Source of the DNA: Owenia fusiformis
Lineage: Eukaryota; Annelida; Polychaeta; Sabellida; Oweniidae
Reading direction: 5' to 3'
Assembly (NCBI GenBank): GCA_903813345.2
Contig: CAIIXF020000001.1
Span: forward strand, 20,045,915-20,109,914
Length of the DNA: 64,000 bases
In this document: one piece after another, positions 1 to 64,000 of the stretch
Numbering within the stretch: the first letter of the stretch is position 1
How the letters are laid out: every line of letters begins with the position of its first letter
Made by a program: the position numbers and the translations under genes
Notes under the pieces: model-generated
Told to the model about the DNA's origin: nothing
The model's input: the letters and a program-made list of their open reading frames with translations, nothing else
Databases searched by the model: none

Positions 1-854
1 AGAAGCATAACAAAGATCACAGGTAAGGATCAAATATCACTCTGCCGTGTGCAAGGATGTCACGGAGGTGTGATTTGGCCAATTAGTACAACAATTTGTG
101 AACAACTAGACTATTTTTGTCGATATTTAATAGGAATGTGCAGTGAAATTATACTAATACCTGTACACACATTAGAGTGATGTTTAATATCTACCTGTCT
201 TTCACAATACCCTGTTAAGTATAGTTACCGCCCCAAGACCTCAAGTTATGTTACAGATGGTCTGCAAATTGCAATAGGGATACAGGCACTTTAAACATGT
301 GTTTTGAGGCACTACAGAAATGCAAATCATGATGTACATGTAGAACACCTCTTGCACTGCACTAATTGGGATCAGTAGGAAAGTGAAGAGCTTAAGGGAT
401 AAGTGTAGATATACAGGGATATATCTCACGAATGAACATGATGAACACGTTCCCCTCAAGACTCATTATAATTTTTCCTATTGATCTGCTCATTAAACCT
501 TTGTTGCACTTATACCCTTGCCCAAATACATCACGTTTTACACTTATTGCAGTGCCATACAGCACTTTTATCTGCTTTATATTATATCATATTTGGGCTT
601 GTACGCTGTATTTGCAAAATGGCATTCTCTTTATTGGACAAGCAAAGGTTTTTTTCTTTGTGGCATGATTGATTTTTTTCAAAGGGAAAGTGAACCAAGG
701 ATGATAAGAGAGCACCGCCCTATTCAACATTGCCACAGACCCTTCCTTAAAACACAGAGGTTTTCTGTAACGAATATCCACATTTGTTGCCGAGTACATG
801 TAGGTGATACTCAAAAGTAAATTTCTCCAATAAAAATCTACATAAAACTCTGTG
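1..854. other. 3' flank / probable 3' UTR of the NIM1-like kinase
   Basis: No convincing coding sequence; the short open frames here are AT-rich and resemble nothing I know. It lies just past the stop codon of the minus-strand kinase gene, so at least part is expected to be its 3' untranslated region. A minus-strand AATAAA hexamer at 630-635, about 220 nt past the stop, is a plausible polyadenylation signal, but a single hexamer in AT-rich DNA is weak evidence. Confidence 0.4.
630..635 (-). promoter_or_regulatory. Candidate polyadenylation signal (AATAAA on minus strand) for the NIM1-like kinase
   Basis: TTTATT on the plus strand reads AATAAA on the minus strand, about 220 nt downstream of the kinase stop codon. 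Spacing is reasonable; support is one hexamer only. Confidence 0.3.
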
Positions 855-3800
855 TTATAAAATAGTACATAATTTTGATTTGCCATTTTTACTGTTTGTG
901 CTTTTTGTACCAGAATTCCCATTTTGAGATGAATGATTTTGCTCTTGTTCCAAAATATCATAATAACCTAACTTTTTCTTCTGCAGACGATGTAAGATGA
1001 TGCGATACGTCCCAGTGATACAACTTCGAGATTCCTTCCCATGAGCTTGTTTGATATGGTCCTGGTTTATTCCTAATTCACGTAACATATTCCGAGCTTG
1101 TACTTCTTCATCTTTCAGGTTTCCATTGTCATCTAAAGCAGGGTTGAGGTTATACTCCTCTAAGGCCTCTGGAAATTCCTGATTTTCCAACCACTTATGT
1201 TCTATAATCTTTCCCACTGTCAATCGATCAATTGGGGTCTGTTGCAAAACACTCTTTATCAAATCTTGGCAGGGTTCTGATAAATACATAGGTATAGAGT
1301 AATAGCCATCGAGGATAACTTTCTTCAACTTGCCAACTGTCTCTGCTCTAAAAGGCATGATACCAGTCACCATAAAATAAAGCATGATCCCAAGGGCCCA
1401 GATATCAACATATGTCCCGTAGTAACTTTCATCTTTGAATAATTCAGGAGCAGCATATGGTGGGGACCCACAAAATGTGTTCAATGTCTGATCAGGCCTA
1501 CTGACAGTGCTGAAGCCAAAATCGCCAACTTTGATGAGTTTTGTGCCCGCGTAGAACACATTTTCTGCCTTGAGATCACGATGGATGATTTGGTGTTCAT
1601 GCTGAAATGAAATGAAATAAAGACATTAAAAAATGGCATTTACAACAAGACATGGGGTGAATAATATTGCCCTTGAATAAACAATTTTCAGGATACAAAA
1701 TCCAAAGGGGCTGCCTTAAAACCCAGAATGCCAAAAAAAACTAATCAGTTCTACACTTTTGTATCAAGTAATATTCCTCGACATTTCAGTTCAATCCATC
1801 CATTGGTTTGACTTATAATGTGAAGACAAGATTCTTAAATTTTGAAATCAATCTGACAAATGGTTTGTCTGGAAACATACTTATATATATATATGACTTT
1901 ACACACAAGATTTTAGGACAGAAAATCTAATCTAAAATGATGGCTGCCTTTACATTTACCTCAGGAATGCCCAAAAACTAATCAAAGAAACACCCCTGTA
2001 AATTTCAGATGAATCCACCAAACTGTCCATCAACCAACCTGTCAAACTGAACAAAATATAGCACCAAAAATCCAACCAAAAATGCAAAAAGACTAGTGTA
2101 CAAAGACTATGAAGGAATAAATTACTGTTCTGCCACAACTCAACTGTAGATTGAATCACATAAATCACAAGTATACCTATTCAAAGTGCAGAGACAAAAA
2201 GCTTTTAATGATTATCATGTTACAGGAAGTGGCAATGATAAAAATCATTGTTGTAATATGCAATCTATCAGGAAATTAGGCAACCATCATGACATATACA
2301 AGGGACATATTAACCCACCTTACTTCCTGCGAAAGCTATTTGGATTTTGATATAATAGCTTTCCCAAGGAGCATTTGGACAGCTGAATGATTGTGACCTT
2401 TGAATTTGAATTAAGTCGATCCGCGACTTACTTTTGGTCTCTAACTGTGTCTTACATCAGTATCATCAATCCGTGTAAGTATTAGAGCGCTGAAATACTT
2501 CTTTTTCGAACAAGACTTGTAAATTGTTCATCGAGTGAATGTTTTTTAGACCTATTTCCAATATGGCGGTTTGCTAGGAGCGAGATACGCAACGAAAGAA
2601 ATGAATTTTGAGAATTAGTTAGGTTCGGACAACCTCCGGAGATTTACGAAAATGTCCAAGCAGAAAACGCCATATTGGAATTTGGCAGTAAAAACATTCA
2701 CTTGACTAACTTGAAAAGGAAGTACTTCATCCCTCCAATACTTACACAGATTGATGATACTGATGTAAGACACAATTAGAGACCAAAAGTAAGCTGTGGA
2801 TCGACTTAATTTGATTTCAAAGGTCACTATTAATCAGCTGTTCACTTCCCCGTTTGAGAGCCATAAGTTTCAAAATCTAACATGGCTCTCGAAGTGAGTA
2901 AAACCCACCCACTTAAACCCAATTAAAGAGAGGTTCCCAAAGTTAGAGATCATGCCTGATATTACAAAGGGGAGAAACCTGTAGCATTTGTTTCTACAAC
3001 CCACGTGTGTACATTAAATAAATTTGACACAGACACCAACTCCCAATATTCTATCAAAATGAAGAATAAACATATGAAAAATACAAGCTAAAATGAATAC
3101 TCATTGACCTTGCATACTGCATTTGCATACTCAATATCAGACAATATGACTTCATTGTCTGAAAAAGTCAGTTTATGTAATTGCAATTTTCTGATTAATA
3201 ATAGATTGAATTTACTGTTTATATACTAATCTAGTATCCTGATTTATTATATAAATGCACACATATTATCACTGCTCCACAGGACAATGAAACTCACTGG
3301 AAATTTTACTTGGTTTAGCTGAAATGCCTGAAATCGAAGGCTTATCAAACAATTTTGACAAGAGACTTATAAAACTTTATTATTATATGTCTTTGGACTA
3401 ACTTCACTTAGTTTCTTTCTAATTTGCACCACTTATTCAAAATCTTTAAACTATCTCTTCATGAGATTATAACTTTCAACTGCATATTACTTATTCATAC
3501 AAGGCATTAACATGCAAAATGTCACCACCTGCCATTTACAGACACCAACCAACCACCAATTGCTGAATACCAACCATCAAACAAAAAAGTTGGAGACTAT
3601 AACAATATGTCACCACTTGACACTTGTGGTGGTGATATAAAAAGCTTTATGGGGACTATATTTTTTCTAAAGTTAAGTAATAGCTACTTTCGTAGGCACA
3701 TGTTTAATTTGAATTACTCTTGATCATTAAGTGGTGAATATCCTCTCACTACCTTGAATTTAGTAATTTCTTACATTTGTGTAACACTGAGTCATTTAAA

Positions 3801-6800
3801 TATTTAAGTGAAAGAATATCATAGGAATACCTAGTTGAATAAAGGTTATTTCTGAAATGCCTCTAAATAATCTGGCTTCCTACAATCATTTTCATCCAGA
3901 ACTAAAAAAGGATGCAAATCCAATTAACATCCAGAAAAATGGAACACGAGGAAATGTAATGTATCAATTAATCTGCATCCTTTCAACATAAAAACGATAT
4001 TAGTTATGGAGTAGGAACAGTCCAACAATGCCATACCACTGCCTACATCTATGATTAGTGCTGTCATAGAATACCTCATAAAACAGGAATATGACATGGT
4101 ATCCATACATCACCAAAATAAATTGCTAACAAACGAGGATCTTATTACAATCAGATACTTGAAGTGACATATGAGCTATAATAAGAGCTACTCTATTACC
4201 AAGGACAAATTAAAGGAGCCACATTCCTTATATTACAAAAATCTATGAACGATATCGGCAATTTATTGGAAAAACCTGAAGTACTTATTTCAGAATGAAC
4301 AAATATAAGACCCATAAACACAGGGTGGTTGAATAAATTTGGCACTTTTTGTTTTTGCTTGTCTTTGTTGTTTTCCTCTCTGTTCAATTCATTTGTAATA
4401 AGCCTAAAGCATATGATACACCATTGGAAGGCAAACAGGATTGGCAATTGAATTATATTTCATTTTTAGGAAACAGTTTAAAAGTAAAGGTTTGAAATGT
4501 TTTGTACCATTGGGGCACTCTAAGACTGCTCAAAAATTACCTTAGATATCCTCAAACCTAATGGCCAATCCTGTCTTTTATGCAGCCATTTGGGATTCAG
4601 CACGAATCAGAAGGACAATACAATATTCAGCTATGAAATCTACTCTAAATACTCCCACCCCCAAATTTTGATTTAGGGATCTTATAATTAACACAAATTC
4701 TTACTTTTATATAGCCAATACTGAATTTTCTGATGTGGGAATTAAAATATTGTTTCAATATTTTAGACTCAAATTATTCCTTGTCATATGAATTTTCAAA
4801 AAATCTACAAACTTGAACTTTTTCCAGGAAATCAAAAGACTTAAACACTTATGGATTCAATTCCATGTAAATCTGAATATCCACATTTATTATCTAACAT
4901 GTCTGATAGAATTTATACATTTTCCACTTAGAATCTGAAATGACCTTGCCATGTGAGGTAAATTGATGTGCCAACTTTGGAACTTTGCATTTGACATCAG
5001 TGATGCCTAAGGATGTTTACAAAGATGTTTTAAAACAGAGACCACTTATTTGCATGACCTAACTTAAGGTTTCAAAAGTAGACTAGACTATAATCACAAA
5101 GCCTTGTAACTAGGACAAACAAGGAAACGATCAATTCAAACACAACACCAGTTGAAGGTGGAAAAACTACAAAGTGCTTGCTTTTTTCAATAAAAAACTA
5201 TTGATTGACGAATACCCTTCAGACAGCGAGACTGATTATATTTACCCAGGTAACAACTTGTAATTTATTTAAGTCCAAGAATAAATACATCGAGGGAGAT
5301 TGGATAAGCATGTACTGCGTGTCCTGTGGTTCTTTTATAAATAACCCGCTTAGTTATTGATCATTGCCTAAGTAGACAAGCAGATTTTAAGATTTCTTCT
5401 TAGGAAATGTATTCAGCAATTATCACTCCTCAAAATGTTTTTCCATTGCAAGTCAATCAACCAGAGAATTTAAACCTTGTCTAATCCTGAGGATAGCTAT
5501 TAAAAACAAAATCTTTAAAATGTCTGTTCGTATGAGTCATAGATTGTTATATTAGCTCAAAATATTAAACAATTATCATGTTGCCATTCAGGTTACATTA
5601 AAACATACAGTAAAACCTGTGAACGTTTTTTGCCGAGAAAAATGGTAGGTGTTCACTACAGAGAGGGTAATTTATGCATGTCTACTAAAGATCACTTGAG
5701 AGAGGTAAGGTGTTCACTAAAATAGGTTTTAATGTATATTTTTGTCTATTAATAAGCATTTTCTTAAATCCCTCTGAGCATATAATCTTTGATGTGAAAC
5801 TGGAACATCTCCAAAGTACAATATTTATTGAGCTAAAACCAAGTGCTTGGCTTACACATATTTTACTGTACCTACCATATGTTGCACTGCAGCCATAACT
5901 TGAGCAAATACACTTTTTGCCTCACTCTCAGGCAATTTACCCTCATTGGATATTTTATTAAACAGTTCGCCTCCATTTGCATACTCCATCACCATATGTA
6001 ACTTTGCAAGAGTTTCTACCACCTCATATAAACGTATCACATTAGGGTGGTGTAGCTTCTCCATACTTGAGATCTCACGTGATAACAGTCTTTGGGTTTT
6101 TTGGTCTAGTTTAGTTTTGTCTAGTATCTTTATTGCCACTTTTTCTGAAAATAAATAAGAAAACATTCAGTGTCATGGAGCAAATTAATGTTCAATACAC
6201 ATTTGCAAGTTTATCCAAGAGAACCATACACTACAGTTGGGGACAAAAATAAATGACAGGTCGATTTTCGATCACCATTTCCTAATTATGGTGGTCTAAA
6301 AGCCCATAATTTCCAATATTGTCTAGATATATATCCCTTAAAATTTGTATATTTTACATTTTGTATAATCTCATCCACTGATGTATGGCCTCTTGTAAAT
6401 TCTCTTATTTTTAACATGGGAAATCCTCACTTCAGCAAATCCACCTGTCATTTATTTATGTCCCCAACTGTACCACTTGTTGATTTGGTCCCCCAATATG
6501 AGCTATAAATGGCATATAATTTATCGAATTGGACATACAACCTTAATCCCAATATTACATTGAAAATCTTATGTACATGTATGTATGCAAGTATTTCATA
6601 CTTAATACAACAGCTCACTCATGTGAGCTAAACCATCTGACATGAATCAACAAAATTGCCACGCAAAATTAGTTTTGATAATTGGAATGTTTTTTAAGTT
6701 TTGAAATATCAATATTTTCATACAACCCGATGAAAGAGAGAGTAATAGGAGTAATCCAACAAGCGATCTGCCTTGTATATATGAGTCTCCAACTGCATTA

Positions 6801-8603
6801 CTAATATGATGTCACAACAATACATAAAAAGTCATTTTAGGAAATTGAACTGTGAATCTGAAAGTAATCAATTTAACACACAACAGCTTAATGAACAAAT
6901 ATCAGTATGCATCTTTGAGAGATCATTTAATTTATCAACCATGTAATCCTTTTCTAAACCAATTATCCAAGACATGTTGATTAATTTTACTGGAATTAAT
7001 ATGAAGGTTGACTCCCTTAATTCCAAGTAAATTGATATGTAGGCAAAGACCTTTGGACAATTTGATGGCAACTCCACAGAGTAGCAAATTCCAATGTACA
7101 AACAATGATTCCCTGAATCTAGACCATCTAAAAAAACTATAAGTTTGATTCGATTTATAGGTGTAAAAAATAGCAGGAATATAAAAATATCATATTTGAA
7201 CTATTGAATACATTTCATAGTATCGCATCGAGACGATTTCTTGCATTTTGGACAGTTATTCTGAATTTCATGGGGTCTGAATATGAGTCTTTGGAAACAA
7301 TTTAGAGATTTCAAAATTAGTAAAAATTCCCACATTTTTTCCCAATTGACGTCTTCTGGTTTGCTGTTTCGACCACATGCCATTCCCTTCTATACTACTA
7401 AATTTCTTCTTCTCAATGTTGGACAGATGGATGGAGGGCATCACTAAATCCCTTGAGAACTCAATGGGATCATTTCAAAAATGTCAGTAAATTCTATGCT
7501 AGACATCAATGTACAAACTTTTTGTACCAGGAAATGTTTTCATGAAGATAATGGTTTCAAAAGAATAATTTTGGCCTTTTAATACAACCTGAACTAAACA
7601 AAAAAAATGATACATGATCTGATCTGATTCAGCAATTCCTTTGAAACACCATTTTGCAACATAATAGGTTTCAGCTTTTAAATAAAGGATTTAAGCCCAA
7701 GACTCAATGCATTGTTTCCTGATTCATATCATGAAGGTGTTGTTTCCAAACCTTAGCATGACCGCGCAGCAGGAATGCAAAGTTTAGGAAACAATGCCTG
7801 AGTGGAATGAAGCAGCTACAATGAGTCTTGGGCTCAAATTCTTTTCACACATTGCATTTTTTCTATAAAATCACTAAATGAACACATTTTCAATGAAATT
7901 GTTTGCAAGGGTCAAGTTGGCAAGCCATCAAATCCAATGTGAATGAAAAATCCATTCATCACCATGACAACTGTTTAACTAGAGACCTTGCATGTGTTAT
8001 TGATATTTCACACACTGTTCATTATGTGAATACTCTGTTCGGATGAATCAGATACACCTTGCCTAGCTATGCGTGAATACAATATAACCGTACCTAGTCC
8101 AACTAACCATAATGCATAGTAATGAACAGATCTATTACACATCAAATGAATCTGAAAGTAAGGCAATAAGCAACTATCCGTATATAAATTTTATCTATTC
8201 TGCAAGCTATATCCATGATGTATTATTTTATATTGACTCAGCTAAAAGCTTGAACATGTTTCATTCATTCATGTTTCCATTAGCATTCCACTTCCAGCAA
8301 ACCAGAAATCATCAGTTATCAAAATACCAGCTTCAAAGAAAAATGTTGCCTACCTCTGGTCAACGCATGGATCCCCATTTTAACTTGGGAAAAGTTGCCT
8401 GTGCCCAGTTGACCTCGTATTCGATAAAAAGCAATTCGCTTTCCAAGAGTTATTTCCTTCAGACATTTTTGGTCATTTGACAAATCTCGAGAAAGTTTTT
8501 CAAAAGCTGTCAATCGTTTTTCAGGTGGTTTATTTTCATCATTCTCCGAGTATGTGGAGTTAAAATCCGACATTGCCGACACTCTGCTCTGACGTGCCGA
8601 CAT
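855..8603 (-). CDS. NIM1K: NIM1-like serine/threonine protein kinase (AMPK-related), 3 coding exons, 421 aa
   Basis: Coding exons on the minus strand: 8354-8603, 5876-6144, 855-1601; splice phases join exactly (83 codons+1, 2+89 codons, then phase 0). The product is a protein Ser/Thr kinase of the CAMK/AMPK-related group. Visible landmarks: glycine loop LGTGNFSQV (about 66-74), VAIK lysine 89, HRDLKAEN catalytic loop (180-187), DFG 200-202, activation segment [12 protein letters not shown] with Thr215 at the usual T-loop position, then the C-terminal lobe. Exon 1 carries the NIM1-type lead-in [16 protein letters not shown]. After the kinase domain come the family tail [18 protein letters not shown] and a C-terminal KLCTIL; human NIM1K (436 aa) has very similar stretches and ends similarly. 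The start is the first ATG upstream of the conserved region. The introns (about 4.3 and 2.2 kb) hold repeats listed separately. Function beyond kinase activity is inferred by orthology. Confidence 0.93.
1680..2085. repeat. Diverged copies of the ~162-bp satellite family
   Basis: Two to three degraded copies of the unit that forms the array at 33285-34960. Shared pieces include ACAAGATTTTAGGACAGAAA, ATGGCTGCCTTTACATTTAC and GCCCAAAAACTAATCA. They sit in the large intron of the NIM1-like kinase, so the family is dispersed as well as tandem. Confidence 0.7.
2312..2915. mobile_element. Long foldback (inverted-repeat) element, ~260-bp arms
   Basis: The left arm (about 2312-2570) and right arm (about 2655-2915) are reverse complements over most of their length. 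Examples are GTGACCTTTGAA at 2393-2404 against TTCAAAGGTCAC at 2815-2826, and TTACATCAGTATCATCAAT against ATTGATGATACTGATGTAA. The loop is about 85 bp. There is no coding capacity, so this is a non-autonomous foldback/MITE-type element in the kinase intron. Exact ends and target duplication are not clear. Confidence 0.75.
3500..3650. repeat. Dispersed repeat containing CATGCAAAATGTCACCACCT
   Basis: The same core recurs at 39785-39915 (same orientation) and in diverged inverted form at 16845-16985. All copies share the ATGCAAAATGTCACCACCTG core and a second block near AACAATATGTCACCACTT. A non-coding dispersed element; class unknown. Confidence 0.6.
5608..5734. mobile_element. Tigger/pogo-like MITE with TA target duplication
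   Basis: The terminal inverted repeat CAGTAAAACCTGTGAAC has a degenerate partner ATAGGTTTTAATG, with TA on both flanks (5606-5607, 5735-5736). The interior has TGTTCACTA-type pieces shared with the copy at 25949-26124. The TIR start and TA duplication fit pogo/Tigger-type elements of the Tc1/mariner superfamily; assignment is by resemblance. Confidence 0.65.
7687..7846. repeat. Inverted repeat / foldback element
   Basis: TTAAGCCCAAGACTCAATG near 7690 pairs with CAATGAGTCTTGGGCTCAA near 7820-7840, and ATGCATTGTTTCCT near 7708 pairs with AGGAAACAATGCCT near 7785. A non-coding hairpin element in the first coding intron of the kinase gene. Confidence 0.6.
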
Positions 8604-9043
8604 GTTTCGCTTTGAGTTATCACAACCTTACTGCTATTGCTGTATTGCACCAAGCTTCCAACATCATACAAGACATTGATTCTTGTGTTGCTACATCATT
8701 TCATTTTCTTCTGCCTTGCAAAGCCAGCTCTCCAGTTCAACATCTTACCTATAATTAAAAAGTATACTGACTTAAAATAATAAGCTGATGTTCTGATATA
8801 CATAATCAATTCAGACATCAATAGACCTATCAATTACAAGATGGATGTGTCATTTGATATGATATGAATGAACATCATAACTCTGATAACCTCCCATAAT
8901 TGATCTCATACATTATTATAGCAACTTGAGAAAAACAACATTTGCAAGTGTAAGTGAAATGTTTTAAGCTTTAAGACCCTTGGTCATCTCTCTGGAGAAA
9001 ATACACAGACAACTCATTCACTGAATGAAACAAACTACCATAC

Positions 9044-9216
9044 CAGGGGTTTCATTAGCAGCAGGCAACAGGCAATTTTCACTGCTTGTTTTCAAAAAAT
9101 TGCCTGTTGTTTTTAGGGACTTTTCGACTTTCCATGTTAAATTCATGATTTCCATTAATTTTGCCTTTGGTTTTCATTTATTTAGCCTGTTGTGAGAAAT
9201 TCTCGTGAAACCTCTG
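9044..9216. mobile_element. Short hAT-like MITE
   Basis: Ends CAGGGGTTTCATTAGCAG and, inverted, CAGAGGTTTCACGAGAATT, with inner GCAACAGGC/GCCTGTTG pairing. CATACC occurs at both flanks (9039-9044 and 9217-9222), partly overlapping the TIR. The CAG-start TIR resembles hAT elements; 173 bp, non-coding. Confidence 0.5.
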
Positions 9217-11610
9217 CATACCCAGGCTGGTACTCAGGATGAGAAATGATTATTGTCATCATTTTACATTTGTAAAATTTTGTAATTAACTTAAAAGTGT
9301 GTTTATAGCCTCTAACGACATGGTGGCTCGTATGGTTGATGTAAAATCAAATTGTAATAAAGTAATAAAGTAACATTGTCATGATTATTAACTTATTAGT
9401 GTATTATGCTTATGGCGCTGTCACATTTCGTGTCGGCTTTCCTCTCACCATCTAGTGTGACAGCTACTTTACAAAATGGGAATGATACAAATAAATTCAA
9501 ACCAATAATGAGAAATAGACTTGACCTTCCATGTATTCTATAGCAATATATTCATAAATACAGCTGTAGATTGATTTTATATTTAAAGTAAATTAGGTAA
9601 TAAATAGAAACAGTGCCTTATCAGTCTGGAAAATAAGGATTTTTTCACTCTAGCCTATGTCCATTGTCCACAGATATTGAAAACACTCTGGCCAAAATAT
9701 TGTCTGTCAGGCCATATTTACAACCAGTCACAATGAATTTTAATTCAATTTCTATTTATTAAAAAATGAAAATTTTGATGTCCACTTTTTCTGCATGAAA
9801 TCCTTAAGATACATGTTTATGAGTAGTAGTTGTGTACTACTAAAAATGATTCTTGTTTACTCATGCAATGATTATTAATGATCTTATAATTATATCAGAA
9901 GTGCAGAAATGGATAGACGAACAAACAGTGGCTTCTCTATATCCCTACAAACTTCATTCGGTAGGATAATTATTGGCCACAATGAAAAACTTGAAGAACA
10001 TCTTAAACCTATATTTCAAGAAATTTAACTGAGTATTTGGAAATTGCTTTTCAAGTGCCATTATGTTGACTGAAATTCGAATTTAAAATACTAGTACTGT
10101 AATTAAGAAAATACGGACAAGTGACATAAATTCATCTGCACATGGTCTAATATAGGCATGATTCGTCCCTTGCAAACACTTTATACTTATGATCTGTAAA
10201 GCAAACCAAAGAAATTGTAATTATATAATTGATTATTTGCTATCGTTATATCTCTATGGTGAGATGTAAATATGAACTAATCACTTCTCTCTACTTCTCT
10301 ATAGAATATCTCTAAATGTTTGAATTAATTATTTACATATAAGTATGATACCTTGAAACTTTGTAATCAGAAAAATAAATATACAAGTATATGACTCTAA
10401 TCAATAAATGATGCTGGCCTTTCATAAATTTTAGGCATTAGTTGGATGTTTCGTAGTAATATTATCTGTACAAAATTAATAACTCGTCCAGAAAATAAAG
10501 AGGTCTATGCTCTACTTGCACCTTACGAGGCAAGCAATCTTTCAAAATTCATTTTCAGAAAAGAAGGCTTGTTTCAAAGTGTATTGATCGAGCAAATTTT
10601 ATGTCATTTTGAGAAAATAATTTTAACATCAGAGTTAGGCACTGAGCCCTTTTATTACATGCATGTATTAGACATCAATTTAGTCTAGATAATTAGCAAA
10701 ATCCCATAAGGGTTAAATATATTTTATTTATTTACATTTCATAGTGAGTTTGAAGGCTAGACATTATTAAACAAAACCTATTCTGATACTCATTACATTT
10801 TTTTGTTTCACTATTAATATGCTCTGAATGAAGACCGCATTTAAAAACTAATACTGTACAAAGCGTACCTAAATAGCGGGGCTGCCCCGCCCCTAGCGAC
10901 TTTGACTATTGGAGTTTTAATAGTATCACTTAGGGCGGGCGGGGTTTGTCCCATATTAGAATTCATGAACTTGAGAAAAAATTTAAATTTTGAAACCAGC
11001 GCTATTTTGGAGTTGAATTATTTTGATCCCCAGTTGTTAATTATATGCAATATGCTTTGTCCCAATATGAACCTGTACATGGAAAAGAACCGGGGTAGTT
11101 CCTCACACTGTCATGGTTCGTTCAGTGAATAACTTGAAAAGTTTGAAGATCGCTTGTAGAAATCAATACAATAATTTGATGGAAATGTTATTATTACCCC
11201 AGCAAATGAACCATTTTGACGCCAAGGAGCGTCGCAATGTAGAGGTGTAAGAATTTCTTAGATTAAGGTAAGAAGCTGCGAGAAAAAGCAAAAACGTTAT
11301 ATGTCTTTACAATGGAACAGATCCACAAGAACTCATGTATTTGAACGCATGGAAACTTTAAAAAGTGGGCAATGTCATAAGTATTGTGATAACAACGTCC
11401 CATATACCTATTTATTACAGGTCGTGCTATTTATAGCAAAAACATTGACTTTTGCACGTTGGTGATGATGCGCCTTTTTTAATAGATCTTATATCTTAGA
11501 AGGGTATCAGTTCAAAAAAAATACTAGAAGACCTAACATGTTTTGCCATGCACTGCACCTATTCATTTGGCAATTCAGTTGTAAATTTTCTCTTGAAAAA
11601 ATAAATCTTC

Positions 11611-12259
11611 CAAAGGTCCATGTGCAGTATAGCAAGTGATTTTAGACAGTCATATCTTTCACCATGAGTATTTTCTGGGTATAAATACAGTGTTTTTATT
11701 AAAACAATATGTTTTCTTTAAAGCAATGTCCCCATGATAGTAGAATATCAATCCCACTCTCTGAAAAATTATGGATTAGGACCCCACCTTGTCACTTTTT
11801 TAAAAATGCAAGGCTTATTTTCTAAAAAGAGGATCTTCATTTTCTCAGTTCAAATGTCTCAAAAGTTTCTTTTACACTATATTAATGGCATGATAACTTT
11901 TGAAAAGGGGATGGGTATTGAAATGCGATAAAGTTAAAAAACACATTTCCCATGTTATTTTCCCATAGGGAAAACTCATGCTATCCATTGTTTTCAGCAT
12001 GATTTTGGTCATCGAAAATTGATATCTTCAAAACTAGACTTTCAATACCATTCTACTTTTGAAGATGTTTTAGACCCCTTGGTGAATAATGTTTTCATAT
12101 TTTTCGAATTGTTCGATTGATATTTAAATGATCATGGAAACTTCACTTGAAAGAAAACATATTGTTTTCATAAAAACCACTGTATTTATGCCCCGTAAGA
12201 ACTCATGGTGAGAGATATGACCGTCTAAAATCACTTGCCATACTGCACATGGACCTTTG
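11611..12259. mobile_element. Foldback element, ~110-bp well-conserved arms
   Basis: CAAAGGTCCATGTGCAGTAT at 11611 is mirrored by ACTGCACATGGACCTTTG ending at 12259. The arms stay alignable inwards for over 110 bp, through GCAAGTGATTTTAGAC, CACCATGAGT, ATAAATACAGT and AACAATATGTTTTCTTT, and weakly up to the centre near 11935. Non-coding; class uncertain. Confidence 0.75.
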
Positions 12260-12762
12260 TTAAGTTTTCTTGCAGAAATCGCCTACTTCCCCCTTCCATC
12301 CATTTTGTACGATCACCGGGCGTGTTTATAGGAACCAAGGCTTACACAACATATTGACAAATTAACAAGAATCTTGCTGGCATCTAGGCTATGCTTCCCG
12401 TTCTTACTTCAAAGGCCCAAACGATGGAAATAAATAGGCCTAGGCCTACAGTACAAGGTCCTTACTTAGTTTGCACAAAGCTAACTGAGAGATCTAAATT
12501 AATCTAGTCAATCTAAATGATGGCTATGTGCAAATATAGTAAACAAGGCCCTAAACTTACTGCTTACTTTGGAAAAATTGAAAATATTCGATGGATTTGT
12601 TTTTTGTTTGATTCGACAGGGCACGGTTAGCACAATTGAGGAAATCAGAATGATTCAATCAATAAAAATAATATTTATGCCCATTTCTGTGGAAACCATA
12701 TGTCGCTGAAAGATACAGAAAAAACTAAGAAGCGAAAAATAAATAGGAACATTTTTACTTAC

Positions 12763-12830
12763 CGACCAAACATTCAATATGGCGATGACCTATATTGGGA
12801 TCCGTCCTCAAAAGAGAGAATTATTGAAGT
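12763..12830 (-). other. Candidate noncoding first exon of the NIM1-like kinase
   Basis: On the minus strand, CATATTGAATGTTTGGTCG is followed by a strong donor GTAAGTAAAAAT at 12762 and below. The exon contains GGTCATCGCCATATTG, a YY1-like ATGGCGA core when read on the plus strand. A 5' UTR exon here would splice to the acceptor near 8752. Extent of the exon is a guess; needs transcript data. Confidence 0.3.
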
Positions 12831-13350
12831 TTACGTTTAAACAGATAAAAGGTCCATTAAATCAGAATTATATGCAAATTACAACGTTTTGATAAACTTT
12901 AAACTTTGCAATACAGGTATATTATTTGAAAAGTTCACACAAAACCATATTTATGATAATTTATCAGGATGCAGTGAAAAGAATATTCTCCCGCTAAGCA
13001 TGATCAATTTGACGTCAGTCTAGGCAACGTAAAGGGTCGTATGTAGGAAAAATCTGGCAAAAATGTTCAAACATATCCAAGAGTTATACCTTTATACCTT
13101 TAATTATACCAATAGTTCTGGAAGAAGGATGTCATTTTTTAGATCTTTAAGCTCACAGATATTGGCCAGATCGTTTTGTAGTAGGATCTCATAGGCTCAA
13201 AGAATATCTATTGCGCTACTGATTCCACTTCAAAATAATCTGGCCTGGATCTATGTTTAGGCTTGGCTAATTTTACTAAAGAGTTACTAAAATATATCAA
13301 AAATCATTTTCTCTTCATTCTATGACCTCTATGAAATTCTAGTAAACTTC

Positions 13351-13622
13351 CAACTTGGATTCAGGTCAAAGCACTCATGTGAAACCCAACTTGTAAATAC
13401 AATAGAGAATATAGCTCGAGCCCTCGACAACAATAAACAAACAGACATGTTGGTATCAGACTTTTCCAAAGCGTTTGACGCGGTGACTCATGAACGCCTT
13501 GATCAAACTTGACTATTATGGAATTCGCAATGATAACTTTAACTGGTTCAGATCCTGGCTTGTGGGAAGCATGGACTTCTCAGTGATTAGAAGTCCATGT
13601 GGGAAGATCACAACAGGTAGTG
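13351..13622 (+). pseudogene. Non-LTR retrotransposon reverse-transcriptase fragment
   Basis: Conceptual translation gives the RT fingers/palm stretch: QLGFRSKHSCETQL, then DMLVSDFSKAFDAVTHERL (RT motif A, DFSKAFD), a frameshift near 13508, then LDYYGIRNDNFNWFRSWLVG and SPCGKITTG. This is the order in CR1/Jockey-like LINE reverse transcriptases. It stops where the usual VPQGS motif should begin. Only a decayed piece; no active site (xxDD) region is present. Confidence 0.85.
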
Positions 13623-13761
13623 TGTAATATGGGATATTTTTATGTGTTTTTAGGTATAGAGTATAGTAGATTATTCTTCCCAGTGGCCTTATACTAACGC
13701 TTGTGGTGGTGGTTTGTTTTACAGAATATAACAGCAACACCTTGAGATACACAACAAATTG

Positions 13762-14009
13762 CACGATTTATAGCATGTGATCAGTGTTGCTTGTAGATGT
13801 AGTTTTGTAACATTAACTGATTTGCCTAGTGTAACAATCAAAGTGTGTATTAACAGTGTCCAGTATTCACAAGTGAACTCAAGACCCGAATGAGTATTGG
13901 CAATTTATAGAAAGATATCGTCACGATTTATAGCATGTGATCAGCGTTGCTTGTAGGTGCAGTTTTGTAACATTAACTGAGTTGACTAGTGCAACAATAA
14001 AAGTGTGTA
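13762..14009. repeat. 88-bp direct duplication (13762-13849 and 13922-14009)
   Basis: Both copies begin CACGATTTATAGCATGTG and end near AAAGTGTGTA, with about ten differences. They are 160 bp apart start to start. No coding sense. Confidence 0.8.
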
Positions 14010-14237
14010 CATTTATTAAAACCCTTCAAATCTGATTTTCAAAGAATGTATTTGGAGAAACAATAACAGGTAAGTGGAACAAATTAGAAGATGGTTTCAA
14101 GTTATTACAGAAGTTAATTTGAAACTCACACACTTCACACACCACCACTGACACTGGTCGTGAACGCGTCTTCAAAGAAATAGTTCCATAGAAAGTGAAT
14201 TATAACACGTATGTCCCTTTAAGTAGGAAGTAGAATT

Positions 14238-14264
14238 TGCGCATGCGCATTACCCTCCGGAAGT
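14238..14264. promoter_or_regulatory. Promoter-like NRF1 + ETS site pair upstream of UBE2U
   Basis: TGCGCATGCGCA at 14238-14249 is a perfect palindromic NRF1-type site, and CCGGAAGT at 14257-14264 is a consensus ETS site, 7 bp apart in otherwise AT-rich DNA. This pairing is typical of housekeeping promoters. About 100 bp downstream a donor CAGgtaaac (14359/14360) could end a noncoding first exon of UBE2U, whose coding exon is preceded by an acceptor (TTTATTTCAG ending 17106). Confidence 0.5.
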
Positions 14265-14269
14265 AGTTT

Positions 14270-14359
14270 TTGTTATTTTTAAAAATATTTCCAAAGTTAC
14301 ACGGAATCGTCTACTTTTTACCAGTTTGTCAGTACATATCACAAATAAATACGTAACAG
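14270..14359 (+). other. Candidate noncoding first exon of UBE2U
   Basis: It lies directly after the NRF1/ETS site pair and ends at AACAG|gtaaac. The coding exon at 17116 has an acceptor 10 nt before its ATG, so an upstream untranslated exon must exist; this is the best candidate seen. The 5' edge is a guess. Confidence 0.3.
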
Positions 14360-14624
14360 GTAAACATTACAACGCATTTATGGATTGATGGGCAAACTGA
14401 CATTCCATATATAGTCTACCTGAAACATATTTCAGAGATTGTTTCACTAAATTTCAATTTCAACATCAGGCTTTCAACTTCAAGACAAGAGAAAGCCCAT
14501 GATTTCATGAAATAAATGCAAGTTTGGTTCATGTTCATAATAACACAATTGTGATCCCTGCCTCTGACATAAGGAGCTTTTCATTTAGGTCACAGACATC
14601 AAGTAAGTTTCTGGCGTGGTATAT

Positions 14625-14858
14625 TGATCCCGTGCCAGGACTATAGTCCTCCTGTGAACGTCTTATTTTTTTGTCTGTACGATTACAACATGGGAGAATT
14701 TTCTACGCTTACACTTACACTTACACTTAAGATACCTACTTCAAAAGATTCCTTGGTGTTTAAGCATTCTTTTCGTGTAGTTGAAAATTCTCCCATGTTG
14801 TAATCGTACAGGCAAAAGAATAAGACGTTCACAGGACTTTAGTCCTGACACGGGATAA
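14625..14858. mobile_element. hAT-like MITE with perfect 8-bp target site duplication
   Basis: Flanked on both sides by TGGTATAT (14617-14624, 14859-14866). Left end TGATCCCGTGCCAGGAC, right end (inverted) TTATCCCGTGTCAGGAC. The arms remain complementary for about 75 bp, including GTGAACGTCTTATT and GTACGATTACAACATGGGAG. The loop carries (ACACTT)n. 234 bp, non-coding. An 8-bp duplication is characteristic of hAT transposition. Confidence 0.85.
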
Positions 14859-15057
14859 TGGTATATCACTTTTATCAATTAGCAATAACATTTTGATAAT
14901 AGCGATATTATTACTAATAGCAATATTCTCTGATATTAGATATATCTGCTAAATTGTGCTTTGTTGGTTTTACATAACTCCAGACCAATAATTTTGATAG
15001 TTGATAATATCAATATTATTGCTGTTAATACATTACCTGATCTTATCCACTAACAAT

Positions 15058-15115
15058 TTCAGGTATGACCTGTTGCCTGAAACAACTTTCAGGTATGACC
15101 TGTTGCCTGAAACAA
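15058..15115. repeat. 29-bp tandem duplication
   Basis: TTCAGGTATGACCTGTTGCC and the following TGAAACAAC occur twice head to tail. The surroundings (14880-15200) are rich in GATAATATCAATATT-type palindromic AT sequence. Confidence 0.7.
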
Positions 15116-15282
15116 CCAAAATGAATTATCATTAACAGATAGCCAGATAAAATCAATATTATATTGTTGTTTATGGTAATATATTTGATAATATCAATAT
15201 GAATATTAATGCTAATGCTAATTTCATGTATGCCCTCTTTAGGGTGTCCAAAAACAGACATTTTGTATGTTTACTTATCAAA

Positions 15283-15735
15283 TTAGGCCATAAGAATTAG
15301 ATTCTTTGTTTTGCGTCCTGGCAAAATCCAAATCATGCAAGGGTACAAGGAAAACAAACACAAACTCAAGAAAAAACACAAACTTGTTTGCTGAGAAATG
15401 TATACATTTTATTGGCATAAAAAGGGATGACATATCAATATGTAGTGATTACAAACACATATCTATACATGTTTACAATATAAAAACATAGGTATTATTC
15501 AAGGGTAAAAAATAAGAAAATGCTCAATGTATACCAACGTAATCAATGACACTGTCAATTTTGATGCACATCAAATTAGTCTATCCGCCATTTCATCTGA
15601 TTCTGATTGAACGGAATGTGATGGTACTTTCAGACCCTTGTGATTGCTATTTGGATGTGTTTGTTTTTTCTGATTTACTCAAAATCGTGCAAGCAAGGGG
15701 ACGCAAAACAAAGAATCTACTTCTTATGGCCTTAT
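15283..15735. mobile_element. TIR element, ~35-bp inverted ends
   Basis: Left end AGGCCATAAGAATTAGATTC followed by TTTGTTTTGCGTCC; right end is its inverted copy GGACGCAAAACAAAGAATCT ... CTTATGGCCT. About 453 bp, no transposase. Target duplication unclear. Confidence 0.75.
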
Positions 15736-16844
15736 TGAATCTTTAGAGGCTTAAAATTCACCTGTCCTAAATAGAAAAATGTAAATATCTCCATGTGTTG
15801 AGAATGTTAACATTACATATATACAGTAGAGCATGCATAGAGTGTTGTCATGACATGCCACAATTGGATATGATAGTCAAACTCATCTCTCATGGGCTTG
15901 AACTTTTTTTCTTATAGACTATGCTATTCTCTTTTTTATGTTGTAGGTTGCTGGTGAGTAGAGGGTCAATACCTTCAACCAGCTAGTTTAGACTGATCAG
16001 AATGTATGAGTGAAGAATGTAACAGAGGTACTAGTGTATGCTGCTAAGTTCTAATAACTACAGGAACAGCCGACATATTGACTCACTGAACCTGGCACCA
16101 GATCATCTACAATCATGTAACAAGGTTTTACAACATATGAATATGTGAATAAGAATGCGTCCCATGTCTATTCTGATTGATTGCAAATGGCTACTTACAT
16201 ATACAAATAAAATATCATATTACCCCAGAGACATGCAAATAAAGTTGATTTTTATGTCGCCACAAGAAGTGGTGATCAAGAACTCATGATCATTTTTTGA
16301 GGGAGATATAAGGCATGGGTGATTTTTTTCAAATTTGGTGCACTTTTTAAACAAGTATTGAGAAATAACTGACATAAATTTCAGGCACATATCTTTCATA
16401 TTTCCGAATTTATTATCATTTGAATTCTACATTGCCACAAACCGCGGAGTTGTCATAGAATTTTATTTCACATTTTGTAAATTTTTACACAAATTCTCAA
16501 CTATAAAAATAATGTTTTTCTCGAAATATTACAGTATTTTGGAACATAAGTTAATGGTAGAGCACCTGACATGTAATTGTCGTAATAAGACCAATATGCA
16601 AAATCATATTGCCAAGCAAATGGGGACATTTCTTTCAGTCCCTCAGGAACATGTAATATGATTCTTCAGAAAACGTAATATACAATCCATTGATCTATGG
16701 GGTCTCTATCAAAATTTACATATCATTTTGATCAGAGTGCTTTATAAATATGGGGAAAATGCTCAACTAATCTAATACAAACACACTTCTTTTATAGTTG
16801 AGAATTTGAGTAAATTGACAAAATGTGACATAAACTGTTGTATT

Positions 16845-16985
16845 TCTCTGACAACTCCGGGGTTTGTGACGATGTGGACTGTTTTTGGCATTTGATGGTT
16901 GGTATGGTTTGGCAGTTGGTGTTCGCCATTTGTAACAAATGGTAGGTTGTGACATTTTGCATTTTAATGCCTTGTATGCTTTTAG
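16845..16985. repeat. Inverted member of the dispersed CACCACCTG repeat family
   Basis: The reverse complement resembles 3500-3650 and 39785-39915: AATGTCACAACCTACCATTT followed by the CAACTGCCAAACC block. Lies before UBE2U exon 1. Confidence 0.5.
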
Positions 16986-17115
16986 TGTCGACTTAAACTT
17001 CATTGAATGATTAGATTTCAGAGCTAAAATAGGATAAACACTGCTTAAAAGTTAAAAGCATTTATTGACAAACTGCATAATGTCTTTATACACATTTTTA
17101 TTTCAGTAATTGAAA

Positions 17116-20100
17116 ATGTATTCCCGTGCCCATCTTTTGATAAAACGAGACTTTGAGAGGTTCACCCAGGATCCACCATGGGTAAGATCATAGATGTAAT
17201 ACTAGTTTACCCAACCCAATATTTAGCCATTATGTCCCTATCATTGAATATATGCCTGAGGTCTGACATCAATATAGTCCATAGTCCGAGCTTGCGAGGG
17301 TTATATTGACGACAGACCGTAGGCATACAGTATATTCAATGATACTGACATAATTGTTGTATTACATACCTAAAGTAGATTTACATAACATTTCATAAAG
17401 ATAATGTGTAGAATTGCATGAAAAAAGACCAAAATTTTACACATTTCCAGTCGAAATCCCTTTGTTTACATGTTATGAGGTCATAAAGTTGTCATGGTAA
17501 AAAAGTTTGGTGGCTATACAGGAATATATGCTACAGCTCAAGTTGAGGAATGTTAGAATATTGATGAAATGAGCAAGGTACACAGTAATGAAAAATATAA
17601 CGATTAATCATGTTTAAGAACACATCATTTCAATGTTTTAGGGTATAGAAGCTCAGCCACTCGCAGATGATAACATATTTGAATGGTCAGCAAAGATACA
17701 GGGCATGAGAGAAACAATCTGGGAAGGTATTATATACAAGTTAAAGACAAATTCTGATTTCATATAACAGTGTAATTGGACTACATGTAATTATTAATTG
17801 TTTGTAGTGGATTGAATAATATGATGTTACATGTTCCATCCTGAGACTTCTTGGGATATTACATGAATATATTAAATTTGCAGTGCATAAATCCTAGATA
17901 TAGTATAATTACAGTTTCAAAATAGTTTATGATCAAAAAGATATGAAGGGAATACCACCTTAAAGATATATGTTCAGATATCCTTCATGACATGTGACCC
18001 AGTTTTGACCAATCATACAATTGCAAGCTTGACAGTGGTATAATAATATTCTTTATTTCTTAGGTGGTTTGTTTCAAGTTTACATCAAGTTTAATGAACA
18101 CTACAACTCTACACCCCCCGAAGTGTGTTTCCACACCATACCATTCCATCCTAACAGTAAGGTTATACATATATTTGTACCTGTACAGGTGCATGCTGTA
18201 CTTAAGTGTGGATGTACTACTTGGAAAAAGTAAAAAAGTCACTTATTTTTTACATAATGTACAGTGTAATCAAAACATATTGTGCAGTACTAGTCTTGGT
18301 TTATGACCCTAGACCCCGAATCCATGATGTATTCAATGCAATCATAATATGCAGAGCAGTTAATACATATTTTCTTGTTTTAGTTGATAGTATCACTGGA
18401 AGACCATGTATAAACTTCTTAGATGACCCAACATTGTGGAAGGAAACCTACAGTTTTGGATTTGTCCTTCTTTCAATCCAGGTAGGAATACATGTAGAAA
18501 GAAGTTGGGTGGTTACTGCTTAAAAATCTTGCAAGAGCAACTTGAAACCAAATCTTCTTTCATGTAAAAGCACATTTTAAAATGACATTGGGTTAAGTTT
18601 ACTTATTTATAATGTAATTATATTATAATTTCAGCAACATTTACAATGTTCAACATTAAAGAATGAAGTCTACAGTATTATCATATTGAATTCCTTAGTT
18701 AAATTGTTATTACAGGTTTGCAATTATGTTTGACAAACTACATTCATTGAATCAGCTTAAAACTCCTGGATGGGACTTTGTTTTTTCTGGACAAATTGTT
18801 TCCTTTTTTGAAATACCTCCAATGTAAAGGTTTTTATTGGATTTTAGAAAAATCATGTCATACTTTACACGGTACTTGAGATAGTTAACTGCCCTTCAAA
18901 TTAAGAAAAAAAATGTACTATGAATAATGAATATCCAAATATTTCCTTTGCTTGTTACCTCCAAGACAAGAAGTGGTGACATGTTATTATATCCACTATT
19001 CTTTGACCAGTTTTCAGCGTGTTTAACAAATGGTTGCACATGTAGTTTAAAACAAGTTGAAGATATATTATCATGTTAATGGATTGTTTACATTTATGCA
19101 GAATCTGCTGTCAAATCCAGTCTTGGATGATGCCATTAATCCCGATGCTGCTGCCATGTTGGTCAATTCATACCACAGTTACAAGCAAATGGCACAAGAC
19201 TGTGTCCTAGCAAGTAGACGCTTTGAAGGTACATAGAATTATGTCACATCTTAATTTTGCTTACAGTGTACTGTGTCAATAATAGCTTGATATTTTGTGT
19301 GTAAACTTTATTTTCAATGAATCCTTTGAAACACTTTTCCATCCCAGTATCTTTCATTATTGTTATTAAGGTATTTTAATATTACTTTCCATGTAAATTC
19401 AATTGGCAAATAGGATTTTACTTCGGAGTTCAAATTGGTCATAATCAAAATATTTTTATTTATGATTTAATGTTCTAAAGTTACGCCTTTGATAAATTAA
19501 AAATATAAATAAATTAAAAATGTTCAAAGTAAATGAATGAATACACAACATACCAAGCACTCATAAACTACAATTTATCTGTAAAAAGCAAGTGTTGATG
19601 TTATTTTTTACAATAGCTGGACTAAGCCTCGAGTCCACTGTTCTGGATGACAAGATTCGCTTTGGGGTACCAGAGAAGCCCCCTACCCCTGAGGCACCCC
19701 CTAAGGTTACACCAAAAAAGATCAAGAAGATGTCTTTCGAAGATTACCACAAAGGTTGGAGTGGTATAGCTACTTCCAAAACACACCCTGATACAGTGAA
19801 TCCATGTAAGACTCGATGTTTGAAGATTTCTTTGAAAAAGTGAATTGAAATGGTATTGAGCCCTTTGTAAATCACAGTAAATACTGTATATATCCAAACA
19901 CCTCTTTAGTCTGAACTCATTTACTCTGTATTCTCCCATTGATTACCATGTTAAAAACTTGAAATGTGACCACCTGCTATTATCCTCTTTTGGCCAGTCC
20001 CAGTAGCATTTGAAGATTTTACTGTACTTCCATATTTTATACCATAATAGTATGTGCGTTATCTATTGTAGTACTAGAGATGCTGCAGGATGATCCTGTG

Positions 20101-21237
20101 ATGGAGGAAGTTCATTTGGGAATCAGTAGGCCAGAGATAGAACAACAAGTGAAGAAACAACTACAGGAGTGAGTAGACCAGAATGATGAATGGTTCTGTC
20201 AATATACATTTCTTGGCCATTTAATCCTATCCTAACTGAAATCTTTGGAATGGTTCAAATTGAAATACATGTAAGATACTTTGGGCAATGTCTGGTAAGA
20301 AGGCACCTTTGGTACCAACTTTCCAGGCAAAGTCACTTTAAATCCTTGGCCCAAGAACTGTTTGTCAGCTGTCTTTTAATGTAGCAGTTACTAAATGTAA
20401 ACGTGTGTACTTGATTACATTTAGTTTCTATACATTATTTCGGTTTCCTGTTTGTGAAATGAATATAAATGTATAATTTTTACAAACTCTGATGCCAAAT
20501 GCCAGTTTCGTGGTTAGAACAAAATGTCATCACTTCTTGATGGTAACCTTGTAACTTTGAATGTTATTTACCATGACAACTTCCAGATTAATCAATAATT
20601 CTCCAAATCTTATTTATGAAGTATTCTTTTGTTTTGTTTTGTTTTTAGACACAGCAAGTTAATCTATGGAAAATTTAAAAATGCTCCCACATCTGAAGAA
20701 GAACTGGATGCCAAAATTGCTAAGCTTCAGCATATGAGGAAGATCTACCTACCCAGTAAAACTCCTAGTAAGAGCCCAAGATATGTTTTTCATACAATAG
20801 ATGTCCCTTCTTAACAAAAATTTCATTAAATTTGATATCAGAATCATCTATTATTTAAAATAAAGATCAATACTTTGTCTTGTAAAGGATATTCTTTTAA
20901 TATGTTGATTAAGGATAAAAATGGAAAATGAATAAGACGGGTATTCATTTGGTCAAAACATTGGTCTTCGTTTGACTAAAAACACCAAATAAGGAACACC
21001 AATTGCAAATAACGGACTGTATTATGATAAAAATTAAAATATCATTTTTACAATATAGTTAATTCTTTTTCAGCCACTGCCCCACCTTCCAGGATAGGAG
21101 CTATATCTCAACAGGACACTATACTAAATGCCCCAACAGTAGCTCAACCAGCAGTAAAAAACATTGAAGATCCTTGGGATCAGGATGTTGATGAGCTTGT
21201 AGCATGGACAACTAACCTTGATGAAGATAACTTATAA
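17116..21237 (+). CDS. UBE2U: UBE2U-like E2 ubiquitin-conjugating enzyme, 9 coding exons, 345 aa
   Basis: Exons: 17116-17181, 17642-17726, 18064-18156, 18384-18481, 19102-19228, 19617-19805, 20072-20168, 20649-20767, 21074-21237; all phases join and all have GT-AG borders. An E2 enzyme that accepts ubiquitin from E1 on a cysteine and passes it on. The UBC fold covers about residues 1-150, with the HPN motif in TIPFHPN (about 76-81) and catalytic Cys90 in GRPCINFLDDP. Human UBE2U also starts with an RAYLLL-like helix, has GQPCIDFLDNP at the active site, and shares the long C-terminal extension: here FEDYHKGWSGIATSKT, and a final DELVAWTTNLDEDNL like human DLISWTNTL. UBE2U is testis-biased in mammals; here the role is unknown. 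The start is the ATG ten bases after an acceptor, giving the family N terminus MYSRAHLLIKRDF. Confidence 0.93.
17231..17352. repeat. Foldback hairpin in UBE2U intron 1
   Basis: TTATGTCCCTATCATTGAAT at the left is mirrored by ATTCAATGATACTGACATAA at the right, with TCAATATAG/TTATATTGA pairing near the centre around AGTCCGAGCTTGCGAGGG. Organisation resembles the hairpin at the start of the 24781 element. Confidence 0.65.
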
Positions 21238-21432
21238 TATTAATTAATTTAGAGTATTCCTTCTTAAAATGAATATGAGATTATTTATTCTAAAAAAGAA
21301 TTATGTGATATTTCATACTTTTATTGTCTACAAATGTAAATTCACTATGTTAGTGATTGATACAGTCTACAACAAACCATGGCTGATAAATAATGTGAAG
21401 TGCTAAATTGAAAAAAGACACACTTTTCTTAA

Positions 21433-21994
21433 AGGGATATTCCTTGTGAGTCCATTTTTCTCTTGATATTTTAGCTCCAGTCATTTTTATACTATCCATA
21501 TTTAGCTAAACATGGGAAAATTTTTTGATATGGTCAAAATTGATCATTTAAAAATGCTGTGTTCATTAATTTTCAAGTGGGCTGAAATCATTTAAGTTTC
21601 CATACGGAAAGTGATGTCATCAACTATCAAGTTTGCATATAGCATAAGGTAATGAGGATAAAGAAGCACAAAACAATTTGAACACATTTTAGTTATGTCT
21701 ATGATTTGATTTTACAGAAAATTTCTTCTTTTTATTTTAAGTTGACAAGCCCTTAAAATATTTTTGCACAAAAGTAAGAACCAAATGTCTAGTAGAGGCG
21801 ATTTTGTGCTACTTTGCTATGCAGTTATGGGCAAGTTTAGAATAAGTTAATAGTCAATAATGACATCACTTCCTGCGTGAAATCTTAGAAGATGAGCACA
21901 GCATTTTTAAATGATCAATTTTCACCGTATCAAACATTTATTGGTTATAGCTACCTTATCAAGAAACAGGCTTGCAGAGAATATCCCTTTTAAA
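21433..21994. mobile_element. TIR/foldback element downstream of UBE2U
   Basis: Ends TTAAAGGGATATTCCTTG and, inverted, TTTAAAAGGGATATTCTCTG. Inner arms share ATTGATCATTTAAAAATGCT (near 21540 and, inverted, 21905) and GGAAGTGATGTCAT. About 560 bp, non-coding. Confidence 0.75.
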
Positions 21995-22051
21995 TTAATG
22001 CTTATGATCTATACTTGACATGAATATTTAAATTGATCTCATGCTTTGTGC

Positions 22052-22144
22052 CAGTCTTGCATCAAGTCTCAAGTCCCTTCCTCTTGCTCTTGTACTCTTT
22101 GAGAGAGAACAGGAATGGCCACATAAGGGCTTGATGCAAGACTA
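22052..22144. repeat. Small inverted repeat
   Basis: AGTCTTGCATCAAG pairs with CTTGATGCAAGACT across about 65 bp. Non-coding hairpin. Confidence 0.6.
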
Positions 22145-23596
22145 GTCATATATGGGCACATATTTGTATGTCTAAGAGTGAAATGCATTCAGGAATTTTT
22201 ACTGTGATGATCCGTCCAACTGTACAGTCTTATTTTACTTTATGGAAACAATTTATTTTACTGTGATATTAATTTTGTCTTTTGTTATTTTTTAACAACA
22301 TTAAAACCTAACCCGGAAGTGCATTTAATGTAAATGTACTTCTGTATGATTTAAAATTAGAATGGGTATTAAAATATGAATTGGATTGGGTGGATTGGTT
22401 TCATGTAAAAGGGTTGCGGACATAAATAGTATGGGACCAATGTTAAAGTGATTCTATACATTCCATACTTTGTAAATTCTTGATCCAATCAAATGCTTGA
22501 TCCAATACTTACCTTAGAATTGAGAATAGGTTCCTCATTAAAGTTGCTGTGAATTTTCTTTTTTTGTACTTTTATAAAATAGGTCACTTAATTTTATTCA
22601 TTTTAAATAATTATTACCCCTGTACTCATAATCCAGGAATATTAATCCAGTGTTTGCACAAACCTGTAAACCATGTTGGCAATGAGTTAGAAGTAGAATG
22701 AGTTAGAATTAATATGTGTCCCCACTGAGGAAGCCATTTTAATATTTCACTGTACAAGACTAACAGATTATGTTTAAGAAATGCTTTTTCTTCAGATTTA
22801 TTTACATATTTTATCATAATAATTCACTCCTACAATTCACATGCATTACATCACAATTCACATACATGATATTGAAAAGAAGGGTAGCAGTAACAGACTG
22901 TCAATTTTTATTTGCATTGTGAGTATTCAGGCTAAAGTCCGTCAAACAGGGCATCCATAAGTAAAAGACATGATAGATAAGTCTGGTAAATCACAAATCA
23001 AGTTCACATATTTCTTGATCGAAGTTATACTCTTGATGGATAGGCCCCTATGACAGGTGAAATGTCTATTAGACATTTACTCCAATAATCATAATCCAAA
23101 GATTCATGTCGGAAAGAGGATGTGTTAAAACAGAGACATGTATAATATCTCTGGTTAAAACAAACTGAAACAAAATCTTTAATATAAAAAGTTCAGAAAA
23201 AATGTTAGCCCGTGGATGTTTTCAGGACAGACACTGCTAAATTAAATAATTATTTGAAAGTGGGTTTCTATAGATATTAAAATGATTCAATCTCAAGAGG
23301 TAGACTAAGGTTGGTATGATGTGAAATATATATACTGTACAGGTACATGAACTGTATTGTGCGTTTTGTGTAAGTCAGTTCATATATGAACATTATATCA
23401 AACAAGGAATTCTGACCTTGACTAGTGCCACCGAACAATGAACATCAGCTTGCCTTTAATCTACTGTTAGCAACTCTCTGTAGGACTTGGGATATATGCC
23501 TGACAGAGTGAATCCTTAGATTCATCCCACAGATATGTCTTTGATTGTTCAAATGTCAATTGCAACTACATCTTCCAGATGTAATATACAGATATA

Positions 23597-23794
23597 CAGT
23601 AAAACCTGTCTTATCCGAATGCCAACAATGGGGCCAGCCAAAATTGTTTGGAACAGCAATTGTTCACATTTGTTCAAGTTTCTTCAACAAGGGAGTCAAT
23701 GGGAGATTACAGAATTGGGACTGAGAGTATTAATTTCATATAGAGAGGTGTTCAGATTACAGGGATGTTCAGATATAGGCTACAGGTTTTAGTG
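23597..23794. mobile_element. Tigger/pogo-like MITE (degenerate)
   Basis: Left end TA|CAGTAAAACCTGTCTTATCC, right end ACAGGTTTTAGTG followed by TT rather than TA. Same family as 5608-5734 and 25949-26124. The interior AGAGAGGTGTTCAGATTACA recurs in degraded form near 56430-56470. Confidence 0.6.
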
Positions 23795-24063
23795 TTACTA
23801 GTATATTGTGATTATTATGTGATATCCATATATAGGCTCATACAGGCCACCACATTCATGATATGTGTTACGAGTATATGAAGTTTTGTGCCTAGAAGTA
23901 TTGAACTCTGCATCACATCTATCTCACATAGTATAATAATGGAAACAGGCTATATGACTATGGTCATCTGTGAACCCAGACCTACTCCCTGGATACATTC
24001 AAGGAGCATGAGTTGTCTGAGTAAAAATTTGAGTTGATGCAGTAGAGATCCTATTATTACGTG

Positions 24064-31404
<7,341 letters not shown>

Positions 31405-32334
31405 GGGTCACACCAGATTTTCACAATGTTTTCTTGAAATCCTGAGTTAAATCTACTCTCTTTCGCTTGTATTAAGCCTTATCTCACATATTTGAAGATG
31501 GGTTACTGTTAAAACAGTACACTGTGCATTCTTGTCATATGTTGTTTATATGGTTGCATATCTTATCACATATTGGTATAACTCCATATCATATCGTGTT
31601 TGTATGACTACATATCCTGTTACACAATGCAAAGAGTACACACCAATACAGGTGGCATATACTGTACTCCCAGTTAATTTCGCGAACTTTGATAAATTAC
31701 AATTTTGCAGCTATTAAGTTAACTTTAAAAGTTACCTTATGTACAATAACTACACCTACCCAATGTTATATTTGGATAAGATTTACAATTACTAGGTCTT
31801 GGTGAATAACGGCACACTGCACCTCAATCTCTATTAGATCGTCATTTTACACTGGACAAACTGTTTACAAAAGCAAAAAGGATTGGAGTTGCAGGTAATA
31901 ACAAATCCTTGGGGATTTAATTGGCAAAGTTTGCAATGATTATTTTTTGCGATTTTACCACAATCGCGAAAAGCATGAAACTAAATCGCATGCAAAAATA
32001 CTGGGAGTACAGTAATCATCATAAATCGATACAGGTCACTTATATAGCCTAGTAAAACAAACCAATACAAGTAGCTTACATAGTCAAATGCATAATTAAA
32101 GTGGCTTAATTACACAACAATATACATGTAAAGTAATACATATTATTGTAATTACACACCAATACAAGCAGCTTAGTCATTACACACCAATACAGGTGGC
32201 ATGTATCAGTACACATTATGAAGATAATTTAGTAGGCTTATGACAATCCACTTGAGCCTTACACTGGCTGTACCACTCCTTGGCTATTCAGGGTAGGCAG
32301 ACATCCAGTGCATATTGTACCCCTCAGGCCAGGG
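31405..32334. other. Spacer between FDX2 and DCAF15
   Basis: 930 bp. Several imperfect ACACCAATACAGGTGGCATA-type pieces recur around 31640-32200. It must contain the DCAF15 3' UTR and the FDX2 promoter; no clear signal seen. Confidence 0.4.
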
Positions 32335-35300
32335 TCATAGCACAATAGCCACATAGTGATGGGGGTCAACTATTGTCTTCAGCGACTGACCTGCAAGTAC
32401 ATTAATCAAGGAAATTTATAACACCATTAAGTAGGATCTTATGGTTGGACCCTCACCTTTGTACCTTAACGGTTTTGAAATAGCTGGCATTCATTTGATA
32501 TTTACTCTACCAATGGGTCTTAAAGACGAGTTTTAAGATCATGAAATTCTTATCATAAAACAGTAAATTAGGATATTGGCTTCAGGGTATTACCTTTGAA
32601 GACTGGTTGATTTGTGAGCACATGGACAGATGTAGCATAGGGCTGGGGGATGTGCCATTGTTTCTGCATGGACACACATAAACTGTGACCAGGGTGCCAT
32701 TCTTTCCTGGAAACATCATCACATTTTACAATACATGTTGTTTTTATTGGAACAATGCAACATATTGGTTGATTGGCAACATAAAATATGATCCTACAGA
32801 AACTAAAAGTAAGACTGGGTGTCTTACAAATATCAGTATATCAGGTGTCCCCAAAAAATAAGCCGCTTTTTGACAAGTATATATATTGTTTGCAACACTG
32901 AAACAAAACAATATAGTCAAAGTAAATAGCCTTATCATATATATATGCAATGTCTAACAGTACTTTGTTGAGCATATTTATCTGAACTCATTAAATCTAG
33001 TGAAGATTGCTCAAATACAATAAATGATCAAAATTGCCTATAATATCTCAGTACAGTTATGTCATAAAATATTGTACAAATACTGATGCTTACCTTAAAA
33101 ATGCCCTTTGGTCATATTCTTGTAGATCCTCAATATCTACAGTCTCATAGGAACCTACAACAAAATGACACAAAGAAAACACTTATATAATCTATTCAAT
33201 CTCATTGAGATACAAGAACACAAACGTGTACAATATGTCCCCACCAATGGGTGATCCTGTCAAATGGATATCCTGATAATGAGTAGTCAAGACTTTATCG
33301 TTACAATTTTTTGACGGAAAATGCAAAATGGCCACCTTAAAATTTACCCAGAATGCCAGAAAATTAGTCAGCTCTAGATTTTCATACTACGAACCAACCC
33401 TGAAAATTTGAAATTGATCCGTCAACAGTAAACAAAAAAATGCGTAAACAAGACTCTACAGACAAGATTTTAGGACGGAAAAATCCAAAATGGCTGCCTT
33501 GACATTTGCCCAGAATGCCAAAAAACTAATCAGTTCTAGATTTTCATACTAAGAATCATCCCTGAAAATTTGAAATTGATCTACCAAACGGTTCACCTGA
33601 AAACGCGTAGACAAGACTTTACAGACAAGATTTTAGGACAGAAAATCCAAAATGGCTGCCTTGACATTTATCCAGAATGCAAAAAAACTAATCAGTTCTA
33701 GATTTTAATACAAGGAATCATCCCTGAAAATTAGAAATTGATCTACCAAACAGTTCACCTGAAAACACATAGACAAGACTTTACAGGCAAGATTTTAGGA
33801 CGGAAAATCCAAAATGGCTGCCTTGACATTTACCCAGAATGCCAAGAAACTAATCAGATCTAGATTGTCATACTAAGAATCATCCCTAAAAATTTGAAAT
33901 TGATCCACCAAATGGTTCACCTGAAAACGCGTAGACAAGACTTTACAGACAAGATTTTAGGACGGAAAAATCCAAAATGGCTGCCTTGACATTTACCCAG
34001 AATGCCCAAAAACTAATCAGATCTAGATTTTCATACTAAGAAGCATCCCTGAAAATTTGAAATTGATCCACCAAATGGTTCACCTGGAAATGCGTAGACA
34101 AGACTTTACGACAAGATTTTTGGACGGAAAATCCAAAATGGCTGCCTTGACATTTACCAAGAATGCCCGAAAACTAATCAGATCTAGATTTTCATACTAA
34201 GAATCATCCCTGAAAATTAGAAATTGATCTACCAAACGGTTCACCTGTAAATGCGTAGATAAGACTTTACAGACAAGATTTTAGGACGGAAAAATCCAAA
34301 ATGGCTGCCTTGACATTTTCCCAGAATGCCAAAAAACTAATCAGATCTAGATTTTCATACTAAGAATCATCCCTGAAAATTTGAAATTGATCTACCAAAC
34401 GGTTCACCTGGAAATGCATAGACAAGACTTTACAGACAAGATTTTAGGACGGAAAATCCCAAATGGCTGCCTTGACATTACCCAGAATGCCCGAAAACTA
34501 ATCAGATCTAGATTTTCATACTAAGAATCATCCCTGAAAATTTGAAATTGATCTACCAAACGGTTCACCTGGAAATGCGTAGACAAGACTTTACGACAAG
34601 ATTTTTGGACGGAAAATCCAAAATGGCTGCCTTGACATTTACCAAGAATGCCCGAAAACTAATCAGATCTAGATTTTCATACTAAGAATCATCCCTGAAA
34701 ATTAGAAATTGATCTACCAAACGGTTCACCTGTAAATGCGTAGATAAGACTTTACAGACAAGATTTTAGGACGGAAAAATCCAAAATGGCTGCCTTGACA
34801 TTTACCCAGAATGCCCAAAAACTAATCAGATCTAGATTTTCATACTAAGAATCATCCCTGAAAATTAGAAATTGATCTACCAAACGGTTCACCTGGAAAT
34901 GCGTAGACAAGACTTTACAGACAAGATTTTAGGACAGAAAAATCCAAAATGGCCGACAATAAAAAAGTGATGATGAGTTTTTGCTGATTTCTTCTTACAA
35001 AATTATCACATATAACTACTGTTAACAATAACATAGGCTATTACAACAAAGTACACCTGAAATTATTTATAAAGCTACTAAATAGTTAAAGTATGAAAAC
35101 TGAAAAACACCATTCAATATGATACAAAGTATTATCGCGCGCTAACTTTTCTTAAAACATTCAAAATGGCTGACATGACTGAGCTAACAGGTCCAAAACC
35201 TAATCAGATGTAGAATGAAGTGAGCTGAACAAGATATTAAAGTTTTAAAAGCAACTGTGAAGCCGTTTTTCTTAAAGTTTGCAGACAAGGATTTTAGCAT

Positions 35301-38300
35301 TTGACTTCAAAATGGCCGACAGGAAGTAGGTATCGAGTTAAATTTTTTTCATCCACATCTGTATGCACTCATAAGTTATCCCTGAAAATTTGAAGGTGAT
35401 ATCTGTAGCTGTTTTGGAGAAAACTGCCGGACGTACGGACAGACAGACGGACAGACAGACGGACAGACAGACGGACGCGCGAACTCCCGTGCAGTGATAT
35501 ATCACTGCGGCGGGCAGGTGTCTCACCGTAAGCATGGTAACATCGTAATAAACAACTGACGTGATTGGTTCTAGTCCCATGCTCAGGTCGCGTGATTGTA
35601 AAATTTAGACAATTTCATTGGTTGAATTGCGCGTATTAACTAATAGACAACACGTGCGGTAAACTTTTATCAACACAACTTTTACTCAGAATTCCTTCCG
35701 CGGGGATTTGCTCTTATATTTCATTGATTTGGGAATATTTTGACAAAATAATTATTGGTGAACATAAAAGAACATATATTTTATAAGTTGTGTGAAAAAC
35801 AAGTACATCTGTGAGAAAAAGGGGGACTATCTTCCCCAAATTTTGGGGATTCCATAATCTGCCCGCCGCAGTGTCTATACCGAGACACTGCATTGGAGTT
35901 CGACGGACGCGCCTAGGCCGACAATATGGCCCCACACTATGTGGTGGGGACATAATAAAAGTGCAATGCTATCCCCAGGTTTTTAATGGAACCAGTTGCA
36001 TTTTTGTACCCTATTCTGTAGAGAATCGAAACAACTGAAAATCCAAATTGTCAAGATTTTCAAAACCTCAAGTAGGTGCAAATAGATTTTCAATTTGATG
36101 CAAGGCAATTTTCAGGTTTGAAACGAGGTGCAGAACCTTGTTGCCTAAATGCTGTCGAGTTCATTGAATTGTGAATAAAGGAGTGGATGTAATATTTGCT
36201 CTCTGATCATCTATATTATATATAACATTGATACTAAATATGAAAAATAACACAGATGATTTTATTCAATATGCGAAAATATATTTACCAGTGCGCAAGT
36301 TCCATATAAGTTTAAAAGATGTCTGGTAAACTTTGGGAGGTGCTCTAGTGTGATGCTTGTAGTTGACATCTTTCTTAATGTGTGGTGACTTACAGCAGAC
36401 CAGGGCCAAGACTATCACTACAACACTGTAGCTTTCAGGACAAACCTGTCAAAGAGTGGGTACATTAGTAAGGATGTGTATTTACAAGACAAACTTTTTT
36501 CTTTGTCTTGCTTCTTTCAAAGTTTCCTTTAAACGGTCTGTTTGTGTAAATCGCAGATGTTTTGCGACTCCTCTGGTCATAGGCTTTTTGAAAAAAAAGT
36601 AACCTAAAACTGAAATCATATTTTCAGAGGTTTTAAATTGTGTCACTATTGTTGGCAGACAGATGGAGATACGTACAAACGGACACATCAGTAATTGCAA
36701 AACCTCACCATGAGAGCTAAAAAAACACAATAATGGGAAATGAAATCATTCCACTTTCAAGAAGAACGCTCTGTACATGATTTTTAATATGACTGGATGC
36801 AAAATATATGAAATGAACTCAGTCTAATTCACTCCTTCAAAATTCCTGCCTTAGGTACTAAGAAACCTGATGGGCTGATTATTTCATTACATAACATGAG
36901 TGCTTATCCAACAACTTACTGTTAATATTTGCATGTCATAATCTGTGAATGAGATATATCTGTTCCCCCAGTCAGCATGCTGTCTCACAGCCTCTCCTAT
37001 ATAATGCTCTATGTCCATTGTCAGCTGTTTAACCACTAAGCCACCCTGCAGAAAAGACCAAAACAATTAGGTTTCAACTTATGATATTGCGGACAAGAAA
37101 CAACACATATACATGTATTTGACAAGGGTTAACGTAATACCCAGTATGTGTCTCGTTTGCAATTTCTAATATTTTGTGTTCAGCTTTCTAACGTTTACTG
37201 TAAAGTGTAAACCAATAGAAAAAGGACATAATAAACCCTGGATGTTGTGGTTTCGTTTCGTTTGGTACAAATATTAACCCCAGTCTATTTTCATATAATA
37301 AAGGGAGGATGACTATATATTTGACAGGTTACTTCTTTTTTGTAACAGTCATAGTTATATCCAGGTTTCTTTAATCAATAGAAATCTATGGAGTCAATCA
37401 TTGATACATGTGTGTTCAGTGATATAATAGCAAGTTTGTTTGGTAACCTTAGTAACCTACCTCTGGATTGTCCCATTCTGAGGTAGCAAGGCGCATGTGA
37501 TTTGAGTTACCCATCAAGACCTCGAGAGGTAAAATACTGTTGTATGATAAACTTAGATCATCTGAAAAACACATGCGAGTTAAACAATCCATGTATGTTA
37601 ACACCTGAATGGTTTTTAAGAAGCACATTTCGAAGTACAGTGTTCATTTACTCACTTAGGCAATTACAAGAGAATAATAATCAGTGACCATTTTGAATGT
37701 GGGACATTTTGCATTATTTGTTTATATCACTATTACAATGACTTATTCTTGACTAACTCTTTAGAAGGCATTCAATGACACTGGAGTCCACAGGCTCTAA
37801 CTACAAAATACACAATGATTATTTTCAAAGACCTATTAAAACAGATACCAACCTTCAGGTTCAGTGTTGTCCAGGTGGCTGCTCTCTACATATCTACGTA
37901 TTGAGTAAGTGAAACACTTAGAGTCATTCTGAAAGACTAGAGGGCTACTGACGCAGGAGCTACACGTCCCTTCACTTGGCTCAGCACCATTCTCCAATGA
38001 TAAACACAGAGGAGATAGATATGTGTACTTGTTAAGATTATTCCTGTCTCCCAGTGGTAATGCTAGGTAGGGATTCTCACCTGCTGAACCTGGGCTACTG
38101 GGATTAAGTCTTTGTATTGAGTCTTTGTCTTTTATAGGTGGGGTAGGGGGCTGTAATATTGGAGACTCTGGGCTACTCATACTTTTAAGATTGTCATCCT
38201 CAACTGAACTCAAATCAAGATTCTTATCCTTTGAGCTGAGATTATTTTTCTGTTCTCTCATGTTAGTACAGTCTGAGAGTGGAGATAAAGGGGTGCTGAA

Positions 38301-41300
38301 TACATTTTCTTTATCAGTTCCAGGAGACAGCAGTCTATTTGCTACATAGCTTCGTTGTGAGTCTTCTCTACTGGGTACAGAAGTATCAGATGAGCTTGGA
38401 AGAAAGAGGAATGGATCTTCCTTTAAGTTCAAGTCTCTTTGGCTCAATAACGAGCCTTCCAAATGGCATTTATTGCCAAGCTCTACACTTAATGCAATGA
38501 GTGAATCACCAGTGTTTAATACAGCAACACCATCTATACTTAGGCTAGTTCTGGCGGTGAAGAATGGAAATGGCGGAGCAAGTTCAAATTTTGTATGTAC
38601 TGCAAAAGAATGCTGAAGGCACATTTTGTTGGGCCTTGTGTCATAGGCAGCAAATTCTACCCCTGGAAAAATATATTTCAAATGCAATAGCATACAATAA
38701 TTATTTTTTCAAAGAATATTTATAGATAAATATAATACATTTATAAATTATTTTACAAATAAAAATGACTTCACTTTTTAATAGTAATGAGATACAACTA
38801 TTCATGCATAATAAGAGTGTCATTTTGACAGTACTGTCCTTTTTATTTATTCTTCATACGAGGAATGAAAATTTGGTTAAAAAGCAGACACAATCCTCAA
38901 CACCATTTTTAATATTTGTTTTACAGTCACTAAACTTTACTGACATCAGCTATCATCAGTACATATAAACTATGATAGCCCAGTGAGTAAGCTTTGACAA
39001 AAAATGCAAGAACATCTACCAGAAGGTGGGTCCTCCTTCCTATTGCTGAGTTTCTGACAATTACTGCAAACATCTAAGGGAGGTATGGCTGTTATTGTGA
39101 CGTAACACTGACGCTTCTCTTCATAACCTGAAGATGGCCTGGAATACCAACAATCCCCATCAATTACAATTCTGCACATACTGTATAGGAACTAGAACAA
39201 GATTTCAATATTACCCAAAAATGTAAAAATATGTTCTACTTCAGAATCAGATTGACCCCCTTCCTACTCTCAAAATGTAATTGAACATTCATTGATTTTC
39301 TTCAAATTAAAAGTCATTAACTTTCTTTTGTTCAATTGAATGAACTTTTAATAAAAAATGCAATTACATGTACTGTATACTGTTGCTGTCTTGTTCTATA
39401 CAAAGAAATGCAGCTTAATTGTTGATGGAAATATACTCACCCATATCCATATACTAACAACTGTGAGTTATCTGAAGGCCACTCACATATGGCTACATAA
39501 AGATCTTGTTGGATATCATCTTCAACAAACAATCGAATCTCTGATATCTGAAAGTACAAAATGGTTGAAATGTGTCAATTGTGTTACTTGTACCAGTTTA
39601 TACCATATCAATGGTATATATGGGAATAATTGTAGCCACTAAAGTATAGTTCTGTTATTCAATATTAAGCCTTCAAATATCCAAAAATGCAAGAGTTGAT
39701 GGACTCATTGATGGAAAAATTATAATATTGTTAAAATTGAATCCAAACCTATCACGCACGTAAATATGTACATGCATACATAAAAGGCATTTACATGCAA
39801 AATGTCACCACCTGCCATTTGTTACAGATGCTAACTGCTGACTGCCAAACACTTATCCCCAAACAGCATCCAACAAAAAGCTATAACAATATGTCATCAC
39901 TTCTGGTGTGACATAAGAAAAGAACAGATATTTAATCAAATTAATAGTTATTAACAAACCTGTTTCAGTGGCCTATATGGCACAAACTGCCACCATTGCA
40001 GCCTGTATATGTACACTGGAGAAACTGTGTGATCCAAAGCCTCCATCTGTAGAGAATATGACATCACAAATCTACCATCTTTACTGAACCCAAGGAACAC
40101 CAGTCTGAAAAATATTCATGAATTGGGAGATAATTCTTTTATGAAATCATATCATTTTCAATGCAAATGTAGCTAATTATCTCAAGGGTTGATTAAGAAT
40201 ATCTGCGTTAGGAGATAATTGCCTGTTACCTGAGCTACTAATTAAATCTTTGTATACAGGACCAAGGGGGTTTACTTTTTAAAGAATTCCAGGGGATGTT
40301 CACCTTTGACAATTTGGCCCAAAATGACCAAAATCACTCAGAATGGTGAAAACGATGCATTGTTACGATCAAAGTGCATGCTTTTGAAAGAATTTTTGGC
40401 CTGGGTGGGAATGGGGGCTCGGTCGAACCCCCATATTCTGAAATTGAATATTGTGCCCTATATACAGAAGTATAATATCCTCAATTGCTAAGTTTTGTCT
40501 CGCCTATTCAAATTTGCCTCTGCTAAATATGGATTTTGGCCATGCTGATTTTGTTATTTCTTTTATTGACTCCTTCTGTGAGGCTAACATTAACTCACCC
40601 TTGATGTAGTAACATCTCATCTACTAATGAATTAAGGCTGAAGCCTAGTCTGCCAGGAATGCGATTGAAAAGTTTCATGTTTCTACTGTGTTTGTGCCTT
40701 TGGAAGTTACCTCTTAACTGAAACATAAAATATGTGTATTCTTACTAGTAAATGCAATATCCATGATATATTATAAATTGTGTACAAGGGCAATATCCAG
40801 GGACAAACTTTATGATGTACATGTTTTGCATAAATACAAAATCCAGGAAAAATGCCATATCATATCAATAATCATATAATGTTTTATGTTTGCAAACAGT
40901 ATTATATCAGAGAGAGTCAAACCTAATTTGCTAATGTTATTGCTATGGTTGTGCATAATTCACAAGAAATAATACACATTTATAAAATAATCAGTTCCAA
41001 TGATTTGTTGCCAGAGTAACAGGAATTGTGTAAATTCTGAAATTCTGAATAGTATAAGAAATATATTCTTAACCTCTAGATAAACAACAGATACTATTAG
41101 TATGGTACATGTATATTCAAAACCTCTTGCTCTATATGTGTGTTTATGCCATATAATATAAATTATTTTCTAATTCAAATGTAATGATTTCAAAGGTATC
41201 ATTTTTAATACATCAGTGCTGTGGAAATATCAGTGTTTAAGTACTTGTCCTTGTCAATATTACTAATTTAACTGCAATCTCTGTAAACATAATGACTGAA

Positions 41301-42976
41301 CAAATATAATATTGATGAATGAATTGTTGTAAATGCAAATATAAGATCAAAAACAAATCGATCAAAGATAAACATTTTTAAATTGGATTAAAGGGATAAC
41401 AAAGAATAGAGTACAGGTATTTTCTGTAAAAATAATGACTGAACAAATATAATATTGATGAATGAATTGTTGTAAATGCAAATATAAGATCAAAAACAAA
41501 TCGATCAAAGATAAACATTTTGAAAATTGGATTAAAGGGATAACAAAGAATAGAGTACAGGTATTTTCTGTAAAAATAATGACTGAACAAATATAATATT
41601 GATGAATGAATTGTTGTAAATGCAAATTTAAAATCAAAAACAAATCGATAAAAGATATACATTTTGGAATTGGATTAAAGGGATAACAAAGAATAGAGAC
41701 ATAATGAGGGTAACCTTTTGACAAGTTTGCATTGTTTTTGCTTAAGGTTATCCCTTATCAATTCTTGCTAAAAACAAACAAATTATTTCACAATAATTCT
41801 GAAAATGAATTTCACCCTTCAAATTAGAATGGTAGGTAATTCAAATATTTGAAAAAAATAAAAACCCAAAATATATTTCAAAAATAATATGATCAACTTT
41901 TAAAACCTTCATGGGTCTTTAAGTTTTTTTGACAGTAGCAAAAACCAAATTTCACATTTTATGTGAGGGAGCAAAATGGCATATTTCCTGACTCATCCTT
42001 TTGCATGATAATTGACATACATGTACTTAAAATGTATAACGAAAAATATTTTGCTGCCACTTTAATATGTCAAACACAAATGCAAAATTTATGAAATTTC
42101 AGTGCATATGAAATAAAAATCAATATTATTTAACATTTTCACAATAAAAACCCCTTTTAAATGTATTTAATGCAGGTGAGATCAAAAGAAAATACATCTG
42201 CATTTACAATACAGTAGGATGTGATAATGAGACATATTAGACAATATGATAAATGGAGTTTAGTGTTAATGATTTGAATCCTATAAATATCTATGGTTAA
42301 TGATGCAACATAAATGTACAATAAAGTGTAATATACCTCTGCAATCTCAATACTAGTTGTTAACCTACATTTGTAATTGAGTTGTTTTAAAAGCTGATAC
42401 TCTCATATAAAAATGCATGTGCCTTAATGACAGTCACATGTACAGACTTTGTTTTTAAGGACACTTTGATAAGAGAAGGTGGTTAAAATAAGAATATGCT
42501 AAAAAAACAACCTGCCCAATAAAACTGAACAACAGCACAGATTATGCATAATTACATACAAAGAAAGCTGAGGACCATTTTTAGGGCTCTCTCATATTCA
42601 TTTTGAATTGAGAAACTGCAGTATCAATATTTGAAGTCTTTTCAAGAACCAAAAGATCAAAAACTGACCAGTGAACAGCTTATTTGCAAGTGGTGCTGTA
42701 GAAATCCATTGTTATTTTGAAATTCTGCAAGCAAGATAGATAAAATTCTAGAAAAAATTGCAAAAAATACGGTGTGTCATTTCAATAAACAAAAATAATT
42801 ACCTCTCTATTATACAGCTTAGACAGCATGCTTCTAGAGCTGCATTGAGGAGGAGCTTTGGTACTACAAAACCTTCCCATTCCTTTAGGACTTCTAGATC
42901 TAGTCCTAGAGGCTGCTGGGAGAAGTTTACCTCCTCTGTTTGAGCTTAGACTACATGTACCAGATGAGTCCATCAT
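32335..42976 (-). CDS. DCAF15: DDB1- and CUL4-associated factor 15, 12 exons, 709 aa
   Basis: Exons on the minus strand: 42803-42976, 40599-40717, 39960-40104, 39441-39547, 39020-39180, 37853-38662, 37461-37561, 36920-37045, 36289-36445, 33094-33154, 32594-32706, 32335-32390; all phases join to one frame. Substrate receptor of the CRL4 ubiquitin ligase. The N-terminal half matches the family: LGFSLNSLVDE, LVFLGFSKDGRFVMSYS, LYVAICEWPSDNSQ. A zinc site is seen as Cys220-x2-Cys223 and Cys250-x2-His253. The C-terminal half also matches: HADWGNRYISFTDYD, KVYQTSFKLIWNLRTG, ending SLKTIVDPHHYVAIVL where human ends YTWIVL. The 810-nt exon codes for an acidic, Ser/Pro-rich, probably disordered linker that makes this protein longer than the human one (600 aa). 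The start is the first of two consecutive ATGs. Confidence 0.92.
33285..34960. repeat. Satellite array, ~162-bp unit, about 10-11 copies
   Basis: Units recur near 33290, 33464, 33613, 33775, 33937, 34101, 34262, 34425, 34585, 34746 and 34908 (partial). The consensus includes GACAAGATTTTAGGACGGAA, AATCCAAAATGGCTGCCTTG, ACATTTACCCAGAATGCC, AACTAATCAGATCTAG and ATCATCCCTGAAAATTTGAA. Lies in the DCAF15 intron between exons 9 and 10. Diverged units occur at 1680-2085 and 35150-35400. Confidence 0.95.
35431..35475. repeat. (ACGGACAGACAG)n simple repeat
   Basis: Four near-perfect 12-bp units at the edge of the satellite-related block. A similar GGACAGACAG tail follows repeat elements in many marine invertebrate genomes. 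Confidence 0.9.
35506..35876. mobile_element. Short TIR element with GC-rich ends
   Basis: CACTGCGGCGGGCAG at the left is inverted as CTGCCCGCCGCAGTG at the right, about 370 bp apart. A separate hairpin CCCCACACTATGTGGTGGGG follows at about 35930-35950. Confidence 0.55.
39785..39915. repeat. Dispersed CACCACCTG repeat family member
   Basis: CATGCAAAATGTCACCACCT and CTATAACAATATGTCATCAC match the copy at 3500-3650 in the same order. In a DCAF15 intron. Confidence 0.65.
41283..41700. repeat. ~144-bp tandem repeat, nearly three copies
   Basis: Units begin near 41287, 41429 and 41573 with AATAATGACTGAACAAATAT and are over 90% identical by eye. Open minus-strand frames across it are repeat artefacts. 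In DCAF15 intron 1. Confidence 0.9.
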
Positions 42977-43299
42977 CACAATTCACTGTTACAGTAACAA
43001 TCCTGCCATTCTAAAATCATATCATTATTATATTGCATTTTAATTTAGTTTTTTTAGTAAATACCATAACAAATGAATGTCAAGAATACGCTACGGGGGA
43101 GGGGGGGTGTGCACCTGAAACATATTGAAACTATAGTGCAATTAGGGGCAATCTGAGCATTTTCCCACAATCAAAATTAAAATATATTATGACTTCATGG
43201 AAAAGGCTTCTTTTTGAAACAAGTTTGAATTCTAACACTATAACAGGTATTTTATTGGATTTTTGAAAAAGATTATTTTTTGAAATAAATTATTATTGT

Positions 43300-43560
43300 A
43301 GGCTATTGCTCATTTCTGAGTATTCTGTCAAACTGGTTTTTGAAGCTGTTAACATCTTTGGCACTAATAGCAGATTCAGGTAGGTTGTTCCAGTTGATTG
43401 CAACATATTGGGTAAAGGGCATTCTTCAAGTTCTGTTCTATTGTATCTTATCTGCACTTTTTGACTATGGCCTCTGGTGTTCTTGAGTTTGGGTTTAGTA
43501 AATAGTTTGTCAGAGTTTAACCTGTCTTTACCTTCTCCTTCCAGTATTTTTAGGCCTGAA
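43300..43560 (-). pseudogene. Non-LTR retrotransposon C-terminal relic
   Basis: Minus-strand translation gives LKNTRGHSQKVQIRYNRTE, then in another frame WNNLPESAISAKDVNSFKNQF. This is the conserved tail found after the reverse transcriptase of CR1/Jockey-like elements (TRGH ... WN-LP ... V-S-FK). A frameshift separates the two. Confidence 0.7.
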
Positions 43561-43942
43561 TTAGATCACCTCATTTTTGTTTGTTTTTTTGTATTTTCGA
43601 GAGGGTAGTTACTCCACTTGATCATATTTGTTCTGTGTTAATCAGGTTTTCCTGTCTTGTGTTGTTACTTCCTTGATGCATTAAACTGCATTTATATCCA
43701 AGAATATGAAAAAGAACCAAAAAGGTTTTTGGAGCAACAGCAACAGAAAAAGTAAAAAGGCTTGATACTGCAGCACTAGGCCTTTAATATTTTGATCGCA
43801 ATTTTTAAGGTTTTATTGGCGCACAACCCAATAATAATTGAAATGGATGTCTAGGACTAATCATCATCATCATCATTAGGACGTAGTGGGCTAAGCCAGT
43901 GATGTCGTCATCTCATTAACTTATGCCACCTGGCTTCTCAAT

Positions 43943-44880
43943 TCATTGATTATTGATTATGCAAGACCAAAAAAAGAAACCTATTAGCATATAGTGCTCC
44001 CTCTTCCAGGGATTGTCCATCCTCTTCTTAAAGGTTTCTAGGGTTGGTGCACATACTGCTTTCTCTGGCAGGCTATTCCAGTCTGCTACTCTTTGGGAGA
44101 AGAAGTGCTTTCTGAGCTTAAGCCTGGATCTTTCCTGATATAAAATAAAGTCATACCCTCTTGTAGATCTCACTGTTGACTGATTAAAGAATGTCTCTGC
44201 ATTTCGTACTCTGTCAATACCATGAACAATTTTGAAAACATGAATCATGTCTGCTCTTTTCCGTCTATATGTCATAGCTTTAACTGTTTAAGTCTTTCTG
44301 GGTAAGATTTTTCGTTCGATCCAGTGACAAGTTTTGTGACTCTGCGCTGGACTCTCTCAATTTTGTCAATATCTCCTTTACATCTGGGGTTCCAGACTGT
44401 GTTGTTGTATTCTAGATGGGGTCTTACTAAGGTCTTGTACAGCTTTATGAATATGTCACTATCCCTGTATGTATCTGTAAGATCTGATTGGCTAAAATAT
44501 TAACATACGTGGTGGATACCTGTTTATAGAAGCTCAGTTCGTTGTCTATTATGACTCCAAGGTATTTTTCCTCTTTAACATTCTCAATTTTAGTGGCATT
44601 CATGTAAGCTTAGTAGTCTTTGTTTATATTCTTGTTTCCCAGATGCATGGCTTTGCATTTATTTTCGTTGAATTTGAGCAGCCACCTGGCCGACCATTCC
44701 ATGAGATTGTCAACATCTTTCTGTAACTTTCTTGGCATCTTCATTGCAGTAACGAAGGTATACACTTTGGTATCATCTGCAAACATCTTGATTGTCTGTG
44801 TTGTAACTTGTATACTGTCTCTGATATCATTTCTAAGAGAGCGTAATAAGTGTCAAGAACAATTTCGACCTTTCTTATAT
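43943..44880 (-). pseudogene. Non-LTR retrotransposon RT catalytic region and tail, decayed
   Basis: Reads TIKMFADDTKVYTFV (RT motif C, FADD), then DNLMEWSARWLLKFNENKCK and EEKYLGVIIDNELSF, an in-frame stop between, and a second open block RRKRADMIHVFKIVHGID ... FFSQRVADWNSLPEKAVCAP. This is the typical order of LINE RT thumb and C-terminal domain. Broken, so not functional. Probably a different element from 43300-43560, since the tail domain occurs twice. Confidence 0.85.
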
Positions 44881-45194
44881 ACCTATACAGGTTGATTCCG
44901 ATTTGAGTCCTTTGAATTCAACTGATCAGAATCCAGGATCTCTCTAGGACAATCAGTCAGTCTGACTCTGAGTCTTTGAATTTCAATGGCTTTGATTTTG
45001 AGCTAACTTTTACTGATAATTATAAGTGTTCAAAGTGAAAGCAATTACATAAAATATCAAAAATATCCGAGAAAGTAACTTTAAAATAATAAAAATCAAA
45101 CCAACTCATCATAAAATAGATTTATCGTGGATGAAATTGGAGTTTAGTAAAGAGTGTCAAATATTATTTCTTACCAATTCTTTTGCTCTCGCCG

Positions 45195-45208
45195 TTAGAT
45201 GGCGGTTC
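45195..45208. promoter_or_regulatory. YY1-like site upstream of YME1L
   Basis: TTAGATGGCGGTTC matches the AAnATGGCGGC-type YY1 core and lies about 115 bp before the YME1L start codon, a usual position for YY1 at promoters of mitochondrial and housekeeping genes. No TATA box is obvious. Confidence 0.4.
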
Positions 45209-45320
45209 TGCGAGAATTCAGATTGTCCAACGAGAGTTCTAACTTTTTCGTAACTCGTGAATATTTCTTCATATTTTTAGTGATTTATGAATATAACGGC
45301 AGAGATAGTAATTAAAAGAG

Positions 45321-48300
45321 ATGTTTAGTGTAGGCAGTGTACCCCCACAGGTAGGTAGAATGATATAGACAATATTACATGAGCTAAAATCCATGAAACA
45401 GTTGCTTTCTTTTTATAAAATAATATTTCAGTCATTTTTTCACTGTTCAAACTGAAACTTCGATTTCGTCATGATAGATCATCCTAAAGCCTATACATCA
45501 CACTAGAGGACGTGAGCGGAAGTCAACCTTATGTCACGGTACACTGAAGTTCGCAATAATGAGGTCATATATGTACATATGTAGGCCATGTATAGTCTAG
45601 TGGGAAGTTATACAATTATAAGCTGATTTAGGCTTTATATAACAGGTTATGAAACTAAAATTCTCATTCCAATTCTTCATGGCTATTGTGCATGGGTCTT
45701 GCAATCTGCTTGGTTAAATCACTTGAATGACGCCTACAATCAAATTTTTTATTCTGTCAATCAGTTCATATGGTTAGAATAAGGAAAGAATGTGATGTAA
45801 CCACGTGTCTACTTACTAGCTTGTTCTATGTCATCCATCGGACTAGGTTACATCGTGGAACGCAGCCAAACACGAGAATGAAGCCAGTATTCTGAGGTTA
45901 TAAAATCTAAATCTAAATAATTTCCCATTTGCAGCCCCTTGGAGATTTCCGGAATTGAACCAAGTATCGAACGTTGCGATCTTTCAACTTTAGTTCGTTG
46001 TTTTTTCACCACCTTATGTGTACTGTTTTCATTTAGGAGGCGGTCTTATTTGAATGCATCATTACAGGTCTTTATGAATCAATAGATCAATAAACAGCTC
46101 TAAAAATACAATTTAGCAGTTTCTTTCATTGCGTACTGCGCATGTTAGGCACGAAAACAATTTAGCAGTTTCGTTCGTTGCGTAATTGGGCCTTCTATAA
46201 TCAAAAGCAAATACTCGGAAAACATTTTCCAAAATATTTACTTCCGATTTCCTTGAAGACATGATTGGGTGACACGTCATTGACACGTGATTAAGTCACA
46301 TGATCGATACAGTAACTAGTCACGTGATCAGACATGTGTCACGTGTCAGTCACGTGAGCTTGCAAAATGGACGATCTAAATTTCCAAAAATTCGGCTAAG
46401 ATCAAGATAGATATGCTGTTGCCTTCAGCGTCCTGTTCGACTGCGTTCCACGATGTAACCTAGTCCGATGGATGACATAGAACAAGCCGGTAAGTAGACA
46501 CGTGGTTACATCACATTCTTTCCTTATTCTAACCATATGAACTGATTGACAGAATAAAAAATTTGATTGTAGCGTATTCATGTAAAAAGTTTACTCCCAT
46601 CCCTCAAAGAACCTTCTTACTCACGTGGTACTAACTCTCCGGGGCATATCGAAACCAAAATGCCCCGCAAAACCGTTAATTTGAATTTCAAGTCTACCCT
46701 GTCTTGGAAAATCAATGATTGTGAGGCTCACACTATACCGTTTTTCTTCAAACTTGTTCTATTAAAACCTTCACAGAAATACCTTTCAGTCGAGACATTG
46801 CCTTTGTTTACAAAGTCCCTCGTTTTAGCGGCGTTTTGGTCCCCAGATGTGAGAAGATGCAAATCTTCAGAGATTTCAACTAAACGCCTCGATATATCGC
46901 CAGTTCTTTTATTATTCTCCCCTATATTTTGCTCAAGGACTCCCATTACAACCCTCCATCGCTGCATCAACATATTTATAACATTATACGCAGCAATATA
47001 AAAAAGTCCTACGCAACTGTTCGATATTGACCAAAACGCCCCATTGTCTTCCAAAACGCCCCGCAGAGTCTATGACTACAGACGTGTATAGAGAAGGTAT
47101 ATAGATCCAACGGGGCGTTTTGGAAGAGAACGGGGCATTTTGATCAATTTCGAATAGATCCGTAGGAAATTGAGTGAGTTAGTACCGCGTGTTACTCAGA
47201 CCGTCTCAAAGTCCTAGACATGACAACACTGGCCTTCGGAAGACTCAGAGGTGACATGATAGAGACTTACCAATACATAAACAACCTTTATAATATAGAC
47301 TCCAATTCACTTTTCCCTGGTTTACAACCACAGGACATACACCATACAAGAAGGTGCAATACACAATATCTCCGAAAGTCACATTGCAGTACAACCTTAA
47401 GACAGCAAACGTTTAGTCAGAGAGTTATAAAACAGTGGAACTAATACCAGAATGGGTAGTAAATGCACCAAGTGTAAATCAGTTCAAAAACAGATTAGAC
47501 TCTCACTGGTACAATAACCCAATGAAATATGACCATACAGTGGACTACCACTTTATACACTGTTACTAACTAAATATGAACAAATTCAAAAGTATTGATC
47601 GGTTAAACAGGCAATTTATGCCTACTTAGGGGCGGGGTCAAAATATCAATGTTCATATGGAGACGAAAGTAATTTCGTTTGGACAACAACCCCCCCACCC
47701 CCCCTCTAGACGAAAGCTTAGGTCACTTCAAAAAAACATTGATTTATGAGAGGCATAATCGTATCCTATTTGCCGGGTTATTATTAGGGTGAATTAACAC
47801 ACGTTCGCAATTTAATTGCATTGAACTCTTCAAAAGGAGGAGGTAAAAGTACGGAATTTATTTGAAAAATGATCGAATTATCGTCTTTATCTACCGATAT
47901 TTTGGACCTATCACACAAAAAAGCTCACAAACTATTGAAAACAAGCCTTTTTATCAGAACATAGCGCCAGAAAAAGTCCAAGTATTTTTTGTATATCAGA
48001 TCCGAATTATCGATGTTTTTTTGGTCAACGAAAGTGCCCAAAAACCCCCTCCCCCCTCGCGAAAGTACTTTCGTCTCCATATGAACATCGATATTTTGAC
48101 CCCGCCCCTTACCGTACTAACTTATAACTTATATAAAGATGGAATGATTGAAAGCAGTTTTCCTCTGTAGGGGGAAATGGTCATGATTATCGCACGGTCC
48201 TAATTATCGCACAATTTTCCCAAATAGCCAAATCATGCACCCACCTCTTATAAACCAGTGTGTTTTAGGAGTAATTTATCTAAATCAGGTAATAATAAAA

Positions 48301-51300
48301 GGTGCATCAAGATCTATATGCAGCAGTGGTGAAATATGGTTGGAAGGATCAATACATGAAATATCAATGGGAGAAACTTCCGTATTTAAATTTTTCATCT
48401 TTGATTTCAGCAACTTTTGCTGCCTGCTTCACAACTTGTCTCAATCCTAAACACTGTGAGGAACTTGTCAGTACCAAAGAAACAACACAAGAAAGATACA
48501 ACCAGAACACTAGAAAATGAGGAGATAAGCAATGAGGTATGACATCTTCCTTTCATTTTAAAGGTCACCTTTTAAAATGCAAAGGGAGTGTACTTTTTCT
48601 TTCAACTTTAGTTTTTTCAATATTCATTTTGCGAAAGTTATAGTTCGAAACATTGATCAATATTTTCAAGAAGGTACAGTGTAGTTTTATATGCCATGAA
48701 TGCAAGTTAGAATCAATATACGTTCATGTAATCACACATTTTTTTATTCTTGTTTTAGAGAATTCACAAAGCTCTTGGACTGGAGGGACTGCCACGAGAC
48801 CTAAAGCTTGAAGACTACTGTCCCATCAGAGCCATCATACACAGTGTTGCACCAAACACCTCACCAAATAGGAGCCATTCTCATGTCTCTGCTAATACTT
48901 TCTTTGAAAACACAAATGGTAAGATGTGGAACAATTTATGAATAAATAAAACAGATGTACATGTACATTGATTCAGAATCTAAGATTTATAGACCCAAGA
49001 AAACACAACTTGTCTCTGTTATGAGCTTTCCTTAGTGTTTTATATTAGGCAGTATTAAATTCCATTTGATTGAACCTATCTTATACATGTATATTGTATA
49101 TGGTATATGATTGTGTATTTGTGCTATGCATATCCCTAACAACTATTGAGCAAAAGTTTAATGCATGAAATGATCATTGCATTGAAGCCTTTGAGACTAT
49201 AGATAAAACATCCAAAGTTTTCTTGTGCCAGTGATATATATCTGCCTATTTGATATTTTGTGCAATGTATGTTATGCCTATTCTTTGTTGTACCATATTT
49301 TAGGTTTCCCTGTAGAAGATCTGTATGTTAATCCAGTAGCTCCGTCTTGGCTGACATCTCAACTTCTTCAAAGGCATACACCACCTGCTGGTAGGCTTCT
49401 AGAACTTATATTTATCACAAAATCTTTAATGATATTCAAAACTTGTGAGATTTCATTGAAACGAAATGTGTTAACCATCAGGGTTTTTTATTGTCCTTTC
49501 AGATTAGGAATCTAACATTAATCATTTATAGTACTGTGCAACATCATAACTAGTTGGTTAAAAGTATAGAATATCTGTATCCATGATGATTAAATCGCCA
49601 TGTTAACTTTTAATTCCAGTTCTAGTCCAGAAACGTCATTTCCAGCAGAGAAAAAAGCGTGGAATGGGTCAAGAAGAAGAAGACAACTCATTCTCATTCA
49701 AACTCGGATCTGTAAGTTGATGATTTGAAAATTGAAAAATTGTGTGCACCATTAACGTGCAATGTATGCACAATGTTTTTTTTAAATTTTATTATTTATA
49801 TGTCAAACCATCAGTTTTTGTTAAAAACATGGTGAACTGGGATTTTAAATCACAAACCCAGCATTCCTGCGTCAATTCTTGCATGTACTCAATTTAAATA
49901 AACATTCAATGTAATGAATCTGTCACCAACAGGTATTTGACAAATTGAATGACAATAGAAACAAAAAACAAAACTTCAAGACGATGTTGTCTCAGTATCA
50001 AGACAAGCCAGACATCCAAGGGAAGCTAGAACAGGCATTTGGTAAAGGTTACGCTGCAGCTGAGAGTGAGCTAGGGGGCAAGGGTGTCACTACTGCCAAA
50101 CAAGGGTCAGCATTTGCAGGTACAGTGAGAAAGTTCCTCTGGTATGCTTTGGCCCTATGGCTCATCTACAATGCCCTGCAGTTGTTCAGCATGGCAGGAA
50201 CAAGTAAGTAGGATTTGAAAAATACTCATTTACTTTAAAGCATGTTCATTTCAGTCAAACTGTACACACAATGTTAAATTGCTACTGGTTTGTGATTTAC
50301 ATGATTGATCAGCATTTTATTGTTTGAATTAATGATGAATGAAAATTTGTTAATATAATATATAGTTTTACATGATAAATGCAATATTTTCTCATTAGTA
50401 TGGTCTTGTTGAACTTTGCAAGCATTGCTTGAATGAATTTTTTAACTATATATAGTGAGCTAATTCCAGTCCATTTGACTCCAGTAATTGAAATGATCTG
50501 ATTTTCTTCTTTCAGATATGAGGGGACTGAACATCCTACAACAGGAGAAGTATGAGATCAACCCTGAAGAAATCAATGTCTCCTTCAATGATGTGAAAGG
50601 GGTAAGTCATAAACATTGATGTCAAAGGGAAGATAAACTATGATATTGAACTGAATCACTTGAATTAAAGGAACATTGAACCATATAGATGTTAAAATGG
50701 ATAAAAATCTTTTTCTCGCATGATTTAAAACCTTCTATGATGATTCTGTTTTGGAAATATGTATCAAGTTGCATTTAAAGTCGGTTGTTGCCATGTTTAG
50801 ACCAAGGATTGAAAGTGTCCACAAGAAACCACATAAGATCTGGAGGCCCTGTTGCATATTTTTTCCTTTAATTTACAGGTAGATGAAGCCAAATCAGAGC
50901 TACAAGACATAGTTGAATATCTGAAAGACCCAGAGAGATTTAAAACATTAGGAGCTAAACTACCCAAAGGTAAACATTTCATAACATCTATTCTTATACT
51001 TATAGACAGGTTATTTTTTATTTTTGGTATTTTTGAAGTAATGGAACAAAGGACAAGAGCCCTTCCCCTCTTCACTTGAGCTGATGAACATTAAAATGTC
51101 ATGTGACTCACATTAATATCAATTTTTACATGAAGTATGGATTTCCTTCTGACATTTAATTTGCAATAAGTATGTTGATGTCTTGATTCATAATTTAACA
51201 TTTTACTGAAAAATAACAGAACACAGTTTAAATCAAGTAAAGTAAAGTTAAATTGTCAAGTTTTGTTGTATTTGTAGGTGTTTTGTTGGTAGGGCAGCCA

Positions 51301-54300
51301 GGTATTGGAAAAACTCTCCTTGCAAGAGCTGTAGCAGGTAAAAAATTAGTTTTAATGGCCCTTCAATCGTTTTTTTTTAATATGTGAAAACACGAAGGTA
51401 TCAGGATAAACCATGATAAAAATGTATACTGCCTGTCACAATGACATCTATTCAAATTATGCAAATAAAACCTCCAGCAGTTTAGTTGTCCCAAGCTATG
51501 TCACTATATTCAACAAGTTTAATTAATTGACAGAATATAGGGCAAACACTTGTTACTATTCCTTTTTTATATTTTATGGTGTAACTATTATACACTCCCT
51601 TGGGTGTCCAGATCTTATATAGATATTATATGGTTTTAATTAAAAAATAAATAAATAATAACAAAACCAAATATTATTAAAAATATAATAATGACTATAA
51701 GTAAAAAAAATTATTTTGCTATGATCACCCATATTTTGCAATTGGCAGTGGTTTAAATGGTCAAAATTCCTTCCGTAGGTGTCATTGGGAATTTTTCTAC
51801 AGCAAATGTCAGTGATATTCCAAATCAAAATTTTATTATTGTATCATACAGTTTATTCTGTAAAATTCAAGATTTTTCTCCTATAGGTCAAGCAGGGGTG
51901 CCCTATTTCCAGGTGTCAGGGTCTCAGTTTGACGAGATGTATGTAGGCGTTGGTGCCAAAAGGATTCGAGAATTGTTTGGTATGTCCTAATTTAAGCCAC
52001 TGCCCTATTTGCCTGCCATACATTTGGATGACACTTTTCAAATATTGCCATGAGAAATATGGCATGATTTGAAAAATGGCATACCAACTACCTGTTTGAA
52101 ACCATGCCTAATGGGTACGTTTTTGAAATCTGGCATGGTTTCATTCAAGTGAAGTTTAATTTAGTAAAGCACCTAAAATGCTATAAAAATACCTGACTTT
52201 AAACAGGGGAAGCTGGGGTTCCATTTTTCCAATGCTCTGGCTCAGAGTTTGATGAAATGTTTGTCGGCACTGGAGCAAAAAGAGTCAGACAACTGTTTGG
52301 TGAGTATTCTATGTAATTTGAGTCCAGTAATCTGGGCAAATAAAATGTGTGAACAAAAATTTTAACAATAGCATCATGTCTAGCGAGCAACCTTAACAGA
52401 AAATTGTCACAATTTTAAAATACTTTTGGGTCATATCATTCTTTCAACAATCATCTCTATTTTTCTAAAAAATTCCCATATAATGCATACTATTATGTGT
52501 TCATTTCTCTATAAATGTGTTCACCACATTTATCAATTAACTTAATAGACATTTGTGGCAAATTGAGCACTTTGAATCTTGAATAACTTTACCTATTTAT
52601 AACATACCACAGATCTTTTGGGATTTGAGATGATAAAGAATACATTGGTAGGTCAATTGAACATGTTGGTTGCACTTTTGTCACTCCCCTCTGATTCTGC
52701 CTTTAAACAGTTACTTCCTAACTAAAGTAGATACAGTAATCATTATGAAATTGCCTAGTTTAATCAGCATAATCAGCTTTTTCCAAGTTACCCCATTTCT
52801 TGTAAAATGTATCTTTTGCATATGACAGTGATATTCCATACTTGAAGTTATTGCAGCGAGTCAAGAATTTACCTTGCACTCAGCTGAAAATGTTTTAACC
52901 TTTTTCTCGCTTGATAAATGCATTATTCAAAATCAATACTATGCATGATGTAATCATGAAAATGTTAATATATATATAACATGTGTATGAATGTTATAGG
53001 TTCAGCTAAATTGCGAGCTCCTTGTGTGATATTCATAGATGAGATCGACACTCTGGGTGCTAAACGTACAAGCTCACAGATCCATCCCTATGCAAATCAA
53101 ACCATTAACCAGCTGCTTGCAGAGATGGATGGGTAAGCTACTCTCTCTCATTCCAGTCTACACTTAATGCCCTCTTGGCTTACAGCAAGGGTTACACCAA
53201 GTGCTTTTTAGGCTTACGGCAAATGTGCTTGAGGCTTATACTAAAAGCTTGCCAAGGTTGCACCAAATCCTCTAGGGCTACACCAAATCCTTTCTAGGGT
53301 TGCACCAAATGCTCTCAAGGGTTACACCAAATGCTTTCTAGGCTTACAGCAAATGCACTTGAGGGTTACACCAAATGCTTTCCAAGGATATATCAAATCC
53401 TCTCTCGGGTTACATCAAATGCTCTTCAAGGTTATAGAGAGAATCTTCATCCAAAACATTAAAATGGACTGGTCCAAGTTATCACTCACCTCAAAAAGAA
53501 TGAATGTACTTGCATGTATACTGATCTCTTATTATAAGACTTATATAACCTAGTGTAATATTGTGACATCTTTTTGTGCCTATTTTCATAAATCATAATA
53601 AAGTTATTGATATTGATAGACACTATTTTTATCCATGAATATATACAATGTTAAATACATTTACACACTCCCCTCCAGGTTCCAGCAGAATGAAGGTGTC
53701 ATAGTGCTGGGTGCTACAAATAGAAGGGACAATCTAGACAAGTAAGGCTATAAATATTAGGGCTTTGACAATGCATTGAAATTGCAGTGTTAGTTCTTAG
53801 ACCGCGGTCAGTTCAGTTCGAAATCTATTCGATTCAGTCTTTTACAGAACATTAATTCACATTAATTAATATCTATTCAGGAATGTTTAGTGAGCAAAAA
53901 GACCATTCACTGTCACATAAAATGATAATACCGTTGTAGCAAGTGAAGATTTTGGCCTTATTGATGCTCTTTTAAAAGTCTTAAAGCCCATTTTGGGGCT
54001 ATTTTACTACCCCAATGATATTCTTCATTGCCTGATACTAAAATTGATATTCATTTTTATTGAGACTAGATCCAAGAAATTTTTGAATCTGGAAATAGTA
54101 TTATTCCTTACAAATAATTCACATGTCCATGTATTTTAGAGCTCTTTTGAGACCAGGAAGGTTTGATGTAGAGGTGAGGATATTCTCCCCTGACTTGAAG
54201 GGCAGAAAAGACATAATAGAACTCTATCTCAAGAAGGTCACGGCAGATTCAAGTAAGTATGCACATCTCAGATTGACTCAAAGTGATATGTAGTGGCTGA

Positions 54301-56829
54301 CACAAGTAACTGATGTTCCCATACATCACTTATTACAAGCCAGATAAACCATAAGGATTTTTTCAAGCTTGTTACTGAACTGCCTTGTAAATCAGGTACC
54401 TTGAGCACTCTTATAAAGCACTACATAGTCTGACTTACTGTATAACTGAAGCTTGTCATAGGCTGACAACTTTATTTATAAAATTATATTTGCTCTTGTC
54501 TGACAATGTAAGATTACATCTTCTAATTGGCATGGCTTTAATTATTTATACACACCAGTGATGGTTGATATTGGATAAAGTAGATAAAAATGGAGGCAAG
54601 TAGACATTGAGATGCGATCACTGAAATTGTATTCTTTATTTTCGCCAGCTTGCGATTGTGAGAGGTTGGCACGGGGCACTACTGGCTTCACAGGGGCAGA
54701 CATAGAGAACATGGTGAATCAGGCAGCCCTGAAGGCAGCTAAAGATGGCAGTCTGGCTGTGTCTATGGCAGACTTGGAGTGGGCAAGGGACAAGGTACTA
54801 ATGGGTAAGTAAATTCAAGGAGAGTTCAGTAAAATATGTATTAAGTAAACAGTTAAAAGTTTAAGTATAAGGGATTAATAGAGATTCTGTATAACATAAT
54901 TATAATTGATGAGAATGCACAAAAGGCAGTAAGAGAGGCAACACATAGTTTTAGTTTTATTTCACTGTCATTGTTGTAGGGCCTGCAAAGAAGAACAGAA
55001 TTCCTGATGAGGAGACTAACTGGATGACAGCATACCATGAAGCTGGTCATGTCCTTGTAGCCCACTACACCAAGAATTCAACACCCCTACATAAAGTCAC
55101 CATCATACCCAGAGGAATGTCACTCGGCCATGTGAGTATATCATTATTTCATAGATCTAGATTTAGTATAGTTTATATGTTGAATTGGGTGCTTCAAATA
55201 TTACCTCTTGCACTGACACCCCCTTCCTATTTTGGCTGAACTCCAATATTGCATCCAAGGATGTACGTTGACACATGATTAACAAGCTTGAGATACTGTA
55301 AATGTAGAGAGAATATATGAGCTATGCTATGTAGTAATACTTATTGATTTTTGGGTTCATGTTTTATGTTGTTTCAGACTGCCTACATCCCTGAAAAAGA
55401 ACAATACAACCATAGCAGGACACAGCTGATGGCCCAGATGGACACTGCTATGGGAGGTAGAGTGGCTGAAGAACTCATATATGGAGCTGATAAAGTCACA
55501 ACAGGTATTGCTTTGAGAGTAAATCCATATTTTTAGTTCTGTAAGGCTATGTGTGGTTCTATTTTCCTCAGACTGCTTTGAAATGATGTAATCCATGTTC
55601 TGTATAATACTCATTTTGTTCAACTTTTGTTAACTTAAGCTTTTATAAATGGAAATTTGTTAGGGAAGGGACGATGCTTTGCATGTATTAAATAATACTA
55701 ATCCCTTCATATTTTGTATTGTCACTCATTTTTCTGTACATGTACATGCATAATGTATTCATATATGTAATGTTCTGCAGGAGCATCCAGTGATTTCCAG
55801 AGTGCCACGGGTATAGCCACCGCCATGGTGAGACGGTTTGGCATGTCAGATAAGGTACTTCATTCCTTTGCTCAAAATAAAATGCTCAAAGGCAATTCCT
55901 TTGCTCAAAAATAAACTGCTCAATTAAGGAATAAAACTGGTCAAATTTGATTTGATGATAAATATTTTGTCATTACATATCATTGTTTTTGTTTCATCTC
56001 TGTACAATTTAAACAGACTATGCTATGCTATGTAGAATGTCAATACTGTCAATTAACGTTTGAAGTAAATACTGTAGAATAAAATACTTAAGTAAAGGGA
56101 TATGAAAAATATTATTAAACAATATTGTGATGAGAAAACAAATGCATGTACTTAGAAAATATTTCTTTTTAGGTTGGTGTTCGGGTGTTCAGTGATGATG
56201 ATGGTGCAGATGGGGGATTGACCATGGTGAAAGTGAATGATGTCAGCCCTGCAACTCAAGAACTTATAGATAGTGAAATAAAAAGACTGCTTCAGGTAAG
56301 GGACAATTTAGAGTCAAATTCAAATATGGGATACAATAAACTGGTAAAATCCAAAAGCCACTGGGATCAGCCTCGTGTTTGGAATAGCATTTAAAGGTTC
56401 ATTAATAAGAAAGTCAGTGGAAGATTTGAGAGGTTTTCAGATTACAGAGGCATTGAGATATACAGGTTTTACATTTAGGTCATGTTAACATAAAATAGAT
56501 TAAATTAATATGAAATTAACATTACAACTGGTTCATTACACAAATCGAACTGTATGATGCACTTTGCATGCTTGTTTGATGTAAAAAATGTAAGGATCTT
56601 GCTTAGATCTTTTCATTTAATTTAAGACATTTAGAAATAAACAGCATACTGTATTTTAACATTATTGTGTGTTTTTCAGGAGTCATACGAGAGGGCAAAA
56701 GCAATATTAAAAGCACACTCTGTGGAACATAAACTCTTAGCTCAAGCTCTAATGAAATATGAGACACTAGATGTTGATGAAGTTAAAACTATAGTAGAGG
56801 GAAGAAAATTGATCAAGCAACCCTTGTGA
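45321..56829 (+). CDS. YME1L1: Mitochondrial i-AAA protease YME1L (ATP-dependent zinc metalloprotease), 19 exons per transcript, 728 aa
   Basis: Exons: 45321-45350, 48411-48536, 48759-48918, 49304-49390, 49620-49711, 49933-50203, 50516-50601, 50879-50969, 51278-51337, then 51887-51979 or 52207-52299, 53000-53132, 53679-53741, 54140-54252, 54649-54804, 54980-55131, 55378-55504, 55781-55854, 56173-56295, 56680-56829. An FtsH-family protease of the inner membrane, with domains facing the intermembrane space. N terminus [10 protein letters not shown] resembles human [23 protein letters not shown] matches the human N-domain; the membrane span is about 233-253. AAA+ motifs: Walker A GQPGIGKT (320-327, unusual), pore loop 1 at 352-355, Walker [10 protein letters not shown] (374-382), RPGRFD. 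Protease: HEAGH (540-544), GASSD Asp618 as likely third zinc ligand. Human isoform 1 is 773 aa. The pore-loop exon is duplicated (separate entries). Confidence 0.95.
45721..46583. mobile_element. TIR element, ~155-bp near-perfect inverted ends, in YME1L intron 1
   Basis: The left arm 45721-45875 and right arm about 46430-46583 are reverse complements through CTACAATCAAATTTTTTATT, AAGGAAAGAATGTGATGTAA, TTCTATGTCATCCATCGGAC and GTTACATCGTGGAACGCAG. The core of about 540 bp has no transposase but contains the CACGTG cluster listed below. Target duplication not identified. Confidence 0.85.
46268..46356. promoter_or_regulatory. Cluster of CACGTG (E-box/CLEAR-like) sites
   Basis: Four CACGTG palindromes at 46284-46289, 46321-46326, 46340-46345 and 46351-46356, several in the extended form GTCACGTGA, plus near-matches CACATG and CACGTC. 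bHLH-zip factors (USF, MITF/TFE, MYC/MAX) bind such sites. They lie inside the TIR element in YME1L intron 1, about 950 bp downstream of the start codon. Function is inference. Confidence 0.45.
46637..47190. other. Inverted-repeat block with GGGGC(A/G)TTTTG motifs and an unassigned open frame
   Basis: Outer ends CACGTGGTACTAACTC (near 46625) and, inverted, CACGCGGTACTAACTC (near 47180). Inner foldback arms are 47021-47063 and 47111-47154, built on CCAAAACGCCCC. A minus-strand frame of 108 codons (46728-47054) fills much of the block; I do not recognise it, it ends without domain features, and it may be chance or part of a mobile element. In YME1L intron 1. Confidence 0.5.
47190..47570 (+). 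pseudogene. Non-LTR retrotransposon C-terminal relic in YME1L intron 1
   Basis: Translation [36 protein letters not shown], then [14 protein letters not shown] and, after a shift, [20 protein letters not shown] followed by a stop. This is the conserved post-RT tail of CR1-like elements. No RT domain remains. Confidence 0.8.
47636..48112. mobile_element. TIR element with ~50-bp inverted ends and C-rich tracts
   Basis: Left TTAGGGGCGGGGTCAAAATA continuing through TTCATATGGAGACGAAAGTA; the right end is its reverse complement, ending TTTTGACCCCGCCCCTTAC. Just inside each end is a C-rich run (CCCCCCCACCCCCCC at left, CCCCCTCCCCCC at right). 477 bp. In YME1L intron 1. Confidence 0.75.
51887..51979 (+). 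CDS. YME1L1: YME1L pore-loop exon, version a (Tyr pore loop)
   Basis: 93 nt, phase 1 in and out, acceptor TTCTCCTATAG, donor GTATGT. Codes residues 335-365 with pore loop MYVG (Tyr353) and continues [11 protein letters not shown], the form found in yeast Yme1 ([14 protein letters not shown]). Fits precisely between the Walker A exon and the Walker B exon. Alternative to 52207-52299. Confidence 0.9.
52097..52143 (+). ncRNA. Perfect 12-bp RNA stem in the intron between the two pore-loop exons
   Basis: TGAAACCATGCC (52097-52108) pairs fully with GGCATGGTTTCA (52132-52143), loop 23 nt, ending 63 nt before exon b. A possible cis-element for exon choice; it could equally be a chance or repeat-derived hairpin. 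Not claimed as an independent RNA gene. Confidence 0.4.
52207..52299 (+). CDS. YME1L1: YME1L pore-loop exon, version b (Phe pore loop)
   Basis: 93 nt, phase 1 in and out, acceptor GACTTTAAACAG, donor GTGAGT. Codes for the same 31-residue segment with pore loop MFVG (Phe353) and [11 protein letters not shown]. Human YME1L also has Phe here (MFVG). Eight residues differ from version a: positions 336 Q/E, 341 Y/F, 344 V/C, 348 Q/E, 353 Y/F, 356 V/T, 361 I/V, 363 E/Q. Because the length is a multiple of 3, including both exons would keep the frame but duplicate part of the AAA core. Confidence 0.9.
53165..53440. repeat. ~24-bp minisatellite in a YME1L intron
   Basis: Units of the form GGGTTACACCAAATGCTTTC and GGCTTACAGCAAATGC recur about a dozen times, starting some 30 bp after exon 53000-53132. 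Open frames here are repeat-derived. Confidence 0.85.
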
Positions 56830-59800
56830 GGATCACCTGGGTCTAACTAATTCAACAAATTGAGAATATATCTTGCAGTGGAGAGACAATGTTAAGACCA
56901 TGGGGGAACTGAGATGTCTCGGGGTCTCGGGGACAAAAACTCAAATCAGGACTTTTGCTTTAAGTCAAATTAATCAAAAGTAGTATAAAGAGTGAAATGA
57001 AAAATATCATGTTATTCTGATGTGATTTAATTGAAAACTCATGTACATAACTTTAGATTTAGCATCTAAATTATTTATTTTAAGTTGCAGAAAACAGCAA
57101 GAGTTCTGTTGATTTTAGTGCTATAGGTCATCATGAATGGTGTTCTGTTTTTCACATCATCTGCTTCTATAAAGAGGACTACTCAAATTGGAATCATTGT
57201 AAATTTACATACTGACAAGAATGCAAGATTTTTAAGTGTTACTGCATTTTAATTTTTGCATATTAAATATTCAAGGTAGAGTTATGTTGATTGTGATATA
57301 AGGGAGAGGGGAAAGGAAATTGGTTTATGACCAGTAGATCTGAAATGCTTTAAAGGAGACACCCCGTGAAGAATGATTAATGTTATAGAAAAAATTCAAA
57401 AGAGAACAGTGATAATGATAAATATATATTCTGCATGAGTCTCAGTGGAACATATTCAAAATATAGTGAATAAAAAAGAATGTTTATTTTATACATCGTT
57501 ATATCAACTGGGAAATGACTGCCATATTAGAAAAGGTAATATGTTTTCTCTTAGCAATTTGGAAATAATAAAATTAAATATCATACGAGAGAATGTTTAT
57601 GTTCATTTATTTTTTATTATATACAATGCTATGAGCTGGTTGATGTATAAAGAAATATGTGGAGGATGGACTTGCGTGATTTATATGGGGAATGCCAATG
57701 TCTCGCTAAATAAACTTACAAACAGCAAAATGGTTTCCACTCTTAGACAAGTTGGTGAAAATTGCAGGCCGTATTATTCTTTTTATAGAAAATTTGGTTT
57801 ATTTTACAGATGGCAATTTTAATCTATCCTTTCTAAAAGTTTCTGGGAGTTCCCTTTGTAAATGACAAATAGTAACAACTTTCATTCATTAAAAAAATTA
57901 GGATAATATTCCCCATTGAATTACAATATAATATGATGATCTTTAATCCAGCCAACTAACAACTGCGGAATTGTACTGGCTTTGCAGGGTATGTAATCGT
58001 TGACCCGACATAACAAACAACATTGGTTCATTTCTTTCAAAGAAATTTATTCACTTCACCATAAGTATGAGAAACAAGAAATGTGTTGCAGTGAAATATA
58101 CCTCATTGAATTTCACTGTCCCTACAAACCCTAATTTACCAGCAGAAACAACATATTATATCCCATAATAGTCAAGTTTCTACTAGCAACAAGGTTAAAG
58201 CAGGCCATGTTTTTTACAACTCAATAAATGACAAGTTGTCCAAGAAGATGATACATTACAAACAGTACATACCATTCAACTAGATTCAAATTAATTGTAA
58301 TATTATGTCTGTTGTTACTTCATATTATACTTAACATATGGGCCAATCTTGATTATAATTTTCAAACTAATAAACAAAATAGACTTTTCTTGAGAAAATA
58401 TAATGAGACAAGAGTGTGTAATAATCTGTCTGAATTGGATATAACAAGACAAACAAAGTGTCCAAAAAGTAATGAGATCATATGTTTCTCAATACTTTTA
58501 GAACACCCTGTAAATAGAACAGAGATGTGCAATTCTGGCTAAAATATATTATCTACCATACCATTTTATAAATTTACATATGAATTGAATTGTACATTCA
58601 TGAATCTGAACTGTTTTCAAATATTCTAATATTTCAACATGACTGCAATTCATCTTTCAATAATGCTTTGTTCAAATGTTTCTGGGTCACCCTGTGATCC
58701 AGGTGTACGCAGGTTAACATGCAACCTGTCCTAATACATACGACCTATCTGGGCATATCATGACATCAATATGCAGAGTGAATTAACCACCTGGCTATTT
58801 CACTCAGCCTACCAAATGACTCGGCAATGCACATAGGTGATGTTATGTTCTAACCATTATACAATATTTCATTAGATGCTGTAGAATAAATATTGGAATA
58901 AATTCACAACCATTTATTGTGTCATCTGAATAGGTTAACAATACATTTTTCTGAGTAAACTTTAGATAATGCTATTCTAATATAAGAAGAAGTTTCCACT
59001 ATGTCTGAAGAAAATTTTCAACTCACTTTATGTACACAAGCATAAATAAGATAATGGTATAAAAACGGACGGTTATAAAGTACTACTCTATACAAGTATG
59101 GCTGCATATACCATATATATATATAAAATACATTATAATGTACCATGTAAGATATTGGTTTTTTCATTTACATTTTATGGATACATTATATAATGCAAGT
59201 AAAACATCCTATATTACCCTTACTGGAATCCGTTGTTAAAACTGATAAACATAAAAATTAATTTATTGTCTATACATATTAACAATTTTCTAGCTTATGG
59301 ATTTCAACTGATGTACATAATAATGTTGATTTAAAAATTATTAAATAACTGTGTAGAAAATACCAAAACCCAAAAGTAATTAAAATGTAATTATGTGAAA
59401 ATGCTAACAGGTGCTATGAATGGATTAAAATAATAATATTAATTATTATTCTATACTCAAAACTCATGACTTAAATTCACACATGTAACAAGAAATCACA
59501 ATTGATAACGTCCTTATATAAACTTCTTGCGGCGTTTTACTTACTTTTATTATGTATACTGTACATTGTTTGGTAAGGTTTAACTCAGGTAAATTAAGGG
59601 CACTGATTATGATCAACAATCTAGATTTACAAATGTCCTTTTATTAAGAGGATCACATCACTACAATCGATCTAGCATCGTTCCAAACATATACAGAATA
59701 TATTCGATTAAATAGAAGTGAAAACATCTTACACAAGATAAGCTGGTCATTCGTCCAACCTTTTTTATTTTTCATTTATACTAAGGAACCTATTCGCCAA

Positions 59801-61694
59801 TACTAGATAATAATAATAATATACACAATTTCTTTGAGATCTCTATTGTACGAGTCCAGCATACAATAGCATAAGATTTACATTACATTCATTGATCTTA
59901 AACCTCTACCTACATGCACATAGAGTTAGGTTTAAACAGGGGTTCCCAGCCTGTTTACAGTCGTATTACATGTATAGCTCTTTACATGTAAGGTAGTTTT
60001 TTTCTTGATCTGTAATAAAAGATTCCTTCAGTATATGAGTCCGGCGAATGTTGAAATGTACTATAGGAGACATGTTTAAATGTATTGTAGGAAACATGTA
60101 GTAATGTAGTGTAGGAGACCTGTTGAAGTGTTTTGTAGGAGACGTTTCATGTTGAAATGTATTCTTGGAGACATGCTTATGTTGAAATGTATTGTAGGAG
60201 ACATGTGTCATATTGAAATGTACTGTAGGAGACATGTTTATATCGAAATGTACTGTAGGAGACATGCTTCATGTTGAAATGTTCTGTAGGAGACATGTTT
60301 ATATCAAAATGTACTGTAGGAGACATGTTTATATCAAAATGTACTATAGGAGACATGTTTCATGCTGAAATGTATTGTTGGAGACATGTTCACAGTAAAA
60401 TTTACACTACAAAACATAACATGTTTCAAGCTGATGCTTACATATTGAGGCGTTTTTATCTTTAAAATGCAATGTTAACTGTTAAGCGAGGAGTCCTTAA
60501 ATGTGCTTTATGAACATACATGTTTACTTATTAATTTTAAGAGACACACTTTAGATGAACTATGACAGATATAATCATGTACTTGTGTAATTTTGCAATA
60601 CATTTCTTGGATATTAAGTTGAAGACATAATGGAGGCCGTCAATTATAAGTTTAATGTTAAAATCGATTAAATCGAATGGAATTGAAGTTACAAAAGAAA
60701 GACATGTAACTACAAACTAGTAACTTCACTCAGTATAAGATATGCAGTTGAATATTTTAAAAACAGGAATTTGGAGGAAATCTCTTTCTTCAGTGATACA
60801 TTGTACATCTGCAAAAAATTTTAAAAGTATAAAGGTATAATGATATTTACATTACATTATAACATTATAAAAGCCATGTTGTTCTTCCACCATTATGAAA
60901 TTCATTATTCTACTGATAACCAAAACTTTCTAACTGAAACATATTTTAAACATTTTTGGAAAATTATCCCATATTGTGATTTGTCTAAAGGTTATGATCT
61001 TAAGTATAAGGCAGTACAGTGCACTGTAGCTTATGAATCTCTTTAACTGGCATTATGCTGTTGAGCCTACAAGCTGGGACCATATTTTAGTCTACATCCT
61101 TTTCTTTGTTTCTAGCTATGTTCATGATGAGTTGTTCACCTTGAAAGGTTCCATTGATTCTAAGATGGAATTCCTTTAATCATGGGTTCCACTTTGAAAA
61201 GCTCCATTAATCATGAGATGGATTTCCTTCAACTGTGGGTTCCAGAGTAAAAAGACCAATTAAGGGAATTCCTTAAATCTCAGGCTCCGTTATTTAGATT
61301 GGATCGGTGAATGTTGAATATTGTATTATGCTTCAGGCCCCTTTTAACTGGTACTGTACATTAACAAGTGACTAGTATATGTAGTGTTTCTCATATGTAG
61401 ATGGAAATAATGAGACTATATTACAATGCGCCATGTCTATCTGAAACCAAAGTACACATTCCATTAATCACTTTAATGAAAAAAATGTATTAATACACAC
61501 ATCTCAGAAGGCAATTGCAAATCTATGTACAGATTATGTACATTTTTTAACCTGTGATACCAGACATATATGCAGTGATAGCTATACATTTATGAAAATA
61601 TTAAGTTGTTTTTTCTTTGAAATTAATCATACATACATTTATAGATCTACTTTTTCATGAATGGAAAAACAATGTTTGTTACCTTCTACCTCTG
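56830..61694. other. Region between convergent YME1L and DGK genes
   Basis: Must contain the YME1L 3' UTR (candidate hexamers ATTAAA 57262-57267 and AATAAA 57469-57474) and, on the other strand, the DGK 3' UTR. A 125-codon AT-rich frame at 57445-57822 has no family resemblance or splice context and is not called. The minisatellite at 60045-60400 is the only clear structure. Confidence 0.45.
60045..60400. repeat. ~30-38 bp minisatellite, about ten copies
   Basis: The unit is TGAAATGTACTGTAGGAGAC followed by ATGTTTATATC or ATGCTTCATGT, with variants. The right part is more regular than the left. Open frames on both strands are by-products. Confidence 0.85.
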
Positions 61695-63414
61695 TCAATG
61701 TCTGAAGAAGTTGAATAATGAGTTCTTTTTGTTTGATGGCAGGGCCATTACCATTGGTACCTTGTTTTTATGTGTGATGGAAATCTAAAAACACAAAAAT
61801 CGTAACTTATACAATACATGGGATTAACATATTTAAAGTTAGTATCAGATCTAGCGAACAACCTTAGAACTGTTTCATTTCTATGTTTGGCTCATATCAT
61901 GCCTTGTCATGTCTATTTTCTAAAAATTCCAAAAGTGTGAACTTTATTTATATGTATGGGGAAATTTTAAACATTAATCCCCCCATTTTTGCACTTTGAA
62001 TCTCTCTCTCTCTCTCTTTGCACCAATCTATAAAATATTGTGGATCTTTTGGGAGATATTATATTTGAGATCATAGGGAATACATTAAGATCAATTGAAT
62101 ATGTTGATTGCAATTTAGCGTGGGATTCAGAGTGAAAATTACGACACTGTTAGGATACTAATGTTATTCAATGATTCAAGTGAAATACAGACTTTCTCAG
62201 GCAGAATATTTTCTATATTTCACTTGAATCAGGACTTTTGCTAGATATCTCACGGTTGTCTTATCTGATTAGCATTGCCATTGAATATCGCCAGATATCC
62301 CACGACATGTGACCCGGTTTTGACCAATCATACTGTCGCTAGCTAGATAGTGATATAATAATGAACAAATATTTCACTCTATTGAGGTGAATACCTGTAC
62401 ATCTTTCACAAGTGATATTCCACGAAGCCCGAAGGGCAAGTGGAATATCACCTTGTGAAAGTGCTACAGGTATTCACCGAAAATAGAGTGAAATATTTGT
62501 TTTATTATATCACCGTCTAGCTAAACATCCCTAATATTATTAAGTCATAGGTTAACATTGAAATACATTGAATCTACTCGGTTCGTCTGCCATTTTGACT
62601 TACACTGAACGAAAACAAATTCTTTGAAAATTCCCGGGAGCGTGGGATATCGCTAGATATCTCACGGTTGTCTTATCTGATTAGCATTGCCATTGAATAT
62701 CGCCAGATATCCCACGACATGTGACCCGGTTTTGACCAATCATACTGTCGCTAGCTAGATAGTGATATAATAACTTAAATTATTCTAAGTTCAATATAAA
62801 TATCACACCAACACTTCATGTCACACCCTGTATACTTACAGTACATGGAGGCTGCATCCATGGTTCCCCATCTATTTGCATGGGCAATCTTTTTCTGGTC
62901 CTGAAATGTTACAAAGTACTCCATGTATATGATTCAGAAAATCCTTTTTTGTTTCACTATAAGACACAATATGAATCGTGATTCATGAAAATGAATTTAT
63001 TTCAAGGTTAGAATATTCATATTAACCGCATTGTAAAACTATGCAATGACATGATTTATCAAAAGACTTCTTAAAAAACTACCACCAAACAAGATTGCTG
63101 AATGAATGAACTGCACAACATCTTTATCCTCATGTGTAGCACATGTGTGAATTAAAGAAAATAGATAAATGGTTTTTCGAGAATCGTGACGACAAAAAAT
63201 TAGGATTTCAATAAAAATAAAGCCACCTATTTTCAAAGATAAACCTTTTTAGAAAGGCCCTGCCCACTTATATTGAGAATGATGTTTGTTTACCTGATTA
63301 CAACTTGTGAACATTGTGCAAGCCTCTTCCCTGAGCTTCTCATTCCTGTCTTCACTTGGGCTGCATGCATTGCACTCTCCAGCCCCACAACCTCTATCAA
63401 CTGGTCACCAATAT
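61695..63414 (-). CDS. Type I diacylglycerol kinase, last three exons (partial; continues past the right edge)
   Basis: Exons on the minus strand: 63294-63414, 62840-62900, 61695-61784 (stop 61695-61697); phases join exactly. Diacylglycerol kinases phosphorylate diacylglycerol to phosphatidic acid. The piece seen is the end of the accessory catalytic domain: [30 protein letters not shown], then [16 protein letters not shown] and [16 protein letters not shown], ending [20 protein letters not shown] followed by ITHKN is the signature of DGKA/DGKB/DGKG, and VVIRT before it is closest to DGKB/DGKG as I remember them. EF-hands, C1 domains and the ATP-binding part lie outside the window. The acceptor of the 63294-63414 exon is embedded in a minisatellite. 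Confidence 0.9.
62001..62020. repeat. (TC)n microsatellite
   Basis: An uninterrupted CT run in the last DGK intron. Confidence 0.9.
62240..62773. mobile_element. Repeat element with terminal hairpin, copy 2 (full copy preceded by a partial copy)
   Basis: 62364-62773 nearly duplicates 24781-25208, lacking small internal stretches. Directly before it, 62240-62362 is the last ~120 bp of another copy (GCTAGATATCTCACGGTTGT ... AGTGATATAATAATG), so two units are joined head to tail. In the DGK intron between the last two exons. Confidence 0.9.
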
Positions 63415-63785
63415 CTAAAAGAAAACAATCAATTGATCATCAATATCTAAAACAAGCCAATCAACTGGTCACCAATATCTAAAAGAAAACAAAGCAATCA
63501 ATTGATCATCGGTATCTAAAACAAGCCAATCAACTGGTCACCAATATCTAAAAGAAAACAAAGCAATCAAGTGATCATCAGTATCTAAAACAAGCCAATC
63601 AACTCGTCATCAATAGCTAAAACAAATCTATCAACTGGTCATCAATATCTAAAACAAACAAATCAACAGGTCATCAACATCTTAAACAAATCAATCAACT
63701 GGTTAATATATAAAACAAACATATCAACTGGCCATCAATATCTAAAACAAACCAATCAACTGGTCAATGCATAAAACAAACCAAC
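63395..63785. repeat. ~32-bp minisatellite that includes a DGK exon's splice acceptor
   Basis: About 11-12 units of CAATCAACTGGTCATCAATA + TCTAAAACAAGC with variants. The first unit overlaps the coding exon 63294-63414. Read on the minus strand each unit is TTTTAG|ATATTGRTGACCAGT, i.e. the real acceptor and the first ~16 nt of the exon. See findings. Confidence 0.9.
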
Positions 63786-64000
63786 ATGTATCAGATCTTT
63801 GTTTTATTTAGTGCAATAACTCAGATGCGAGTGGGTGGTTACCAGTTTCACCACCAGATGGCTCGTTGGGTCACATTCATTGTTGGTGTAGTAGTAAGTT
63901 CCCCCTAACTTAAATATTCATCTGTTAGTGGTTCAATTTTCAAATCACCCTTATGTATCTAATAGTTATGCAAATCAAAATATGTCCAGTAATAGAAAAT
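63786..64000. other. End of window inside a DGK intron
   Basis: No DGK exon recognised. A stretch at about 63812-63890 is relatively GC-rich and open in two frames; it looks more like the end of a repeat than an exon. Confidence 0.35.

Follow-up and report, generated by a model that had tools for sequence, protein, structure and literature searches.

YME1L functions in the processing of OPA1 and in quality control of the inner membrane. The human protein is described as a homohexamer built from a single kind of protomer, and in yeast YME1 the pore loop 1 residue that touches the substrate is Y354 (excerpts of PMC12994072). Duplicated exons are known from several other mitochondrial proteins. 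Exons 4a and 4b of vertebrate OGDH are mutually exclusive, which they owe to distant branch points located close to the 5' splice site (excerpts of PMC7969005). In nematodes, platyhelminths, annelids and molluscs, exons 6a and 6e of coq-2 constitute the rhodoquinone switch of COQ2; the e-type carries Leu204 and Ser243 and the a-type Phe204 and Ala243, and in the excerpted text both exon types are reported only from rhodoquinone-making animals (PMC7434440). Exon 10 of the oyster alternative oxidase (AOX) is duplicated, and its variant exon rises under air exposure (excerpts of PMC5589949). Mutually exclusive exons are recognized, as excerpts of PMC5740500 put it, by junction reads of each exon that bridge the other, with no reads joining the pair.

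Here we describe a pair of homologous exons within the AAA+ module of a YME1L-type gene of the annelid Owenia fusiformis. On the basis of exon anatomy and of the traces of selection, we consider it likely that this pair is the product of an ancient tandem exon duplication in a single YME1L gene, and that the two exons are spliced in a mutually exclusive manner. The animal can thus probably make two versions of YME1L from one gene.

The YME1L gene and its paired exons

The gene lies on the + strand of the window, i.e. the entire 64,000-nucleotide stretch of DNA that was analyzed (G000:C1:20045915-20109914; Table 1). Starting with the exon at 49620, its reading frame stays open as far as the TGA at 56827-56829, whether exon A or exon B is taken. 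All 17 introns of the model (with both exons counted in) are of the GT-AG type, and the exon at 49933-50203 shows a hydrophobic stretch. The catalytic part combines an AAA domain (PF00004) and a peptidase M41 domain (PF01434) in one chain, both scoring above their cut-offs with a query that had one wrong residue at the 54252/54649 junction. The MDGF motif of inter-subunit signalling (ISS) is split across the end of the Walker B exon and the exon that follows. The best PDB match to the 448-residue catalytic part is yeast YME1 (6az0; E 1.7e-139, 468.7 bits), with FtsH (7vhp; 451.7 bits) and AFG3L2 (6nyy; 371.2 bits) ranking lower, while the 206-residue AAA part alone places two-domain p97/VCP-like chains at the top of the PDB ranking. 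The domain composition and the match to YME1 bear out the assignment to YME1L, the i-AAA protease, in the original prediction, which had been made from the nucleotide sequence alone. Among the best candidates scored, the genome has ten M41 matches at three places, of which one is the YME1L gene and the other two are on contig C3. One of the latter, an m-AAA-like locus at C3:33.84 Mb, shows in the 1.9 kb read a single MFVG pore segment, which is encoded by the same exon as Walker A. Judged from these matches, the YME1L gene is the sole i-AAA-type gene found among the best candidates scored in the genome.

Table 1. Coordinates of the YME1L features in the window, and of the coq-2 exons elsewhere in the same genome
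Feature	Position	Strand	Length	Remarks
Modelled YME1L coding exons	49620..56829	+		Pre-catalytic region to stop; model begins after start codon/first exons
Walker A exon	51278..51337	+		GQPGIGKT; upstream of the pair, donor common to A and B
Intron upstream of exon A	51338..51886	+	549 nt	z -0.41 to 0.34 over three folded windows
Exon A	51887..51979	+	93 nt	31-residue AAA+ segment; MYVG pore loop, Gln336, Tyr341, Gln348, Val356
Intervening intron	51980..52206	+	227 nt	Strongly structured RNA by folding
Predicted hairpin 1	52024..52087	+		Core 52035-52075
Predicted hairpin 2	52093..52147	+		Perfect 12-bp stem 52097-52108/52132-52143
Exon B	52207..52299	+	93 nt	31-residue AAA+ segment; MFVG pore loop, Glu336, Phe341, Glu348, Thr356
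Intron downstream of exon B	52300..52999	+	700 nt	z -1.3 to 1.52 over five folded windows
Walker B exon	53000..53132	+		VIFIDE; downstream of the pair, acceptor common to A and B
coq-2 e-type exon	start C2:21738589		131 nt	TLNWG...YSHQ
coq-2 a-type exon	start C2:21742219		134 nt	TFNWG...YAHQ

Exons A and B are of equal length and phase (1-1), have GT-AG borders, and encode alternative forms of one 31-residue stretch, whose residue numbers, 335-365, are labels resting on the N-terminus assumed in the original prediction. That prediction had described paired exons with equal phase and intact borders, no stop or frameshift in either, 23 of the 31 residues identical, and synonymous differences in 16 of those 23 codons; each of these points was recovered on re-examination and recount. 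At the nucleotide level the exons agree at 65 of 93 positions, with the differences distributed as 8, 4 and 16 over the first, second and third codon positions. In tblastn searches of the window the exon A peptide matches itself and exon B (E 2e-14), with E at 0.69 or more for everything else; exon B behaves likewise, and no third copy is found. A search of the genome at E up to 10 matches both peptides to the A and B exons, the m-AAA-like C3 locus and, weakly, two further sites on C7 and C10, and it recovers no further i-AAA-type locus.

Some other features of the gene and its surroundings were also recorded. The Walker A motif, GQPGIGKT, has Ile at a position that is Thr in 75 and Cys in three of 78 aligned bacterial FtsH proteins, and Gln at one that is Pro in 49 and Gln in three of the 78, in a sample that is biased to exon B patterns. 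Upstream of the gene lies an inverted repeat (window 45734-45886/46420-46572) with 153-nt arms that are 94% complementary and 533 nt apart, which resembles the terminal repeats of mobile elements. Downstream lies a nested tandem repeat array (window 60048-60405) with periods of 24, 30, 61 and 91.

Residues exchanged between the exons and the age of the copies

The two peptides were compared with 11 references: yeast YME1, FtsH 7vhp, FtsH 2ce7, seven fetched FtsH proteins (seven of eight loci, L096 being left out as identical to L044) and the m-AAA-like exon of the same genome (27 residues). A larger set comprised 79 bacterial loci found with patterns from the exon B version of the query (including EAGVPFFQ and FDEMFVGT), 78 of which were aligned; as the patterns derive from exon B, the conservation counts over these 78 loci lean towards B. 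Against the 11 references, exon A is exceptional in having Gln at position 336 (Glu in 11/11), Tyr at 341 (Phe in 11/11) and Gln at 348 (Asp or Glu in 11/11), and exon B in having Thr at 356 (Val in ten references, Leu in one). At position 344 the Val of exon A occurs in one reference and the Cys of exon B in none, at 353 the Tyr of A occurs in two and the Phe of B in nine, and at 361 the Ile of A is shared with yeast YME1 only and the Val of B with the other ten. At position 363 neither the Glu of A nor the Gln of B is present in the ten references that reach this position. Overall, exon B is closer than A to ten of the references, and the two tie on yeast YME1 with 23/31 identities each. The FtsH family model scores the A isoform at 596.2 bits and the B isoform at 600.6, against a curated cut-off of 600, and removal of both exons reduces the score to 508.0, a loss of about 90 bits. 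Given that the reference residue is kept by B at 336, 341 and 348, and by A at 356, neither exon is simply a dead copy.

The original prediction had presented the Tyr/Phe change at position 353 as the key swap. This change does fall on the pore-loop-1 aromatic, because residue 353 aligns with Y354 of yeast YME1 in the alignment to 6az0, where the Tyr that had been stated for the yeast protein is also seen. As an account of what distinguishes the exons it proved too narrow, since the swaps at 336, 341, 348 and 356 are more unusual. Besides yeast YME1, one of seven bacterial FtsH proteins in a sample collected without the exon B patterns has Tyr as its pore aromatic, and as Phe and Tyr are naturally exchanged at this position, the change at 353 taken alone may be mild. 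It is plausible that the isoforms differ in unfolding force, with the candidate residues now widened from 353 to include 336, 341, 348 and 356. Position 341 lies 12 residues before the pore aromatic, which is the same spacing as that from F175 to W187 in Msp1. F175 of Msp1 contacts a residue of the ISS, and Yme1 is described as using three such phenylalanines (excerpts of PMC7018516). Judged from this spacing, position 341 might correspond to the phenylalanine that docks the ISS motif, and the exchange of exons might hence affect both the grip on the substrate and its coupling to ATP.

If the exons are mutually exclusive, as we favor, every mature mRNA would carry exactly one of the pair, and one gene would give rise to two i-AAA protomers, identical except for a segment that begins directly behind the Walker A helix and extends through pore loop 1. 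Exon A might retune the pulling aromatic (353) together with the pocket for the DGF motif of the neighboring subunit (341), and exon B might alter residue 356, three past the pore aromatic. The outcome would be a modest shift in grip or ATP coupling and not a new function. The alternative that survives best, though we regard it as unlikely, is that both exons are indeed used alternatively but that the isoforms are functionally equivalent, so that the pair persists as either one serves. The natural exchange of Phe and Tyr at the pore aromatic, seen in yeast YME1 and in one of the seven independently fetched FtsH proteins, and the retention of 23 of 31 residues are both compatible with this. It fits poorly with swaps at positions that are invariant (336 and 341) or acidic (348) in all 11 references, or Val in ten of them (356); furthermore, a redundant copy would be expected to be lost over the time implied by the saturated synonymous change between the exons.

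By the Nei-Gojobori count, 17.5 of 22.2 synonymous sites differ between A and B, as against 10.5 of 70.8 nonsynonymous sites (pS 0.79, pN 0.15; Fisher p = 3e-8). The corresponding dN is 0.16-0.19, whereas dS is 1.29 with YN00, 3.1 by maximum likelihood, and undefined, i.e. saturated, with NG86, which points to protein-level constraint on both copies. We also simulated neutral decay by letting one copy drift from its present-day sequence, with 20,000 runs per starting copy. At 0.8, 1.3 and 2.0 substitutions per site, none of 40,000 runs in each case ended with at least 23 identical residues and no stop; at lower divergence, 2 of 40,000 did so at 0.5 substitutions per site and 545 of 40,000 at 0.3. 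A synonymous distance of 1.3-3.1, split over both lineages, corresponds to a divergence of about 0.65-1.6 for a single copy. Taken together, the contrast between synonymous and nonsynonymous change and the simulations suggest that both copies are most likely old and have long been held as protein.

These results also bear on the idea that only one exon is used and that the other is an unused relic of the duplication. Ranked with a small PWM trained on the other sites of the gene, the acceptors of both exons are among the weaker ones, with that of A 14th and that of B 16th of 17 (score -0.79 for B), in exon A two positions with an acidic residue in each of the 11 references are occupied by Gln, and the A isoform falls just below the curated FtsH cut-off, all of which would be in keeping with a relic. 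The strong synonymous excess, the complete failure of neutral runs at every divergence of 0.8 and above, and the intact splice sites and uninterrupted frames of both exons nevertheless make such a relic improbable.

Introns, RNA structure and the control of splicing

All four combinations of the exons (A, B, both or neither) are in frame. Hence, nonsense-mediated decay cannot enforce exclusivity, and a mechanism based on frame shift and decay, which would require joint inclusion or skipping to disrupt the frame, was ruled out. The open frame would in principle also permit normal inclusion of both exons, so that the pore-loop segment would occur twice in the protein. Scored with the FtsH model, such a protein reaches 634.6 bits, more than with either exon alone. 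However, the best stretch of this match begins only where exon B does, at residue 86, and the score is therefore taken as a sum of overlapping stretches and not as a single AAA+ fold; as a gauge of joint inclusion the family score was set aside as uninformative. With 31 residues repeated between Walker A and Walker B, the ATPase core would be expected to be split, and we know of no AAA+ protease with a pore-loop segment repeated in this way. Routine joint inclusion is accordingly very improbable in our assessment.

The intron between the two exons is predicted to be unusually structured. Its minimum free energy is -56.1 kcal/mol (z -3.98), with none of 200 shuffles as stable, and a second run with 60 shuffles gave z -3.61. 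The lowest z among 26 windows from 15 other introns, partly tiled and with 60 shuffles each, is -1.3, in a comparison that leaves out the last intron (56296-56679) and has borders one base off for several of the others. Two hairpins are predicted within this intron. The core of the first has mean pair probabilities of 0.92-0.99 over four folding contexts, with 0.57-0.86 for its outer pairs in the isolated intron, and the stem of the second has 0.99-1.0 over the four contexts. From the donor of exon A to the branch point of exon B, placed at 52176 by motif, the linear distance is 196 nt; with this motif-guessed branch point, the path would shorten to about 77 nt with both hairpins closed and to 108 nt with only their cores formed. 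A base helix that would reduce it to 18 nt has a probability of 0 in three of the four contexts and forms only in the isolated intron. Steric blocking generally requires a donor and a branch point to be within roughly 50-60 nt of each other. Steric exclusion of A-to-B splicing is thus a possible effect of the predicted structure, with the path of about 77-108 nt exceeding this limit. Of the steps in the proposed mechanism, the least certain is this one, in which the structured intron probably disfavors the joining of A to B.

Other routes to exclusivity were considered. A distant branch point of the OGDH type was rejected, as an AG only 36 nt upstream of the exon B acceptor limits the AG-free zone and speaks against it. 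Docking or selector pairing among the introns yielded nothing decisive in a test that is crude for long introns (shuffles as stable: 3/40 for i1-i2, 35/40 for i2-i3 and 38/40 for i1-i3), and the lowest of six intron-exon pairings was that of i2 with exon A, with 2/40 shuffles as stable. The donors of A and B are mid-range, ranking 9th and 10th of 17 by a small PWM from the other sites of the gene. A 13-mer, CAGTGATATTCCA, recurs in the introns on either side of the exon pair (51810-51822 and 52826-52838), and may reflect chance or a common splicing element.

No known structured RNA or miRNA is matched at the Rfam gathering score, either in the window or at the C6 locus described below, and eight sub-threshold Rfam matches within 51338-52999 were judged to be due to chance. 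Derivation of the 227-nt intron from a repeat was likewise rejected, as in a genome search that skips very common words it matches only itself. A 14-mer from one arm of hairpin 2 occurs at eight genomic places, versus none for the reversed control, and folding of about 170 nt around each of the seven other places gives a long hairpin at only one. This locus (L084; G000:C6:29930910-29931210) contains a long, near-perfect hairpin, with the arm TTTGAAACCATGCC in common with hairpin 2 of the YME1L intron, and looks like a precursor miRNA. That the pair is an assembly artefact, with two alleles or paralogues placed head to tail, has a negligible probability, with nothing found in its favor: the 65/93 identity is far under that expected of alleles, the longest exact stretch common to the flanking introns is 13 nt, the intervening intron occurs at one genomic place only (in the search that skips very common words), and the pair is encoded at a single locus.

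Comparison with known exon switches

The host genome itself contains a coq-2 gene with both alternative exon types (G000:C2:21736833-21746029; L097-L102). The Phe and Ala of its a-type exon are 39 residues apart, which equals 243 minus 204, and the spacing in the e-type, one residue shorter, is 38. The presence of both exon types implies that the host is probably able to make rhodoquinone, and gives a mitochondrial exon switch a precedent in this very animal. The genome also has an alternative oxidase gene (G000:C8:13310133-13312062); differing from the oyster AOX, no second copy of its last exon was found in the 2.55 kb read at that locus. A search for COX1 gave no match in the assembly. By analogy with these systems, a hypoxia- or stress-linked switch in YME1L would be a natural hypothesis. 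In a more elaborate form of it, which appears to us unlikely, a facultatively anaerobic animal would re-gear its i-AAA protease with oxygen or stress. The exon chosen would determine the gripping aromatic of pore loop 1 as well as the pocket that senses the nucleotide state of the neighboring subunit, isoforms produced together would assemble into mixed hexamers of graded pull, in step with the coq-2 switch between ubiquinone and rhodoquinone, and the structured intron would act as sensor or gate.

Among the matches listed in a search of full-text literature (mostly without subscription papers and preprints), none reported a switch of pore-loop exons, whether in YME1L or in a different AAA+ protease. 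In this incomplete coverage, YME1L together with mutually exclusive exons was matched by no paper, and a further search gave only the OGDH paper. In its exon architecture, the YME1L pair is comparable to the systems described above. The OGDH exons, as far as the excerpts show, share with it an ancient duplication in a mitochondrial protein and a stable RNA hairpin within an intervening intron whose length is restricted, but OGDH attains exclusivity by distant branch points, in contrast to the AG found shortly before the exon B acceptor of YME1L. In coq-2 as in YME1L, a mitochondrial enzyme has two homologous alternative exons that are almost the same length, and the swap affects otherwise conserved residues of the working site. 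The coq-2 switch differs in that RNA data and the deletion of exons in C. elegans have established it (excerpts of PMC7434440); the two coq-2 exons of the Owenia genome, at 131 and 134 nt, are about 3.5 kb apart, and theirs is a substrate switch in another protein and not a change in a motor. The oyster AOX, according to its excerpted description, is similarly an inner-membrane protein of mitochondria in which one exon copy is conserved and the other changed around key sites, although there the duplicated exon is terminal.

Yeast YME1 (6az0) shares with the Owenia protein its family, Walker A and Walker B, pore loop 1, the DGF motif and the HExxH zinc site. In contrast to human YME1L, which is described with a single protomer, the Owenia gene has the exons for protomers of two types. 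Should both exons be in use, they would provide a natural, matched pair of AAA+ motors with eight differences within one 31-residue segment, to which pore loop 1 and a portion of the inter-subunit signalling pocket belong. Such a pair would be a swap experiment made by nature on the determinants of grip and ATP coupling. YME1L would then join COQ2, AOX and OGDH as a mitochondrial protein tuned via duplicated exons.
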